This document shows positions 1-64,000 of a stretch of 64,000 bases of DNA, one piece after another (position 1 is the stretch's first letter; the number at the start of each line of letters is the position of its first letter). Source of the DNA: Diabrotica undecimpunctata. Taxonomy: Eukaryota; Arthropoda; Insecta; Coleoptera; Chrysomelidae. Under the pieces are notes generated by a model. That model was not told the origin of the DNA. It did no database searches and saw only the letters and a program-made list of their open reading frames with translations. Location: positions 121,603,411 through 121,667,410 of the forward strand of contig NC_092811.1 in the NCBI RefSeq assembly GCF_040954645.1, read 5' to 3'. The translations under genes and the position numbers were made by a program.

Positions 1-608
1 ATAATCTAGACTTGCTTTTGCATCTAAATAAAGGCCATCTTCTGAAGGTACACCTTCAGACAACCCATATCCTCTGTATTCAACTAACAAAATATTACAT
101 TGGAGTTTACTGTACAATCCTGCACAATTTTGTAACCTATGGCCAATGTTCCCTGCATTTCCATGAAAATAGACTATTGTAGGACATGGTTTTTGTTTAT
201 CTTTGGACTGATAAATGAAATACATATGAATTTGTATTCCATCTGAGGTTTTGGTCATTACACTCTCATACGGAAGGTTAAATGTGGATGGTATTGGTAC
301 ATAGACCCTTGAATGTGTAGGCAATTCAGAATTATAAAGTAAACTGTCTTGAATTTGATACAAAATCCCTGTAAAACAAATTCTCTTGTACTACAACATC
401 AGCATTACTAAACTTAATATTTACCTGTGACGGCAAAAAACAATAAAATCATAGCAAATACTGCGCCATATAAATAATAAATTAGGCAACAAAATACTAA
501 AACGAGACCTGAATACGCCCAGACTCTCAAAATCATCCTAAATAAAATTGTGGTGATTCTTGCAGCAAATGGCACATATCCTCCCATAGTTGCCTCCTTA
601 AAATTCAA
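1..608 (-). CDS. ABHD13: ABHD13-like membrane alpha/beta-hydrolase, 5' part only
   Basis: Two exons read leftward: exon 1 at 608-425 and exon 2 at 368-1, joined across a 56-bp intron with a GT donor (424-423) and AG acceptor (370-369). The gene leaves the window at position 1. Exon 1 encodes a short basic N-terminus and a long hydrophobic stretch (about residues 25-60), a membrane anchor. Exon 2 contains YFHGNAGNIGHR, the HGN oxyanion-hole motif, followed by VEYRGYGLSEG; both are characteristic of the ABHD13/Bem46 branch of serine hydrolases. The nucleophile elbow and the catalytic Asp and His lie outside the window. A second in-frame ATG at 587-585 could also start translation. The family is a single-pass membrane hydrolase; its substrate cannot be read here. 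It is head to head with ALG14. Confidence 0.9.
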
Positions 609-982
609 TTAAAAGGGATATAATAAAATTACTTCTAAAACATTACTGGTTTTTTACATCTTGATTGAAAACTGTTTCCTTAAATATTTTGGTTAATTTC
701 CAACACATAAAACAAACATGACACACTCATTTGTGTCAAAATATAGCTGATTAAGGTTATTGCAACAAAATTCCTCTTCTTTTATAAAGTTATATGTCAA
801 TGATGTTTACAAAGTCATACATGACATAAACGCATATTTGCAAATTTTTAAAGGCCAAATATGTTTACATGTGAATTATAATTAAATTTGATATTATTTG
901 ATAAAAATAAATGGATAGTAAGTAATATAATTAATTATGTTGACGTTTAACTAACTGCATTTTATTTTTAGCACAACTAGTC
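609..982. promoter_or_regulatory. Divergent ABHD13/ALG14 intergenic region
   Basis: A 374-bp AT-rich gap separates the two divergent start codons, so both promoters must lie in or very near it. No TATA box at a convincing distance was identified. This is inference from gene layout only. Confidence 0.4.
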
Positions 983-1630
983 GTGGAATTATGTATATTA
1001 TTATTTATAATAGTGATCGCAAGAATTTTGTTTTTGATCCACAAAAACACTACAGGATACAGTAGATATGCATCTGAAAAGAGAACTAAAGCTTGTAAAA
1101 CTGTAATATGTATAGGTTCAGGTGGACACACTACAGAGATGTTGTCTTTAATAGAAAATATAGATTTTAATAAATATTCTCCAAGGTACTACATTATCGC
1201 CAGCAGTGATACTACTAGCTTAACCAAAGTGGAAAAATTGGAAGAAAGTAAATCTTCGAACGGCGACAATGGAGAGTACTATATTACAAAGATTCCTCGC
1301 AGTAGGGTAGTGCATCAATCATATTTCACTTCAATATTTACCACCCTATTTTCTATACTTTACAGCATTCCACTTGTATTAAAAATACGACCAGATCTCA
1401 TTTTATGCAACGGTCCTGGAACTTGCATTCCCATTTGTGGACTAGGTTTTTTGTTGAAATGTGCCTTCATTACAAACACAAAAATTGTTTTCATTGAAAG
1501 TTTTTGCAGAACGAAAACTTTATCCCTAACTGGCAAAATTTTGATTTACTTGGCAGATAACTTTTTAGTGCAATGGCCTAGTTTGAAGCAAAAGGTTAAG
1601 AGAGCTGACTATATTGGTCAATTAATGTGA
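983..1630 (+). CDS. ALG14: UDP-GlcNAc transferase subunit ALG14
   Basis: A single uninterrupted 215-codon frame, the usual length for animal ALG14. It has an N-terminal hydrophobic anchor (about residues 3-20) and then the conserved GSGGHTTEML motif at residues 45-54. RPDLILCNGPGTCIP lies near residues 140-154 and a hydrophobic patch follows. ALG14 is known to anchor the soluble ALG13 catalytic subunit at the cytosolic face of the ER. Together they add the second GlcNAc to dolichol-PP-GlcNAc in N-glycan precursor synthesis. The start is the first ATG before the membrane anchor. It is transcribed away from ABHD13, and a poly(A) signal lies about 40 bp past the stop. Confidence 0.95.
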   Translation: MELCILLFIIVIARILFLIHKNTTGYSRYASEKRTKACKTVICIGSGGHTTEMLSLIENIDFNKYSPRYYIIASSDTTSLTKVEKLEESKSSNGDNGEYYITKIPRSRVVHQSYFTSIFTTLFSILYSIPLVLKIRPDLILCNGPGTCIPICGLGFLLKCAFITNTKIVFIESFCRTKTLSLTGKILIYLADNFLVQWPSLKQKVKRADYIGQLM

Positions 1631-1671
1631 TATGTGTAAGAATGTAAATTGTATGTGTTGTGTTAATGTAT

Positions 1672-1677
1672 AATAAA
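1672..1677 (+). terminator. Poly(A) signal of ALG14
   Basis: AATAAA lies 42 bp downstream of the ALG14 stop codon in a T-rich 3' flank. Confidence 0.7.
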
Positions 1678-1774
1678 AGACTTTAAAATATGTATGTTTA
1701 ATGTTTCACCTCGATGAAAGAATATGACAATTTCAAAAAAACTATATAACAAAAAATAATACTCATCAATTACT

Positions 1775-2090
1775 CACATAGATGAATCGTTTTTTGTGAA
1801 TACCAGAATTAGTAGGCCATTCTCCCAGTATTTTATAATTTTGTTAATGTTAGTTGTTCTGTCATGACTGCTACACAATAATTTAGCAGTTCATTTGATA
1901 TCCTATCTTTCCCTGCAGCTGTTCAAGTGTTTTTAAACTGATTAAATTCTTCATTTGTAGTCATTTATTGTTATAGTATCATTTGTTACCCCTTCAATTA
2001 CTGCTGCTTTAGATAGTCAATCCATCTACCCTTCTCTATGTGTTTCGGATCTTTTAGTTCTTTCACTGCTATTCATTGGCCTGTTAACGA
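1775..2090 (-). pseudogene. Relic of LINE reverse transcriptase
   Basis: On the minus strand, broken frames read AAGKDRISNELLNYCVAVMT and EQLT, then a piece like GEWPTNSGIHKKRF. This resembles the start of the fingers region of endonuclease-type LINE RTs (GKAxGxDxIxxELLK ... GxxPxxWxxxxIxPIxKK). Frameshifts and stops show it is dead. The boundaries are approximate and no TSD was found. Confidence 0.5.
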
Positions 2091-2839
2091 GTGCCAAGTA
2101 ACGTAAAAAACAATATTTTATTTTAGATTATAACAAAATGGTTCTTTTTAAAACAAAAATTGGTTTTTAAATGTGTAATTCATCTATTTGTTTCAGGAAA
2201 TTTCAATAAAGAACATTATATTTTTTGGTAATAGCGATTAAAATTTCATTTACCTAATAAATGCAATCCTATGACCCAAAAACACTGACGTAATATTATC
2301 AATGTGCGTCTTCAAATTTCTCGAAAAATAATGACTTTATCCTTACTAACAAACAGTATATTATTTACATAGAAAATTGGAGAAGTGAAAAATTGCGCTA
2401 AAATAGCAATTCTGCCAATGGTGTAGAATATGGGGAGGGACAAATATTCACTTTCTCCTGTCGTCCGCCTCTGGTTGTAGCCAGAAACGTTTATCTATCT
2501 ATTTAGTAGGGTGTACAGTACCTACACTCTCTGCCAAATATGACAAGGATATGTCAAATAGTTTTGAAGTACTGGGTACAAATACTTTTTAAATAAGAGA
2601 CCCTGTAACTCAGTAAGGAGCCTCATTTTTTTAAGTGATTTGGGTTCAACCTTAATATTTTGAGCCCAGGAATCTACAGTTAAAATATTTCCATTTGTTA
2701 ATGAAACAGCATGTATAATGGTATGAGACATACAAATTCGAGTTGGAAAGATTTGAAAGATAAATATTGGCACATAGCATGAATCAGACAGAAATATGCA
2801 GTAATATGAATATAATTAAGAAATATCAATAGATAACCC
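2091..2839. other. AT-rich intergenic stretch, nothing recognised
   Basis: No conserved frame, tandem repeat or clear terminal repeat was seen between the two LINE relics. Confidence 0.5.
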
Positions 2840-3130
2840 ACTACAAAAAACTGGTATAAAAAGAAAAGATCATAAATAATAACACAAACATAGAGGACAA
2901 TAGCAAAATCGAAGAAGTCCATGAAATTACAGTTAAAGAACTACAAAACACATGAAAATTAAAAAAGCTGTAGGAATGGATGAGAAAAATACATAATTAA
3001 CCTCGTCAAAAAATACTAAAGTAAAATCTGATTCTGCTCTGATAATATTTCTTTTCGAAGTTCATCTGATTTTAAAACCACAATAAACAGAAAAAGCTGA
3101 ATGTATTGAAACAATTGCTTTAATTACTTT
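2840..3130 (+). pseudogene. Second LINE RT relic
   Basis: Plus-strand broken frames read EVHEITVKELQNT and then KLKKAVGMDE, the same RT entry motif (KAxGxDE) as the relic at about 1.9 kb but in the opposite orientation. It is heavily decayed and its edges are uncertain. Confidence 0.45.
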
Positions 3131-3313
3131 ATAAAATAAAAATTTGAATTTACTATTAGCTAAAACTTTTATTGGCATATGTAGGTTCATTTAAATACAA
3201 TTAATTTTTGAATAGCAGGAAATGTAGTTTTTTATTATTGTACTCATTAATGATTCCAAGGTTTATGTATTTAACAAAAACAATAATTACCATTCAGTAT
3301 TAATTAAAAAATG

Positions 3314-3319
3314 TTTATT
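3314..3319 (-). terminator. Poly(A) signal of PRCC
   Basis: TTTATT on the plus strand is AATAAA for the minus-strand gene, about 35 bp beyond its stop codon. Confidence 0.6.
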
Positions 3320-3353
3320 TACAAAAGTATTTACAAAAATGTTAACTATAATC

Positions 3354-4457
3354 TTAAAAACCATATTTTGCCCTACTGGCATACTTATTGTTCTTGCTGG
3401 CAGCCCATTGGCTTTGCAACTCCTGTTCATTGGCTTTAGCTTGCTGTGCTAAATATGTAATGTGGTGTTTCTTTCTTCTTGTGGGATCCACAGGATCTTC
3501 AACGGCACTCCTTGGTGCCATTTCAGGATCTGTAAGACTCTTTGCCATCCAAAGATCCTTGTCTGCTAATATTTCTTCTTCGTTTATGTCAATTAACTTT
3601 ATATTTCCTATAGGTCTCTTAGATTTTTCAATGAGCTCCTTGAAAGCTCGATTATCAAGACCTTCATAAGGTTTGACAGGTTCGGGAGCAATGTTGATGA
3701 CTTCTTCTAGTTGTGGTTCTTCGTCTACTTGAATAATTGGTTTTGTTTTAGGTCTGCCACACACCTTTTCCCACATTTCATCATCATATGTCTCTGGTAC
3801 ATCTAAATCATCATCACTTTCTGCATCACTTAATGCTATCTTAGTTTTTTCTTTTTGTTTCTTCAAAACAGCTGCTTTCTTAAGATCTGCATTCTTCTTT
3901 ACCCGACTAGGCACTAAAGCACTTGTACTACTACTTGCTACTGGTTTGTTTTTGTTGGCAATAACATTTGGTACAAAAGATATATTAGATTTAACAGCTC
4001 CTTTAACTGGAGGTAATAATCCTATTAACCCACTACCTTTTATTGAAGGTTTAATTTTTTTGACTTCTGGTTCATCATCATCTTGAAACTGGGATAAGGA
4101 GGGAATGGATATTTTGACCTTTTGTCTTTCTTTTTTTAGTGGGATAGATGGAGGTTTTGGAATAAAATCTTCTATTTTATCTTCTACAATTTCCTTAGCA
4201 ACAGTTTTAGTTTCTGGTAAGACTGAAAATAGGCTTTTTGAATCTGCTTTGTCATTTTTTGTAGTAATTACATCTGTATCTATTTCATCATCAGAAATGT
4301 TATCTTCTAAGATATTTGTACTATTAGGTTTACTTATTTCTTGTCCATTTGTTTTTTGGGTCTCAGTTTCATTCGGAATAATCACGGAACTTGAACTGGG
4401 GCTATCTTCTTCCTCTTCCTCCTCACTACTGCCATAATCATAAGACACAAGAGCCAT
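3354..4457 (-). CDS. PRCC: PRCC-like splicing-associated nuclear protein
   Basis: An intronless minus-strand frame. The chosen start is MALVSYDYGSSEEE (ATG at 4457-4455) because PRCC orthologues begin MSLVAYxSSDE; an in-frame ATG 12 bp upstream is possible. The N-terminal third is acidic and Ser-rich and the middle is low-complexity Lys/Pro. SGLIGLLPP in the middle matches the conserved SxLxxLLPxPK block. The C-terminus contains RRKKHHITYLAQQAK and ends AKYGF, the diagnostic end of the PRCC family. PRCC is a nuclear protein associated with mRNA splicing factors and, in humans, a translocation partner in papillary renal carcinoma. The 367 aa are shorter than human because the Pro-rich region is reduced. 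Confidence 0.93.
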   Translation of the reverse strand: MALVSYDYGSSEEEEEEDSPSSSSVIIPNETETQKTNGQEISKPNSTNILEDNISDDEIDTDVITTKNDKADSKSLFSVLPETKTVAKEIVEDKIEDFIPKPPSIPLKKERQKVKISIPSLSQFQDDDEPEVKKIKPSIKGSGLIGLLPPVKGAVKSNISFVPNVIANKNKPVASSSTSALVPSRVKKNADLKKAAVLKKQKEKTKIALSDAESDDDLDVPETYDDEMWEKVCGRPKTKPIIQVDEEPQLEEVINIAPEPVKPYEGLDNRAFKELIEKSKRPIGNIKLIDINEEEILADKDLWMAKSLTDPEMAPRSAVEDPVDPTRRKKHHITYLAQQAKANEQELQSQWAASKNNKYASRAKYGF

Positions 4458-4701
4458 AGCTAAAAACATTAACCAAGATTTATTATCGCCAACTTACTTA
4501 ACTTATTTACATGAGATTAGAATTTAACCTTCTCTGCTTTGACCAATGTTACCAAATACTTTGTACAAAACCGGCAAGCAACAAGCAAATTAAGTCAGTA
4601 CATTGTGAAATCTGTGCAAGAGAAGTTGTAATTTTGTCGTTAGAAATATAACATCGCATTTATTGGTGTAAATTATTATTTTTAATTACAGTCATAAAAA
4701 T

Positions 4702-6079
4702 ATGATTAAGGTAAGTTAAATAAACTTGTTTACTCACTTAAAACTACACAATAATAAATGAACTTGACGTTTAAACCACCAAAAGAGGAAATTTTAATGC
4801 AGTATGTATAGGTTAAGTCCCTTTTTGTTTTAGTGTTTTTATGATTTCCTAACTTTAAATGTACTTAATTTTAAGAGTATTATCCAATACTCTTAAAATC
4901 ATACAATAAAATAACAATTTGATATAATACAGGTTTAATTCTGATCAAAATTATAAAATTTGGGAATTGGGAATAGCTAATCAACCAACCGCATGTTTAA
5001 AAAATATCAACAAATTTTTAGGGAGCAGTAAGTTTGGTAACTGGTGGAGCCTCTGGATTGGGAAAGGCGACAGTAGAACGATTAGTTCAACAAGGATCTC
5101 GAGTAGTACTTTGTGACTTACCAGCTTCGAAAGGAAAAGAAGTAGCAAACACTATAGGCGAAGATAAAGTACTGTTTGCCCCAGTTAACGTGAGTTTTAT
5201 CACTTACTTCCAACAACAATTGGCGTTTTGTACAATTATTTATATTTTCTATAGGTTATTTCAGAGGAAGATGTCAAAAATGCTTTAACGGCAGCCAAAG
5301 ATAAATTCGGAAGATTGGATAATGTAATAAACTGTGCAGGAATTGGTGTAGCATTTAAAACTTATAATTTTAAGAAGAATGTACCTCATAGTTTAGAAGA
5401 TTTTGCCAAAGTTTTACAGGTATGAATGAATTTGTAGATGTGTATAAATATATTATACATTTATATATAAAACTTTCAAAATATATTTTTGTTAGTGGCC
5501 TTTATTACATTTATGGTCAAAATTTAACCAAATTAATCATGTCTGGCATATTGTTATTTAAAATGTAATACATTTCTCATAAAGCCTCACTTTTAGGTTA
5601 ACACCATTGGAACTTTCAACGTTATTCGACTTGCCGTAGGAGTTATCGGGGAAAATGATCCAGACCAACACGGCTGTAGGGGAGTTGTCGTAAATACAGC
5701 TAGTATAGCAGCATATGACGGTCAAATGGGCCAGGTAGCATATTCTGCTAGTAAGGGAGCTATAGCTGGTATGACTCTGCCTTTAGCTAGAGATTTGGCG
5801 AGTCAAGGGATCCGTGTGATTACTGTAGCACCTGGTATGTGCAGTCATTTAAACCTTGCTCCATTTGTATTAATATAGATTTTTCTAGGTCTATTTAAAA
5901 CACCTTTATTTGATGCATTGCCTGATAAAGTAATTCAATTTTTATCGAAATCTGTTCCATTTCCTCCAAGACTTGGTAATCCAGAAGAATTCGCACATCT
6001 AGTTCAGAGTGTAATAGAAAATCCAATGATGAATGGTGAAGTTGTTAGACTGGACGGAGCTTTGAGGATGCAACCATAA
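4702..6079 (+). CDS. HSD17B10: 3-hydroxyacyl-CoA dehydrogenase type 2 (HSD17B10/scully)
   Basis: Five coding exons: 4702-4710, 5022-5189, 5255-5419, 5597-5834 and 5889-6079, all with GT-AG junctions, giving 256 aa (family about 255-261). The first coding exon holds only ATG ATT AAG before GTAAGT. It was chosen because Drosophila scully also starts MIK directly before AVSLVTGG. Visible are the Rossmann TGGASGLG motif (exon 2), NCAG (exon 3), the catalytic YSASK (exon 4), the conserved APG-LF junction (exons 4/5) and the C-terminus GALRMQP. The family is a mitochondrial NAD-dependent short-chain dehydrogenase in isoleucine and fatty-acid degradation, and a subunit of mitochondrial RNase P. It lies between PRCC (divergent, 245 bp) and POLR2K. 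Confidence 0.95.
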
Positions 6080-6151
6080 GCGCTATGAATAGATGTTAAG
6101 AATACTTGATTTTACACTTCATACTATATCATTTCTTAATGTAGTTTTTTA

Positions 6152-6157
6152 AATAAA
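6152..6157 (+). terminator. Poly(A) signal of HSD17B10
   Basis: AATAAA lies 73 bp after the stop codon and is followed by T-rich sequence. Confidence 0.65.
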
Positions 6158-6591
6158 ATTATTCCGTAATTTTGTTGCGTATACACTCCCGACAATGATA
6201 CTAACTTTTAGTTGGTTGCTGTTAGCCGTAAAGAGCAAGGTAATTAATAACCTTGACAAAATAGAAATGTAGTTAGCACATTGCCTCGCCAAGTTTGCCT
6301 TTTATTTAAAACTTATTTGAATTTTGCAGTTTAAATGAAATTCAAATCATATATCATTAATATGGAGATTTGGTGTTGCATGGCAATTAAACTCCAAAAA
6401 TATGGCACTACAGCGAGCTAAACAAATTTTCTTTTTGCAGTAACTCATAAACCAAATCCAGTCAACTGTCAAATTCAATAAAAGTCAATTGTCGCTAAAT
6501 GTTTTAGTAGGATAGAGGTTTTCAACTGATAAAAATTTTATTCTTCATTTATACTAGAACTTTTAAACTAGCTTTAAAAATTTAATTAATA

Positions 6592-7095
6592 ATGTCGGAA
6601 GGAACAAGTAAGGAACCGCAAAAGACTCCTATGGTGTATATTTGTGGCGGTAAGTAAAAAGTATAAGGTTAACCCAACCATGTTTACATTCTTGCAATTT
6701 CAGAATGCCACAATGAAAATGAAATCAGACCCAGAGATCCTATTAGATGCAGAGAATGTGGTTACAGAATAATGTATAAGAAAAGAACAAAGAGATGTAT
6801 CCTTTTTATTTAAATTTTATAAATTTTAGGTTTTTATAGTGCAAGGTTGCACAATATTCTAACTTTAATCATCTTTTTACTTCTGTTGGGGATGCGATTT
6901 GGCTTCTTGTTCAACAAATTGGGCAAATAAGACTACACACTATTTGTCTTATGATTTTTCATTTACACTGGGAAGAATTTATTTTATAGTCATTTTTATT
7001 TGGCTCTCATTAAATATTTTTGCTTTTTTATGATTTAAAACATTTGTGAATTTTCCTTAACACAAATTTCAGTGGTTGTTTTTGATGCAAGATAA
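6592..7095 (+). CDS. POLR2K: RNA polymerases I/II/III subunit RPABC4
   Basis: Three exons: 6592-6649, 6704-6796 and 7073-7095. The reading frame crosses both GT-AG introns to give 57 aa, the family's usual size. The zinc ribbon is visible as C18-x2-C21 and C35-x2-C38. It is followed by the near-invariant [12 protein letters not shown], and the last exon supplies the terminal VVFDAR. The final exon is only 23 nt, so a genome scan could easily miss it. The protein is the small Zn-binding subunit shared by all three nuclear RNA polymerases. A possible AATAAA is at 7233-7238. Confidence 0.96.
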
Positions 7096-8184
7096 AGATG
7101 TTCCAAGGAGATCTTCAACTGATTTGTAAATATTGACTGTCCTAACTAAAGGATTAGGTCCAATAACCTATATTTTTTATTTTTTGTGTACAATTAGTAA
7201 TGTGATGAGAATAACTTCTAATAGCAAGTAAAAATAAAATTTATGATTATTATTGTCTTTTTGTGTGTTATTAATTAGTTGAATTGGTTGAATATTATTT
7301 GGATAACATGGAACAACTTTTATTTTTAATAAAGATGATGTACCTAATAAAGATATTAAAAAAAAAAAAAAGAAAATATAACAGCTCCAAGTGTAATTGT
7401 ATTTACAGATCAAACAAAGAATAGTATAAAAAAACATTAAAGCGAAGTTAGAAGGATGGCAAACAGAATATTACACAAAAACAATAAGAGGTACAATACA
7501 AATAATTGTCCTACTCTAGTGGCAAAATCTACTCAACCTTTAAACTAGAAGAAAATATACATATTATACAGTATGTTGTGATTGAGGACTTGATTTTTTA
7601 ATATTATTTAGATTTACTATTTTTTATGTCAAATTTAAAATGGAATTTTGGTCGTCAGTTTACGTACATCCATATTATATGCACTGTAAATAGATAGTTT
7701 CAGTTAAATTTACCAATAGTTAAATTATGGAAGTTTGTGTGCACATATGATACTTTTTGTAAGTATTTTTCATTAGGTGCGTAGAATTTTCCTGGTCTCC
7801 CCTACCCTTAAGCTTTTGGGATTAAAATAATGTAAGAAATAAACGAGTACTATCTAGTAATAACTGTTGACAAATAAATTCACAGTAATAAATTGTAGAA
7901 TAAAAATGGTTCATTTAAGGGAAAAAAATCATATTGAAACATTAATAATGATCAGTTAAGGTGATTGTGTAATAGTCCAGTCATCAGAGATTTACCCCTA
8001 AAAACCCCCCACCCCTAAAAATCATACGAACAAGCTGAATTTTGCCGATAATATCAATTTTGGGATCCTAAAAGAGATGCAAAAAGGTTTATGACTAACC
8101 CATGGGCTTCCCCCTAAAACCCCGCCTGTAGGGTAGTAAACTTAACAATGTGGCTCAGTGAATGTTGTTATGAAAACGGATTTA
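7096..8184. repeat. Intergenic stretch with pieces of a dispersed repeat
   Basis: No gene was seen. A poly(A) tract is near 7360. The segment at about 7605-7690 resembles 14405-14500 (both contain TTTAGATTTACTATTTTTT and AAATGGAATTTTGGTC). The segment at about 8010-8095 (AAAATCATACGAACAA, CTGAATTTTGCCGA) resembles the reverse complement of 14180-14285. Both are therefore diverged copies of one repeat, in different arrangements. Confidence 0.55.
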
Positions 8185-8535
8185 AGATTTGATTCAGCCT
8201 GCAGATGTAAAACCTCTTCCAACCTTTAAAGTCACAATGGAAAGATACAGTACCTGCACGAATGGGCAACTCATCGTGAAAATGTTAATATTTTGAGCAA
8301 ATCAACTTTTTGTCCATTGCTCAAAAAAGTTTTAGAAAAAGAAAATTTGCCTGTAATTATTAACAATGGTTTTCGCAAGTGTGGCTTATATCCATACAAT
8401 CCAAATGCCTTGGATTACTCAAAATGTGTACAAAACATTCTTGAAAAACATCAGAATTCCACTAAAAATCTCCAGACAAGAAAATAAAGAACGGGCATTT
8501 GAACACCGCCATCAATATAATTAATCAGCTTAGTA

Positions 8536-8925
8536 CTTACTTACTCCGTGGCGTTACAACCCTTCGTAGGTTTTAGCCGACTCGACAACATGCCTCCACT
8601 GTCTTGAGCAACCTCCATCCAATTATCCACGCCCATAGTGCTTAGGTCTCCTGCTATATTATCTCGCCGCCGGAGACGAGGGGGTCCGCGTGGTCTCCTT
8701 CCAGTTGGGACTTTCTCCCACACCAGTCTTACTGTTCGTGTTCGTCAGAATGTCTTCTGAGGTGTCCTGCCCATTGGAGTCTTCTGGACTTTATTTCTCT
8801 TATGATGTTGGCGTCTGGGTAAAGTTCTTCGAGCTCTTTGTTAGTTCTTATCCTATATTGTCCTGATGCTTCATCCAGCACAGGGCCAAAGATCTTCCTT
8901 AGGATTTTTCTTTCCCAAACACATA
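8536..8925 (-). mobile_element. 5'-truncated LINE tail inside pogo relic
   Basis: Flanked by a perfect 13-bp duplication, AATCAGCTTAGTA, at 8523-8535 and 8926-8938. Minus-strand frames read KILRKIFGPVLDEASGQYRI, then LQWAGHLRR, GRRPRGPPRLRRRDNI, and end near EVAQD...KPTKGCNATE. This is the C-terminus of an endonuclease-type LINE RT. One or more frameshifts are present. It is about 390 bp, so only the 3' end was reverse transcribed. Confidence 0.88.
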
Positions 8926-9163
8926 AATCAGCTTAGTAACGAGTTGAAAAATGTTGGAGTTGACTCAAAAATCGTTGTTGATATTTTAAATACAGCAAAG
9001 AATAACGATGCTGAAAGTCTCAATTCAACCGAAAATTCAATTAGCCAGGCACAAATAAATGACATAAGTTTTCCTAATCATACACATAATCAATCAGACT
9101 AGTGTCACAACCAGTTCAAGTTTTTGATATAAGTTCACCAAATATAGGTGATTATACACTGGA

Positions 9164-9315
9164 GGTCCAGGAAGAAGAACATCTTGGTTAAATAACCTCA
9201 GAATCTGGTTCAATACAACATCTGTCCAGCTTTTCCGCGCTGCTGCAGATAAGATAAAGATTGCCATGGCCCATGATGATCGCCAACATTCGTAACGGAT
9301 AGGCACATCAAGAAG
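9164..9315 (+). mobile_element. Very short LINE 3' tail
   Basis: A 152-bp insertion between copies of ATACACTGGA (9154-9163 and 9316-9325). The plus strand encodes RRRTSWLNNLRIWFNTT and then LFRAAADKIKIAMAH, the C-terminal end of the LINE family also seen at 39.1-39.4 kb and 45.0 kb. The host pogo frame (DYTLE) resumes after it. Confidence 0.85.
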
Positions 9316-10289
9316 ATACACTGGAAACTAATTTGACAGAAAGTGACTAAATGACTTCGAAATTATAACCGAATTTGAAGTCATACCACAAAATCATGAA
9401 GTCCAGGAAACACAGCAATCATAAGTTGCTAAATTTAATGCAAATACGCCAGAAGATCTGAACTGTCACAAAAAACCTCGCGACACATGATAAGTTGAAA
9501 ATATCATCTAAGGAATCTGAAACAGAAACAAACATTAACCAAGATAAGATGGAGGATGATAAAGAAAATTGAACGGAAGACGAATTTTTAGAAAACCATA
9601 ACTATATTACGGAGAATATAAAAATAACAAATAAAGAGTGTAGGAACTAAAACCCTACCGAAAATGATATTTTGCAAGAAAATAATACACAAAATATGCA
9701 AAGCAAATTAAATGACAGTCCAAAAAATATCAAAAACAAAATAAATGTCTTGTCCAATGTTGTTGTTAAATCAACAAATCTATCACCCGTTTTAGGTAAG
9801 TATTTAACTTTACCTAGTAGGTACATGGTACATCTAACACCATAAAAAAGAAGATGTACATTAATAGAATAGGAGCCATTTCCTCCGATGAGTGGAGACA
9901 GTTTGAGAAGCAGAAGGAAGAAATTAAGGAGCAGAAAAAGAACGATATATTGATTTAAAAAATTAAAAGACTGGAAGCTAAGGAAAAGAAGGAGACAGAA
10001 AGAAAAAAGAAGAATTACAAAAAAGAAAAGCTAGCCAAAAAACATTAAAAAGAGGAAGAATAGTACAACATCACAGTGAGCAGAATAAGGTGTGACTCGT
10101 GTGAAAAGGAACTGTTTAGTGACACAGAAATAAACGAATTAAAGAATATTGGTTGTGACAATTGTCCTCCGTGGTATCATCTAAAATGTACTGAATTTGC
10201 TGGTAACGTTTATGAGAATCCATGTATCACAAAAAATTTTATTTCAAATCTTTAGTAAAAGGTATAAATAAAATACCCAAACGGGCTAT

Positions 10290-10345
10290 ATCACAAATAC
10301 AGAACGTTTTCGAAATGTAAATTCCATCATCAGTGTAACAAAGTA
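10290..10345 (-). ncRNA. Hammerhead-ribozyme-like motif (solo)
   Basis: On the minus strand, stem I UACA (plus 10334-10337) pairs with UGUA (plus 10298-10301). The core CUGAUGA is the reverse complement of 10327-10333. One extra U follows, then stem II GGAAU/AUUUC with a UUAC loop. GAA, a tiny self-complementary stem III (AACGUU) and a C at the predicted cleavage position complete the type I hammerhead order. The extra U between A9 and stem II is non-canonical and is shared with the tandem array at 29.2-30.5 kb. No tandem copies are seen here. Activity is untested. Confidence 0.6.
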
Positions 10346-10479
10346 TACATGCTATGAGCCACTAAAATATATGGGTGAAAATCCTTTAAATTTTATAAAT
10401 TTATAAATATGTTACATTATAATGTTATTAAAAATTACGATAAGTTACCGTTGGAATTGGTAACATGGCAACGTATGTT

Positions 10480-12175
10480 GCTACATCTACATCGATTACA
10501 TGGTCATGAGACAAAGTGTCTTCGAGGGCCTGTTGATAACAACTGTTGTTATAATGATGGATGATTTTAACGCTAAGGTAGGAGAAACAAGAAATGATAA
10601 CATCCAAAATGTATTAAATTATGGGTTAGGTATTAGAAACAGCCGAGGCGAACGTTTAATAGATTTTGCAACCGAAAATAGTTTGGCCATTGTAAACACA
10701 ATGTTCAAACATCATGCCCGTCGTTTATCGACGTGGTCCAGCCTAAATGCAGACTACAAGAACCAAATCGACTAGATATTTATAAGAAACGGATGGAGAC
10801 ATGTTTTACAAACGTAAAAACTGGACCAAGAGCTGAATGTGGATCCGATCATAAATTGTTATGGGCTTGCTTCAAGATGAAGCTAAAAAGAACAATGCTG
10901 CACCAAAATCAAAACAGGCTGGAGATTTTAAATCCGAAAACATTTAGAGATGCATTAAAGAAAACTAGTATGTTGAATACACAAGAAAACCCAGAAGAAA
11001 TGTGGAAAGGTTTCAGAAATGCCATAGAAACCTCTGTAGAAAGAACCAGAATCGAAAAAAAGATCATCAAGAGAAAACACTGGATGACAGACAGAACGCT
11101 GCAACTTCTCGAAGAGCGAAGGAGAATTCAATCTCTTATATATCAAAACGACAGCAACAAAACGAATTAGCAAGGTTAAATATAGAAATTAAAAGAGCAT
11201 GTAGGGATGATAAGAATAAACATATAAATGAAGAATGCGAAGAACTAGAGAGACATGCAAACTGGTATGAATCACATGAGCTATATAACAAAGTCCGATA
11301 TCTATCCAGGGAATTTAAACCAATCACACAAACAAAAATGGATCAAAACCAACATATTATAAATGACGAGAAAGGGATTGCGGAGGTATGGAGAAAATAT
11401 TGTCAAAGTCTATATGCAGATGATCCCCAGAATGCAAATCACGACGAGTTTACTACAGGGAGAGAACCAAACATTCTAAAGTTCTAAAGTCAGAGGTAGA
11501 AAAAGCAATCAAAAAGTTAAAAAATAAAAAATCTCCTGGCGCAGACCAGATCACCGCAGAAGTTTTAAGAGACTGGAGATGTTGGAGTAAATGTTATGCA
11601 TATGATCTGTAAAAAGATTTGGGAAACCGGAGAGTGGCCCAACAACTGGACAACATCCACTTTCATCCCTATATTCACAAAAGGAATTCCGCTAGATTGC
11701 AGCAACTACAGAACGGTAACCCTAATATCCCATGCAAGCAAGGTTCTACTTCATGTAATACATGAAAGACTAAAAGCTTTTCTATTGCCTCAGATATCAG
11801 AAGAACAAGCAGGATTTGTCCCAAGAAAAGGCACAAGAGAACACATCCTTAATGTCAGACAGCTAATCGAAAAAACTCGTGAATTCAATACTCCTATGCT
11901 TATGTGCTTTGTGAATTACACAAAGGCCTTCGATAAAGTCAAATGGTAGCAGCTATGGTCCATACTAGCGGAAATGGGAACACCCCACCACTTAATTCAA
12001 CTAATTAGAAGTCTATATGAAAATAATAAGTACACAGTAAAAATAAACAACACCCATTCCGATCATTTCAGAACAGAGGCAGGTGTCAGGCTATGCGAAA
12101 GGTACTAGACGGATGGAAGGGTGGAATATCAATAGGAGGTCAAAAAATCAGTAACTTTAGATATGCTGATGACAC
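10480..12175 (+). pseudogene. LINE endonuclease-RT copy, multiply broken
   Basis: Plus-strand pieces in order are: apurinic-type endonuclease (DDFNAKVGE near 10.56 kb, GLGIRNSRGERL, STWSS, NQID); a linker with HWMTDRT and EERRRIQ; RT entry KNKKSPGADQITAEVL near 11.5 kb; NYRTVTLISHASK; EEQAGFVPRKGTREHI; the motif A region NYTKAFDKVKW; and FRYADDTF near 12.17 kb. At least four frame changes and stops are present. It is the same family as the copy at 56.7-58.4 kb (GLGIRNARGDRL). The thumb and C-terminus are missing, and the sequence switches to a different LINE tail at about 12.18 kb. Confidence 0.8.
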
Positions 12176-12340
12176 TTTTATATATGATGATATAGCCAAG
12201 GGTTACATGAAGCCGAACAACTAGTCCAGGACAGGAGAGGATGGAGGGAAATCGTGAAAAAACTGTAAGGCCTGATGGTGTCACCACATTCCAAAAGGGA
12301 TTAGGACTGAGGAGGAGAATCTAATTATAAAAAAAAATGT
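12176..12340 (+). mobile_element. Tail of a different LINE joined to the preceding copy
   Basis: Plus-strand frames read QGLHEAEQLVQDRRGWREIV, then GLMVSPHSKRD, the typical last residues of an endonuclease-type LINE, followed by an A-rich run near 12.33 kb. The junction with the YADD region upstream is abrupt, so this is a composite of two elements. Confidence 0.6.
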
Positions 12341-12350
12341 TACAACTAAA

Positions 12351-12547
12351 AATGCAGAATTTATACTTTTACATTACAAACGATCGCACGTCACAGGAAA
12401 TGCCTTCAAGAAGATGGTTTTGGCTGTAACTTATAGCAGAGGTTAAGTAATCAGTGCTTAAACTAGTACTACATACTAGTGTAATTAAAAAAGAGCTGTT
12501 TTAAATGTCTTAGATCGTTTGTAATGTGAAAGTTTAAATTCGGCGTT
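12351..12547. mobile_element. Small inverted-repeat element (MITE-like)
   Basis: Imperfect 35-bp inverted repeats: TTACATTACAAACGATC near 12369-12385 faces GATCGTTTGTAATGTGAAA at 12513-12531, and the outer parts also match with mismatches. There is no coding capacity in about 200 bp. The TSD is not certain. Confidence 0.55.
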
Positions 12548-12598
12548 TTTTAAGCATATTTCAAATGCCTCACATTTGTTGCCAAAACTAAAATTTCA

Positions 12599-13728
12599 GA
12601 TTTGCATTTGCAAGAGCAGCATTTGACACGATAGAAAGACATATTATAGGGAAATGCTTGAGGAAAATTAACGTACCTAATGCATTGATAAAAATTATAG
12701 AAAGTACTTACAAAGAGGTAAAAGGAAGGGTACAAATAACAGGGGAAAGATCGGAAGCATTTAATTGGAAGAGAGGTATTAAACAAGGAGATAGTCTCAG
12801 CCCTTTGCTATTCATAATAGTAATGAACGAATTGATAAGAAACACTAGAGTCAGAACTAATCAACTACAGACAATAATAATAGGTTACCGCAGATTACAA
12901 TCGGTAACAATAGAGTCCTTAATGTATGCAGACGACATAGTACTAATAGCAGATTCCGAGAATAAAATGCAGAAACTAATGGATATATGGGTAGAACAAA
13001 TAGAAGAACTTAAAATGGAGATAAACGAGGAAAAAAGTAAGATAATGATAATCAGCGGCAAAGGAGATAAGGAAGATAATCAAATAAAGATAAAATGTAA
13101 AAACTCAGAATTGGAAATAGTAACAACTTACGAATACCTGGGAAGTATAATAACTAATGATGAAAAAATAGACTGGGAAATAACAAATAGAGCAAAGAAA
13201 TCAAACAAGTTATATTATGCGTTAGCCCCAATAATGGGAAAAAGAGAACTTGCACGAGAAACAAGAATCAAAATATATAACACAATAGTGATACCGACTG
13301 TGCTCTATGCAAGTGAAAACTGGACAATTCTGGAAAAACATAAGAGCAGGATAAACGCAATGGAGATGAGACATCTAAGAAGGATAGTTGGAAAGACAAA
13401 ATGGGATAGATTAAGCAACGAGACTATTAGGAGAATGGCCAACCAGGAACCGATAATGAACAAAATAGCAAAGAGACAAATGAACTGGTATGGACATCTG
13501 ATGAGGATGCAATCCAATAGAATAACAAGAAAAATTTATGAAGCAGACCAAGAAAAAAATGGATACAGCAAGTATTAGAGGCGGGGCAACAAAAATCACT
13601 CGAGGAATTGAAAATAATGGCAGGAAACAGAAAAGAATGGAAAAGGTGGGTAAATGGAAATTAAAATAGCTAGCCCAAATCCGACACCCTGTTAGGGTAA
13701 AAGGAAGGGGAGAAAGAAAGAAAGAAAG
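12599..13728 (+). mobile_element. 5'-truncated LINE with (GAAA)n tail, copy 1
   Basis: Flanked by a perfect 14-bp duplication, AAACTAAAATTTCA, at 12585-12598 and 13729-13742. The frame starts inside RT motif A (AFDTIERHI), has the RT motif GIKQGDSLSPLLF and the catalytic YADD (MYADDIVLIAD), and continues through thumb and C-terminal RHLRRIVGKTKWDRL and WYGHLMRMQSN to about 13.58 kb. There a deletion relative to copy 2 (17.8-18.6 kb) shifts the frame. The 3' end is a GAAA repeat. The close match to copy 2 over about 0.7 kb argues for recent activity of this family. Confidence 0.9.
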
Positions 13729-13769
13729 AAACTAAAATTTCAAAAGGTTTTGAGGATTAGGTTCTAGTT

Positions 13770-14520
13770 ATGGAAACCCCATATAGTGGCCGATCAATGA
13801 AAGGAATAGATTGTATTGATCTCATGAGAATAAAAAATGGCAAAAATCGCGCCATGTTTATTTATTTAACACCTTTATAAAACTGAGTTCATTTGCGTCG
13901 AAATACAAAAATTGCATACGACAGCTGCACACTTTACCACCTTTAAAACGCATCTTGATTTTTATTGATAGGACACTTGGATCAAAAGATATTAAATTTT
14001 TACCGTCGAGCTGATACAAATTTTAAAGAGCATTGATTTCGCGAGCGTAACTGACATTCAAAATCTCCGATCGCTTCAATCGTTGTTTCTCAGATAACCG
14101 TTTATTCTACACAAAAAATGCTAATAAACGTTTTTGTTTAAAATTATTTACATTTTTTATTTGAAACATTTTTTTCTATAGCGTACAGATTCTTGATAAA
14201 ACTTTTTTGCATCTTTTTTTGGGGTCCGAAAATTAATATTTTCGGCAAAATTCAGTTTGTTCGTATGATTTTTAGAGGTTCAGTGGCATTTTCGTCTCTG
14301 ACGACTGGGGTATAAGAACAGCATCTAAAAAAGTTGAATGTTTGGATGGAAATTGTGCAAAATAGACTTATAGAGCCATTTTTCATAGACGGAAACTTGA
14401 TTGGTAACAATTATTTAGATTTACTATTTTTTCGGCCAAATTTAAAATGGAATTTTGGTCTTCAGTTTACATACGTCCACATTACATGCACAAATATAAT
14501 AAAACAATGGATTTACATAA
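13770..14520 (+). repeat. Dispersed AT-rich repeat, copy 1
   Basis: The stretch including TCTCATGAGAATAAAAAATG and GGCAAAAATCGCGCCATG resembles the reverse complement of 41.85-42.05 kb, and 14180-14500 resembles pieces at 7.6 and 8.05 kb. No protein is recognised. It is probably a non-autonomous DNA element, but the ends were not found. Confidence 0.5.
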
Positions 14521-15469
14521 ACGTACATCTGGAAAAACCAATGATAGCAAGTGTTCATCTCTAAAGCGAATCGATTTGGCGGCCGCTGGCATGATGGCAA
14601 GGTCCGGGGACCCCTAATTTTCAAGGTTGATGCGCAAGGGCGCCATTCCAATTTCTTCTGCGGGAGGCTCGTCTTGTATGAAATTTTCAAGGTCGCTCCA
14701 GTGCGAAATCGATAAAACAACCGTGTGTTGATGTTTGGTCCTGCGTACGCGCAATATCAATTTGTATGTGCATCACAATGATTTCTTGTCCGGGATGACG
14801 GGTCCAGGTAAATAATAATTTTGCCGCCTCTCGAACAAAACGTTTAATTTCTCGTCTGTGTGACTTTTACCGTTGGACAAAGTGCTGATGGTTTTGTGTT
14901 GATGCTTTTCCTGCTAGACTCAGTGCACCACGTGCAAGTGAGCCAGGAGAAAGTTGCTGTCGAGTGGCGAGAATATTGCGTATGCAATTGGCGGGAGAAA
15001 CGGTAATCCATTAATTATAGTGATTTATGCCATTGTCGATATTGAATGTCGAAGTTTTCTGATTGGGGAAGGTCATTTTATCATTTCTACTTTGTGACAT
15101 TGGTATTATAAGTCAATATCCTACTGCGTAGTTGCGAATGTAGCGGGCTCTTATCAAAATAATTGAATTTGCAATGATTTATTCAATTTTTGATTTTATT
15201 TGGCATGAAACAAATAAGTTTATTTTTTAAACAATGTATGCTACTCTTATCTTTCTTTAAAATAACAATATTTTAATATGTGGAGATTAAATAAAGCGAT
15301 TCTCTGAATCATTTAAAACTGTAGTTTTTTCAAAATCTAACTTTAACACAGAAGTAGAATAAGAGATAAAATGATTTTATTCAAAATTATAGTTATTAGA
15401 GTTTTTTAACCTAAATTAATAAAATGTTTTAGTTTACAAAACTTTTATTTGTCTAGCACTTAAATGCGT
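14521..15469. other. Mixed-composition stretch, no gene recognised
   Basis: 14.56-14.95 kb is clearly richer in GC than its surroundings and has open frames on the minus strand, but no recognisable domain. 15.0-15.47 kb is plain AT-rich sequence. Confidence 0.4.
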
Positions 15470-16026
15470 CAATTACATCTCTACAGCATTTGCATGATTT
15501 GACGCGTATTTACCGATTTTGTTCCAATATCATGATTTTTGTCCCCAGAAGGTACGTAATGTAGACTGGGTATAGTCCTACCAGAGATCTAAGAGAGTCA
15601 TTAATATTTATTATCGATATAAGTCTACCGCAAGGCAGCAAGGGATCGCCACTGGACAGGATCGTACTTTTATTTTCGATTTGCATTACTTATTCGATTG
15701 GTAGGTGTGTTTAAAAGCCGATCTTTATCATTGTCTACTAAAGTTATAATAGTTGCAAAAATATTTACATACACTACATTCACATATTTACAATACTTTA
15801 TCATTTCTAAATAGAGTACAAAAAGGACAGAGACAAAAATATTTTAGATTATTTTCAAAATTGAGGTGTGTCTAAAAGCTGGTTTTATTAACTGAATTTA
15901 AAAATATTTACATAAATTACGTATACATAGAAAGTTTACCATTTATAAATACAATTCAGAAAGTACTTACATTAAAAAAATCACATGGACAAGTCAGTTT
16001 CACTATCACTGTCGTTATCTAGATCT
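15470..16026 (-). repeat. Left arm of a 560-bp inverted repeat
   Basis: Matches the reverse complement of 17044-17618 over nearly its whole length with scattered mismatches and small indels. Shared blocks include TACATCTCTACAGCATTTGC, GGTACGTAATGTAGACTGGG and CAAGTCAGTTT. The inner end stops at the palindrome AGATCT. Read outward on the minus strand, the inner 40 bp encode DNDSDSETDLSM then stop, which looks like the acidic C-terminus of a protein, perhaps a transposase. Confidence 0.85.
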
Positions 16027-16029
16027 TGT

Positions 16030-16960
16030 GATGCATCTTGTTCAACATCGTACTCGAGAAAATACTGAGGGACACAACAGTCAATACACGAGGAACAATC
16101 ATTAATAAAAGCGTGCAAATACTAGCATTTGCAGATGATGTTGACATAATCGCAAGATCAAGAAGAGAAATGATAGAGGCATACAACCAAATAGAACGAG
16201 CTGCACAAAATAGTGGTCTTTAAATCAATCAGATCAAAACAAAATATATGCAGGAAAGTAAAAACGCAGAAATAAGGCAGCCACAAAATATAAGAATAGG
16301 AGAATACAACATAGAGGGGGTAAAAAAACTTTATATACTTGGGATCCCTAGTCACGTCTGATAATAACGTTACGGAGGAAGTGAAGAGGCGAATATTTAT
16401 TGCAAATAAATGTTACCATGGCTTAATTACGGCAACTAAGATCAGATAACGTCGCAAGAAAAACAAAATGCCAAATATATAAAACCCTAATAAGACCGGT
16501 ACTCACATACGGCTCAGAAACCTGGACACTCACTAAATGAGAGGGAACGTTGTTAGCCACCTTCGAAAGAAAAATCTTGCGACACATATATAAGGGCACA
16601 AAAGAAAACGGAATATGGCGAAGAGGATACAACTTTGAACTATACAAAATATACCAGGATCCGGATATTATAACATTCATTAAAATAGGACGGCTGCGTT
16701 GGATAGGACATGTAGAAAGAATGGAAGAAGGCGAAATACCAAACAAAATATTCAAACAGATGCCAGTAGGAAAAAGAACAAGAGGAAGACCGAAACTGAG
16801 ATACTTAGAACAAATAGAAAATGATATAACAACCTTAAAAATAAAAAAACTGGAGAAAAAAAGCACGACAGATCAGAATGGAGAAGAATCCTGGAACAGG
16901 CCAAGACCCAAAAAGGGTTATCGAGCCAGTGATGATGATGAAATTCATCTGTGGTTCGTC
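16030..16960 (+). pseudogene. LINE RT fragment between the inverted-repeat arms
   Basis: Broken plus-strand frames carry LFNIVLEKILRDTTVN, the catalytic FADD in LAFADDVDIIARS, KLYILG, LATFERKILRHIYKG, LRWIGHVERMEEGEIP and GKRTRGRPKLRYLEQIENDI. This is motif C through the C-terminus of an endonuclease-type LINE. Stops are at about 16222, 16359 and 16537. It sits exactly between the two arms. Confidence 0.8.
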
Positions 16961-17043
16961 TAATTGAATTAGAAATGGAGAAAATAACCAATGACAGCTG
17001 GAAAAATACAGAGAGAGATGTTTCTCAAAGAAACAATTATTAT

Positions 17044-17618
17044 AGATCTAGGTAACGACAGTGATAGTAAAACTGACTTGTCCATGTAATTTTTTTTTAA
17101 ATGTAAGTACTTTTTGAATTGTATTTATAAATGGTAAACTTTCTATGTGTACGTAATTTATGTAAATATTTTTAAATTCAGGTAATAACGATATAATACC
17201 AGCTTTTAGACACATCTCAATTTTGCAAATAATTTTCTAAAATCTTTTTGCCCCTGTTCTTTTTGTATTCTATTTAAAAATGATAAAATTTTGTAAATAT
17301 GTGAATGTAGTGTATGTACTTAAATACTTTTGCAACTATTATAACTTTAGTATACAATGATAAAGACCGGCTTTTAAACACAGATAACAATCGAATAAGT
17401 AATGCAAATCAAAAATAAAAGTACGATCCTGTCCAGAGGGATCCCCCTCTGAATTGCGGTAGACACTTATCGATAATAAATATTAATGACTATATTAGAT
17501 CTCTGGTAGGACTATACCCAGTCTACATTACGTACCTTCTGGGGAAAAAATCGTGAATATCGAACAAAATCAGTAAATATGCGTCAAATCATGCAAATGC
17601 TGTAGAGATGTAGTTAAT
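17044..17618 (+). repeat. Right arm of the 560-bp inverted repeat
   Basis: Mirror copy of 15470-16026 starting at AGATCT. Its inner end encodes LGNDSDSKTDLSM then stop on the plus strand, the outward-reading counterpart of the left arm. A second short copy of the subterminal motif (TCTCTGGCAGGACTATAC) follows at about 17650, so the outer end contains a partial direct repeat. Confidence 0.85.
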
Positions 17619-17844
17619 AATAATAAATATAATGACTCTCTTACATCTCTGGCAGGACTATACGGTTGTAACAATTTTCCTTTAATGATTTACAGCACAG
17701 CTATTACAGCTGTTAGCAACGATCAAAACCTTTGGTGTGAAGCATACTCATTTGTCTTTAAATTAATGTCAAAACCAGTAGCTTAAGTAAAACAGTTTGG
17801 ACTTAGACGGAACATGTCATTTAAATAAGTGTGTGCGATTATTA

Positions 17845-18633
17845 TTATGGATATATGGGTAGAACAAATAGAAGAACTAAAAATGGAGATAAACGAGGAA
17901 AAAAGTAAGATAATGATAATCAGCGGCAAAGGAGATAAGGAAGATAATCAAATAAAGATAAAATGTAAAAACTCAGAATTGGAAATAGTAACAACTTACG
18001 AATACCTGGGAAGTATAATAACTAATGACGGAAAAATAGACTGGGAAATAACAAATAGAGCAAAGAAATCAAATAAGGTATATTATGCGCTAGCCCCAAT
18101 AATGGGAAAAAGAGAACTTGCACGAGAAACAAAAATAAAAATATATAACACAATAGTGATACCGACTGTGCTCTATGCAAGTGAAAACTGGACAATTCTG
18201 GAAAAACATAAGAGCAGGATAAACGCAATGGAGATGAGACATCTAAGAAGGATAGTTGGAAAGACAAAATGGGATAGATTCAGCAACGAGACTATTAGGA
18301 GAATGGCCAACCAGGAACCGATAATGAACAAAATAGCAAAGAGACAAATGAACTGTTATGGGCATCTGATGAGGATGCAATCCAATAGAATAACAAGAAA
18401 AGTTTATGAATCAAAAAACATCGGAAAAATAAAAAGAGGCAGACCAAGAAAAAAATGGATACAGCAAGTAGTAGAGGCGGGAAAACTTAAACAAAAATCA
18501 CTCGAGGAATTGAAAATAATGGCAGGAAACCGAAAAGAATGGAAGAGGTGAGTAAATGGAAATTAAAATAGCTAGCCCAAATCCGACACCCTGATAGGGT
18601 AAAAGGAAGGAGAGAAAGAAAGAAAGAAAGAAA
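17845..18633 (+). mobile_element. 5'-truncated LINE with (GAAA)n tail, copy 2
   Basis: Flanked by a 14-bp duplication with one mismatch (GTGTGCGATTATTA at 17831-17844, GTGTGCGGTTATTA at 18634-18647). It encodes the RT region after motif C (MDIWVEQIEELKMEINEEKS) to the C-terminus (GRPRKKWIQQVVEAGKLK), open from 17829 to 18551, and ends in GAAA repeats. It is nearly identical to copy 1 and lacks copy 1's deletion. Confidence 0.9.
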
Positions 18634-19330
18634 GTGTGCGGTTATTACAACCGACCCCATACCAGGGGCGGTTGTAACAAGAATAGAGGACAGTTATAAC
18701 ATTCAAAAATAATACATAAATCACACATATAAAATCAGTTTTATTATTTTTAATTAGATTTATTAATCAAAAATACCAAACACAATCTGAGTTTAAACAA
18801 ATTATTTTTCCCTATATTTAATCAGAACAATCGCAGTTGTGGTATATATAGTATCTACTCCCATCAGTACAGACTACGCGAGACCATTGTTTGCAGCTAC
18901 CTTGACACTGAATCCAACTCTCTCCAGACCGACTCGCTGAATAGGTCTCTAAGCAAATAAGATAATAATATTCTTCTTCTTATGATGATTCTGGCGGTGT
19001 ATTAGTCTTCATTTTCTTCGCTTTTCCTCTCCATTTGTCTTTGATTATCTTTCCAGTAGATGATTCGAGTACTTTTTTCTTTGTTTGTCTATTTTTAAAC
19101 CGTTTTTGTTGCTCTTTATACTCCTATCTAGCAGCTTCTTTTTTAGGAATATCTGTGTAGATAGCAGACTTTTTGGTTTTTCGACCTCTGTTTCCTAGTT
19201 TTCTAGGTGGAACTTTAGGATAAGGCCGTAAAGTCTCAAGCGAGAACACAGACTGCTTGCTTGTAGACGGTTCTGATTGCTGACGCAAAACAGCATCACA
19301 AGGAGGGATGTTTGATTCCAGATTCATTGT

Positions 19331-20065
19331 CATCATCATCATCATCAACATGTATGCGTCCACTGCTAGACATAGGTCTTCCTCAGCTCTTTTCATCTGT
19401 CTCTGTCTTGTGCGGCTTGCATCCAATAATTGCCAACACGCTTCAGGTCGTCAGTTTATCTAGTTGGTGGGCGTCCTCTGCTCCGTAATGCTTCTTGTCT
19501 TAGTCTCCACTTTATAATACGTTTTGTCCATCAGTTGTCTGATAATCTGGCGACGTGTCCTGCCCAATTCCATTTTAGCGACGCGATTTTTTCGATGGCG
19601 TCTGTTGTTTTTGTTCTACGACGTATTCCTTCGTTTGGAATTCGGTCTCCCAGAGAGACACCCAACATCTGACGCTCAATAGCCCTCTGAGTTAAGCGAA
19701 TCTTATTCACTACCTTTTTTGTAAGTGGTAATGTTTCCAAAAAGTGTGAGTGTTAATGTTAAAAGGTCCACATGTTTTTGTGAGTGTTAATGTTAAAACC
19801 CCAAAAGTTATTTTCCATGAAAGACGAAACTACTGAACGGCCCTCACTCTCCGGCTGCGCCAACAGCCTCAACCGAGGTAGCGGTTGGAATAGGTTTGGA
19901 GCAGAGAGTGCTAAGAATCCCTGGAAAAAATGAAGCTACTACAAAGAGCGACAAATGCATATTACTTCATACAATGTTAGAAATCTTATATCAGACCAGA
20001 AGATGATGGAACGTGAGGAAGAGCTGAAAATAATAAAATGGGACATCATCGGCCTCAGCGAAATA
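19331..20065 (-). mobile_element. LINE insertion with inverted 5' segment (twin priming)
   Basis: Flanked by an 11-bp duplication, AGATTCATTGT, at 19320-19330 and 20066-20076. The left part (about 19740-19331, minus) encodes a LINE C-terminus (LTQRAIERQMLGVSLGDRIP, WNWAGHVARL) and ends in an (ATG)n tail at 19335-19350. The right part (about 19800-20065) is inverted: on the plus strand it reads ITSYNVRNLIS...IGLSEIRF, the endonuclease N-terminus. A 3' end in one orientation with an upstream segment flipped is the signature of twin priming. The 5' segment also holds two copies of GTGAGTGTTAATGTTAAAA. Confidence 0.85.
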
Positions 20066-20671
20066 AGATTCATTGTACCGGCTTGCAATTCTTGGCTAGG
20101 TTCTAGGGGTGTTTGTCTAGGCGGTGTTTTTCTTACATGGAGCTCGGCGATTTCAACTGATGTAAGCATTTGATGGTCAATGAATGATTCGTTTTTAGGA
20201 TTGGCTGGGCGTACTATGATATTTGAATCATTGTTAGTAAATGGCTGCGAAGCAGCCTGTTTAGTTGATACTCTATTTTCGGGCTCAGTTGAGCTTACTA
20301 CGCTGAATAAAGGTGGATCCTCATTCAATAACGAAGGTAATAGTGATGAGGATTCGTCATCAGGTGCAAGTCTAATGTTATGTTGATTAGAAATCCTCAC
20401 CTCTTCAGTAGAATTTGGATTAGGCCTGTCTGTCGCGAACGATGACGCAAAGTCAATTTCTGTCTTTCGAAACCCCGCCTGGATATTCACCTCAGTGAGA
20501 GCAAGTGGCATTGCTATAATACTCGGTATGTCGTAAATAGTCATAATTTTGCCTGGATGGTTTCGCATCCAGTCGTCATAGGCAGTATTAATAGCTTTTT
20601 TGAAAGGCCCATAAACGGATCTATCTAACTGCTGTAGTTTGTGAGAACAGTGGGGCGGAAATGACAGTAAT

Positions 20672-22116
20672 CTCTCTCTTGTCGTTTCCTCATTGCTGAG
20701 GATCGTGATTTCCTACAATGCCAATTCTCTCCATCTCTTGCGATTTTGGGCTGCTCTCATGGACTCGGAAAACGTCTCTCCAGTGGCTTTCTGTACTTGA
20801 TCTGACCATCGGATAGGTGAACGTCCTCTGCCTCTACGTCCTTCTACGTTTCCGCACACAATTAGTCTTTCTAAGTTGTCATTGTCTCTTCTCGCAATGT
20901 GGCCAAAAAACTTTAAAACATTTGCAAGACACTGAGAGGAGAGTCGGGTCTGAATGTTTAGCTCTTCGAGAATCGACTGATTGGATCTGTGCTCCGTCCA
21001 CGAGACGCGTAGCATTCGTCTCCAGCACCACATTTCGAATGCGTCAATCCTTTTCCTATCCTCTGATTTTATTGTCCATGTTTCGGCACCGTAACTGAAG
21101 ATTGAAAAAATGAGTGTCCGTACCAGTCTCATTTTGAGTTTTTTGGATAAAGAGCGGTCCTTCCATATTTTTGACAGTCGACTCATCGCGTTCTTGGCCA
21201 TCCCTATTCTTCTGCGAATTTCCGTATGGGAGGAGGCTGTATTGCTTAAGGAAGATCCTAGATACGTGAACTCGTCTACTTTGTCGAATTGATTTAGGGC
21301 GCCTGTTGTTTGGAGGATATTCGCGTGGTCCACAATCATGATTTTTGTTTTCTGATTATTAATCTTGAGCCCACACTTGTTGCTTTCGGTTTCTACTCTC
21401 TTTATCAGTCTCGACATCTCCTCTTCAGATGTTGCTATCAGTGTTGTATCGTCTGCGAATCTTAAGTTTGAGATCTTTTTTCCTGCAATGGAGATGCCGC
21501 CTCTCCATCCATCGAGTGCGTTCCTCATTATGTATTCTCCATATAAATTGAACAGGTCTGGAGATAGTATGCACCCTTGTCGTACACCTCTGCTGGTTTT
21601 GAAGGTATCAGATTGCTGGTTTTCAATTCTTATTTTAACTGAGTTATCTTCGTATAAGTTTTTAAATAATATTGCCAAATGATCTGGAACTCCCATCTCA
21701 TGAAGAACTGTCCAGAGAACTTCCCACTTCACACAATCAAATGCCTTTTGGTAGTCTAGAAAACAGATTATTATTGGAATTTTAAATTCGCGGGCCTTTT
21801 CTATGAGCTGCCGCATATTAAGGATTTGCTCTCTCGTACCCTTCCCTTTGACAAAGCCTGCTTGTTCTTGGGGAATTTGTTTGTCTAAGTATTGTTGCAA
21901 ACGGCGTTTAATGATTCTTAGTAATATTTTGCTTGGATGGGAAATCAGTGAGATGGTACGATAATTACTACACTTTGTAGTTGTTCCTTTTTTATGGATT
22001 GGTATGCACAATGATGTGCGCCATTCTCTGGGCCACTTTCCGCATCTCCAAATTTTATTACAAAGTTTCCACATTATGTAACATCCTTTGTCTCCCATGT
22101 TCTGAAGACAGTTCTG
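20672..22116 (-). mobile_element. 5'-truncated LINE with long open RT frame
   Basis: Flanked by an 11-bp duplication, ATGACAGTAAT, at 20661-20671 and 22117-22127. A 461-codon open frame (22098-20713) runs from the RT fingers (NYRTISLISHPSK, QEQAGFVKGKGTREQI) through motif A (FLDYQKAFDCVKW), GVRQGCILSPDLFNLYGEYI, the catalytic FADD (LRFADDTTLIAT), the thumb (GAETWT) and WxRRMLR to the end (KRWRELAL). No internal stop is present, so this insertion is young. The endonuclease is absent through 5' truncation. Confidence 0.92.
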
Positions 22117-22870
22117 ATGACAGTAATACTATTCCATTATCTTTGCAAAAATCTAAGGAGTTGATATGTATATGGGACGAATGATTGTCTAGCACCAATA
22201 ATATCTTATGCGACAAAGAGGCATTCGTATGTTTTTGAAAATGTTTAAGAAATATAATAAATGTCTCTTCTTGCATCCACCCTGATGGATTACCGATTGA
22301 TCCCACTGGCCCGTCTCTAATGAAATGCTCTTGATATTTAATTCGAGGAAACACGAACATAGGTGGAATGGCGTTGCCTAATGCTGTTAGCTGCAAATGC
22401 TAGTATGACCAAAGTGCATCGTTCAGAAGAGGTAAGTACGCCACCTGCCTTGTGTCACATCTTGCAACAACTCTGTCAGGCTTCTGTACTGTAGTAACGC
22501 CGGTTTCGTCGACATTATAATATCCTGAGGTTCAAAGTGATCCCGATTCCCGATCCATAACGATCCGAAGATTATCATAAAACACATTGACATTATTTGG
22601 TTGAAACTTGTCGTCCGAGATAGGCTTGTGGCTTGAGCAGCGCGGATAGATAATTCGGAGTTTCTCTTCATGAATGAACGAAACCATTCATCTACAGCCA
22701 TTTTATTTTCCAGCCAGGTGGAAGGAGCGTTTAAATTATGTCCGAAATATATGTGTCAAAATATATGTCCGTACAACGAATGAGGTACTTCGCTAATTGC
22801 CGTTCTTGGCCTTTGTTAAAAACTCTGTTATGAGCCACATATCCATTTAGTATTTTCTAGCTATTCATGG

Positions 22871-24280
22871 TCATCTTCATTTACTGCATCTGTCAGGTCT
22901 GTCAGGAGCAAATATTGTTATTTATTGAATTAAACAAATTTATTGAATTATGTTAATATAATATAATTTGTTTAAACTATCTTTTACTACACTATCTTTT
23001 TTTAAATATTTTCTGTTTTTCTATGCTCTACATATTATATTCTGTCTATTGTTGTATACTGTGAGTATTTTCTACATACATCTTAGCGGTTTACCATCAC
23101 TTTTGTTTTTGGTATGTTCACTTTTAGTCCAACTTTTGTGTTGTCCTTTGCATTTTACTAACCGTTTCCTTCAGTTTGTACATATTCTTCGATAGCAATG
23201 TCATATCTAGTTCAAATTACGTCTACAGGCACTCAAAGAATCCTTAACACTACAGATCATACAGATTGAATTAGGAATTATTGAAAAATATGTTTTTTTG
23301 GTGGAATATTTGAGAATATGCATAACAATTTTGATTGTATCATGTATCTCCACTTTGTAGTACCCTCCAACGAGTTAATCTATATTTAAGTAGGATAACC
23401 ACGTAGAAAAAACATCCAAATCTGACACGTTTCCTCCATTAATTTGTTGGGACAGTCTAAATACTGTAATTTTTTTGTGTAATGCTCGTTAACCTTTAAA
23501 AACTGCTCAAGATTTTAATATTTATTGTAATTGCAGTCATCAGCCTTTACGAAAATGTTCTCAAGGCTACCTGCGGTCCGCGGAGTCGTTTTTGTAGGTA
23601 TGTCATGTCCAATCGTGGTGTAAAAATGTAAACAGGTGGTCTGTATCAACATTACCTATCCCATCGCTTTCAGACGCTTGCCAGACTATGTCGGTCGGTC
23701 TCTTTCTTAACAATTGGTGCCACGTTGCCAGTTTTCTTATTTTTTTTTATTAATGCATTTTTAATCACTATAATAACCCTAGCTTTGTTGGTAAACAAAC
23801 TTTCATTAATAAAATATAGCCGAGTGAGTGTATACTTCATACTTTGTTGTCTACAATTATTAAATATGTATTATCCGTTTATGCAGCAATTAAATCATAT
23901 CTATAAAATAGTCCATTAAATGTTTAATGTTTTAAATATTACTATAATTAAAGTCATCAAACAAATGTACATAACCATAACTTTTTATGTAAAATTGGAT
24001 AAAACACTTACGTCAAACGTACAGTGTATCCCGATTATGTTTAATATGTTATATACCTAAATAAAGCACTCTTCCAGTGGCGAATAAAACTCAAAGATTT
24101 GGTGGGAATTCCCGTATACAACCACACCGTAGGTTCACTTTAAGGAATCAAGCAAACTAGCACATTTATGATTTTCTTGTTAAAAAAATCATTCATATAC
24201 CTACGAATGTATATTTAAATTTTAAACAACTTAACAAAACAAAATAAACTGAAAACAGAAATCTAGAAAGAAAGAGAACC
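22871..24280. other. AT-rich stretch, no gene recognised
   Basis: No conserved frame was found. A GC-richer patch at 23.57-23.70 kb has no recognisable content. Confidence 0.45.
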
Positions 24281-24289
24281 AAAGACATC

Positions 24290-24430
24290 AGAAGAGAAAC
24301 GATATATATCAGAAACAACTCATATGGTTCTAAAATGTAAACAGAATCGGCGAATGCCGAATAACAAAACTAATAATAAAGGAACCAATAGGAAGAAAGA
24401 AAAGAGGACGCTCAAGAAAAACCTAACAAC
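24290..24430 (+). pseudogene. LINE C-terminal scrap
   Basis: The plus-strand frame reads VNRIGECRITKLIIKEPIGR and then KKRGRSRKT, like the GHVxRxxxxRxxKxxxExxxGRKKRGRPRKxW end of endonuclease LINEs. Short and degraded. Confidence 0.5.
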
Positions 24431-24619
24431 AAGAGATAGTAACTTTCAATAAAGCTGAGCTTGATTCGCTATCCACATTATGAAAAAGTCTCTGGTATTA
24501 TCGACCTGACTGTACAGATTAAATCAAGAAGTTTTGACTGAAAACGTTAGATTTGCTTGTCCAAACGATGGAAAATTATTTTCCAACTGTACATATACTA
24601 AAAATATGAAAACACGTCT

Positions 24620-24930
24620 TTGAACAAGTATTTGAACGCATGATCTGTATTAGAATTTCATCAAGAATTGACGAAAATCTCGTTAAAGAAAAAAGTAGTT
24701 TTAGACCGGTAAGTTCCTCGGTACATAGGTATAACCCAAATACTGAATCTCACCTAATATATCAAATAGATCTTACCGCCGCTTAGAATACGGCGAACCG
24801 CAGGAAATTCTTTCAAAAACTTTATAAAATCACAGGTGACAGGAAACTTACTTGCTTTATCCGCGTTTCGTCTCGTTCAATGAAAAGAAGAGCATATGGA
24901 GAATATAGAAGAATTGTCTCAATAATGGCA
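24620..24930 (+). pseudogene. Decayed Jockey/CR1-type RT fragment
   Basis: Pieces read RISSRIDENLVKEKSSFRP, then YQIDLTAA, NRRKFFQKLYKITGDRKLT and CFIR. This matches the order of fingers/palm motifs (E/KQxGFRPxxS, motif A DLTAAYDTVNH, LLxxLxxIT) in Jockey/CR1-like LINEs. Stops and frameshifts are present. Confidence 0.6.
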
Positions 24931-24934
24931 GTGT

Positions 24935-27900
24935 AATTGTGTAACCTCGGAAACCTTTTTTGGATGGTGCTAGAAAGGTCACACATGGAGACACTGCGGA
25001 CGGCAGCCAGATGGTTGGTGGAGAGCGAGTCGTGGGTTCGAAACTAGCTTTTGGAACCAGGAATGGGTCCAACGGACGAAATAAGTAAAGATACGATAGG
25101 AGATATTAGAAAAAGATACAGAAATAAACAAAAAGATAGATGGGTAAAATTACCAAAGATAAGATAAGATAGGGAACAGGGCGCCACTTAATTTTTTGGG
25201 GTTTAAGGAGAAAATTAAGAAACCTTAGAAAAGAAAAGAGATAAGGAAAGATATTTAGGTTCAGAGATCAAACCCAAGAAAAGATATCAACTGTTAATTA
25301 TTAAATAAATTTGGTTAACACTCTACATAACAAAAAATAAATATATAAGGTATTACACTTACTTACCTACGAAACTTAATCAGCCTGATCTTTCTACTGG
25401 TCAAAGGTATAGTTATATTTAAAGGTAAAAAGCAAATATTCAGAGTTATGGTTATATCAGGGAACTTTGTTAGGAGTCGACAAATAAAATACATACATAA
25501 AACAATAACAATATATTCAACAACAAAATTATGACGCTGCTGAATGCAACACAAGTAATAAAAATACACAAACAACTATGAAATGGTGGTAGGTATACAT
25601 ATAAAAATAAGCAGAAATATAATTAGAAAATACCTTTACAAAGTTATAAGTATAACACAATCATGCACAAATAAAGTTTTGGCGTATCTCGAGATATTAC
25701 AGCAAATAAAATTGAATACAAATTATAACAAACACAAAAGATAACAAAAATTAATAAAATCTAAGTTTACAAATACAGAAAGGTTACAGAAATGAAAAGA
25801 TAAAGATTTAACCAAACCGCATGGTTAAGTCGATTATTTGGTTCGTAACAAAATACTGACTGTTCTTTAAATTTAATGCAAAATTCAGTAGTTACTCTCA
25901 ACTACATTTGAAGACATGTATGAATTTGAGATACGTCCAGATAATGGAAGATGATATGATACCATACCATGTTACTCGCCAAGATAAGTGGAGATACTTA
26001 GATTATAGCAACTTACGGTAATTCCTGACGACTGCTGCTTTAAGTCACTGAAGTTAATACTATACTGGTATTAAACACTGAATTTAATTACCCTTAAAGG
26101 TGCTTTACAACTATACTTAATCTAATATAGTGTAAGATAAAAAAACTCTAATAAACAAGTCTATACACACTTATAAAGAAAATGCACAGAGACGGTAAGA
26201 TAGCAGATATGATAATGTGAGTTAAGCGTCTTAACTCGACGAATGCCCACCGGTAAGTGACTTGGTTCCTCTAAAATTTTACCAAGCTACCCAAGAAAAG
26301 GTGAGGGTATCTTCCACTCAAAAATCATAGGCCAGTTGTATGTATTTCTGAGAAGGTAAAAAGTTCTAACTAACATTGAACATAACGGTATACTTCTACC
26401 TACAAACGTGATGAAATATCAAATCTCCTAGATTAGGTTTTTCCCGAAAAACATTACAACGGGCGTTCGACGACAATTACCGCATTTATGAAACAGAACC
26501 CGGAAAAGGATTAACTAAGGATTCGCCAAACCGGCGTCTTTAAATAAATACGTAGGTAGATTCTTCAGTCATATTTCGGTAGTTTCGCAATAAAAATTTC
26601 TGATCGTAAACACGACCATCAGCGTATCATCCACATGGGTAAAAGGAATAAAAATAATTAATATTTTAATTATACATATAAAAAAATGTTACAATTGTAC
26701 TAACACTGTAGAATTCAAGCCTTGAAATCAATGATAACCTGCTACCAATCTAATTACCTCAAAACAAATCCTGAAAAAAGTTAAATGCGTTTCTTCCACT
26801 TAGGGGAAGGAATGCCTTGGACACTCTGCATTTTTTAAATATCTCAGAGATACAATGAATCTCACGTTGTCATTCCAAAAGCATTTTTTGAAACTAACTA
26901 ACTAAAAGGCAAACTAACAACCAGGAATAATATCCTATTCGCAAACATGTTAACTAACAGTGAGGTGGGTGGCAAATTCATTTGGCTCTAAAAAATGAAC
27001 CAAGGCATATTTTGACATGAAACAAAAACACAATGCTTAGGAGACGTGGTTGTAACCGAAAAACAAGGTTTTACGAAAATCCGCTAACGGAATTATTCCA
27101 CAGGATGTTTCAAAGTTAGGATAAAAAACCACCTTTCGATTAACCCCGTATAATAAGTAAAATACAAAACTTTATTAAAAAACTCACTATACTAAGTTAA
27201 AATTTATAAATTTATACACAGTTTACTAAAAAAATCATTAAAATAGGGCTAAAAATTAAAAAATTGAAATACTTTGAATTTGACCAAAATTTTCTCCGTT
27301 GCGTTTTTTTTGCATCTGAGTGTAGTATCGAGTCAAACGCAAGAAGCTGGTAAAAAGTATCGTAATAGAAACTAAAAACAAAGAGTCCTTGGCATTATGT
27401 ACATCAACGGAGTCAATTATCACAGCTGAAAGAATTAAAGACTTGTAAGTGTTGAATACTACAACCAGAAAACGCTACAAATAGTATCTGAAAATAAACA
27501 CAGAGAAAATAACAAAATAAATTGTCTATAAAAATCATAAAGATAACGTCTTTGTATAGGTACATTAAACGAATTATTACCGAGAGGGGAAATAAAACAA
27601 TTTAAGTCGGCCAAGGCAAGCAAAAACTAAAGGAAGAGGAAACATTTAGGTACTATTAAGAACCTTTCAATAGTCAACACTTCGTAACAAAGAGAAAGAA
27701 AAGATAGGTTGAAGGATTCTGTTTTAAACTGTTTCTTCTATTTCGCACCCAGTTTTTCTGTAATAATCTGTGTACTCCGTGATCGTGATATTATTGTTTG
27801 CTTGTGTTGTTAACTGGATTTTTTTTATATTATTCGATTATTTACCTAGCCAGGACCGACGGATTTACTTCCCCTACGAAGTACGGTGGCAGCTTAGTTA

Positions 27901-28740
27901 AATTAAAGATTGAAAATTTTCTGGTGTCTGGACCGGGATCGAACTCTCTTCTGTATTAGTTCCAGTGTTGGTGCAGATTTCCTTTTCTCAATTTTATTTC
28001 CAAAATAAGAAATACGAGTTCAAAGTGATCCGATAAATCGACAAAACCTATATTTGATTTTTTATCTACACTATATTTACACTAACTGATAGTTGTCTGT
28101 ATAAATAAAGTCACCCTATCAAAACGTTACATTCAGCTGTTAACATATAATCTAAAAAGTGCATTATAGATATTTGCCGATTAATAATAGCACTCATTTG
28201 AAATTTAATAAAATAATAAACAATTTATGGATATTTCTTTATCATTATCATTTATGTTTCCATTTTTCTTATATTTCGCTATTTTTAGAACTCCAATAAA
28301 TAAAAAAGGAAAGTATTTAAAAAACCAAGATCAAGGGTATATTGGCAACACTGCTCCAACGTGCTCAAAATGCATAATTATAGTGGGAGAGCTTAATGGA
28401 TCAAAAGAACTGAAGTAGCGTTAGAAAATGGTTTCGGTATTTAAAAAGTCAGTTATTAATAAACTACTTAACCAATTATTGCTTAATCGAACAAAACATC
28501 GCAAATGATTACTCCAACACTGAAATAAGCCATTATCACCATTGGCTCTGCAACCCATTTTGCATCTTACAAGGATTATTTGAACACTAATTCATTTTTC
28601 TTTAGGAAATCCAATCTAGTATGTTCATATTATGTTTTGACAGTACCCGTATCAAAAATACACGTTATATATAGTAGAATTAATAGTACCTAGTTTTTAT
28701 TTTAACATAAAGATCGTAACCCTTTATATTAGATGTTATA
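24935..28740. other. Long AT-rich stretch with possible SINE scraps
   Basis: No gene was recognised. GTGGGTTCGAAACTAGC near 25032-25048, and GATCGAACTC near 27937-27946 on the opposite strand, resemble the B box of a tRNA-type pol III promoter, so tRNA-derived SINEs are possible. No A box, TSD or second copy was confirmed. A 63-codon frame at 28227-28418 has no recognisable domain. Confidence 0.35.
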
Positions 28741-29131
28741 TAGATTTAGATTATTATACAACTTTTGAAGATTACAATAGAATGGTGGTTAAATACAATC
28801 GGCGCTTTGCCAACTACACAATATGGTTTTAAAAAAGGTTTTGGCACCATAGATGCGGTGACACACTTAGTTACAGACATACAAATAGGCTTAACTGAAA
28901 ACGAGTATAATGGAACGATGTTTCTAGATGTTAAAGGTGCCTATGACAATGTCAACTGGTTCATCTTACGGGAAAAAATGATGCAATTACGAATCCCTCA
29001 AGAAGTTGCTAACACGATATGCAAATTATATATAAACAGGCAAGTAGGGCTCATAGGACATTATAGATGCCCAGTAAAATACCAAACTGCAAATTTAGGT
29101 TTGCTACAAGGATCAGTCCTTGCACCATCAC

Positions 29132-29137
<6 letters not shown>

Positions 29138-29175
<38 letters not shown>
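29138..29175. repeat. (TA)n tract, left border of array
   Basis: About 19 TA units run from the RT codons for NIY directly into the first 362-bp unit. Confidence 0.95.
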
Positions 29176-29179
<4 letters not shown>

Positions 29180-29211
29180 GTAAAAGATTGCATTTCATTT
29201 CAATCGGAACT

Positions 29212-29269
29212 CCACCATTGCTCTACACGTGTTTCGAGTTATTCAACTCATCATCAGGAGCACTTGTGG
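29212..29269 (-). ncRNA. Type I hammerhead ribozyme, unit 1
   Basis: Minus strand: stem I outer CCAC/GUGG (4 bp), a 3x3 internal loop, then UGCUC/GAGCA (5 bp). Core CUGAUGA; extra U; stem II GAGUU/AACUC with a GAAU loop; GAA. Stem III ACACGUGU is self-complementary and minimal. The predicted cleavage follows the A of GUA, between plus positions 29224 and 29223. The internal loop in stem I opposite the stem II loop is where natural type I ribozymes make their tertiary contact. Only the U after CUGAUGA departs from consensus. Confidence 0.82.
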
Positions 29270-29573
29270 AAGTTCATTTGAAATGAAATGCAGTCTAGTA
29301 TTTGGTTATTATAACCAAAATAACAAGCCAGGTACGCTAGCAGCGACATCTATACGAAGTAACAAGAAGTCCAGAGACCTCTCTCTGATAGTAAATTAGG
29401 TGAACCGCAAATTCAAAGCCTCTTACTAGAGACTTTTAACGACGCTAGAAGTACATTTTTACTTCAACATGCATCTGCGATTCACCTTTGAAAATTACTA
29501 TCTTTTTCGCTCTTTACGTAGAGAAAGACGTTTAAATGAAAGTAAAAGATTGCATTTCATTTCAATCGGAACT

Positions 29574-29631
29574 CCACCATTGCTCTACACGTGTTTCGAG
29601 TTATTCAACTCATCATCAGGAGCACTTGTGG
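29574..29631 (-). ncRNA. Type I hammerhead ribozyme, unit 2
   Basis: Same 58-nt fold as unit 1, exactly 362 bp downstream, with an identical core and stems. Confidence 0.82.
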
Positions 29632-29935
29632 AAGTTCAACTGAAATGAAATGCAGTCTAGTATTTGGTTATTATAACCAAAATAACAAGCCAGGTACGCT
29701 AGCAGCGACATCTATACGAAGTAACAAGAAGTCCAGAGACCTCTCTCTGATAGTAAATTAGGTGAACCGCAAATTCAAAGCCTCTTACTAGAGACTTTTA
29801 ACGACGCTAGAAGTACATTTTTACTTCAACATGCATCTGCGATTCACCTTTGAAAATTACTATCTTTTTCGCTCTTTACGTAGAGAAAGACGTTTAAATG
29901 AAAGTAAAAGATTGCATTTCATTTCAATCGGAACT

Positions 29936-29993
29936 CCACCATTGCTCTACACGTGTTTCGAGTTATTCAACTCATCATCAGGAGCACTTGTGG
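29936..29993 (-). ncRNA. Type I hammerhead ribozyme, unit 3
   Basis: Same fold and sequence as unit 2, another 362 bp on. Confidence 0.82.
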
Positions 29994-30297
29994 AAGTTCA
30001 ACTGAAATGAAATGCAGTCTAGTATTTGGTTATTATAACCAAAATAACAAGCCAGGTACGCTAGCAGCGACATCTATACGAAGTAACAAGAAGTCCAGAG
30101 ACCTCTCTCTGATAGTAAATTAGGTGAACCGCAAATTCAAAGCCTCTTACTAGAGACTTTTAACGACGCTAGAAGTACATTTTTACTTCAACATGCATCT
30201 GCGATTCACCTTTGAAAATTACTATCTTTTTCGCTCTTTACGTAGAGAAAGACGTTTAAATGAAAGTAAAAGATTGCATTTCATTTCAATCGGAACT

Positions 30298-30355
30298 CCA
30301 CCATTGCTCTACACGTGTTTCGAGTTATTCAACTCATCATCAGGAGCACTTGTGG
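30298..30355 (-). ncRNA. Type I hammerhead ribozyme, unit 4
   Basis: Same fold in the last, 3'-truncated unit; the ribozyme itself is complete. Confidence 0.82.
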
Positions 30356-30441
30356 AAGTTCAACTGAAATGAAATGCAGTCTAGTATTTGGTTATTATAA
30401 CCAAAATAACAAGCCAGGTACGCTAGCAGCGACATCTATAC

Positions 30442-30533
30442 GAAGTAACAAGAAGTCCAGAGACCTCTCTCTGATAGTAAATTAATAAGTAAATAATTTA
30501 CTATCAGAGAGAGGTCTCTGGACTTCTTGTTAC

Positions 30534-30536
<3 letters not shown>
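30442..30536. repeat. Terminal hairpin of the array
   Basis: The last 43 bp of the array (30442-30484) are repeated in inverted orientation at 30494-30536 around a 9-bp loop, as a near-perfect hairpin that abuts the right (TA)n tract. Confidence 0.9.
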
Positions 30537-30599
<63 letters not shown>

Positions 30600-30600
30600 C
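30537..30600. repeat. (TA)n tract, right border of array
   Basis: About 27 AT units, interrupted near the end (ATACATATAC), after which the LINE RT frame resumes. Confidence 0.95.
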
Positions 30601-31713
30601 TACTAATTTACACACCTCCATATCTAAAGCAACCATTATACAATATGGCGATGATTTTGTTGTTTATACACGTAGTAAACATCTCGACGAATGCATTAAT
30701 CGTTTGAATTCAAGCACGAAACTCGTTTTAAGATCCATAAGTGATTTAGGGTTTCAAATCTCCGCAGAAAAATCCAAAGTTATAATCTTCACCAGGCATA
30801 ACATGAAACCGATGCAAAAAATTACAATAGATGGTATAGAATTTCCGGTGGATACCAATGTCAAATACTTAGGAATCACATTAGACAGAAAATTAACCTG
30901 GAAACTTCATATTGAACACATAGAGATTAAAATTTTAAAATCAAACTCAAACACAACTTAATGACATTATTTTTAGCATCCAAGCAATACTCAAACATTT
31001 ACAAGATCAAAATAAATATATAAAATTCTTCTGGGTCAAAGCACACGCAGGAATAACAAACAATGGAATTGCAGATCAAATTGCCAAAGAAAGCATTGTA
31101 ATGGGAGAACAAATAAATTACGAATTAACTACAGACGAACAAATAATCATAGCAAAACAGAGAATGATGAAGAAATGGTCCTATTTATGGCAAGAGTACA
31201 GCTTTACAAACCCAACACGTTACACCATACTTGAAACCAAATTAAGGAGAAAACCTTGGTACAATGAGTATGATTACAGTCGAAAAAGTATAACTACTAT
31301 CAGCAGAATGAAGTTTGGTCACGCATGTTATCCAGCACATTTATATAAAATAAAAATACTTGAGAGTGATCTTTGTGAAGCCTGTAATAAAATCGGTGAC
31401 CTGGACCACATCTTTTTTGATTGTTTAAAATATAGAGCTCAATCTAATGAGCTTTTCAGAAAACTTTTAAAATTAAACTATGAAAGCCCATATAATATAC
31501 TGCATCTTCTTGCTTTAGACAAAAAAGAAATTTACGATTGTTTGCTGTCTTTCGTCAGAACAACGAATATACAAATATAACCACCTTTGTTAATACCTGA
31601 TGTCTTTCCTTAATGTACGTATACCTATCTGTCCGAGGCCTACCTTTTTGTTGTCATTCCGGCTTTCATTTTCTTTTTAATCCAATAAATATAATAAAAT
31701 ACAGAACTTAAAG

Positions 31714-31950
31714 ATGGCAAGAGGTGGGATGCGTGGCCGGGGCGGCATGAACCGGAATGCTGGTGGTCGGCCTCCATTCAAAGTCAAAATGTTTTTGCCG
31801 AGGCATCCATTTGATCTGGCACGTTGTGAAACTTCATTTCCTCGAACCAAAGCAGCTCCAGACGACACAGCTTTTACTCAAGCTTTATTAAAAAGGAACG
31901 CCGATCTGTCACCTACACCTGGAGAACAAACTACCTTTTATCGTTTATAA
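31714..31950 (+). pseudogene. ILF2: 5' fragment of ILF2/NF45
   Basis: A 78-codon frame with a Gly/Arg-rich start (MARGGMRGRGG) and then HPFDLARCETSFPRTKAAP, DDTAFTQALLKRNADLSP and TPGEQTT, after which similarity stops (FYRL then stop). These are the first about 70 residues of NF45/ILF2, the NF90 partner in double-stranded-RNA binding complexes; the full protein is about 390 aa. No GT donor sits at the point where similarity ends, so this looks like a truncated, probably reverse-transcribed copy rather than exon 1 of the real gene. It begins about 130 bp after the LINE stop codon, next to an AATAAA-like run. Confidence 0.75.
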
Positions 31951-32229
31951 AAATGCCCTAATCGGCCCCTGGACGAGAAGAGTGTAATCCCTGTGTAATC
32001 CTTGTATCTGTTTTTAAAAATTTGTGTCTGGCTGTGTGGGTATTTACCCTAAAGCCAAAAAAATATTATTTACGTTTTATGATAACGCCAAAAATGTTTC
32101 GTCAAAAAATTACTCCTCCGTGGTGGACAGTTGTTAATTTTTGGAACTGCAAACCTGAAACATAAAATTCGAGAAGGGTTTTAAAAAAGAAGTGCCCTTA
32201 CGTGATAGTTTATTAGAAAAATGGACAAT
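31951..32229. other. Unassigned stretch after the ILF2 fragment
   Basis: Nothing recognised. Confidence 0.4.
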
Positions 32230-32959
32230 TCTTAAAAAAAAAAAATAAATAAAATGTAAACATGGTGTAGTTGTATTTTGTGCTAGTTGTAATGTTACTT
32301 GTCGAAGTCTTTTGCCCAATGAAGTAGTTGCGAAAATTCCGCCATTCATCGCTGTTCTTGCCATATTCTCCGACGTCAACAACAAAAAAATTATAATTGG
32401 CGTCTACAAGAGCCAACAAAACAATTGAAAATGATTTCTTGTAATTATAATAAAGCGATCCTGTGTTTGGATGTGTCTGAATAGTAATGTGCTTGATATC
32501 CAAGGCTCCCACACAGTTGGGGAAGTTCCAGTTTATGTAGAAATCTTCAGCAATATTCACACCTCTTCAGTAGGTTCTGGTAGTGTTTCAGCTATTAACC
32601 TGTTGCATATAACTTTACATGTTTTATGTACAATATCTTGTACTGTACTATGTCCTAAGCGGAAGCTGAAAGAGATCGTCAAGAAAGAGTCCCGAGTTGC
32701 CAAATACCTAAAAAAACAAAGAACTGTGGTAGTTTTTTATGTAAAACTTTTACTCTATTATCAAACTTTTTTTGTTATCTGTCTTTAAACAAACTACATT
32801 TTTGCACTGCACTTTTGCATACAACTGCAAGACGCTGCCTCGATGAAATAGCTCTTCTCCAGTGTGTGTCTTATTTTTTCAATTTTTTTGAAATTTATAG
32901 CAATTATATTTCAAACATATAGCAATTATTGCTAATTCTTCATTCGAGAAACTTTCCAT
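32230..32959 (-). pseudogene. Decayed Harbinger/HARBI1-type transposase
   Basis: Minus-strand pieces are MESFSNEELAIIAIC (start at about 32959), YLATRDSFLTISFSFRLG, then [18 protein letters not shown] (catalytic Asp in GALDxKH), [20 protein letters not shown] (second Asp) and a frameshifted SDGGIF/LGK region. The rest of the DDE_4 domain, including the last acidic residue, is missing; the frame ends in a poly-T run. At least three frameshifts are present. Ends and TSD were not found. Confidence 0.78.
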
Positions 32960-35900
32960 CTTTTCAACAGATTGTTCGCCGAAGACTGATGCATTCCGGG
33001 TATGTGCGAATAGACGAACGAATAGTTCTGTGACGAGACGGTACCAGTTCGGCCCCCGGAACTGTGACGGGACTGATGTATTTGAATCGACCTTTACTGT
33101 TCGCCACGAAAGAGAAAAAACTTTGGCGCCATCTTTAAAATACGGGAACAATGAAAAAAGAAAAAATTTGTAATCTTCAAAAAAGTTTGATTGCTATATA
33201 TAATAGATAAGATACAAAAAAAAATGTAAATGTGCCATTTTTTAGTATTCTAGACGGTAATAATACCATAAAGGTAGCTTCAGATTATTTAAAATAATTG
33301 CAATTCAAAATATTTGTTACTGACTAAATAGCTAAACTGTTAAGAGTATTTGTTTTGCTGCTATATCATTAATTTTGATTTCCCTAGACTTTTTCTCGGC
33401 TTATGTCATTTTTAGAAAGGATGATGAAACTGTATTATTAATTTTCTATCTTTATACTTAATAAACATTAATAAATTGTCTTACTAAGGTCCATCCGCTC
33501 AACTCGGGCATATTTTGACAGATTCATAGCTGAAAACCTACAACACAAAAGTTCCTAGCTCACAGTATTAACACCTTAAATAAACTTTTATTATAGACGC
33601 TTTCATTGAAAAAAGAAGAATTATTATAAATAGTGGAAGTGTATACTAAATCCATAAAATTTTGGGTAGTATATATTTAAAAAATATATTTCAGTTGTTA
33701 TAATTTAACATAACTATTTATTATATGGTGCAGATAAATAAATATTGATTGTTGATAATTCGTAGAGTTCTTTTTATTTTATTTACTATTTAGTTTGTTT
33801 ACTAAAATTATTAATATTGCCTATGAGTACGTGTGCTTGGTTGTATAGTAATTTCCAGCCACTTTTAGTCTGTCAAAAAGTAACTAACTTCGCAAAAAAA
33901 TAATTACTAAATTCACAAGACAGTTCGGACTGGGAATAGCGAACCGACTATACCTTAACCTACGTCACTGTCGCAATATTTATTCTTTAACGCGTGTTTT
34001 AAAGAGTATTTAAACTTTCCTACTCTATTGTATACTTGGCTCAAACTTAGGAGGTAGTTATGTCAGAAAATACAAACATCTTCCTTTTTTTGAAATTAGG
34101 ATTTTAGAGTAAAAGATAATACTAGTTTTGAGTATTAAGTATGATGAGACTGACGGGCTGTCAGACATTAAGAAATATAGTTTAATAATATAATTAGTTA
34201 ATACAATATTACCTATCTGACATTACTATTATTTTGCTCAAACTTTGAATTACAAACTAATGCGAATTTTTGTAAAATAGGTATAAATTAATAAATAACA
34301 CGATTTCTTGACACAATTTCCCTTGATGTTGACATTGACAATTATACGTGAAGAAATTCGTTTAATTAATAAATATATATTATGGCAATGTTAAACTATT
34401 TTCCATAGTGCTACAGGTGTCCGCCAATAACACTAAAAACTAAGCTAAATATTAAATAATTATTCCTACATTAAAGTGGTTCCTACGTCATTTAGTCAAT
34501 AATCGGCTCTACTAAAATAAAATACCACGCAGGCGCAGGATTTATCTCGCGAATCCAGACACCCGATTGTTATCCAAATAAGACAAGTGCGACATTCGTC
34601 AAAATTTCGTGTTTTGAAAACATTGTTGGACTGACATGTGTAGAGGTTTTTGTGAAAGTTTTGTCTTGTCTCAGTTTAGTGCAATTATTGTTTTTATGTG
34701 TCAAATTCGTATTAGTACGCGTGGTTCAAATACGTAGTTAGTGTTTTAGTGTACAATGCTGTTTTCCCGGTAGTTAACCTTGAATTATTATAAGAATTGT
34801 TAACCTAGGACAAGCACCCAAACTTTGTGATTACCACCAAAATCGTAAGTGATTTTTGTTTAATATTTAATCGACAAAACACAGCGTCAAAACAAATAGA
34901 TATATAATTCATAAATTGTTTTTGCTTATTCACAAAAAATGTAGCGGTGATTTGTTGTTTTATGTTTCGAAACTTTCTCTTTCCGTAAAAAGTTACTGAA
35001 GACTGTTTTAAAAATACTTACGTAAGTAAGAATTTAATTTGTAAGCATGGGTAAATATATATGGGAGTTTTTCGTGGAAATAACATGCGGTTACGACTGT
35101 TTCTATTTATCTGTCATAGGGTTTCCTTTTCTGATAAGACAACTTGCCGCAGTTATCATTAAGTCGGTTTTTCTTTAAGAATGTGTATTAAAATGTTTGA
35201 ACTCCAAATACCTAACACTTTTTTTACTTTTAATAAAGGTAATTAATATTGATATTGCCCTACTGACTTTACTCTGCGTTATTTAGAATCGTGTTATTGC
35301 TGTTTATGAAGTGAATGAAACTGATGTAATACTGATTCGATCGTCATTGTAGTAGTAGATATTAAAAAAGTGTACTTATTGTTGTTTTGTTTATAGAAGA
35401 TTGATATAATAATTAAAACACTTGAAAAACTGGTCATTAATAATAAAAAAATGACTTAAAAATAATAATTATTTGAATATTTAGGATTTAAATATCTTCA
35501 TTATATTCCTAGACCAGGGAGGATCTGTAAAAAATCGACTAAATTTGGATGTGAGAGGTGGCATTCGGATTTTTGCAGAAATAGTTAGGTGGTAACTTCA
35601 GTAATAATAATCGACTTATCCTAATACAGCGTCTATATTCTTTGCTAATACTTAAAAATTACTAAAAACATCGATTTTTTTCTACTTTCCTTGCTTATAA
35701 CTTTAAAACAATTCATTTTCGAGCAAAGTCGTAATAAAATAAAATAGTGACAATTAAATTTTTTATAACATACAAGATTTAATTACTTAGATAGACTTAG
35801 GAATTTCAGAATTCGTCCAGAAAATCTTTATAACATAGTACAACAGTCTACCAAATTTGAATAAAATCGATTTAACACATTTCGCATAATTTTGCAATCT

Positions 35901-36358
35901 AATTTTTTTTTAAAATTGAATTTTTTTAAAATTTTGCACAACAAAAACTAGACTATTTTACAAGTTTGCCAAATTTTTTACTTATAAAAACGAACTTAAC
36001 CTATCTAATACTATATGAAATAGAAATCGGAGTATTTTATATAAGTAGGAATGTTTTAAAATATAAACAATTTTTTGGCTTATAAACCATAGAATAACAG
36101 AACAACACATAGAAGCGACACGGCGGTCCAAAAGCGTGTACCATTTTTGTATACGCATGCCCGATTCTGGTTGTTTAACTGTCAAAAACACGTGCTTATT
36201 CTTTAATTCTGGTTGTTTTCGATAGTCCGTAGGCGTCTATGGTAAATACTCGACACATTAAGTGCATTTGACCATTTATATAAATTATTTATAGTTAAAA
36301 GGTTATAGTTATAGTTTATAGTTATAGTTTATAGTTAAAAGTTTAATTTATATTTAAA
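32960..36358. other. Long AT-rich stretch, no coding gene
   Basis: No conserved frame was found. 34.52-34.84 kb stands out and is listed separately. A TTATAG-type short tandem repeat lies at about 36285-36345, just before the THAP exon. Confidence 0.4.
34520..34844 (+). promoter_or_regulatory. Possible promoter / non-coding 5' exon
   Basis: This patch is less AT-rich than its flanks, contains CG dinucleotides (GCGCAGG, ACGCGTGG) and ends in a strong donor, CG/GTAAGTGA-like, at 34845. It could be a 5' UTR exon of a plus-strand gene, for example the one with coding exon 50068-50238. This link is inference only. Confidence 0.25.
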
Positions 36359-36447
36359 ATGTCTGGATATATTTGTGCGATTCGCAGATGTTCATCTGTG
36401 ACAGGAAAAGGAATAAGTTTATTTAGATTTCCTAAGAATAATAACAG
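36359..36447 (+). CDS. First exon of a THAP-domain gene
   Basis: ATG at 36359 opens 29 codons ending at a GT donor (36448-36449). The peptide MSGYICAIRRC, then GKGISLFRFPKNNNR, matches the start of a THAP C2CH zinc finger (CxxxxC, then hxFPxxxxR before the conserved Trp). THAP domains bind DNA in host regulators and in P-element-type transposases. The expected next exon, starting near the conserved Trp, was not found in the following 1.7 kb, which is filled by two MITEs. It may be a gene with a distant exon 2 or a remnant. Confidence 0.55.
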
Positions 36448-36768
36448 GTAATTACTATTGCTTTGTAATTATTATTAGTTATTACATAATAGTATTGGTT
36501 TGACTTTCGAACAGTAAGCCGACGCCGACGTGTCTGTCCGAGCTATAAAAAATAAACTTTGGTCTGCCAAGGGATAGTTCAAAATGAAAACATTAACTTT
36601 GGTGTCAGTGCTATTTCTTTTATTGAAAGACGCAAGTCTCCGAAGGCTCAGGTCAAAAAATCAACAGATGGTGGCCAAGTGTCAGCGCGCTCGAAGACAA
36701 CAATACGAATATAGTATTTTTAAGAAATAAAAATATATAGAGGGTTTTATACACGAGAATATTTGATT

Positions 36769-37160
36769 TAAGAGCCTAGGCGCAAAATTTCGGGCAAATG
36801 TTTTTTAAATGTATTCATTTTTTTCGAATCCTTAAAAAACTAATAAGTATTTTTGAAAAATTTAAACGCAGAATGAAAGTCCACATTATTACTGAGGGCC
36901 AAAAGTCCCCGAAAACTTCTATAATGTTTATTTTAATAAGTTACAGGGGTTAAAAAAAAAAGAGAAAATTTAGTGTGATTTTTAATTTCAAATATCTCAT
37001 TCAAAAAAACTTTTTGTTTATTCTAAGGGACTTTCGGCCCTCGGTAATAATGTAATCTTTCATTCTGTGTTTAAATTTTATAAAAATATTTGTTAGTTTT
37101 CTCAGGATTCCAAAAAAATGTTAAAAAGCATTGGCCCGAAATTTTGCGTCTACGCTCTTA
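36769..37160 (+). mobile_element. TTAA-flanked long-TIR MITE, copy 1
   Basis: A 392-bp fold-back: the left end TAAGAGCCTAGGCGCAAAAT mirrors the right end ATTTTGCGTCTACGCTCTTA, and the arms continue inward, with GGGCCAAAAGTCCC facing GGGACTTTCGGCCC. Both ends merge into TTAA, the target used by piggyBac-type transposases. Non-coding. Confidence 0.8.
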
Positions 37161-37444
37161 AACGAAACAAAGAAATTACTAAAATGCTCAAACTAAAAAT
37201 TGTTGGAAACATAATTAGACCGATAATTGGGAAAATCTTAAAATTCCAACAGAACAAGACTTCAAAATTGCAAAAACATCGTTGCAAATAAACAAACTTA
37301 CATTAAATTATGAAAAAACTAAATAGGTACTCATCTACTTTTTGCTATATACAAAAGTTGTCTGCCAATTTTTAATTCGTTAAATATAAATAAAAAAGAT
37401 CAAATATATGGATCGAAGTACATAAAATATTTAGGAGTTTTAAA

Positions 37445-37815
37445 TTCTTTTTAAATGCAATCATTTTTTTCGAATCCTGAGAAAACTAACAAACATTTTT
37501 GAAAAATTTAAATACAGAATGAAAGATTACATTATTACCGAGGGCCAAAAGTCCCTTAGAATAAACAAAAAGTTTTTTTGAATGAGATATTTAAAATTAA
37601 AAATCACACTAAATTTTCTCTTTTTTTTTTCACCCCTGTAACTTATTAAAATAAACATTATAGAAGTTTTCAGGGACTTTTGGCCCTCAGTAATAATGTA
37701 GTCTTTCACTCTGCGTTTAAATTTTTCAAAAATACTTATTAGTTTTTTCAGGATTCGGAAAAAATGAATGCATTTAAAAAAACATTGGCCCGAAATTTTG
37801 CGCCTACGCTCTTAA
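37445..37815 (-). mobile_element. TTAA MITE, copy 2, inverted relative to copy 1
   Basis: The reverse complement of copy 1 with few differences; its outer end (GCCTACGCTCTTAA at about 37802-37815) is intact while the left end lacks the terminal about 30 bp. With copy 1 it forms an inverted pair about 280 bp apart. Confidence 0.8.
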
Positions 37816-37828
37816 GAATTTATATTGT

Positions 37829-38095
37829 GTGATATGCCCACTGTCTATTAATTTTCTGGTTGTTAGCTGTCATTGGCGGCTTGGCCACGTAACTTCAAAG
37901 GACTGTCGCTTCTCTGTTTATAAACAAATAGAATATCTCGGTAACTATTGGCTTAAATTAAATCCAAAAACGGCGTTGGAAAAGACTCGACAAGACGTTT
38001 CTTATAAAAGAAAAAAAATTGAATTACGAGCAGTGGTTCCTGAGACACAACCGGTCAAAGTTGACAGGCATTTGCGACGAAGTTATAAACAATAG
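37829..38095 (+). other. Unrecognised 88-codon frame
   Basis: Non-ATG at its annotated start. It encodes a basic C-terminus (VSYKRKKIELRAVVPE, RHLRRSYKQ). It could be a downstream exon of the THAP gene at 36.4 kb or chance. No domain recognised. Confidence 0.2.
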
Positions 38096-38441
38096 GATGA
38101 TAATCTTTAAGCCATTACCTTTTTTGTTCGGAGCTCTTTCTGGATAAAAATTTTCATATCTTCAAGATATTTATAACATCTATTAATAATAATAAAAACC
38201 ATCGGTATTGCGCGTGAAAATTACCAAAAAAATTAGGTTAAAGCAAAATAAATTTCAAATATCAAAACCGGTACTTATACGTAAAAAAACGTATTTTTTC
38301 GGCTTCCAATGAAGCAATTTTTTTTTTCAATTTTTGACGACGTAACTGGAATAGAGACATCTAAAAAACGCATTACCAAATGCCGGAGATGATTTAGTAT
38401 TTTTTATTAAATGATGCTTTAAACATATTAGTTATTGTGGA
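38096..38441. other. AT-rich stretch, nothing seen
   Basis: No frame, repeat or signal recognised before the hAT-like MITE. Confidence 0.4.
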
Positions 38442-38606
38442 CAGTGGCGCACCCAGGGGGTTTTTGGGGGTTAACCCCCCCCCAGGTCCCTATTCCGAGA
38501 CTGTTACTCACAAATTTTAAGGATTCAAAATGGAGGTAACATCATAAAAAAAAATTCGGTGACCAACCAAAATCCCCCCCAGAGACAAATTCTAGGTGCG
38601 CTACTG
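38442..38606. mobile_element. hAT-like MITE
   Basis: A 165-bp element with imperfect 16-bp inverted ends (CAGTGGCGCACCCAGG / CTAGGTGCGCTACTG) and an 8-bp target duplication with one mismatch (ATTGTGGA at 38434-38441, GTTGTGGA at 38607-38614). CAGTGGCG-type ends and 8-bp duplications fit hAT. No coding capacity; the inside is C/G homopolymer-rich. Confidence 0.85.
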
Positions 38607-38619
38607 GTTGTGGAGAACC

Positions 38620-39120
38620 ATTTCTTCAGGTTTTTAACCATAATATTCTCCTTGAAGGATTATTTTCAGTAATCTGTATTTAGTGCCGTTTCTCATTCTG
38701 TATCCGAGATATTATAATAACTTTCTCCTTTTAATCGTATACATAACTTTCTTTCCCCATTCTTGTCTCGTTGTTTATCTTGTTCGACCATTATATCCTT
38801 AGGATTCTTCTGTATAGCCACATCCCGAAGGCTAAAAGTTTTTTCTCCATCGCTTCAGTAAGTGTCCAAGATTCAACTCCGTAGTATAATATCGAGAAGA
38901 TATAACATCGTAGGAGCCGTACTTTTATCTCCAGATTAAGGTTGTGGCTTTTAAAAAGTTTGGCCATGTTGTTGAATGCACTCCTAGCCTTCTCTATTCT
39001 ACATTTTACTTCTTGTGAGTGATTCCATTGATCGTTTACTATTGTTCCAAGAGAGGTAAACTGTTTTACTCGGTCCACTGGTGTATTCTTGAAAAGCAGT
39101 TGGACGTCTCTAATTTTATT
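38620..39120 (-). pseudogene. LINE fragment C (palm/thumb)
   Basis: Minus-strand frame with LLFKNTPVDRVKQFTSLGTI, then CRIEKARSAFNNMAKLFKS and ILYYGVESWTLTEAMEKKLL, with broken MYTIKRRKLL and MRNGTKYRLLKIILQGEYYG to about 38.63 kb. It is part of the same family as the copies immediately upstream but represents the segment missing from copy B. The 3' end is lost near the hAT-like MITE. Confidence 0.75.
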
Positions 39121-39138
39121 TTTGCTTCTTCTTCTTCT

Positions 39139-39755
39139 TCACGTGCCATCTCCTCTAAGAAGGTTGGCAACCATCATGGCAATTCGCACTTTCGACGCCG
39201 CTGCTCTAAAGAGGTCAGCAGAAGTGCAGTTAAACCAAGCTCTCAAATTATTTAACCAGGAGATGCGTCTTCTTTCGTGGCTCCTTCTACCCTGTATTCT
39301 TCCTTGCATTATTAATTGCAACAAGTTATAACGCTCACCTCTCATGACATGTCTCAGATATTGCAATTTTCTGACTTTAATTGGATTTAAAACCTTGTGT
39401 CTTTTTTTTTGTGTTTAGGGACAGTCCGTTTTCTTCACTGACTTCTACCACTCTGTCAACCATTTGTTGTAAATCCTCAAGACATTCCGCTAATAAAATA
39501 GTGTCGTCGGCAAACCGTACATTATTGATTGGTCGGCCATTTACTTTTATTCCCATAGTTAGTTCTTCTAGTGCTTCTTGGATTATTTCCTCTGAATACA
39601 AATTAAACAAAGTAGGAGACAGGACACAACCCTGCCTGACGCCCCTCTCAATCTGTATTTCATTTGAAAAGACGTTGTTTCATTTTACCACAGCGATCTG
39701 ATTATAATAGATAGCGCTAATGATCCTGATGTCTCTCATATCTAAGTTTTTCTTT
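39139..39755 (-). pseudogene. LINE fragment B (RT core fused to its 3' end)
   Basis: Reads motif B GVRQGCVLSPTLFNLYSEEI, catalytic FADD (VRFADDTILLAECLED), then at about 39380 jumps directly to the C-terminus (LQYLRHVMRGERYNLLQLIM, RRRISWLNNLRAWFNCTSAD) and a GAAGAAGAAG tail. The thumb is deleted. Confidence 0.75.
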
Positions 39756-41770
39756 TCAAGTATCTTATTTTTGCTGATGACCATAAATTTACTTTTTGAT
39801 ATGTTTACTTGTAGTCCAAATTTGTCACTTACTTCATTTACTTTGTTTATTAGTTGCTGTCAACTGTCAACTGTTTAAACTGTCTGCAAAAATAACGGTG
39901 TCATCTGCATAGCGGATGTTGTTTAGGCGGTCTCCATTTAAAAGGATTCCATTTTCGCAATTTTACAAGGCTTCACTAAATATTTCCTCTGAATATAGGT
40001 TCAATATATGTGAAAGTATACATCCTTGTCTGACGCCTCGCAGAATCTGGATCGCTTCCATCGTGCGCCACTTCATCTCCAAGATTTGTTCTTGTTGTGG
40101 CTGATTGGTTCCAGTATAAATTTTGTATTATACGCCGGTCTTTCTCATCTATTTGGGCTTTTGTTAGAACATCCATCATTTTTCGGTGTTGAACTGTGTC
40201 AAATGCTTTTTGGTAGTACACAAAGCAGTTTTAGATAGATATCACAAGTTATATCTCTGCATCTTTGAAATAATATCTGTAGACTAAACAGTGCATCTCT
40301 CGTACCTACGTCTTTCATGAATCCAAACTGTGTGTCTTGTATTCTCTCTTCGCATAGCTTGTATATTCTGCGATGTATAATTTTAAGATATAATTAGACT
40401 TATCAGCCTATATTCTCCGCACTTTTTCGCTTCCTGTTTCTTTGGTAACGTAATAAATTCTGAAACTAGCCAATAGCCAATCTTTTGAAATATTGCCTGT
40501 GTCATAGATATTCTCCGTTCGGCTCGCGGAGATAAGAATACGGCCGAATAGGCCCTGCCTGTCGTAAGAGGCGACTTATGGGTAGGAATCGAGAGGTGGA
40601 GAGCCGTCGCTTGAGGTGTCGGGTTTGTAGAAACGCACACGGACGTTTAGGCGTCGGGGTCACCGGTCTACACTCCTAGTATCCGAGACAAGACTCTCGG
40701 GGACCACTCTACTCTCATTCCAAGAGAACCAGGCGAGGTTGAACGAGCTGGGCCCGTACACACCTCTTTTGGCCTTGTGTCAATCGTGGTGTTGGTGTCC
40801 CGGCACGTACCCGCCAGGAGATTTAAGAGTGGTAGAGTGGAAGAACTGTCTACGTGCGAGGTGGAAATTCCTCTGCCTGCGTCACCTATCCGCCTGTGGG
40901 AGGCGATAACGGGTAGATGAGGTAATCGCAACACAGGTACTACCGGGAAGGTGAAGCCCCACGAAATGTGCCTTGCGTACGTGGCGTGGCACCTTCATTT
41001 TGGTGTCGGACTCGTAGGGGCAGTGGAGGGCCTGGAGGCGCTAACGGTCATATAGCCGAAAGGCCAGGTAGACCAGGGTCCTGCCAAATTTTATTTGGAG
41101 GGCACAAAGCATTGCAATGTGTCATAGATATTATTGAAGATTTTACATAGTATTCTTAAAGATTCATCATCAAGAAGTTTAAGAAATTCAGACTTTACTC
41201 CGTCTGGTCCTGGAGCTCTCCCTTCTTTTAGTGATATTATGGCTGCTCTTATTTCTGCCACTAGTATAGGTGGTCCTCTTTCCGTAGGTATTGGGGACTG
41301 GTTCTCTCTCTCATAAAAAAATAAATGTCGTATGTAATTTTTCCAGGTATTATCAATACTCTCTTTATTCACGATTACCTCTCCTATGTCATTAACAAGT
41401 TTACTTTCTCTTCTGTTTTTACATTTGCCTGTAAATTCTCTTACCTTTTTATGCAAGTTGAAGTCGTCGTATTTACTTTGTAGAATTTCGATTTCTTGAC
41501 ATTTTTTCTCCAGTTCTTTCTGTTTGGCTTCTCTGACCTTTCTCTGTATACCTCGTTGTAATGTTTTATACATAGAGTTATTTTTCTTGTTTTTCCTTCT
41601 TTCTTCCATCAGCTGTAAAATCTCTGTCGTCATCCATGTCTTATTCTTACCTTTTCCGTTATTCATAAAATTGTCTGTAATGTCGTCTATCGTTTTATTA
41701 AGGGAATTCTATCTTCTCCTCTATGCTTTTCGTTATATTATCGATTTCTTTGAATTTTCTATTTATTCGA
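39756..41770 (-). pseudogene. LINE fragment A (linker to RT palm), interrupted
   Basis: Minus strand: KTWMTTEILQLMEERRKNKK linker, EGRAPGPDGVKSEFLKLL, LCKIFNNIYDT, then, after the insertion at 40513-41117, SFITLPKKQEAKKCGEYRLI, DTQFGFMKDVGTRDALFSLQ, motif A YQKAFDTVQHRKMMD, LRGVRQGC-like, IRYADDT-like and a C-terminal SKSKFMVISKNKILEKKN. Frameshifts and stops are scattered. It joins fragment B at a homologous position, suggesting recombination between copies. Confidence 0.78.
40513..41117. mobile_element. GC-rich 605-bp insertion with 15-bp TSD
   Basis: Perfect duplication TGTGTCATAGATATT at 40498-40512 and 41118-41132 inside the LINE RT; removing the insert and one copy restores the RT frame. 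The insert is strikingly GC-rich in this AT-rich window. Its left end (GCCTGTCGTAAGAGGCGACT at about 40558) resembles, from memory, a block found near the ends of R1-like insect non-LTR elements, which would place its 3' end on the left. There is no poly(A), no long conserved frame and no clear tRNA or 5S promoter. Probably a SINE or internally deleted non-LTR element. Confidence 0.75.
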
Positions 41771-41799
41771 TAAAAATAATTATTCGGTAAAAATTCGAT

Positions 41800-42190
41800 A
41801 TCTTTTGTTCAGAGTATCCTATCGACAAAAATCAAAAAGAGTTTTAAAAGTAAAGAGTGCAGCTGTTTTTGTGAAATTTTTGCATTTTGCCGCAATTAAA
41901 GTCAGTTTCTATAAAAGTATTCAATAAATAAACGTTGCGCGATTTTTGCCATTTTTTACGATTTTCATGAGATCATTAAAATTTAATACTTCTCCATTAA
42001 TTGGTCACTATGGAATTTCCATTGTTAAAGCGACTGTAGGAAGTCAATTTGAAATATCTCGGCAAAAAATTATCATAGAAACATTTACTTCAGCTTAAAA
42101 TGTTCGTTTTGAATTGTTCTATATCTTTCATTACCCAAACTGCCAACGTTTAAAACTCAATTTTGTTTAAAACTCTTATAAACAAATTAA
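41800..42190 (-). repeat. Dispersed AT-rich repeat, copy 2
   Basis: The reverse complement resembles 13.77-14.0 kb (shared order GATCTCATGA, AAAAAATGGCAAAAATCGCG, TTTATTTATT). Interrupted at 42205 by a LINE tail. Confidence 0.5.
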
Positions 42191-42204
42191 TTCACTACTT
42201 TTTA

Positions 42205-42652
42205 CTACTACTACTACTTGTCGGTTTATAACGTTCTCCGCCGTTTTCCGACTTCCAATCGCCACTTAGACCGGTTGTTCCATAGATCTTCTTCTATGGC
42301 CCTCTCTCTCTCAGTTCTTTATTTATTCCTTCGCTCCAACTTTTTCTCGGTCCACCTCGTTTTCTCTTTCCTTCTGGTTGCCACTTTAGTATTTCTTTTG
42401 GCATTCGTTGTTCGTCCATTCTTTGTAAGTGTCCGAACCAGATAAGTTGTTTTGTTGTTAGGTCATCTGTGATTGTTCGTTTGATTCCCATTATTTCTCT
42501 AATGCGTTCGTTGGTAATCCCTTCTCTTCTAGATCTTCCTGCACCTCTTCTCCAAAAATCCATTTCCGTCGCTTTCAGCGTTGACAGTGTTCTTTCTTTC
42601 AGTGGCCATACCTCACAGCTGTATAAAGTGATACTTTTTTTTTACTATAGTC
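42205..42652 (-). mobile_element. 5'-truncated LINE tail with (TAG)n end
   Basis: Flanked by a 13-bp duplication, TCACTACTTTTTA, at 42192-42204 and 42653-42665. The minus-strand frame encodes a LINE C-terminus: ITNERIREIMGIKRTI, LTTKQLIWFGHLQRMDEQRM, EGKRKRGGPRKSW, ending in TAG repeats. A clean short insertion into the dispersed repeat. Confidence 0.9.
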
Positions 42653-42665
42653 TCACTACTTTTTA

Positions 42666-42904
42666 ACGAACATTTTAACTATAAACTGCTATAACTCTTT
42701 TATTTATAATGATAAAGTAATATGCATCTCCAAATCTACATGGATTATACGTATGTATTGGTTTTTATTCGTTGTGAGCTGACCTCAGAGCGCGTTATTA
42801 AAACGTCCATCTTGGTCAAAAATTAAGATAGAAACAGTTACCAAAGCTTTAAATGTTCATTTTGAGTTGTTCTATAAGGAAATTGTACACCTGAAAATTT
42901 CCAC
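42666..42904. other. Continuation of the dispersed repeat
   Basis: The sequence resumes the AT-rich repeat after the LINE tail; no gene seen. Confidence 0.4.
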
Positions 42905-45190
42905 AGGATTCTGTGGGAAGGATTGTAAGAAATCAGATTGATTACATGCTAGTAAATAAGAGGTATAGGAACAGCTGTACATTTGTCAAAACATACCCGG
43001 GGGCAGACATAAATTCTGATCATGTACCAGTTGTAGGTAATTTCAAAGTCAGAATGAAGAAGGTTACAAGTAAGTCGATGAAGAAGTACGATGTTAGAAA
43101 ACTGAAAGATCCCAATGTTCGACTGAAGGTGAGTGAAAACCTCAATACAAATGTGCTAAAATGCAGACATGCAGGAACTATAGAGAAAAGTCTGACCAAC
43201 ATACAAGAAACAGTGAGAGAAATAAAAGAACAACACCTGAAGAAAGATACAGGGAAACGGAAATCGTGGATGACAGGTGAAATACTTGAACTTATGGATC
43301 AGAGAAAAAAAATAAAGAAAATCTCCAAGAATATAAGAGAATACATATCATCGTCAGAAGAAAGATAAGAGAAGCCAAAGAGAAACAAAAACAGAGCAAT
43401 GTCAAGAAATAGAGGACTATCAGAGTCGATATGATAACTTCAATGTACATCGAAAGGTGAAGGAAATAGCTGGAAAGTTCCGAAATCGCAACAGCGGAAA
43501 TATAACAGATGATGAAGGCAATCTTGTCATAACCAAAGAAGATAAAAAGAAAGTATGGGAAGAATACTTGAAGAAACTTTTCCACGACCTTAGAACAATA
43601 CAAGTACCCACCATTGAAGAAAATTCAGGTCCGGAAATCCTACCAGAAGAAATAACGACAGCCGTCAGACAAATGAAAGATTGGAAGGCACCGGGACTTA
43701 ATAAAATTCCTGCAGAACTGCCGAAGCTATTATTCGTACCATTGCCCAAAAAACCAGGAGCAAAAGTTTATGAAGACTATAGGACCATAAGCCTAATGAA
43801 CCATCTGCTGAAGCTGTTTTTAAGAGTCATCCACAAAAGAATTTACCGGAAATGCGAGGAACAAATTGCGCCCAATCAGTTTGGATTTGTGAACGCCGTT
43901 GGTACGAGGGAGGCTTTATTTAGCGTGCAGGTATTGTTTCAGAAATGTAGAGATGTCAGCTGTGATGTTTTTGCAGGCCTGATTGAATACAAGAAGGCTT
44001 TCGATAGAGTCAGGCATGAACAAATGATGGAAGTGCTGAAGAGGGCAGCGATTGACGGAAGAGACCTAAAAATAATAGTGTTACGATAAATATCATGGCC
44101 TAAAATAACTGTAAATATTATGACTAATTCTGTTTTGTTGTAGAAATTTCGGCGAAGGATCTAGATGAATCATCCGATTCAGGTAGGCCGAAATAAAACC
44201 GGTCTGAGCTTCTGGGGAGATCGCCGCCGTTCTCGAATAACAGGACTTCATATATAATAACGGAACTGTAATTGAAGAAAAACAGTTGATTTTGAAGACG
44301 CGCTCGCGATTTAAATGTTACGTTCGCCTATATAAATTATGTGTAATTCGTTAAATAAATTAATATAAATTATTGTGCTTTTTAATGATTTAAGATAAGA
44401 ATAATATAATAAATTATTAAAGACATTATAAATTGAATAAAGACATAAATAAATTTCATTTCAATAGCTAACCTGTATGGAATCAATCAGCGGTGCTCCG
44501 AATTGATGGAGAATATACAGATCAGGTCAAAATCTTAAGGGATTGAGGCAGAGGTGCATAATGTTACCACTGATATTTAATCTGTACTCGGAGCACATTT
44601 TTGAAGAGGCTCTAAAAGATATTGATGAATTCATCTTAATAAATGGAGTCAAGCTCAATAACCTGCAGTATGCAGATGATACAATAGTGTTTTGCAATAC
44701 CATATAAGGCTCCTTAAATGTTACGTGTACTCAGTGCTTCTGTACGGAGTAGAAACGTGGACATTGAAGGCGGAAACTCTAAAAAAACTTCAGGCTTTTG
44801 AGCTGTGGTTATACAGCAGGATCCTGAAGATACCATGGACAGATAAAGTCACCAATGAAGAAGTACTGCGGAGGATGAACACAACTGCGGATTTGGTCAA
44901 CATCGTGAAGAGCCGTAAGCTGCAGTACTTGGGACATATAATGAGAAATCAAGGTAGATACGAGCTACTTCAATGCATTTTGCAAGGTAAAATTGAAGGA
45001 AAAAGGGCCCCAGGACAAAGAAGAATATCCTTGCTTGCTAACCTGAGAGCATGGTATAAAAAGACCTCAACACAGTTATTCCGTATAGCAACCCACAAAG
45101 CCAGAATAATCGCGAACGTCCGGAACGGACAGGCACCTCTCATTAATAGATACTGTATAAAAAAGGATTATAAAAGGATTTTTTAATTCA
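42905..45190 (+). pseudogene. LINE endonuclease end to 3' end, broken by a solo LTR
   Basis: Plus strand: endonuclease tail RNQIDYMLVNKRY and NSDHVPVVGNF, linker KSWMTGEILELMDQRKK, RT DWKAPGLNKIPAELPKLL, VYEDYRTISLMNHLLKLF, NQFGFVNAVGTREALFS, motif A EYKKAFDRVRHEQMMEVL. The solo LTR at 44079-44463 interrupts here. Then NLYGINQ, LRGVRQ-like, FNLYSEHIFEEALKDI, catalytic YADDTIVFCN, a deletion at about 44700, then GVETWTLKAETLKKLQAFEL, LQYLGHIMRNQGRYELLQ and RRISLLANLRAWYKKTSTQL to the stop near 45185. Related to the minus-strand copies at 38.6-41.8 kb. Several frameshifts. Confidence 0.82.
44079..44463. mobile_element. Solo LTR
   Basis: A 385-bp insertion starting TGTTACG and ending TTTCA, with a 4-bp duplication ATAG at 44075-44078 and 44464-44467. 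Removing it with one ATAG rejoins the LINE RT frame (codons for LKII to NLYG). TG...CA ends, an AATAAA-containing 3' part and a 4-bp target fit a Gypsy-type LTR left by LTR-LTR recombination. No internal retroviral-like genes are present. Confidence 0.82.
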
Positions 45191-45886
45191 ATTTAGAAAT
45201 TCCTTGTTCCATATTTTCATTACTAAGGTAAATGTACCGGTATTTGACACCTTAAGAATAAAAAATACAAATTTTGAATATAAACGACGCATTTATTTGA
45301 AAAAACAGAAACTTTAATAAAACTTAGGTACAAGTCTGTCCCAAACCCTTCTTTCAGTGCGTCACTAATTTTGACGTCATATAGGATTTTAAGAATGTCG
45401 AGAATTATTGCATGACATTTTAGTTAAATCTGACAGTTGCAGGATTGTAATCGGCTAAATGTGAAAAGATTATTTTTTTAAAATGTGAAGTAAAAACTTT
45501 AAGAATTCAAATTTTTTTTTACTTTACATATTAGAGGTCCCGTATTATATTGGAACGGCATTTTGTCATAATTGCTATTCTATACATTCCAAAGAAAGTG
45601 CTTAATTAGCTAAGATTTATTTATGGATTTATTATTATTTATTATAAACACTATGGAATTGGAATGTTTGTTTATTTAAAATAACGCTTCCTCCTATAGA
45701 ATCTTTTAAGAGTTGACTGCGAGATAAAAAAATTGACTGGCAATTGCAAGGCATCAAAGCAAACATTCCTGTGATAAAATAGCATCGATTGAAATCAGTC
45801 ATATTCGGATAAGTAATTTTCGGAAAGTTTCTGTGACAGCCATTAGTTTAATTTTGTGAAGATTTATCATAAAATCGTGAAAATAG

Positions 45887-46196
45887 TTTAAATAGTGAGT
45901 TATTCTACTAGATTGGGTGTGCAAATGAAAGAGTGTTATGAAGTTTAGGTAAAAAAACAATGGACAGTTTAAATAGTAAAGCAGTTGATTTTTGAGTTTA
46001 TCTACCAGTTTCGGTATACAGATGAAATAGTGTTAATGGAGTTTAGTTAAAAAACAAGATACCGAATGTAAGTTTATGTAAATAGTTTAAATAGTGAAGC
46101 AGTCGATTTTTGAGTTAATCTACCAGTTTCGGTATGCAGATGAAATAGTGTTAATGGAGTTTAGTTAAAAAACAAGATACCGAATGTAAGTTTACC
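45887..46196 (+). repeat. Degenerate tandem repeat in nested element
   Basis: GTTTAAATAGT starts units at 45887 (short, diverged), 45967 and 46085. The last two are 118 bp apart and differ at few positions (ACCAGTTTCGGTATACAGAT against ACCAGTTTCGGTATGCAGAT). Confidence 0.8.
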
Positions 46197-46206
46197 TTCT
46201 TTTTTT

Positions 46207-46488
46207 ATGAATAACAAAAATGAATATTATATTTCAAACAATCCACAATCTGATTCAGAACCTGATTCATTAAAATCAATGATTACAGGGGATATGTGGC
46301 TGGCATCTATTATATCTTATATTTTAATAAAATATGGTTCTAAAAAGAACCGTTTTAATACATATGAATATCTTCTAATTGAAAATAATTTAATAATTTT
46401 AATATTAGGCTTTGTTCTTTCTCGGTATATCTCGGCATATTTAAAATATTTTTATGACAATAAATACAAAATTAAATTTTCACTGTAA
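46207..46488 (+). other. Unrecognised 93-codon frame with hydrophobic segments
   Basis: ATG at 46207 to stop at 46486-46488. A polar start (NNPQSDSEPDS) is followed by two hydrophobic stretches (about residues 32-43 and 60-75: LIILILGFVLS) and a basic tail, so it could be a small membrane protein. It begins just after the tandem repeat in the nested element. In AT-rich DNA a frame of this size can arise by chance. No family recognised. Confidence 0.3.
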
Positions 46489-46999
46489 AATGTCTGAAAA
46501 TACTAACCTGGAATGACAATTATCATTTTATCAGTTGACATTGTCATAGTACTGTCACTATTGAGACCATCTGCGTCAAATTATATTTATGCGCATCATT
46601 GATTGGATATCTATTTAGCGCATTCTAAACTCCAACCAATTATATATCTGTAAGTAGAATTCGCTTTAATATGCAAATACCCGTGAACGATACCTACATA
46701 ATTTTGTAAGTTCTATGTATAATAATCACAGACTTACGTTTTTTTCTGTCACTTCTAGCTTAATGCGTTAGAGAGAATTCGATCAACTATGACGCACTGA
46801 AAGAAGGGTTTGGGATGAACTGAACTTGTAATATGATGCTTCTAATGTGTTTATAATTAGGTTAATGAAAACATCAAAATTATTCAGAAAAATGAACAAA
46901 ATTTTGGGGCTGCAAATGTCCGTGTAGTTGACACTAAAAAAAGTTGTTGTCACCAGTGTTTGTCACAATAATAATCTAGTAGTTGACACTGAAACATTT

Positions 47000-49406
47000 T
47001 TATCCACTAACATCTAATGGTTTGCTAAATTCATATTTTAATCGATCACCTGCTGCTGTCATATTTGGTAAATCAAGCTTTTCTCTTATTTGTTTAAAAT
47101 AAATGACACTTACATCATCTGAATTTAGTTTGAAGCAAGTTTTTTCCATATTACAGCAAATCATCGCTACTACTTCAGCTTCAGTTTTTGAAATAACTTC
47201 CTGAATAACACAGACGAATTTTTGAACTCTTTTTCTCCTGGAAACTCAACTAATACATAGTCGCCTTCTTTATAAGTACTTTGGTTTTTTTCAGAATTAT
47301 CTTCTGCGTTTCTTAAATTAAAACTTATATAGCTAATATCGTCTATGTCACCTGATTCTTTTCATTCCTCATCAGACTCTGAATCAGAGGAAATATCGTA
47401 TGTTGTTTTTGTTTTTCTTTTTGTGCTTTTCTTTTGTTATACTATTTTGTTTCTTTTTATTAGTTCACCTTCTTCTTTTTTAGCGAGCCTTTCTCTGGCT
47501 CTTTTTTGCTTGTTCACTTCATGTTCTATTTTAGCTTTTTCCTTTTTCTCATGATAATCCTGCCACTGTCTAGAGGAGGCCACTGATGGTATTTTTTCCC
47601 TCTTCTGTTTTTTTCCTTTTGGTAGTTTTGGCTCGGGCCAATAGAGAACTCTTAAAAAGAGAAGGTATTATAACATTTGAGACATTTGGTGAAGGGATTT
47701 GCGTCGTTACTGACGGCTTTTCAATTTCTGAAGTACTAGGTGGATCAATGTCACGTGAACTCGAGGGATCTTAAAAGTAAAGCGTTGACTGAATCACATT
47801 AGTATTTCGAATGCTATCATGCAATATCAGTTGAAGGGATCGGCGCTTGTGTCTGTAATTATTTGAAAGGTGTCATATGTACATCTGGTGTGGTGGTCAC
47901 GTCATATATTTCACCTGCAGAATTGTTGGAGATTTCTTCTAAGCTGTTTTTCTGTTTATTATTATTTTCTTTACTCTTACAGTCATTATCTTGTTGAGTT
48001 GCTTCCCTCTCCTCTCTCCTGATAATCATAGGTAATTGTTTTATAAAAACAAAAAAGTGACACATCTTCTTTATCTCCATTCCATTCTTCAATCTTTCTA
48101 GACTGTTTACGTTTTTCAGGTTGAATATATTTTTCCAAACATTTCAATCCCAGTGCTAGCTCGTCAATATTTTTTGAAGCTCGATTTTAAGTGTCATCAG
48201 AGAGTTTACTCTTTGATTTTATCTCACCTGGTATGGTAATCTCCTGAGGATTCCAATGCACTATCCCACATTTTTTAAATCCGTTTTGGAGTATGGAAGG
48301 AATTAGTCTCTCTTGTAAAAACGTATTTAGTAAAGGACAAACATGGACTTTTTTTTTAAATTGGAGACCCGTGGCTGTCAATTTGCCATTGCTGTACTTT
48401 AGTTTTCCATCCCTCTTTAGGAGTGCGAAAAACGACAACGTCCATGGGCTGTATCAAATGGGTTGCGTTTGGAAAAAGGGCCGTAAGAATTATGCATATT
48501 ATTATTATCTGCACAAAACCTACTAGTATGCAACGTGAGATGTGAAGCATGTCCGTCAATAAAAAGTATAACAGGTAACTTGATGTTGTTGTCCACTAGC
48601 CAGGGATGAAAAATATTCGCTATAAACTCAAAAAAAGTTTCACCAGACATCCACCCAGAAACCGATTTTCCTATTCCCCAGTTCGGGGGAATACTCAGCA
48701 ATTTCCTTCGGAATCCTGTTGTACCTAAACACTACCATAGGCTGTGGTACCTGACCAGCTGCGTTACCGGTAACCAAGACGGTCAGGCATTACTTCTCGT
48801 CACTGTTAACTGAATGGTACACAGTTTTGTCTTCTTTCCGTACTAGGACTTTCCCTCCTTTCGGGTTGCAGATTCATCACTATTAAAAATTCTGAAAGGA
48901 TCCTCTGGAATGGACCCATGTTCATTTTTATCTAAGTATTCGCGTACTTCTTTAAACAATGTTTAGATATTTTCTTCTGTTACTAAAGATCTGCTTACAG
49001 TAAGATTTTGAGCTGTACGCTTCGCTACTTCTTTATGTCGTTTTAGAAAGCTTTCATACCATCTCCTTCCGGGCCTATTGTTTGTGAATGGATTTTTACG
49101 TTTTAACTGTATGATTAGATGTTGTACACTGTCCAGTAAAGTATCTTTTCCAACAGAAAATCCGGCTTTAGCCATCGAAAATATCCAATGGACTACAATT
49201 TTTTCTTCATCATGTGTTAAAACTGGATCCGGTCCCATTCTTCGACATCGTGGCGTAATTCCTTTAACCTTATATGCCAGAGTGGCACAAGGAACTTTAA
49301 ACTTCTTTGCTGCCCTTGCAACAACCTAGCCGGCCAATACAGCTGCTATAGCGGCCTCCATTTGTTCTTCAGAGTAAGACAACATTTGACCCTTGATTGG
49401 CGGCAT
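47000..49406 (-). pseudogene. Dead pogo-like transposase (element B)
   Basis: Minus strand from MPPIKGQMLSYSEEQ (ATG 49406-49404): psq-type helix-turn-helix (EEQMEAAIAAV, ARAAKKFKVPCATLAYKVKG), CENPB-like region (RRWYESFLKRHKEVAKRTAQ), first Asp in FNSDES, GIGKSVSGWMSGETFFEFIA, second Asp in VILFIDGHASHL, then frameshifts through the third acidic region, ILQNGFKKCGIVHWNP, a Ser/Lys-rich tail, and a C-terminal block YKEGDYVLVEFPGEKEF ending LDVSG stop at 47000. An in-frame stop falls within the HTH and several more follow. Confidence 0.8.
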
Positions 49407-49899
49407 GATAAAACCTAGAAAGGAACCAATAATTGACACTCATTTGATGCAGTAGTTGACACGTGTCAACTACTAGTGGGAGTAATTTTAAAGATTTCAA
49501 AAGTATTTTTCCATAAACAGTTGTTTACACACCAGTAATTAAACTACAGTATTAAATACGCTATGATTTAGATATTTTTAGCCTGCACACATCTATTAGT
49601 TCAGTAGAAAGTACTAATTAAATAAAGAAAAAAAAAAAAATATTTTTAAAGCTTACCTTATCACTTTTAACAAGAAATTCAGTAAAAACAAAGATCAGCA
49701 TGTACACGTCTGAAAACGTTGGCTGCCATATTGTGAAATTTAAAACCTGAAACTAATAACTTTGCACTGAATCATAGATGGTATAATATATCACTCATTT
49801 ATTTTGAAAAGGTTTATACAAAAGGATTTTCTTATTTTTAGCATGTAAAGTCATATGTGTCAACTACCGGTACTATGTCAATTACCGGTACGTTTACCT

Positions 49900-50067
49900 T
49901 AGAGCAATTTACTTTCGTACTTCATATGCTGTGATAATCCAAAACAGTTGCAAATTCGTAAAATATACTTTATTATATTCTGTCGAGTGGTAATAATGTA
50001 TGTAAAAAGATCCAAGATATTTACTCCTGATAAGCATGGAGAATCATTCGTTTTTTTTTTGTTATAG
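49900..50067. other. Flank upstream of host exon
   Basis: AT-rich, with a T-run (50051-50060) that forms the polypyrimidine tract of the acceptor at 50066-50067. Confidence 0.5.
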
Positions 50068-50238
50068 GTACCTAAACCATGTCAGCGGAGACTGAGCTGA
50101 CGTTGCAGACTGGACTCTCGCCAGTCTTGTTACCAGATATGACTGCTCTTAGTCTTATCGGTCATCGTACGCAGACAACTCACATAGCAGCCCATCCACC
50201 TGCTCCTCAACATACCAGTATGCAGCAGAATTCAAACA
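50068..50238 (+). CDS. Coding exon of an unrecognised host gene
   Basis: Acceptor TTTTTGTTATAG (AG at 50066-50067), ATG at 50079 in context ACC ATG, 53 codons, donor A/GTAAGT at 50239. The peptide starts MSAETELTLQTGLSPVLLPD, is rich in Thr/His/Pro/Gln and has no recognisable domain. GC content and codon use stand out from the surrounding transposons, so this is very likely a real first coding exon of a gene with large introns; its 5' UTR exon lies upstream and the remaining exons lie beyond the window or were not seen. The gene identity is not known to me. Confidence 0.7.
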
Positions 50239-50714
50239 GTAAGTCAGTTTTTTTTTCAGTTTATTCTATACTCAGTTGACTCAAAATCACACCGGATATT
50301 AGAAGAAGTTATATAAAGAGTACGATGATTTTCTGACTTATTTAGAAACGCATTGGTAGTTTAAACACATTATATTATCCAATTTTTGGGTTGTAACGCC
50401 CAAATTTTAAACACTATGTTATGTCTAGTGAGGGAAACTGAGTTGTGCATCAATACCAAAGGAAAAAAGGTACGTATTAAAAATAATTGTTAAACTAACT
50501 ACATGATATTTAACCAGGTAAAAAACGAACCCAAAAACATTTTTTAATTTAAGGAAACAATTTTTTTAATTACACCTTCAAGAGCCACGTCTGCGTCAAT
50601 CCTTCAGAAACGTTAATCTCAATATTTATTACTTTAATAAATTTATTGCTGTTATTTTGTAACGTCATTTTCCAACTCTATCTTTTACAGCGTATGTTAT
50701 TACTTTTTTGGGTA
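50239..50714. other. Intron-like AT-rich stretch
   Basis: Nothing recognised between the host exon and the pogo-like element. Confidence 0.4.
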
Positions 50715-51073
50715 GGGTAAACCATACAGTTATTGGACACTTAAGAAAATTTCAACTTTAAAAATTCGTAATTCACATTGTTCTCTGCAGATTGAATTGA
50801 AATTTATACAAAAGGTAGTCTAAACAGATTATTACAATATGGATAAAAGGATTTAAAGAAGGTGTTAAATATTTTTTGTCAATATATATTTATTAAAAAT
50901 AGTTACAAAAATTATAGTTATTGGACAGTTTATTTAGTTACAAGACACTCAAAATTAGTTATTGGACGACTGCTTTAACACAATAAAAAACTAGAAACAA
51001 ATGAAAATTACAGGAAAAACCTAAGATTTCTGTGCGGTATGGGGTACCTATATACAGTTGACACAATTAAATT

Positions 51074-51480
51074 TTATAAATGCTTTTGTGCTTCTTTGTA
51101 TTGAGTGAAAAGTTCGTCAATGTCTTCATCCTCACTATCTTGGTTACTGTTATTAGCATCAGAATCACTATCCTGTCTATAATAGACGGTTGAAGCGTAG
51201 CACTGGCCATGTTACCTTCCTTGTATACCGTAGGCCCTAGATATAGCAGACTACCCTGCTATACTCCCAAAGCCGCGACAGCGGTATAAAACGGGAGACT
51301 ACTATACTATCACTATCCTGGAGATTGAAGCAGTTGTGACATATAAATAGATCACCATCGTTAGGTATATGCTGTCTATGATTAACAGGAATACAAGATT
51401 CGTGATAATAAAGATTACAGTCATCGCATTTTAATTTGTTCAATTGAATATCATTTGAACAAATAAAACATTTGACTTTT
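51074..51480 (-). pseudogene. Detached C-terminal PHD-like finger and acidic tail
   Basis: In another frame just past the transposase stop: VKCFICSNDIQLNKLKCDDC, YYHESC, then DLFICHNCFNLQDSD. This is a Cys/His pattern (C-x2-C, C-x2-C, H-x2-C, C-x2-C) like a PHD finger. After the 133-bp insertion is skipped, it continues with an acidic end (DSEDEDIDELFTQYKEAQKH, then L and a stop at 51076-51074). A frameshift near the A8 run at about 51478-51486 separates it from the main frame. Confidence 0.7.
51176..51308. mobile_element. 133-bp SINE-like insertion
   Basis: Flanked by a perfect 12-bp duplication, ATCACTATCCTG, at 51164-51175 and 51309-51320. It splits the transposon's C-terminal coding tail, which reads through when it is removed. 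More GC-rich than its host, no poly(A). Family not recognised. Confidence 0.8.
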
Positions 51481-51514
51481 TTTTAATTCTTTTTCTTGCT
51501 ACACTGGTTTATGG

Positions 51515-53428
51515 TTAATTTTTATCTCTTTTCCGTTTCCTTTCTTGTTTTTGTTTTTCCTGCTCTTCTTTTATCTCCTCCTTTTTCCGTAACATTTCTT
51601 GATATCGTGCAGATGTAATAGCAAAAGGAAGTCGTTCCGTGTTACGTTTATTTTTTCTTTCCGGTACAGTAGGAGAAGTTAAAAAGTTACCCAACAATTC
51701 GTGTTTAACAATAATTTTACTTGTAGAGGGTAAGTCATAAACATTAGTTTTATATCGTTGAAAATGGATATCATTGGTACTGCTACTCTCAGAAATATTT
51801 ACATTTTCAATACCACTCTGTTCTGATGTTTTTATTTCAGTATTTTTAACGGGAGATGTGATAACCACATTTTGAATAATATTAATATTTGTGTCTCTAT
51901 TTTTTAGAACCATTGGGTTATCCGAATGTTTTGGATCATGTTCAAAAAAATTCCAAATTTTGAACAACAAATTCAAATTATCATCGCTAGGTAGATTATT
52001 CTTTGGATTTTCTTTTAAATTCTCTAAGCTATGAACTTTTTCAGGACCTAAGATATTTACAAAAGTATTATAGTCCATCTTGGGTTTCTTTTGATGATCT
52101 GAAATGATTAAATTTTTTACTACTTCTTTGCCTAAACATTTTGTGTAGTCAATAGCATCTGCATTAAATGGAAACAATCCGCAAGCCTTGAAACCATTTA
52201 CTACTGTTTCAGTTTTACAGCTTTTTTTTATAGCTTGCTCCAATATAGAAGCAAATACAACCTTATTCACTACCCCTCCTGGATGCTGTTCTTCCCATTC
52301 TCTCACTGATTGCCGCCAAGCTTCTTTTAATGGACGGAAAATAGAAACGTCACAGGGTTGTAAAATCCTTGTGGCGTTAGGATAAAGTGCAATCACTTCA
52401 ATCTGCAGTTCATTACACAATAGACTTAATTGGTAACTTAAGTGACTCTTGTGCCCATCTACAAAAAGAATAACTGGAAGCCTAATATTATTTTCAATTA
52501 AGTGTGGGTAAAAAACATTCGCAATATACTGATAGAATGTCTCTGCCGTCATCCAACCATTATCGGTTCTGCCCACACCCCATTTAGGATTAATACCTTT
52601 AGCAACCTTTTCAGGAATACGTTGATAAGGATAAATAACCATAGGCACGCAAATTTTACCGTCTGCTGAAAACGTAAACATCACAGTGACGTTTTCTTTT
52701 GAAGAGCTTTTTTCAACGTTATAAACATTTTTGAAACCTTTCATAGCAAATACTTTTCCAGTAGATGGACATATTTGAAATCCTGACTCATCTCCATTAA
52801 AAATTCTTGATGGATCAGTTAGAACTTCTTCTAAATGTTTTTCTTTAACATAGGTTTCAATATTTTTAAACCAGTTTTTGATGTCTCGTTTGATGTTCTC
52901 GGCAGCGCTAGCTGCCGTCACACCTTCACTTGTCCTTCTAGAAACCCCTGGATGTCGCTTCAAAAATCTCTAAAAAAAAATCAAACGATGAATACAGATT
53001 AAAATACATTTTTTTGGTGACTTACTTTTAACCATCCATCTCCAGGTCGATTATCTTTAAAGTTATTGGGGCGCGGATTTTCGATTAAAAATTTTTGCAC
53101 GCTGCTTTTTAAATCGTTAGCCTTTTTGGGGAAACCTTTTGAAGCAGTTTCTTGTATCCATCTGGAATATTGAATGTAAAATAAAATAATGCTATGGGTT
53201 AAGATAAATTAAATGAATTTACCTAACCAGAGTATTCTCCTCCTCGCAAGTTAAAATAGGAGACGGTCCAAGTGTATCTTTATGTTCCGGATGTTTTAAT
53301 TTAAATTCTATAGTGGACTTCGGAATTCCATATTTTTTTTCAGCTGTTCTATATGATTCAGTGCCATTTTGGACATCCTTAACAGCTTCTATAAGTTTCA
53401 TCTTATCATATTTTCTAAGTTGAGGCAT
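51515..53428 (-). CDS. Pogo-like DDE transposase, 598 aa, open
   Basis: Exons 53428-53223, 53161-53026 and 52969-51515 join through two short GT-AG introns without a stop. The N-terminus has a psq-type HTH (RTAEKKYGIPKSTIEFKLK, residues about 28-46). A CENPB-type region spans about 60-130 (RPGDGWLKRFLKRHPG). The DDE domain has D174 (FNGDESG), D285 (LFVDGHKSH) and D321 (ILQPCDVS), giving DD35D. GFKACGLFPFNADAIDYTKC follows, then a long Ser/Asn-rich spacer and a basic coiled-coil end (RKKEEIKEEQEKQKQERKRK). All catalytic acidic residues are present. The frame stops at 51515, just before a PHD-like block that seems to have been part of the ancestral protein. Confidence 0.88.
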
Positions 53429-54041
53429 TTTACTACAATCCTAAAAAATCCATTTTTAGTGATTGGACGGTCAAATTTAGTTATTGGACAGCTGTCCAAT
53501 AACTGTCAAATCGATTACTAAATTAATTTTACTGCTATCTCCAGTTAATTATACGTAAATCCGTTGAAAATTGTAGAAATATGTGGTAAGTGTAGTTCTC
53601 TAGTGATTGGACAGGTGTCCCATAATAGAATTAAGCAAGTTTTCTAGTTTAGTTATTGGACAGATGTAATTAAATCCGAATTTAAATCCCTATTACTATA
53701 CCAGATCTACCTTAGGGACTATAAGTGCCTTTACTACACCCTTTTAAATAAAAATACAATCTTACCTTAAAAATACCACGTAGTTTTAAAAAAAAAGTCA
53801 GAGCAGATGCTTAACACAATGCTTAAATGTCACTTCACTCACATAACCTAAAAATATTTACCGCCAAAATCACAGAACCCGTTAAAGGCAGAACATAGAC
53901 ATAAGAATGAACGTAATATAGAAACGAGTAGTGCCACCTAGTGAAATATACTCTTGTTGGCACTTGCAGAAATCTTATTCTCGTAAGTTAACACTGTAAT
54001 GTCCAATAACTGTCTCGTGTCCAATAACTGGCGTTTTACCC

Positions 54042-54349
54042 TAATATGCTGAACACTTGACAGATAATTTTTTGCTCAAGCCAATTTTAGGGAAAATAAT
54101 GTGGTTTGATTCATTTAATTTAACTATTCAAATTTTCATTGAAAATGTTGGTACTGACATTATTTTTGCTGGAGGCGCTAGGATTTGTAAAACATCGACA
54201 GTTCGCCATGAAACGAAATTTTAATATTTAATAGAGGGTTTAAATATTTAACAAAACACGTCTATTGTGTTGTGTTTTATCATGTTGAAAGCAACAAAAT
54301 TGTTTACATACCTAGTTTTGCCAAAATCAAGAAAATGTTAGCAAGAATA
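54042..54349. other. Short AT-rich gap between two DNA transposons
   Basis: Nothing recognised. Confidence 0.4.
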
Positions 54350-56636
54350 TACTCGTTTTCATCGTTCTTGGCGTGTGCCTGAAATAAGCTACTACGGAAT
54401 TTTTAATATTCGTCTCTCTCTGATACACAAATGCGTAATTCAATTGTGCGAGTCACGTTCGTCATGGTAAAGTGCGATGAGAAGGGAATGAAGAGACCAC
54501 TCACGTCTCCCAGTATTGTAGCAATAACACCGATGCGTTTGGCCGATACGGTGTCGGTGATAAGTTCGGCCTCTTTACGAATACAGATAGCTGGCAGTGA
54601 CGTGTTTTTTTTTAACATTTACCCTGATCTGTGCAGGTTTGAAGTAGCTGATGAAATAGTTTTTATAAGTAAACAGTTTTTAATTAATTAATAGTTTGAG
54701 CTCTTACTGTGTGGAATTCCATTACATAAAATAATACTCTCGACACCTTAAAAATTCCAGTTTATTATAAATTAACTCTCTCTCTTTCGATACCCATTGC
54801 AATAATGACTTGTGGCATTGTTCTTGAATGAGCTGGCTTATAGGTTTATCATTGTAGCAGTTACCATTGATATTTTATGTTGTTTTAGTCGATTTTAGTC
54901 AGTCATTGTTGGAATTTGTTCCGAACAGTTTTACTTATTATTTTTTGTTGTGAATAACTAATTGTTCTATTTAATAAAAAAATGCCGGGAAAAACGATAA
55001 CAGGAGAAATGCGACAATGTGTAGTTCATTTATTGGAGTATTTTAAAAAAGAAAAAGAAAACAACGGACCTTTGCTTTCGTTATCATCGGTACATGAACG
55101 AGTAGCGGACGCTTGAAAATCAGTCTTCGCACAGTGACAAGAATAAAGAGTGAATACAAGACAGGGGCAGCTCTTACTACTCCAGGAGAGTCACGCAATG
55201 TACAAAAAAAAAGACTAATGATGTCAGCGATACTATAAAAGGAGAGATTAGAAATGTACTATATGGCATGAAAGCAAAAGGAGAGCACGTCACAATTAAA
55301 GTTCTAAATACCCAATTAAGAAACAAGCATATCTATGACGGTTCTGATACAAGTTTGTGGCGTCTTATGAAAAATTGTGGGTTTTCATACAAACTAGAAA
55401 ATAGTAGACGAGTGCTGTGTGAGAAACCATGTATTGTCTCCAAACGACTATATTTTTTAGTCATTACATGAGAAATTTTTTAAGTCCAAGCCCACTTCAG
55501 TTCGTTTTTTTAGATGAAACATGGATATTCCTAAAAGGGGCATATAAACGTACTTGGCAAGATAACTGTGTGAAAAGCATCAGAAAAGGACACGAAAATA
55601 CAGGTAAACGCTTTGTTGTTTTACATGCCTGAAGTAGGCAAGGATTTGTTAAAGATGCTGGATTACTGTTTTCTACTAAATCGAAGAGTGCAGACTATCA
55701 TGATTCTATGGATAAAGAGTCTTTTAAAAAGTGGGTCTCCGAAAAGCTGATACCAATGTTGGAGGGACCATCTCTAATTATTATGGATAATGCCTCATAC
55801 CATAGCTCTTTAATAGAAAAGTTACCGAATACCAGTTGGAAAAAATCGGACTTACAAGAATGGTTACGAGCGAAAAAAATAATTTTTGACGACGATTCGG
55901 GCAAGACAGAGCTATTGAGTCTTTGTCGCCAGAATAAACCACAAATTACCAGGTACGTTATAGACGAGCTACTCCAAGAACATGGGCATCAGGTTTTGAG
56001 ATTGCCTCCATATCACTGTCAATATAATCCGATTGAGTTGGTCTGGGGCATTTCTAAACAATACTATGATCGTCATATTGGAGAACATGGACGTGGAGAT
56101 GAAACAGTGAAAAAAGTTTGGGGCGATGCATTAGCTGAGGCAACACCTGCAGTGTGGGCGAGTTGTGTTAACCATACTGAAAAATTAATTCAGGGCGACT
56201 GGGCAAAAATGGTCACATATGATGAAAATGAAAGTAGGATTATCATCGATTTGGCGGAAGATTCCAATGATGAAGACAGTTCCAGTGAAGACGCTGACTG
56301 ATTAGCTAATTAATCAAGGTCAGTACGTTGTAACAGTTCAGAATTCGCTACAGTGCTTAAAACTTAAAAAATCTGTATCATTTTTTAATTAAAGTGGGTT
56401 AAATAATTAACACTTTTTTGGGTATATTTCAAAATCCTTTTAAAATGTACTTTTCGTTATATCCTGTCCTATTGTACTGCAAGCTAGAAAAATACTTCTT
56501 CGCAATTTATACGTATATTCCGTTATTAGAAATTTAATGAAAAATAATTTATAATTTTCTTTTATAACTATTATTTCGTTTGACACTTATTGCAAGTGTT
56601 TTTACACGCACACGCCAAGAACGATGAAAACGATTA
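54350..56636 (+). mobile_element. Tc1/mariner-superfamily element (DD82E, Sailor-like), dead
   Basis: Terminal inverted repeats: GTTTTCATCGTTCTTGGCGT at 54355-54374 is mirrored at 56612-56631, and both ends start TA[C/A]TCG next to a TA target (54348-54349, 56637-56638). It carries one decayed transposase on the plus strand. A GC-richer 200-bp patch at 54.43-54.63 kb between the left end and the gene is unexplained. Confidence 0.82.
54981..56301 (+). pseudogene. DD82E transposase with several frame breaks
   Basis: Pieces: MPGKTITGEMRQCVVHLLEY start; HTH remnants with stops near 55.12-55.24 kb; LRNKHIYDGSDTSLWRLMKN; first Asp in FVFLDETWIFLKG; then an open 197-codon frame from 55708 with second Asp in LIIMDNASYHSS and the catalytic Glu in YHCQYNPIELVWG. 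The spacing between the second Asp and the Glu is 82 residues, far above the 34-41 of Tc1/mariner but matching the DD82E (Sailor) family as I remember it. It ends in an acidic tail (EDSNDEDSSSEDAD). At least three stops or frameshifts. Confidence 0.8.
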
Positions 56637-56689
56637 TACCTAAATTTTGCATTTACCACTATTACAATAAAATCCTGTAGGCTTTAAAA

Positions 56690-58420
56690 AAAATCCTGTA
56701 GGCTTAATTTCACCGAGTGATTGCCGGTATAAGCAATCCCCCACTAACTGACCAACGGCTTCGGGCGGATGAGTTAGTAAGTGGTAGAGCACTTTTTTGT
56801 CCTGGGGTTGAGAAATTGGCTCCAAAGGCGGATGAATCTATTAGTGGTCAACGGCATAAGGATCTGGAAGGCAACGGGAAACCACTACATTAAAGATCGT
56901 CAGATTTCCCTAGAACAATAACCATGCAAAGTACGGTCAATCACATGGACCCTAGTCCGCGGACCTTTAATGGTCGACGGGTGGTAAGAATCTTCGCGAG
57001 GAGGAGCCACTCGAATGTGGCAACTAACTATATCGAGAACAAATCCTTTTTAAATTCCGGGACATGGAATGTGAGGAGTTTGTTCGAACAGGGAAAGACG
57101 GAACTCCGGAAATGACACCCGAGATCATCTATATGGGTTTGGAATTGTTATCTCCAGGAGCATCCAAGCAGCCGTTGTAAATTTTGTTCCCTTTTCGGAT
57201 AGAATGCTATGATTACAAATACAGGGTAAGCCAGTGAACATTAATGTAGTACAAGCGTATGCTTCAACTGCAGATAAATCAGAAGTTGAAATAGAACATT
57301 TTTATGAACAAATGAAACAACTTCTACAATACACAAGAAAGGAGGAAATTACTATAATAATAGGTGATTTAAATGCAAAGATAGGAAAAGGCCGGGTCGA
57401 CAATATAATAGGTGATTATGGTTTAGGAATAAGGAATGCTAGAGGCGACAGATTGGCTCAATGTTGTCAAGAAGAAAACCTGGCGATTATAAACACATGG
57501 TTTCGACTACCACCCCGTAGACTGTATACCTGGAGGTCACCACAGGATAATGAACAAAATTTCATTAGAAATCAGATCGACTTTATTCTAACCAATCTAA
57601 GATTTTGAAATTCCATTGTAAGCGGTAAGATTTTACCTGGAGCAGATGTCCCCTCAGACCATAACCTCCTTGTCTCAAATATGAAACTGAATGTAAAAAA
57701 GATAGTAAAATCCAAAAGTTCTAAGGCGAATACTCAGTTACTCAGTTAAATGAAATCCGTGCTGAGGTTTCAACTCGTATCCATCAAGAAATGAAGAAAT
57801 TAACATCAGAAATGAAAAACACGGAGAATGTGAACATTATGTGGAGCAAAATTAAAGATTCTGTTATAAAAGTACAGAAAGAAACTACAAAAGAAAACAG
57901 AAAGCCGAAAACCTTGGATGACTCAAGAAATACTGGAAATCATGGAACAAAGAAGAAAATATAGAAACAAAAACCCAAATAAGTACAGAGAAAAACATAA
58001 ATTAATAAGGAACAAAATAAAAGAGGCTAAGAAAAAGTGGATGATGGAAACATGTATCGAAGTGGAAGAATTGCTGAAAAAGCATGATCATTATAATTTA
58101 CATAAAAAAGTGAAAGAATTATCTGGAAAATCACGAACAAATACACCTAACCGATTAATTGACAAAAACAATAAACCTATTAATAACCCAATTGAAATAA
58201 AACAAGTATGGACTAAATATATTGAAGATCTTTTCATGGACAAGAACGGAACCAACACAAATTAATAACGAGGAAGCTTCAATAATATTAAAATATGAAG
58301 TCCAACATGCTATAAACAACTCAAAATCTGGCAGAGCTTCTGGGCCAGATGAAGTTCTTATCGAGCTGATTAAACTTATAGACGAAGACAAAAATAAAAA
58401 AGTTAAAAAATAAACAACAT
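56690..58420 (+). pseudogene. LINE 5' half (5' UTR, endonuclease, linker), 3' truncated
   Basis: The 5' leader (GGAAGGCAACGGGAAACCAC at about 56867) precedes ATG 56924. Then GTWNVRSLFEQGKTELRK, a deletion, then endonuclease IIIGDLNAKIGKGRVDNI, GLGIRNARGDRL, RRLYTWRSP, RNQIDFIL and SDHNLL, a linker (TMTQEILEIMEQRRKYRNK-type) and the RT entry NSKSGRASGPDEVLIELIKL. It stops abruptly near 58.41 kb, just before the piggyBac element. Same family as 10.5-12.2 kb. Multiple frameshifts. Confidence 0.8.
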
Positions 58421-58665
58421 TTTTCGGTTTTTCTCAAAACTTGAAAATATCGCTTAGTCCCTTTAACCCATTTGAACCTACCGTCCTTTATAAAGGCCAG
58501 AAGGTTTCTACTAGTACATTACAAATTTAAACTTTTCAAATGTAGATGCCGTATTAGTTTTACAATCCTAAATTATCATATTACCCATCGAATCTTAATA
58601 TGAATAATAAATAATTTCCAGTGTGTCAGGAAGTTTTTGTGTAGGAGTGATTTTAGCTAGTTGAA

Positions 58666-60877
58666 ATGGATAAAGTTAGGTAAGCTATTTCTGTTTTAAT
58701 TACTATTTAAATGGGAATAAGCCACAATTAAAGGTTAAAATACGTTTATTGACGTTTCAATTTCCACTTCGGAAATCGTTCTCAAAATACAAACATTAGT
58801 ATTAAAAAATATAAATAAAAACTACTAATGTTTGTATTTTGAGAACGATTTCCCAAGTGGAAATTGAAACGTCAATAAACGTATTTTAACCTTTAATTGT
58901 GGCTTATTCCCATTTAAATAGTAATTAATTTAAAATGCCACAAGAAAATAGCTTCAGAACAATATTTCTGTTTTGTTTATAATTAGTGATGTCGGATCGT
59001 GATAAAATATAAAGTTTAGAGATGAAATAATTATTTAACGCATATACAAAAGAATTTTTGTCGGTAATAATATCATAACACGTGCTCAAAGTATCACGTT
59101 CTTTTAAAAGGCCAGTAGAACAATCAGCGTCTATAGTGTTCTGTATTACTAATAAATGTTTTTTTTTATTTTTCTCAGTCGTTTGTACTGGAAAAAGCCC
59201 CTTACGCTAGCGGAGCTACTTGAAGAAATAGAAAAAGAAGATATTGACGTTCCAGATAGCATTGCAATTTTGCCTCCTGAAAATGCTAACGATGACGTTA
59301 CCGATGAGGATTCGGATGAAGAAGATAATGTTGATATTGAGAATTTACCTGGATGTCAACTTAGGGCAGAGTGTCACGTTAATCTAACAAATCAATTTGA
59401 TTCAGATGATGATAAGTCATTAGACTTTGTTGAACACAAACCTAAGAAATTTAAAAAATTCAAGTACTCAAAACGAGATTTACAATCGAATTTCTCTACA
59501 TGGATTCCAATTCAATTCGTAAACAATCAGCGTTCACCAGCAACGATATTTAAATTGTTTATGACTGATATAGTTAAGCAAATTACGGAATATAGTAATA
59601 CATATGCCCAACAAAAAAATTCTGTAGGTGATATATCTACGGATGAAATGTTCTGCTTCATTGGTATATTAGTGCTTAGTGGTTATTGCTCTTTTTCTAG
59701 AAGAAAAATGTATTGGCAAAATTCTGATGATACAAATAATAAAGTAGTTTGTTCAGCTATATCCAGAGATCGATTTCAATATATTATGACAAACATTCAC
59801 TGCAATGATAACACCCAACTGGATAAGCAAGATAAGTTCTCTAAAATGAGGCCAATCTCCGAATCTCTGAACAAAAAATTCTTCGAATATGCTCCAATAG
59901 AAGAAAACCACAGTATAGATAAAGCTATGGTGTCCTATTTTGGACGCCATAGTTGCAAACAATTCATCCGTGGAAAGCCCATTCGCTGAGGCTACAAGTT
60001 TTGGGTTGGAGCAACAAGACTTGGATATATCATTTATTTTTATCCATATCAGGGAGCATCTTCAACTCTACTACCAAAATATAGTCATTTAGGTTTAGGG
60101 TCAAGTGTTGTTCTCAAATACGCCGATGTTTTACAGAAGATGCCATTTGCGCCATTTCATTTGTTTTTTGAAAACTACTTCACATCTTTGTCTCTCCTAA
60201 AAGAATTGAAGTTCAGAAACATAAAAGGTACAGGTACCATAAGAGTAACTAGAATTCCAGAATGTCCCCTAAAAATAATAAAAGAGATGAAAAAACTGGA
60301 GAGAGGTGCTTTTGATTATTACATGGTAGATGCTGATAGTATAATATGTAATTGGAATGATAATAGTGTCGTTACTTTTGCATCGAACGTGTCTTCAGTT
60401 TTCCTTCTAAATAAAGTAAAACGATTTTCACAATCCGAGAAGAAGCATATATACATAAATCAACCTAAGCCCATACAGCTGTACAACGAAAACATGGGTG
60501 GAGTTGACAGAAGCGACCAGAGTATTGCTCAGTATCGAACATCTGTACGAGGAAAAAGTATCGAACAACTGTACGAGTGGTATTTTCCTTTGATATCCCA
60601 TTGTGTCGATATGGCAGTTCAGAATGCATACCACTTGCAAAAACAGGATGGCGGAAAATTCCGAAGGGCTATTGCAGTTGAACCACCGAATGGGGACCTT
60701 CAAAAGCGCCAAGCAATCAACGGGAACACTCGTTATGATAGGTTGGATCATTTAGTAACCTATCAAGAACAGCAACGAACATGCGTACACTGCCATAAAA
60801 AGGCAAATTTTATTTGTCATAAGTGTAATGTTGTCCTTTATCCTAAAGAATGCTTTTATAATTATCACACTCAATGA
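58666..60877 (+). pseudogene. piggyBac transposase with one premature stop
   Basis: Exon 1 58666-58679 (M D K V and part of the next codon), donor GTAAGC at 58680, acceptor CTCAG at 59174-59178, exon 2 59179-60877; total 570 codons. Acidic N-terminus, DDE_Tnp_1_7 core with D252 (HSIDKAMVSYFGR), then TGA at codon 275 (59987-59989) after RGKPIR, where relatives have an aromatic residue. The second catalytic position is E336 (FFENYFTS; normally DNxFTS), the third D448 (NMGGVDRSDQ). The C-terminal zinc ribbon CVHCHKKANFICHKC is intact. Apart from the stop and D-to-E change the frame is clean, so the loss is recent; readthrough cannot be excluded. Confidence 0.85.
58696..58928. mobile_element. Near-perfect 106-bp palindrome in the piggyBac intron
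   Basis: 58696-58801 is the inverse of 58823-58928 with one visible mismatch, around a 21-bp spacer, and both ends are TTAATTAC/GTAATTAA. Each arm contains the block AACGATTTCC[G/C]AAGTGGAAAT followed by TGAAACGTCAATAAACG. This block has the layout of a hammerhead (4-bp stem I UAUU/AAUA, 6-bp stem II, GAA, tiny ACGU stem III, C) but lacks the CUGANGA core. Confidence 0.88.
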
Positions 60878-61111
60878 ATATAAATTGTACTTGCTAATAA
60901 ATAAATATTTTTGGAAAAAAAAATGTTTCATTTAAAGTAACTTATATTTAAAAGGACTTATGTCCTTTTAAAAGAACACCAAATTGTGACCAATCTGGAG
61001 GTCGGATATTTTTTTGTTTATTTTTCCCTGACTTTTGAAGCCTTTTTAATCACTACTCAATGTATACATTCAGGTTTAAACAAAAAAAAGTTTCAGGACT
61101 AAATGGGTTAA

Positions 61112-61199
61112 GAAATAATCGATTTAAATATTAAATTTGTCTTTATACCTTGTTATAAAAATATATTTACTTATTTAGAAAATATAATTTAAGTTAAGA
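61112..61199. other. Flank of the piggyBac element
   Basis: AT-rich, nothing recognised. Confidence 0.4.
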
Positions 61200-61310
61200 G
61201 CAGCGGGACACGGGACCGGTCGAGGGACGGGACAGCGAAAATAGCTGCGTTACGGGACAGATGGAAAAGTTCGGGATGGTCCCGCGTCCCACTGTCCTGT
61301 GTGCAATTCA
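61200..61310. repeat. CGGGAC-rich imperfect hairpin
   Basis: CGGGAC recurs six times (for example GCGGGACACGGGACCGG at 61204) and faces GGTCCCGCGTCCCACTGTCC at 61278-61297. The composition contrasts sharply with its flanks. Probably a small non-autonomous element; the ends are not clear. Confidence 0.55.
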
Positions 61311-61371
61311 ATCGTGGATAAACGAAGAAACGAACGAAGCAAAAAATAAGAACGTAATTGGATATAAAGAA

Positions 61372-61500
61372 TGACAGACAAAGAGAAACAAAATTTAAAA
61401 GATAATTTTAAGAAACATAAAGATAAGATAATATTAAAAATGACAACCTGGAATGTAAGAGGTATAAATGGGAAAGAAGTAAAAACAAAAAAAAAATACC
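61372..61500 (+). pseudogene. LINE 5' scrap (endonuclease start)
   Basis: The frame KIILKMTTWNVRGINGKEVK matches the first beta strand of an apurinic-type endonuclease (TWNVRGI), as at 57.06 kb. Similarity ends in a poly-Lys run. Confidence 0.65.
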
Positions 61501-61568
61501 AAAAAAATAAAGATAATATTCTGATAGCAGAGAATGATGTACTCTCTCAATTCTGGAATAATAGATAA

Positions 61569-62080
61569 AGATTTGTATTGTTTTTTACTTACTATTCGTA
61601 TAAAAGATTATTAGTAACACCTGATTTATTTTAAGTGTATTTATATCAAACAGGTTTAACTTTAGCTTTTACGATTTATCGCCCTATTACTTAATATATA
61701 TCTAATCAGCTGAAATCTCGACAAAATCCCAGGAAATTGTTATTTAAATGTCAATCAGCATTTTTATAAAAAAAAAAAAATAATACTCCGCCCATGGTGT
61801 ACTCATTTTGCTCGCCTTTGTGCTTCCTAGCCTGCCGTGTGTTTTGGAATCGATCGCCTGGTTTTGAAGTACACCGTTGTCGCGTCTCAGAAACGGAGGT
61901 TGTTCTAGAGAAATTTAAAGTTCATTTTTTAAAGTACGAGGGGACGTTCGAGAAATATTCTTTTCCGAGTCAAATTAAAATTATTCGAGCCATTACTGGT
62001 TATTTAGTTATTTCTTACTAAACTTTTTTTATATAAAATTCGTTCATTAATCCGTGTTTCAACCAGATAAAAAATATGCC
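61569..62080. other. Unassigned stretch
   Basis: No gene recognised. A 75-codon frame at 61794-62021 lacks a known domain; its closeness to the piggyBac relic might make it part of that element. Confidence 0.35.
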
Positions 62081-62084
62081 AGAT

Positions 62085-62508
62085 AAAAATTTTGCGTGCC
62101 TTAAATTTTAACAATAATAATGACAATAACCAGTTCAGACTTGTCAACATATCTCCATTGTTAGATTTTTTTAATAATAAAATGGAGAATCTTTATTATC
62201 CAGAAAGAAAATTAGCCCTGGACGAATCTATGATTTTATGGAAAGGAAGACTTAGTTTTCGTCAATTTCTCAAGGGCAAACGACACAAATATGGTGTCAA
62301 ACCAAGTCAAGAAAAATTTAACGTTTCATTTGCCATCCCATTGACCTAAATCAGCTAATGGTATTACAAAACGACGACGGTGTAAATATTGCTGGCAAAC
62401 TAAAAAAAAGAAAGGACTCATTGTTTTATTGTGCGGAGTGCCCTGAACATCCGGGATTGTGCTTAGAAAATTGTTTTAGACGTTTTCATGAAGAAATTGA
62501 AAATTAGG
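62085..62508 (+). pseudogene. Internally deleted piggyBac/PGBD4-type transposase
   Basis: KILRALNFNNNND-like start, then YYPERKLALDESMILWKGRL with the first catalytic Asp and LSFRQFLKGKRHKYGVKPSQ. The frame then jumps to the C-terminal zinc ribbon (LFYCAECPEHPGLCLENCFR, then RFHEEIEN stop). The second and third catalytic residues are deleted. Different family from the 58.5-61.1 kb element. Confidence 0.8.
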
Positions 62509-64000
62509 TAATTAGTTTGTTTTCTTGATGTTGTTGCCATTTAATAATTACTTATGTTAGTTATCCAGGTTCATAATTATATTTTTTCTCAATTAGATTA
62601 TTATTATTTTTTTAAGTTCAACCGACACATTTTCTGCCCTGTGGTCACCAACGCGACTCACGCGGTGAGTTTTTTTTGTGGCCAAATTAATTTTTTTGTA
62701 CCCATATTTATTATAAATGACTTTTTAAAGTGTACCTTAAAAATTAATTAGTTTATACGAATACATCTCAGTGGCAAACCGTTTTCCCTTAAAAAAACAT
62801 ACGGAGCTGAACGTGTTAAAGAAATTATTCGAGAATCTAGAATTTATTATGTTTTTGTTTTGACGTGACAACGTCTTAAATTAGGTTGTGGCTCGGAGTC
62901 ATTCATGAAAAAGTGTAACGCCCGCTCACGTCTGTTACAGTGAGTCACCGAACGAGAGAGAGAGGCCCGCAGGACCGGCGAATGCCTTGCGTCTCTCTCC
63001 CACTCAAACATGATCGGTCCGCTGCGCGCGAAGCACTAGAGAATTAGGCGCGTTGAATCGGTGCGTGCTTCCGTGCTTGTGTCTCTGTCTTTCTCGAGCG
63101 TTCTTGGCGTTCAAGACACATTACAGCAGAAACACTTCCTTTCATTTCATATTTCTCCTATCATCGTCCTATCCTCAACAAAATCACTCAAATAGAAATT
63201 AGTTAAGTTTAAGTTTACATGTACAATGTTTTAGTAAACAAAATATATTTCTATAGTTAAAATTTGTGCAATTCTTATTTTCATTCAATTCCTTGTTCCT
63301 ATTGTGCAATTTAATAATATTCATATCAATAAATATTCTACCGAGAAAAAGACGTTGTCACGTAAACTCTTCGCCCGTAAAACCGACTTTACAGGCAACC
63401 GATTTTTTTATGTTCTTTAGTGTAACCCAAAAATAAATTTATATGGAAATATGTGCTGCATCCAAATATAAATATTTATTATCATTTAAACAAACGTTTG
63501 GTCTTTAGCTTTGTTTAAAAGGCGTGTAAATAGATATTTTATGCTTTTAACTACCTACTAACTATTAACAACACAACCGAAAGTAATCGCTGCGGCCCGA
63601 TAGAATATTTTCCAATTCCAATACTCCCGGTCTGGAGCTAAGTCTCTGCCTTGCACACAATTCTTAATTCAATATTAAGTATTTTAATTTTTCAATCATT
63701 CAAACTAACGCATTCAGTCGATCGGTCTTCATTGCAAGTGAAGAACGACCGAGGACCGAAAGTATTGGCTGTGGGATTTTGTTTTGGTTCGATCGGCGCC
63801 GTCGGCGGTCGATCTATCGATTTTTGTCACCGCACGATCGGATCGTTATGAACTAGCGGGATTCAGTCGTTCAATACTTTGAAGTGATTAAATCAAAACG
63901 AACGAATCGATCGCGATTGATACAACACTATTTGTGACACTTTATACACCAGTGACTGAGTCAATATAGTATACGTCATTGTCCCAGAATAATATCTGAA
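62509..64000. other. Stretch with two GC-richer, CpG-containing patches
   Basis: No coding gene. 62.88-63.12 kb (with GAGAGAGAGA and CTGCGCGCGAAG) and 63.70-63.86 kb (GATCGGCGCCGTCGGCGGTC) are much richer in CpG than the rest of the window, as expected for a promoter or 5' UTR region, but no start codon or donor with support was found. Confidence 0.3.

Follow-up and report, generated by a model that had tools for sequence, protein, structure and literature searches.

The 362-bp hammerhead-bearing repeat of the beetle Diabrotica undecimpunctata enters the genome, in most of the insertions that we read, as two tandem arrays that face one another, with outer ends that fall at two recurrent places in the unit. 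From the DNA of this one genome, on which the reading rests, we consider it probable (roughly two chances in three) that a Penelope-like enzyme cuts AT-rich DNA and that both of the resulting 3′ ends prime reverse transcription on the ribozyme-bearing RNA, which is probably a circle. The insertions provide a footprint for the entry of retrozymes into a genome, namely starts from both target ends at two sites, each mostly serving once (37 insertions, 34 end pairs). As the ribozyme shows which strand was the RNA, it also makes it easier to tell two-ended priming apart from self-priming with antisense RNA as template, a question left open for the inverted repeats of Penelope in the accessible text of PMC3846280. 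No description of a paired-end rule, or of inverted or twin-primed insertions, for retrozymes was found in the open-licence papers searched.

The array in the window and its hammerheads

Positions 29176–30484 of the window, the whole stretch of 64,000 nucleotides analysed, are occupied by a tandem array of 362-bp units whose minus strand carries four hammerhead motifs; Tandem Repeats Finder gives a period of 362, 3.6 copies and a 99% match over 29174–30484. The array interrupts a LINE reverse-transcriptase frame on the plus strand, the upstream part of which lies at 28750–29137 (open reading frame list and genomic LINE matches) and the downstream part at 30600–30961 (open reading frame list; uninterrupted in sibling copies). 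Reading from the left, a (TA)19 border (29138–29175) adjoins site A, where the plus-strand left arm begins (GAAAGTAAAAG), and the arm runs through unit 1 (29176–29537), unit 2 (29538–29899), unit 3 (29900–30261) and a partial unit 4 of 223 nt (30262–30484), the putative end of the first cDNA. Unit 3 repeats unit 2 without change and the partial copy has no differences, so the three exact periods and a partial copy described in the earlier note are nearly right, unit 1 being off from both of the others by two bases. Beyond a 9-nt spacer at the centre junction (30485–30493) lies a right arm of 43 nt (30494–30536), inverted and on the minus strand, whose outward end is site B (GAAGTAACAAG in the minus-strand reading) and adjoins a (TA)n right border (30537–30599). 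The two TA borders, both of which Tandem Repeats Finder recovers, and the terminal hairpin of the earlier note are thus real, the hairpin being an inverted copy of unit sequence (the inverted-repeat call, 30494–30544, takes in TA beyond the right arm). Their proposal as the undescribed part of the element holds up with a different meaning: the hairpin is best read as the short second arm of a two-ended insertion, and the borders look like places where the target DNA primed reverse transcription.

To describe the ribozyme we used a descriptor (CUGANGA, zero or one extra base, stem II of at least 4 bp, GAAA, stem III of at least 2 bp, UH, stem I of 4 bp) that was written after the sequence had been seen and that tolerates the extra base present in all four motifs. 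Applied to the 64 kb, it picks out four sites, each within the array and on its minus strand, at 29205–29278, 29567–29640, 29929–30002 and 30291–30364 (base before the cut at 29224, 29586, 29948 and 30310); 60 dinucleotide-shuffled versions of the window yielded none on either strand. This agrees with the four minus-strand type I hammerheads claimed before. Each copy has the core CUGAUGA, GAAA and GUA, a stem II of five pairs with loop GAAU and a stem III that is minimal, as had been claimed, with two pairs and the loop ACGU. Stem I, drawn by hand, has an inner part of 5 bp and an outer part of 9 bp with one bulge, and in the computed fold it is prolonged by a long helix. The Rfam hammerhead search that had been suggested as a check gave no match at the gathering score in the whole window, and none at E up to 10 in 28600–31200; in the minimum-energy fold of the 74-nt motif stem I forms and the centre differs from hammerhead stems II and III. 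The loop of stem III (ACGU in ACACGUGU) is self-complementary, and a dimeric ribozyme is therefore possible.

The compensation ascribed to stem I is a fit within one sequence. Among 149 copies of the 74-nt motif in the loci read, 109 are identical and 25 differ at the extra base alone; no compensatory change was seen among them, the copies being too alike for testing it, and their near-identity shows youth and apparent intactness, not covariation. The extra base, between A9 and stem II, is U in all four motifs of the window and in most copies elsewhere, and because one subfamily has C there it seems, as this suggests, to be free to vary. A viroid hammerhead with an extra core nucleotide is the subject of a title cited in PMC4918200. 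The subfamily with C, at unit position 73, is made up of L028, L030/L031, L033 and L035. Exact hammerhead patterns had no matches in collections of genome contigs and viral contigs.

The RNA of the unit pairs strongly with itself (z −8.1 for the ribozyme strand, and z −7.0, also strong, for the other). According to the open reading frame list of the window the array contains no frame of at least 120 aa, no transposase frame and no frame joining a reverse transcriptase to a GIY-YIG domain. The window also encodes an ALG14 protein, 100% identical to the ALG14 of Diabrotica undecimpunctata. Some miRNA-type Rfam matches at about 30432–30546 fall on the palindromic junction below gathering scores and were set aside; the one Rfam match of the window over its gathering score is a histone 3′ UTR stem-loop at 46311–46356 on the minus strand, close to a 118-bp tandem repeat (1.9 copies, 96% match) at 45966–46194.

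Insertions across the genome

A genome count of the unit, the BLAST-type check that had been proposed, reported 197 matches (best 40 of 1140 candidate places scored). Around the matches listed we fetched 38 stretches, which with the window give 37 insertions, because a later element has divided one insertion into L024 and L025 and another into L030 and L031. Among the loci read, full-length units on many contigs are 97.8–100% identical to those of the window. A forward array on the left and a reverse array on the right make up 28 of the 37 insertions, the others being forward only (4, among them L045, which has a right arm of about ten bases), reverse only (4) or the opposite way round (1). 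In both arms of the 28 loci the inward reading is that of cDNA of the ribozyme strand.

The outer edges repeatedly fall at the same two sites, which read (TA)nTGAAAGTAAAAG for A and (TA)n[C/T]GAAGTAACAAG for B. One A end and one B end, each adjoining (TA)n, are found in 26 of the 37 insertions, the window included with A on the left and B on the right; 9 have only one of the sites and 2 have neither, and none of the 37 read is A/A or B/B. For two loci (L030 and L038) the other end begins elsewhere in the unit, likewise against TA. The left and right flanks of loci differ. The arms themselves, 65 in all, hold from 0.14 to about 11 units, and their ends cluster, with 102 pairs within 3 nt compared to a mean of 33 and a maximum of 65 in 2000 uniform draws, a figure to be read with the 7 of 59 ends that lie at U362, the cut point of the linear query.

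The pairing of the two ends can be followed beyond the loci read. Exact end patterns occur 171 times (A) and 148 times (B) genome-wide, and the reversed control patterns not once. On contigs C1–C5, with 100 A and 74 B ends among the matches listed (A ends as far as C5:157.8 Mb, B ends beyond), taking convergent neighbours within 12 kb as pairs yields 34 pairs, of which 32 are A/B (20 A-then-B and 12 B-then-A), two A/A and none B/B; not one of 100,000 label shuffles reached 32 mixed pairs. Exact partners are missing for 106 of these 174 ends, owing to mutation, truncation, another start site or other causes. The two A/A insertions lie at C2:100298873–100299817 and C3:62308439–62309201. That A is the primary site would fit the presence of A/A pairs with B/B unseen.

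At the target, the LINE stretch has 40 genomic matches (best 40 of 100 candidates scored), 39 of them besides the window, and all 14 of these 39 that were fetched lack the insert and have a short AT run at the site; L053 has a deletion beside the insertion site and L051 one slightly downstream. The TA borders are longer, 38 bases on the left and 63 on the right in the window, with a median of 53 at site A (28 ends, range 13–118) and of 61 at site B (25 ends, range 28–86). Since the siblings have short AT runs and the borders are long, the extra TA either arrived with or after the insertion, or the LINE copy of the window was already expanded. Target-site duplications of metazoan non-LTR retrozymes, when present, are longer than 4 bp (PMC7229834, accessible text); here the target lies in TA repeats and a duplication is therefore unreadable. 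Of the 362 positions of the unit, site B ranks first for pairing with a TA primer and site A 38th, a poor pairing by which A may be set by protein instead.

The place where two arms meet is particular to each locus. From 29 junction rows we dropped L030 and one row, the first, of L040 as artefacts of the internal palindrome of the unit, and the 27 usable junctions all differ from one another; five are nearly symmetric (the window at 221/221, L018, L019, L023 and L032) and 22 are not. Variants found in one arm of a locus tend to be present in the other arm too: the arms differ by 0.40%, compared to an average of 1.14% for shuffled partners, and none of 20,000 shuffles came as low. No difference over the bases compared (51 only, in the window) is seen in 17 of the 28 two-armed loci, the other 11 differing, and in 9 of the 28 the arm of another locus matches better, most strongly for L013 (all 27 others) and L038 (23). 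The best reading is that the arms are separate syntheses from one template per locus.

Some arrays have themselves been inserted into. A non-LTR retrotransposon with gag-like zinc-knuckle and reverse-transcriptase frames, which we take to be Jockey-like, split two arrays at the same unit position, U107 (L024:3907–5601 with L025:1–1587, and L030:3031–5001 with L031:1–1547; in the latter it is flanked by an 11-base duplication), the common position being due either to a site preference or to chance. About 595 bases interrupt the inverted arm of L015 (3697–4291) with unit bases 210–219 on both sides, a repeat that would look like a target-site duplication.

Routes of insertion

A route by which these insertions might arise can be sketched with the help of published systems. 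Minus-strand transcripts of an array would be cut at the hammerhead to 362-nt monomers, which would close to circles as in known retrozymes, and a Penelope-like reverse transcriptase with a GIY-YIG endonuclease would cut both strands of AT-rich DNA, as the anole element does in vitro. To judge from the genomic footprint, both free 3′ ends, tipped with TA repeats, would then prime reverse transcription, with site A as the start for one of them and site B for the other; each cDNA would extend inward, often across several units, and the two cDNA 3′ ends would be joined at a place specific to the locus, either over a short overlap or with a few bases added. Such two-ended target-primed reverse transcription accounts for the strand of the arms, the recurrent outer ends and the variable middle. 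Counting against this reading are the 11 insertions without the pair of A and B, the ends that have no exact partner, the loci whose arms differ or are matched better by the arm of another locus, the nearly symmetric junctions, the poor pairing of site A with TA, the lack of similarity between the unit and the stretches with Penelope-like elements, and the absence of the hammerhead from the Rfam results. Because A and B are used once each, we infer that a single RNA most likely serves both ends as template, or else two RNAs bound by one enzyme dimer. A more specific form, which we offer tentatively and at somewhat less than even odds, is that retrozymes normally insert by two-ended priming on a single circular ribozyme RNA of 362 nt, with a dimeric Penelope-like ribonucleoprotein seating the chromosome ends at two reserved, opposite sites and paired rolling-circle cDNAs meeting head to head.

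The template itself, which by analogy is probably a circle, might instead be the uncut tandem transcript, an alternative that differs from our reading in this point alone and that we regard as possible but rather doubtful. In vitro the protein of the anole element uses uncut RNA, and ribozyme mutants leave insertion unchanged (PMC11167929, accessible text). The arms also cross the hammerhead cut site, as the 149 motif copies show, which an uncut multimer permits as well as a circle does. On the other hand, most retrozyme monomers in the animals tested are circles, according to the accessible text of PMC7229834, and the use of A and B once each would be easier to explain with one 362-nt circle than with an RNA that has many such sites. 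A further departure has only one target end priming, the inverted arm arising by self-priming or template jumping of the first cDNA. The idea is not new: in the Penelopes of rotifers the inverted pLTRs stand head to head and one of them bears a tail, an arrangement explained in the accessible text of PMC3846280 by self-priming on antisense RNA, and the five nearly symmetric junctions, that of the window included, are such as snap-back synthesis would give. The 22 asymmetric junctions are not, and the outer ends are fixed against (TA)n, one at A and one at B, where snap-back would end anywhere; with the ribozyme marking the RNA strand, moreover, an antisense template is needless. We therefore disfavour this explanation and consider it unlikely.

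The remaining alternatives do without priming at the target. A foldback DNA transposon carrying ribozyme repeats in its inverted arms and inserting at TA would explain the arms and the position beside TA of their similar outer ends, with GAA-GTAA common to A and B, yet cut-and-paste copies share one interior, and here both the number of units per arm and the junction vary from copy to copy; with no transposase in the array by the open reading frame list of the window, such an origin appears very improbable. Palindromic reads are a known sequencing artefact, and the inverted arrays could in principle have been assembled from chimeric foldback reads. Such a read would mirror one end, whereas the two arms stop at different sites, the loci have unlike flanks on their two sides, and the flanks in the window continue one LINE frame, so that an assembly artefact is more improbable still. 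The 362-bp units in tandem are also what an ordinary satellite array would have, grown in place by unequal exchange with inversions later. The absence of the insert from all 14 sibling LINE copies looked at (of 39) and the near-identity of full-length units on many contigs both speak against it, and the outer ends recurring genome-wide exclude it as a general origin; we give it almost no weight.

Relation to retrozymes and Penelope-like elements

Judged by its sequence, the array is young and belongs to the known metazoan non-LTR retrozymes, with a LINE reverse-transcriptase frame as its site of insertion. The retrozyme-like class proposed at first sight was well chosen, as unit size, GC, self-pairing, tandem layout and near-identical copies all indicate. 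Retrozyme units are of about 170–400 bp with GC below 45%, and here they are of 362 bp with 37.3%; a hammerhead is present in each unit by the descriptor, though Rfam is negative and the minimum-energy centre differs. For the class as a whole, a lack of coding capacity and of LTR, PBS and PPT is characteristic, as is expression in the form of linear and circular monomer RNA. The type I hammerhead, the 170–400 nt unit, the tandem copies, the low GC and the strongly self-paired RNA are all likenesses to the elements of PMC7229834. Compared to these, the inverted double arrays with two fixed outer ends are a feature of this beetle, the words ‘inverted’, ‘opposite’ and ‘head-to-head’ being absent from the accessible main text of that paper. 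The same text left the route of genome entry open and named Penelope-like elements strong candidates; as helpers they are put forward in papers on retrozymes. It also covers the satellite hammerhead repeats of newts, which resemble ours in their units of about 330 bp and short stem III, and in its accessible parts inverted arms are not mentioned for them.

For the style of insertion the closest likeness is to endonuclease-bearing Penelope-like elements, which have direct and inverted repeats, head to head, at AT-rich targets, and whose two start sites leave one of the inverted ends with a ‘tail’ (PMC3846280 and PMC11167929, accessible text). In vitro the protein of the anole element cleaves and extends both strands, with reverse transcription starting at two internal sites of the RNA (PMC11167929, accessible text). 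The same arrangement of direct and head-to-head inverted repeats at AT-rich targets is seen at 28 of our 37 loci, as a matter of insertion style and not of membership: the array encodes no reverse transcriptase with a GIY-YIG endonuclease, which separate Penelope-like elements of this genome have. The retrozyme differs from them in apparently encoding no protein and in its unit of 362 nt, and also in the position of its start sites, which lie on opposite sides of the unit and not some 30–40 nt apart.

In twin priming of LINE-1 both target ends prime on one RNA and an inversion results. The likeness would lie in the two target ends, the one RNA and the inversion; twin priming is a side product with a loose second start, whereas for the retrozyme here the inverted form is the commonest and has two recurrent start sites.

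Candidate sources of the enzyme are present in the genome. A search for the GIY-YIG domain gave 73 matches (best 150 of 6687 candidates scored), and three frames of Penelope-like elements have both reverse-transcriptase and GIY-YIG domains, two of them with a reverse-transcriptase score below the Pfam cut-off. Downstream of the domain, 18 of 24 stretches with such elements have a TA repeat at least seven units long. In one of these elements (L061) the two ends form an inverted repeat of 520 bp, and another (L063) has one long and one short end. Searching with the 3′ end of L061 gave 43 matches at 39 loci (best 40 of 1549 candidates scored), four of which have an inverted partner with 3′ ends outward. 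For three of the four, one end reaches query position 381 and the other 343, a difference of 38 nt, the remaining locus being L061 itself with two long ends; as a rough control, none of the LINE search matches listed has an inverted neighbour within 5 kb. The unit shows no BLAST similarity at E up to 1 to the 24 stretches, and the likely link between these elements and the retrozyme rests on their shared insertion anatomy. AAGTA stands just inside (TA)n at the long ends of two families of these Penelope-like elements (AAAGTAGT) and at sites A and B alike, a likeness noticed post hoc.
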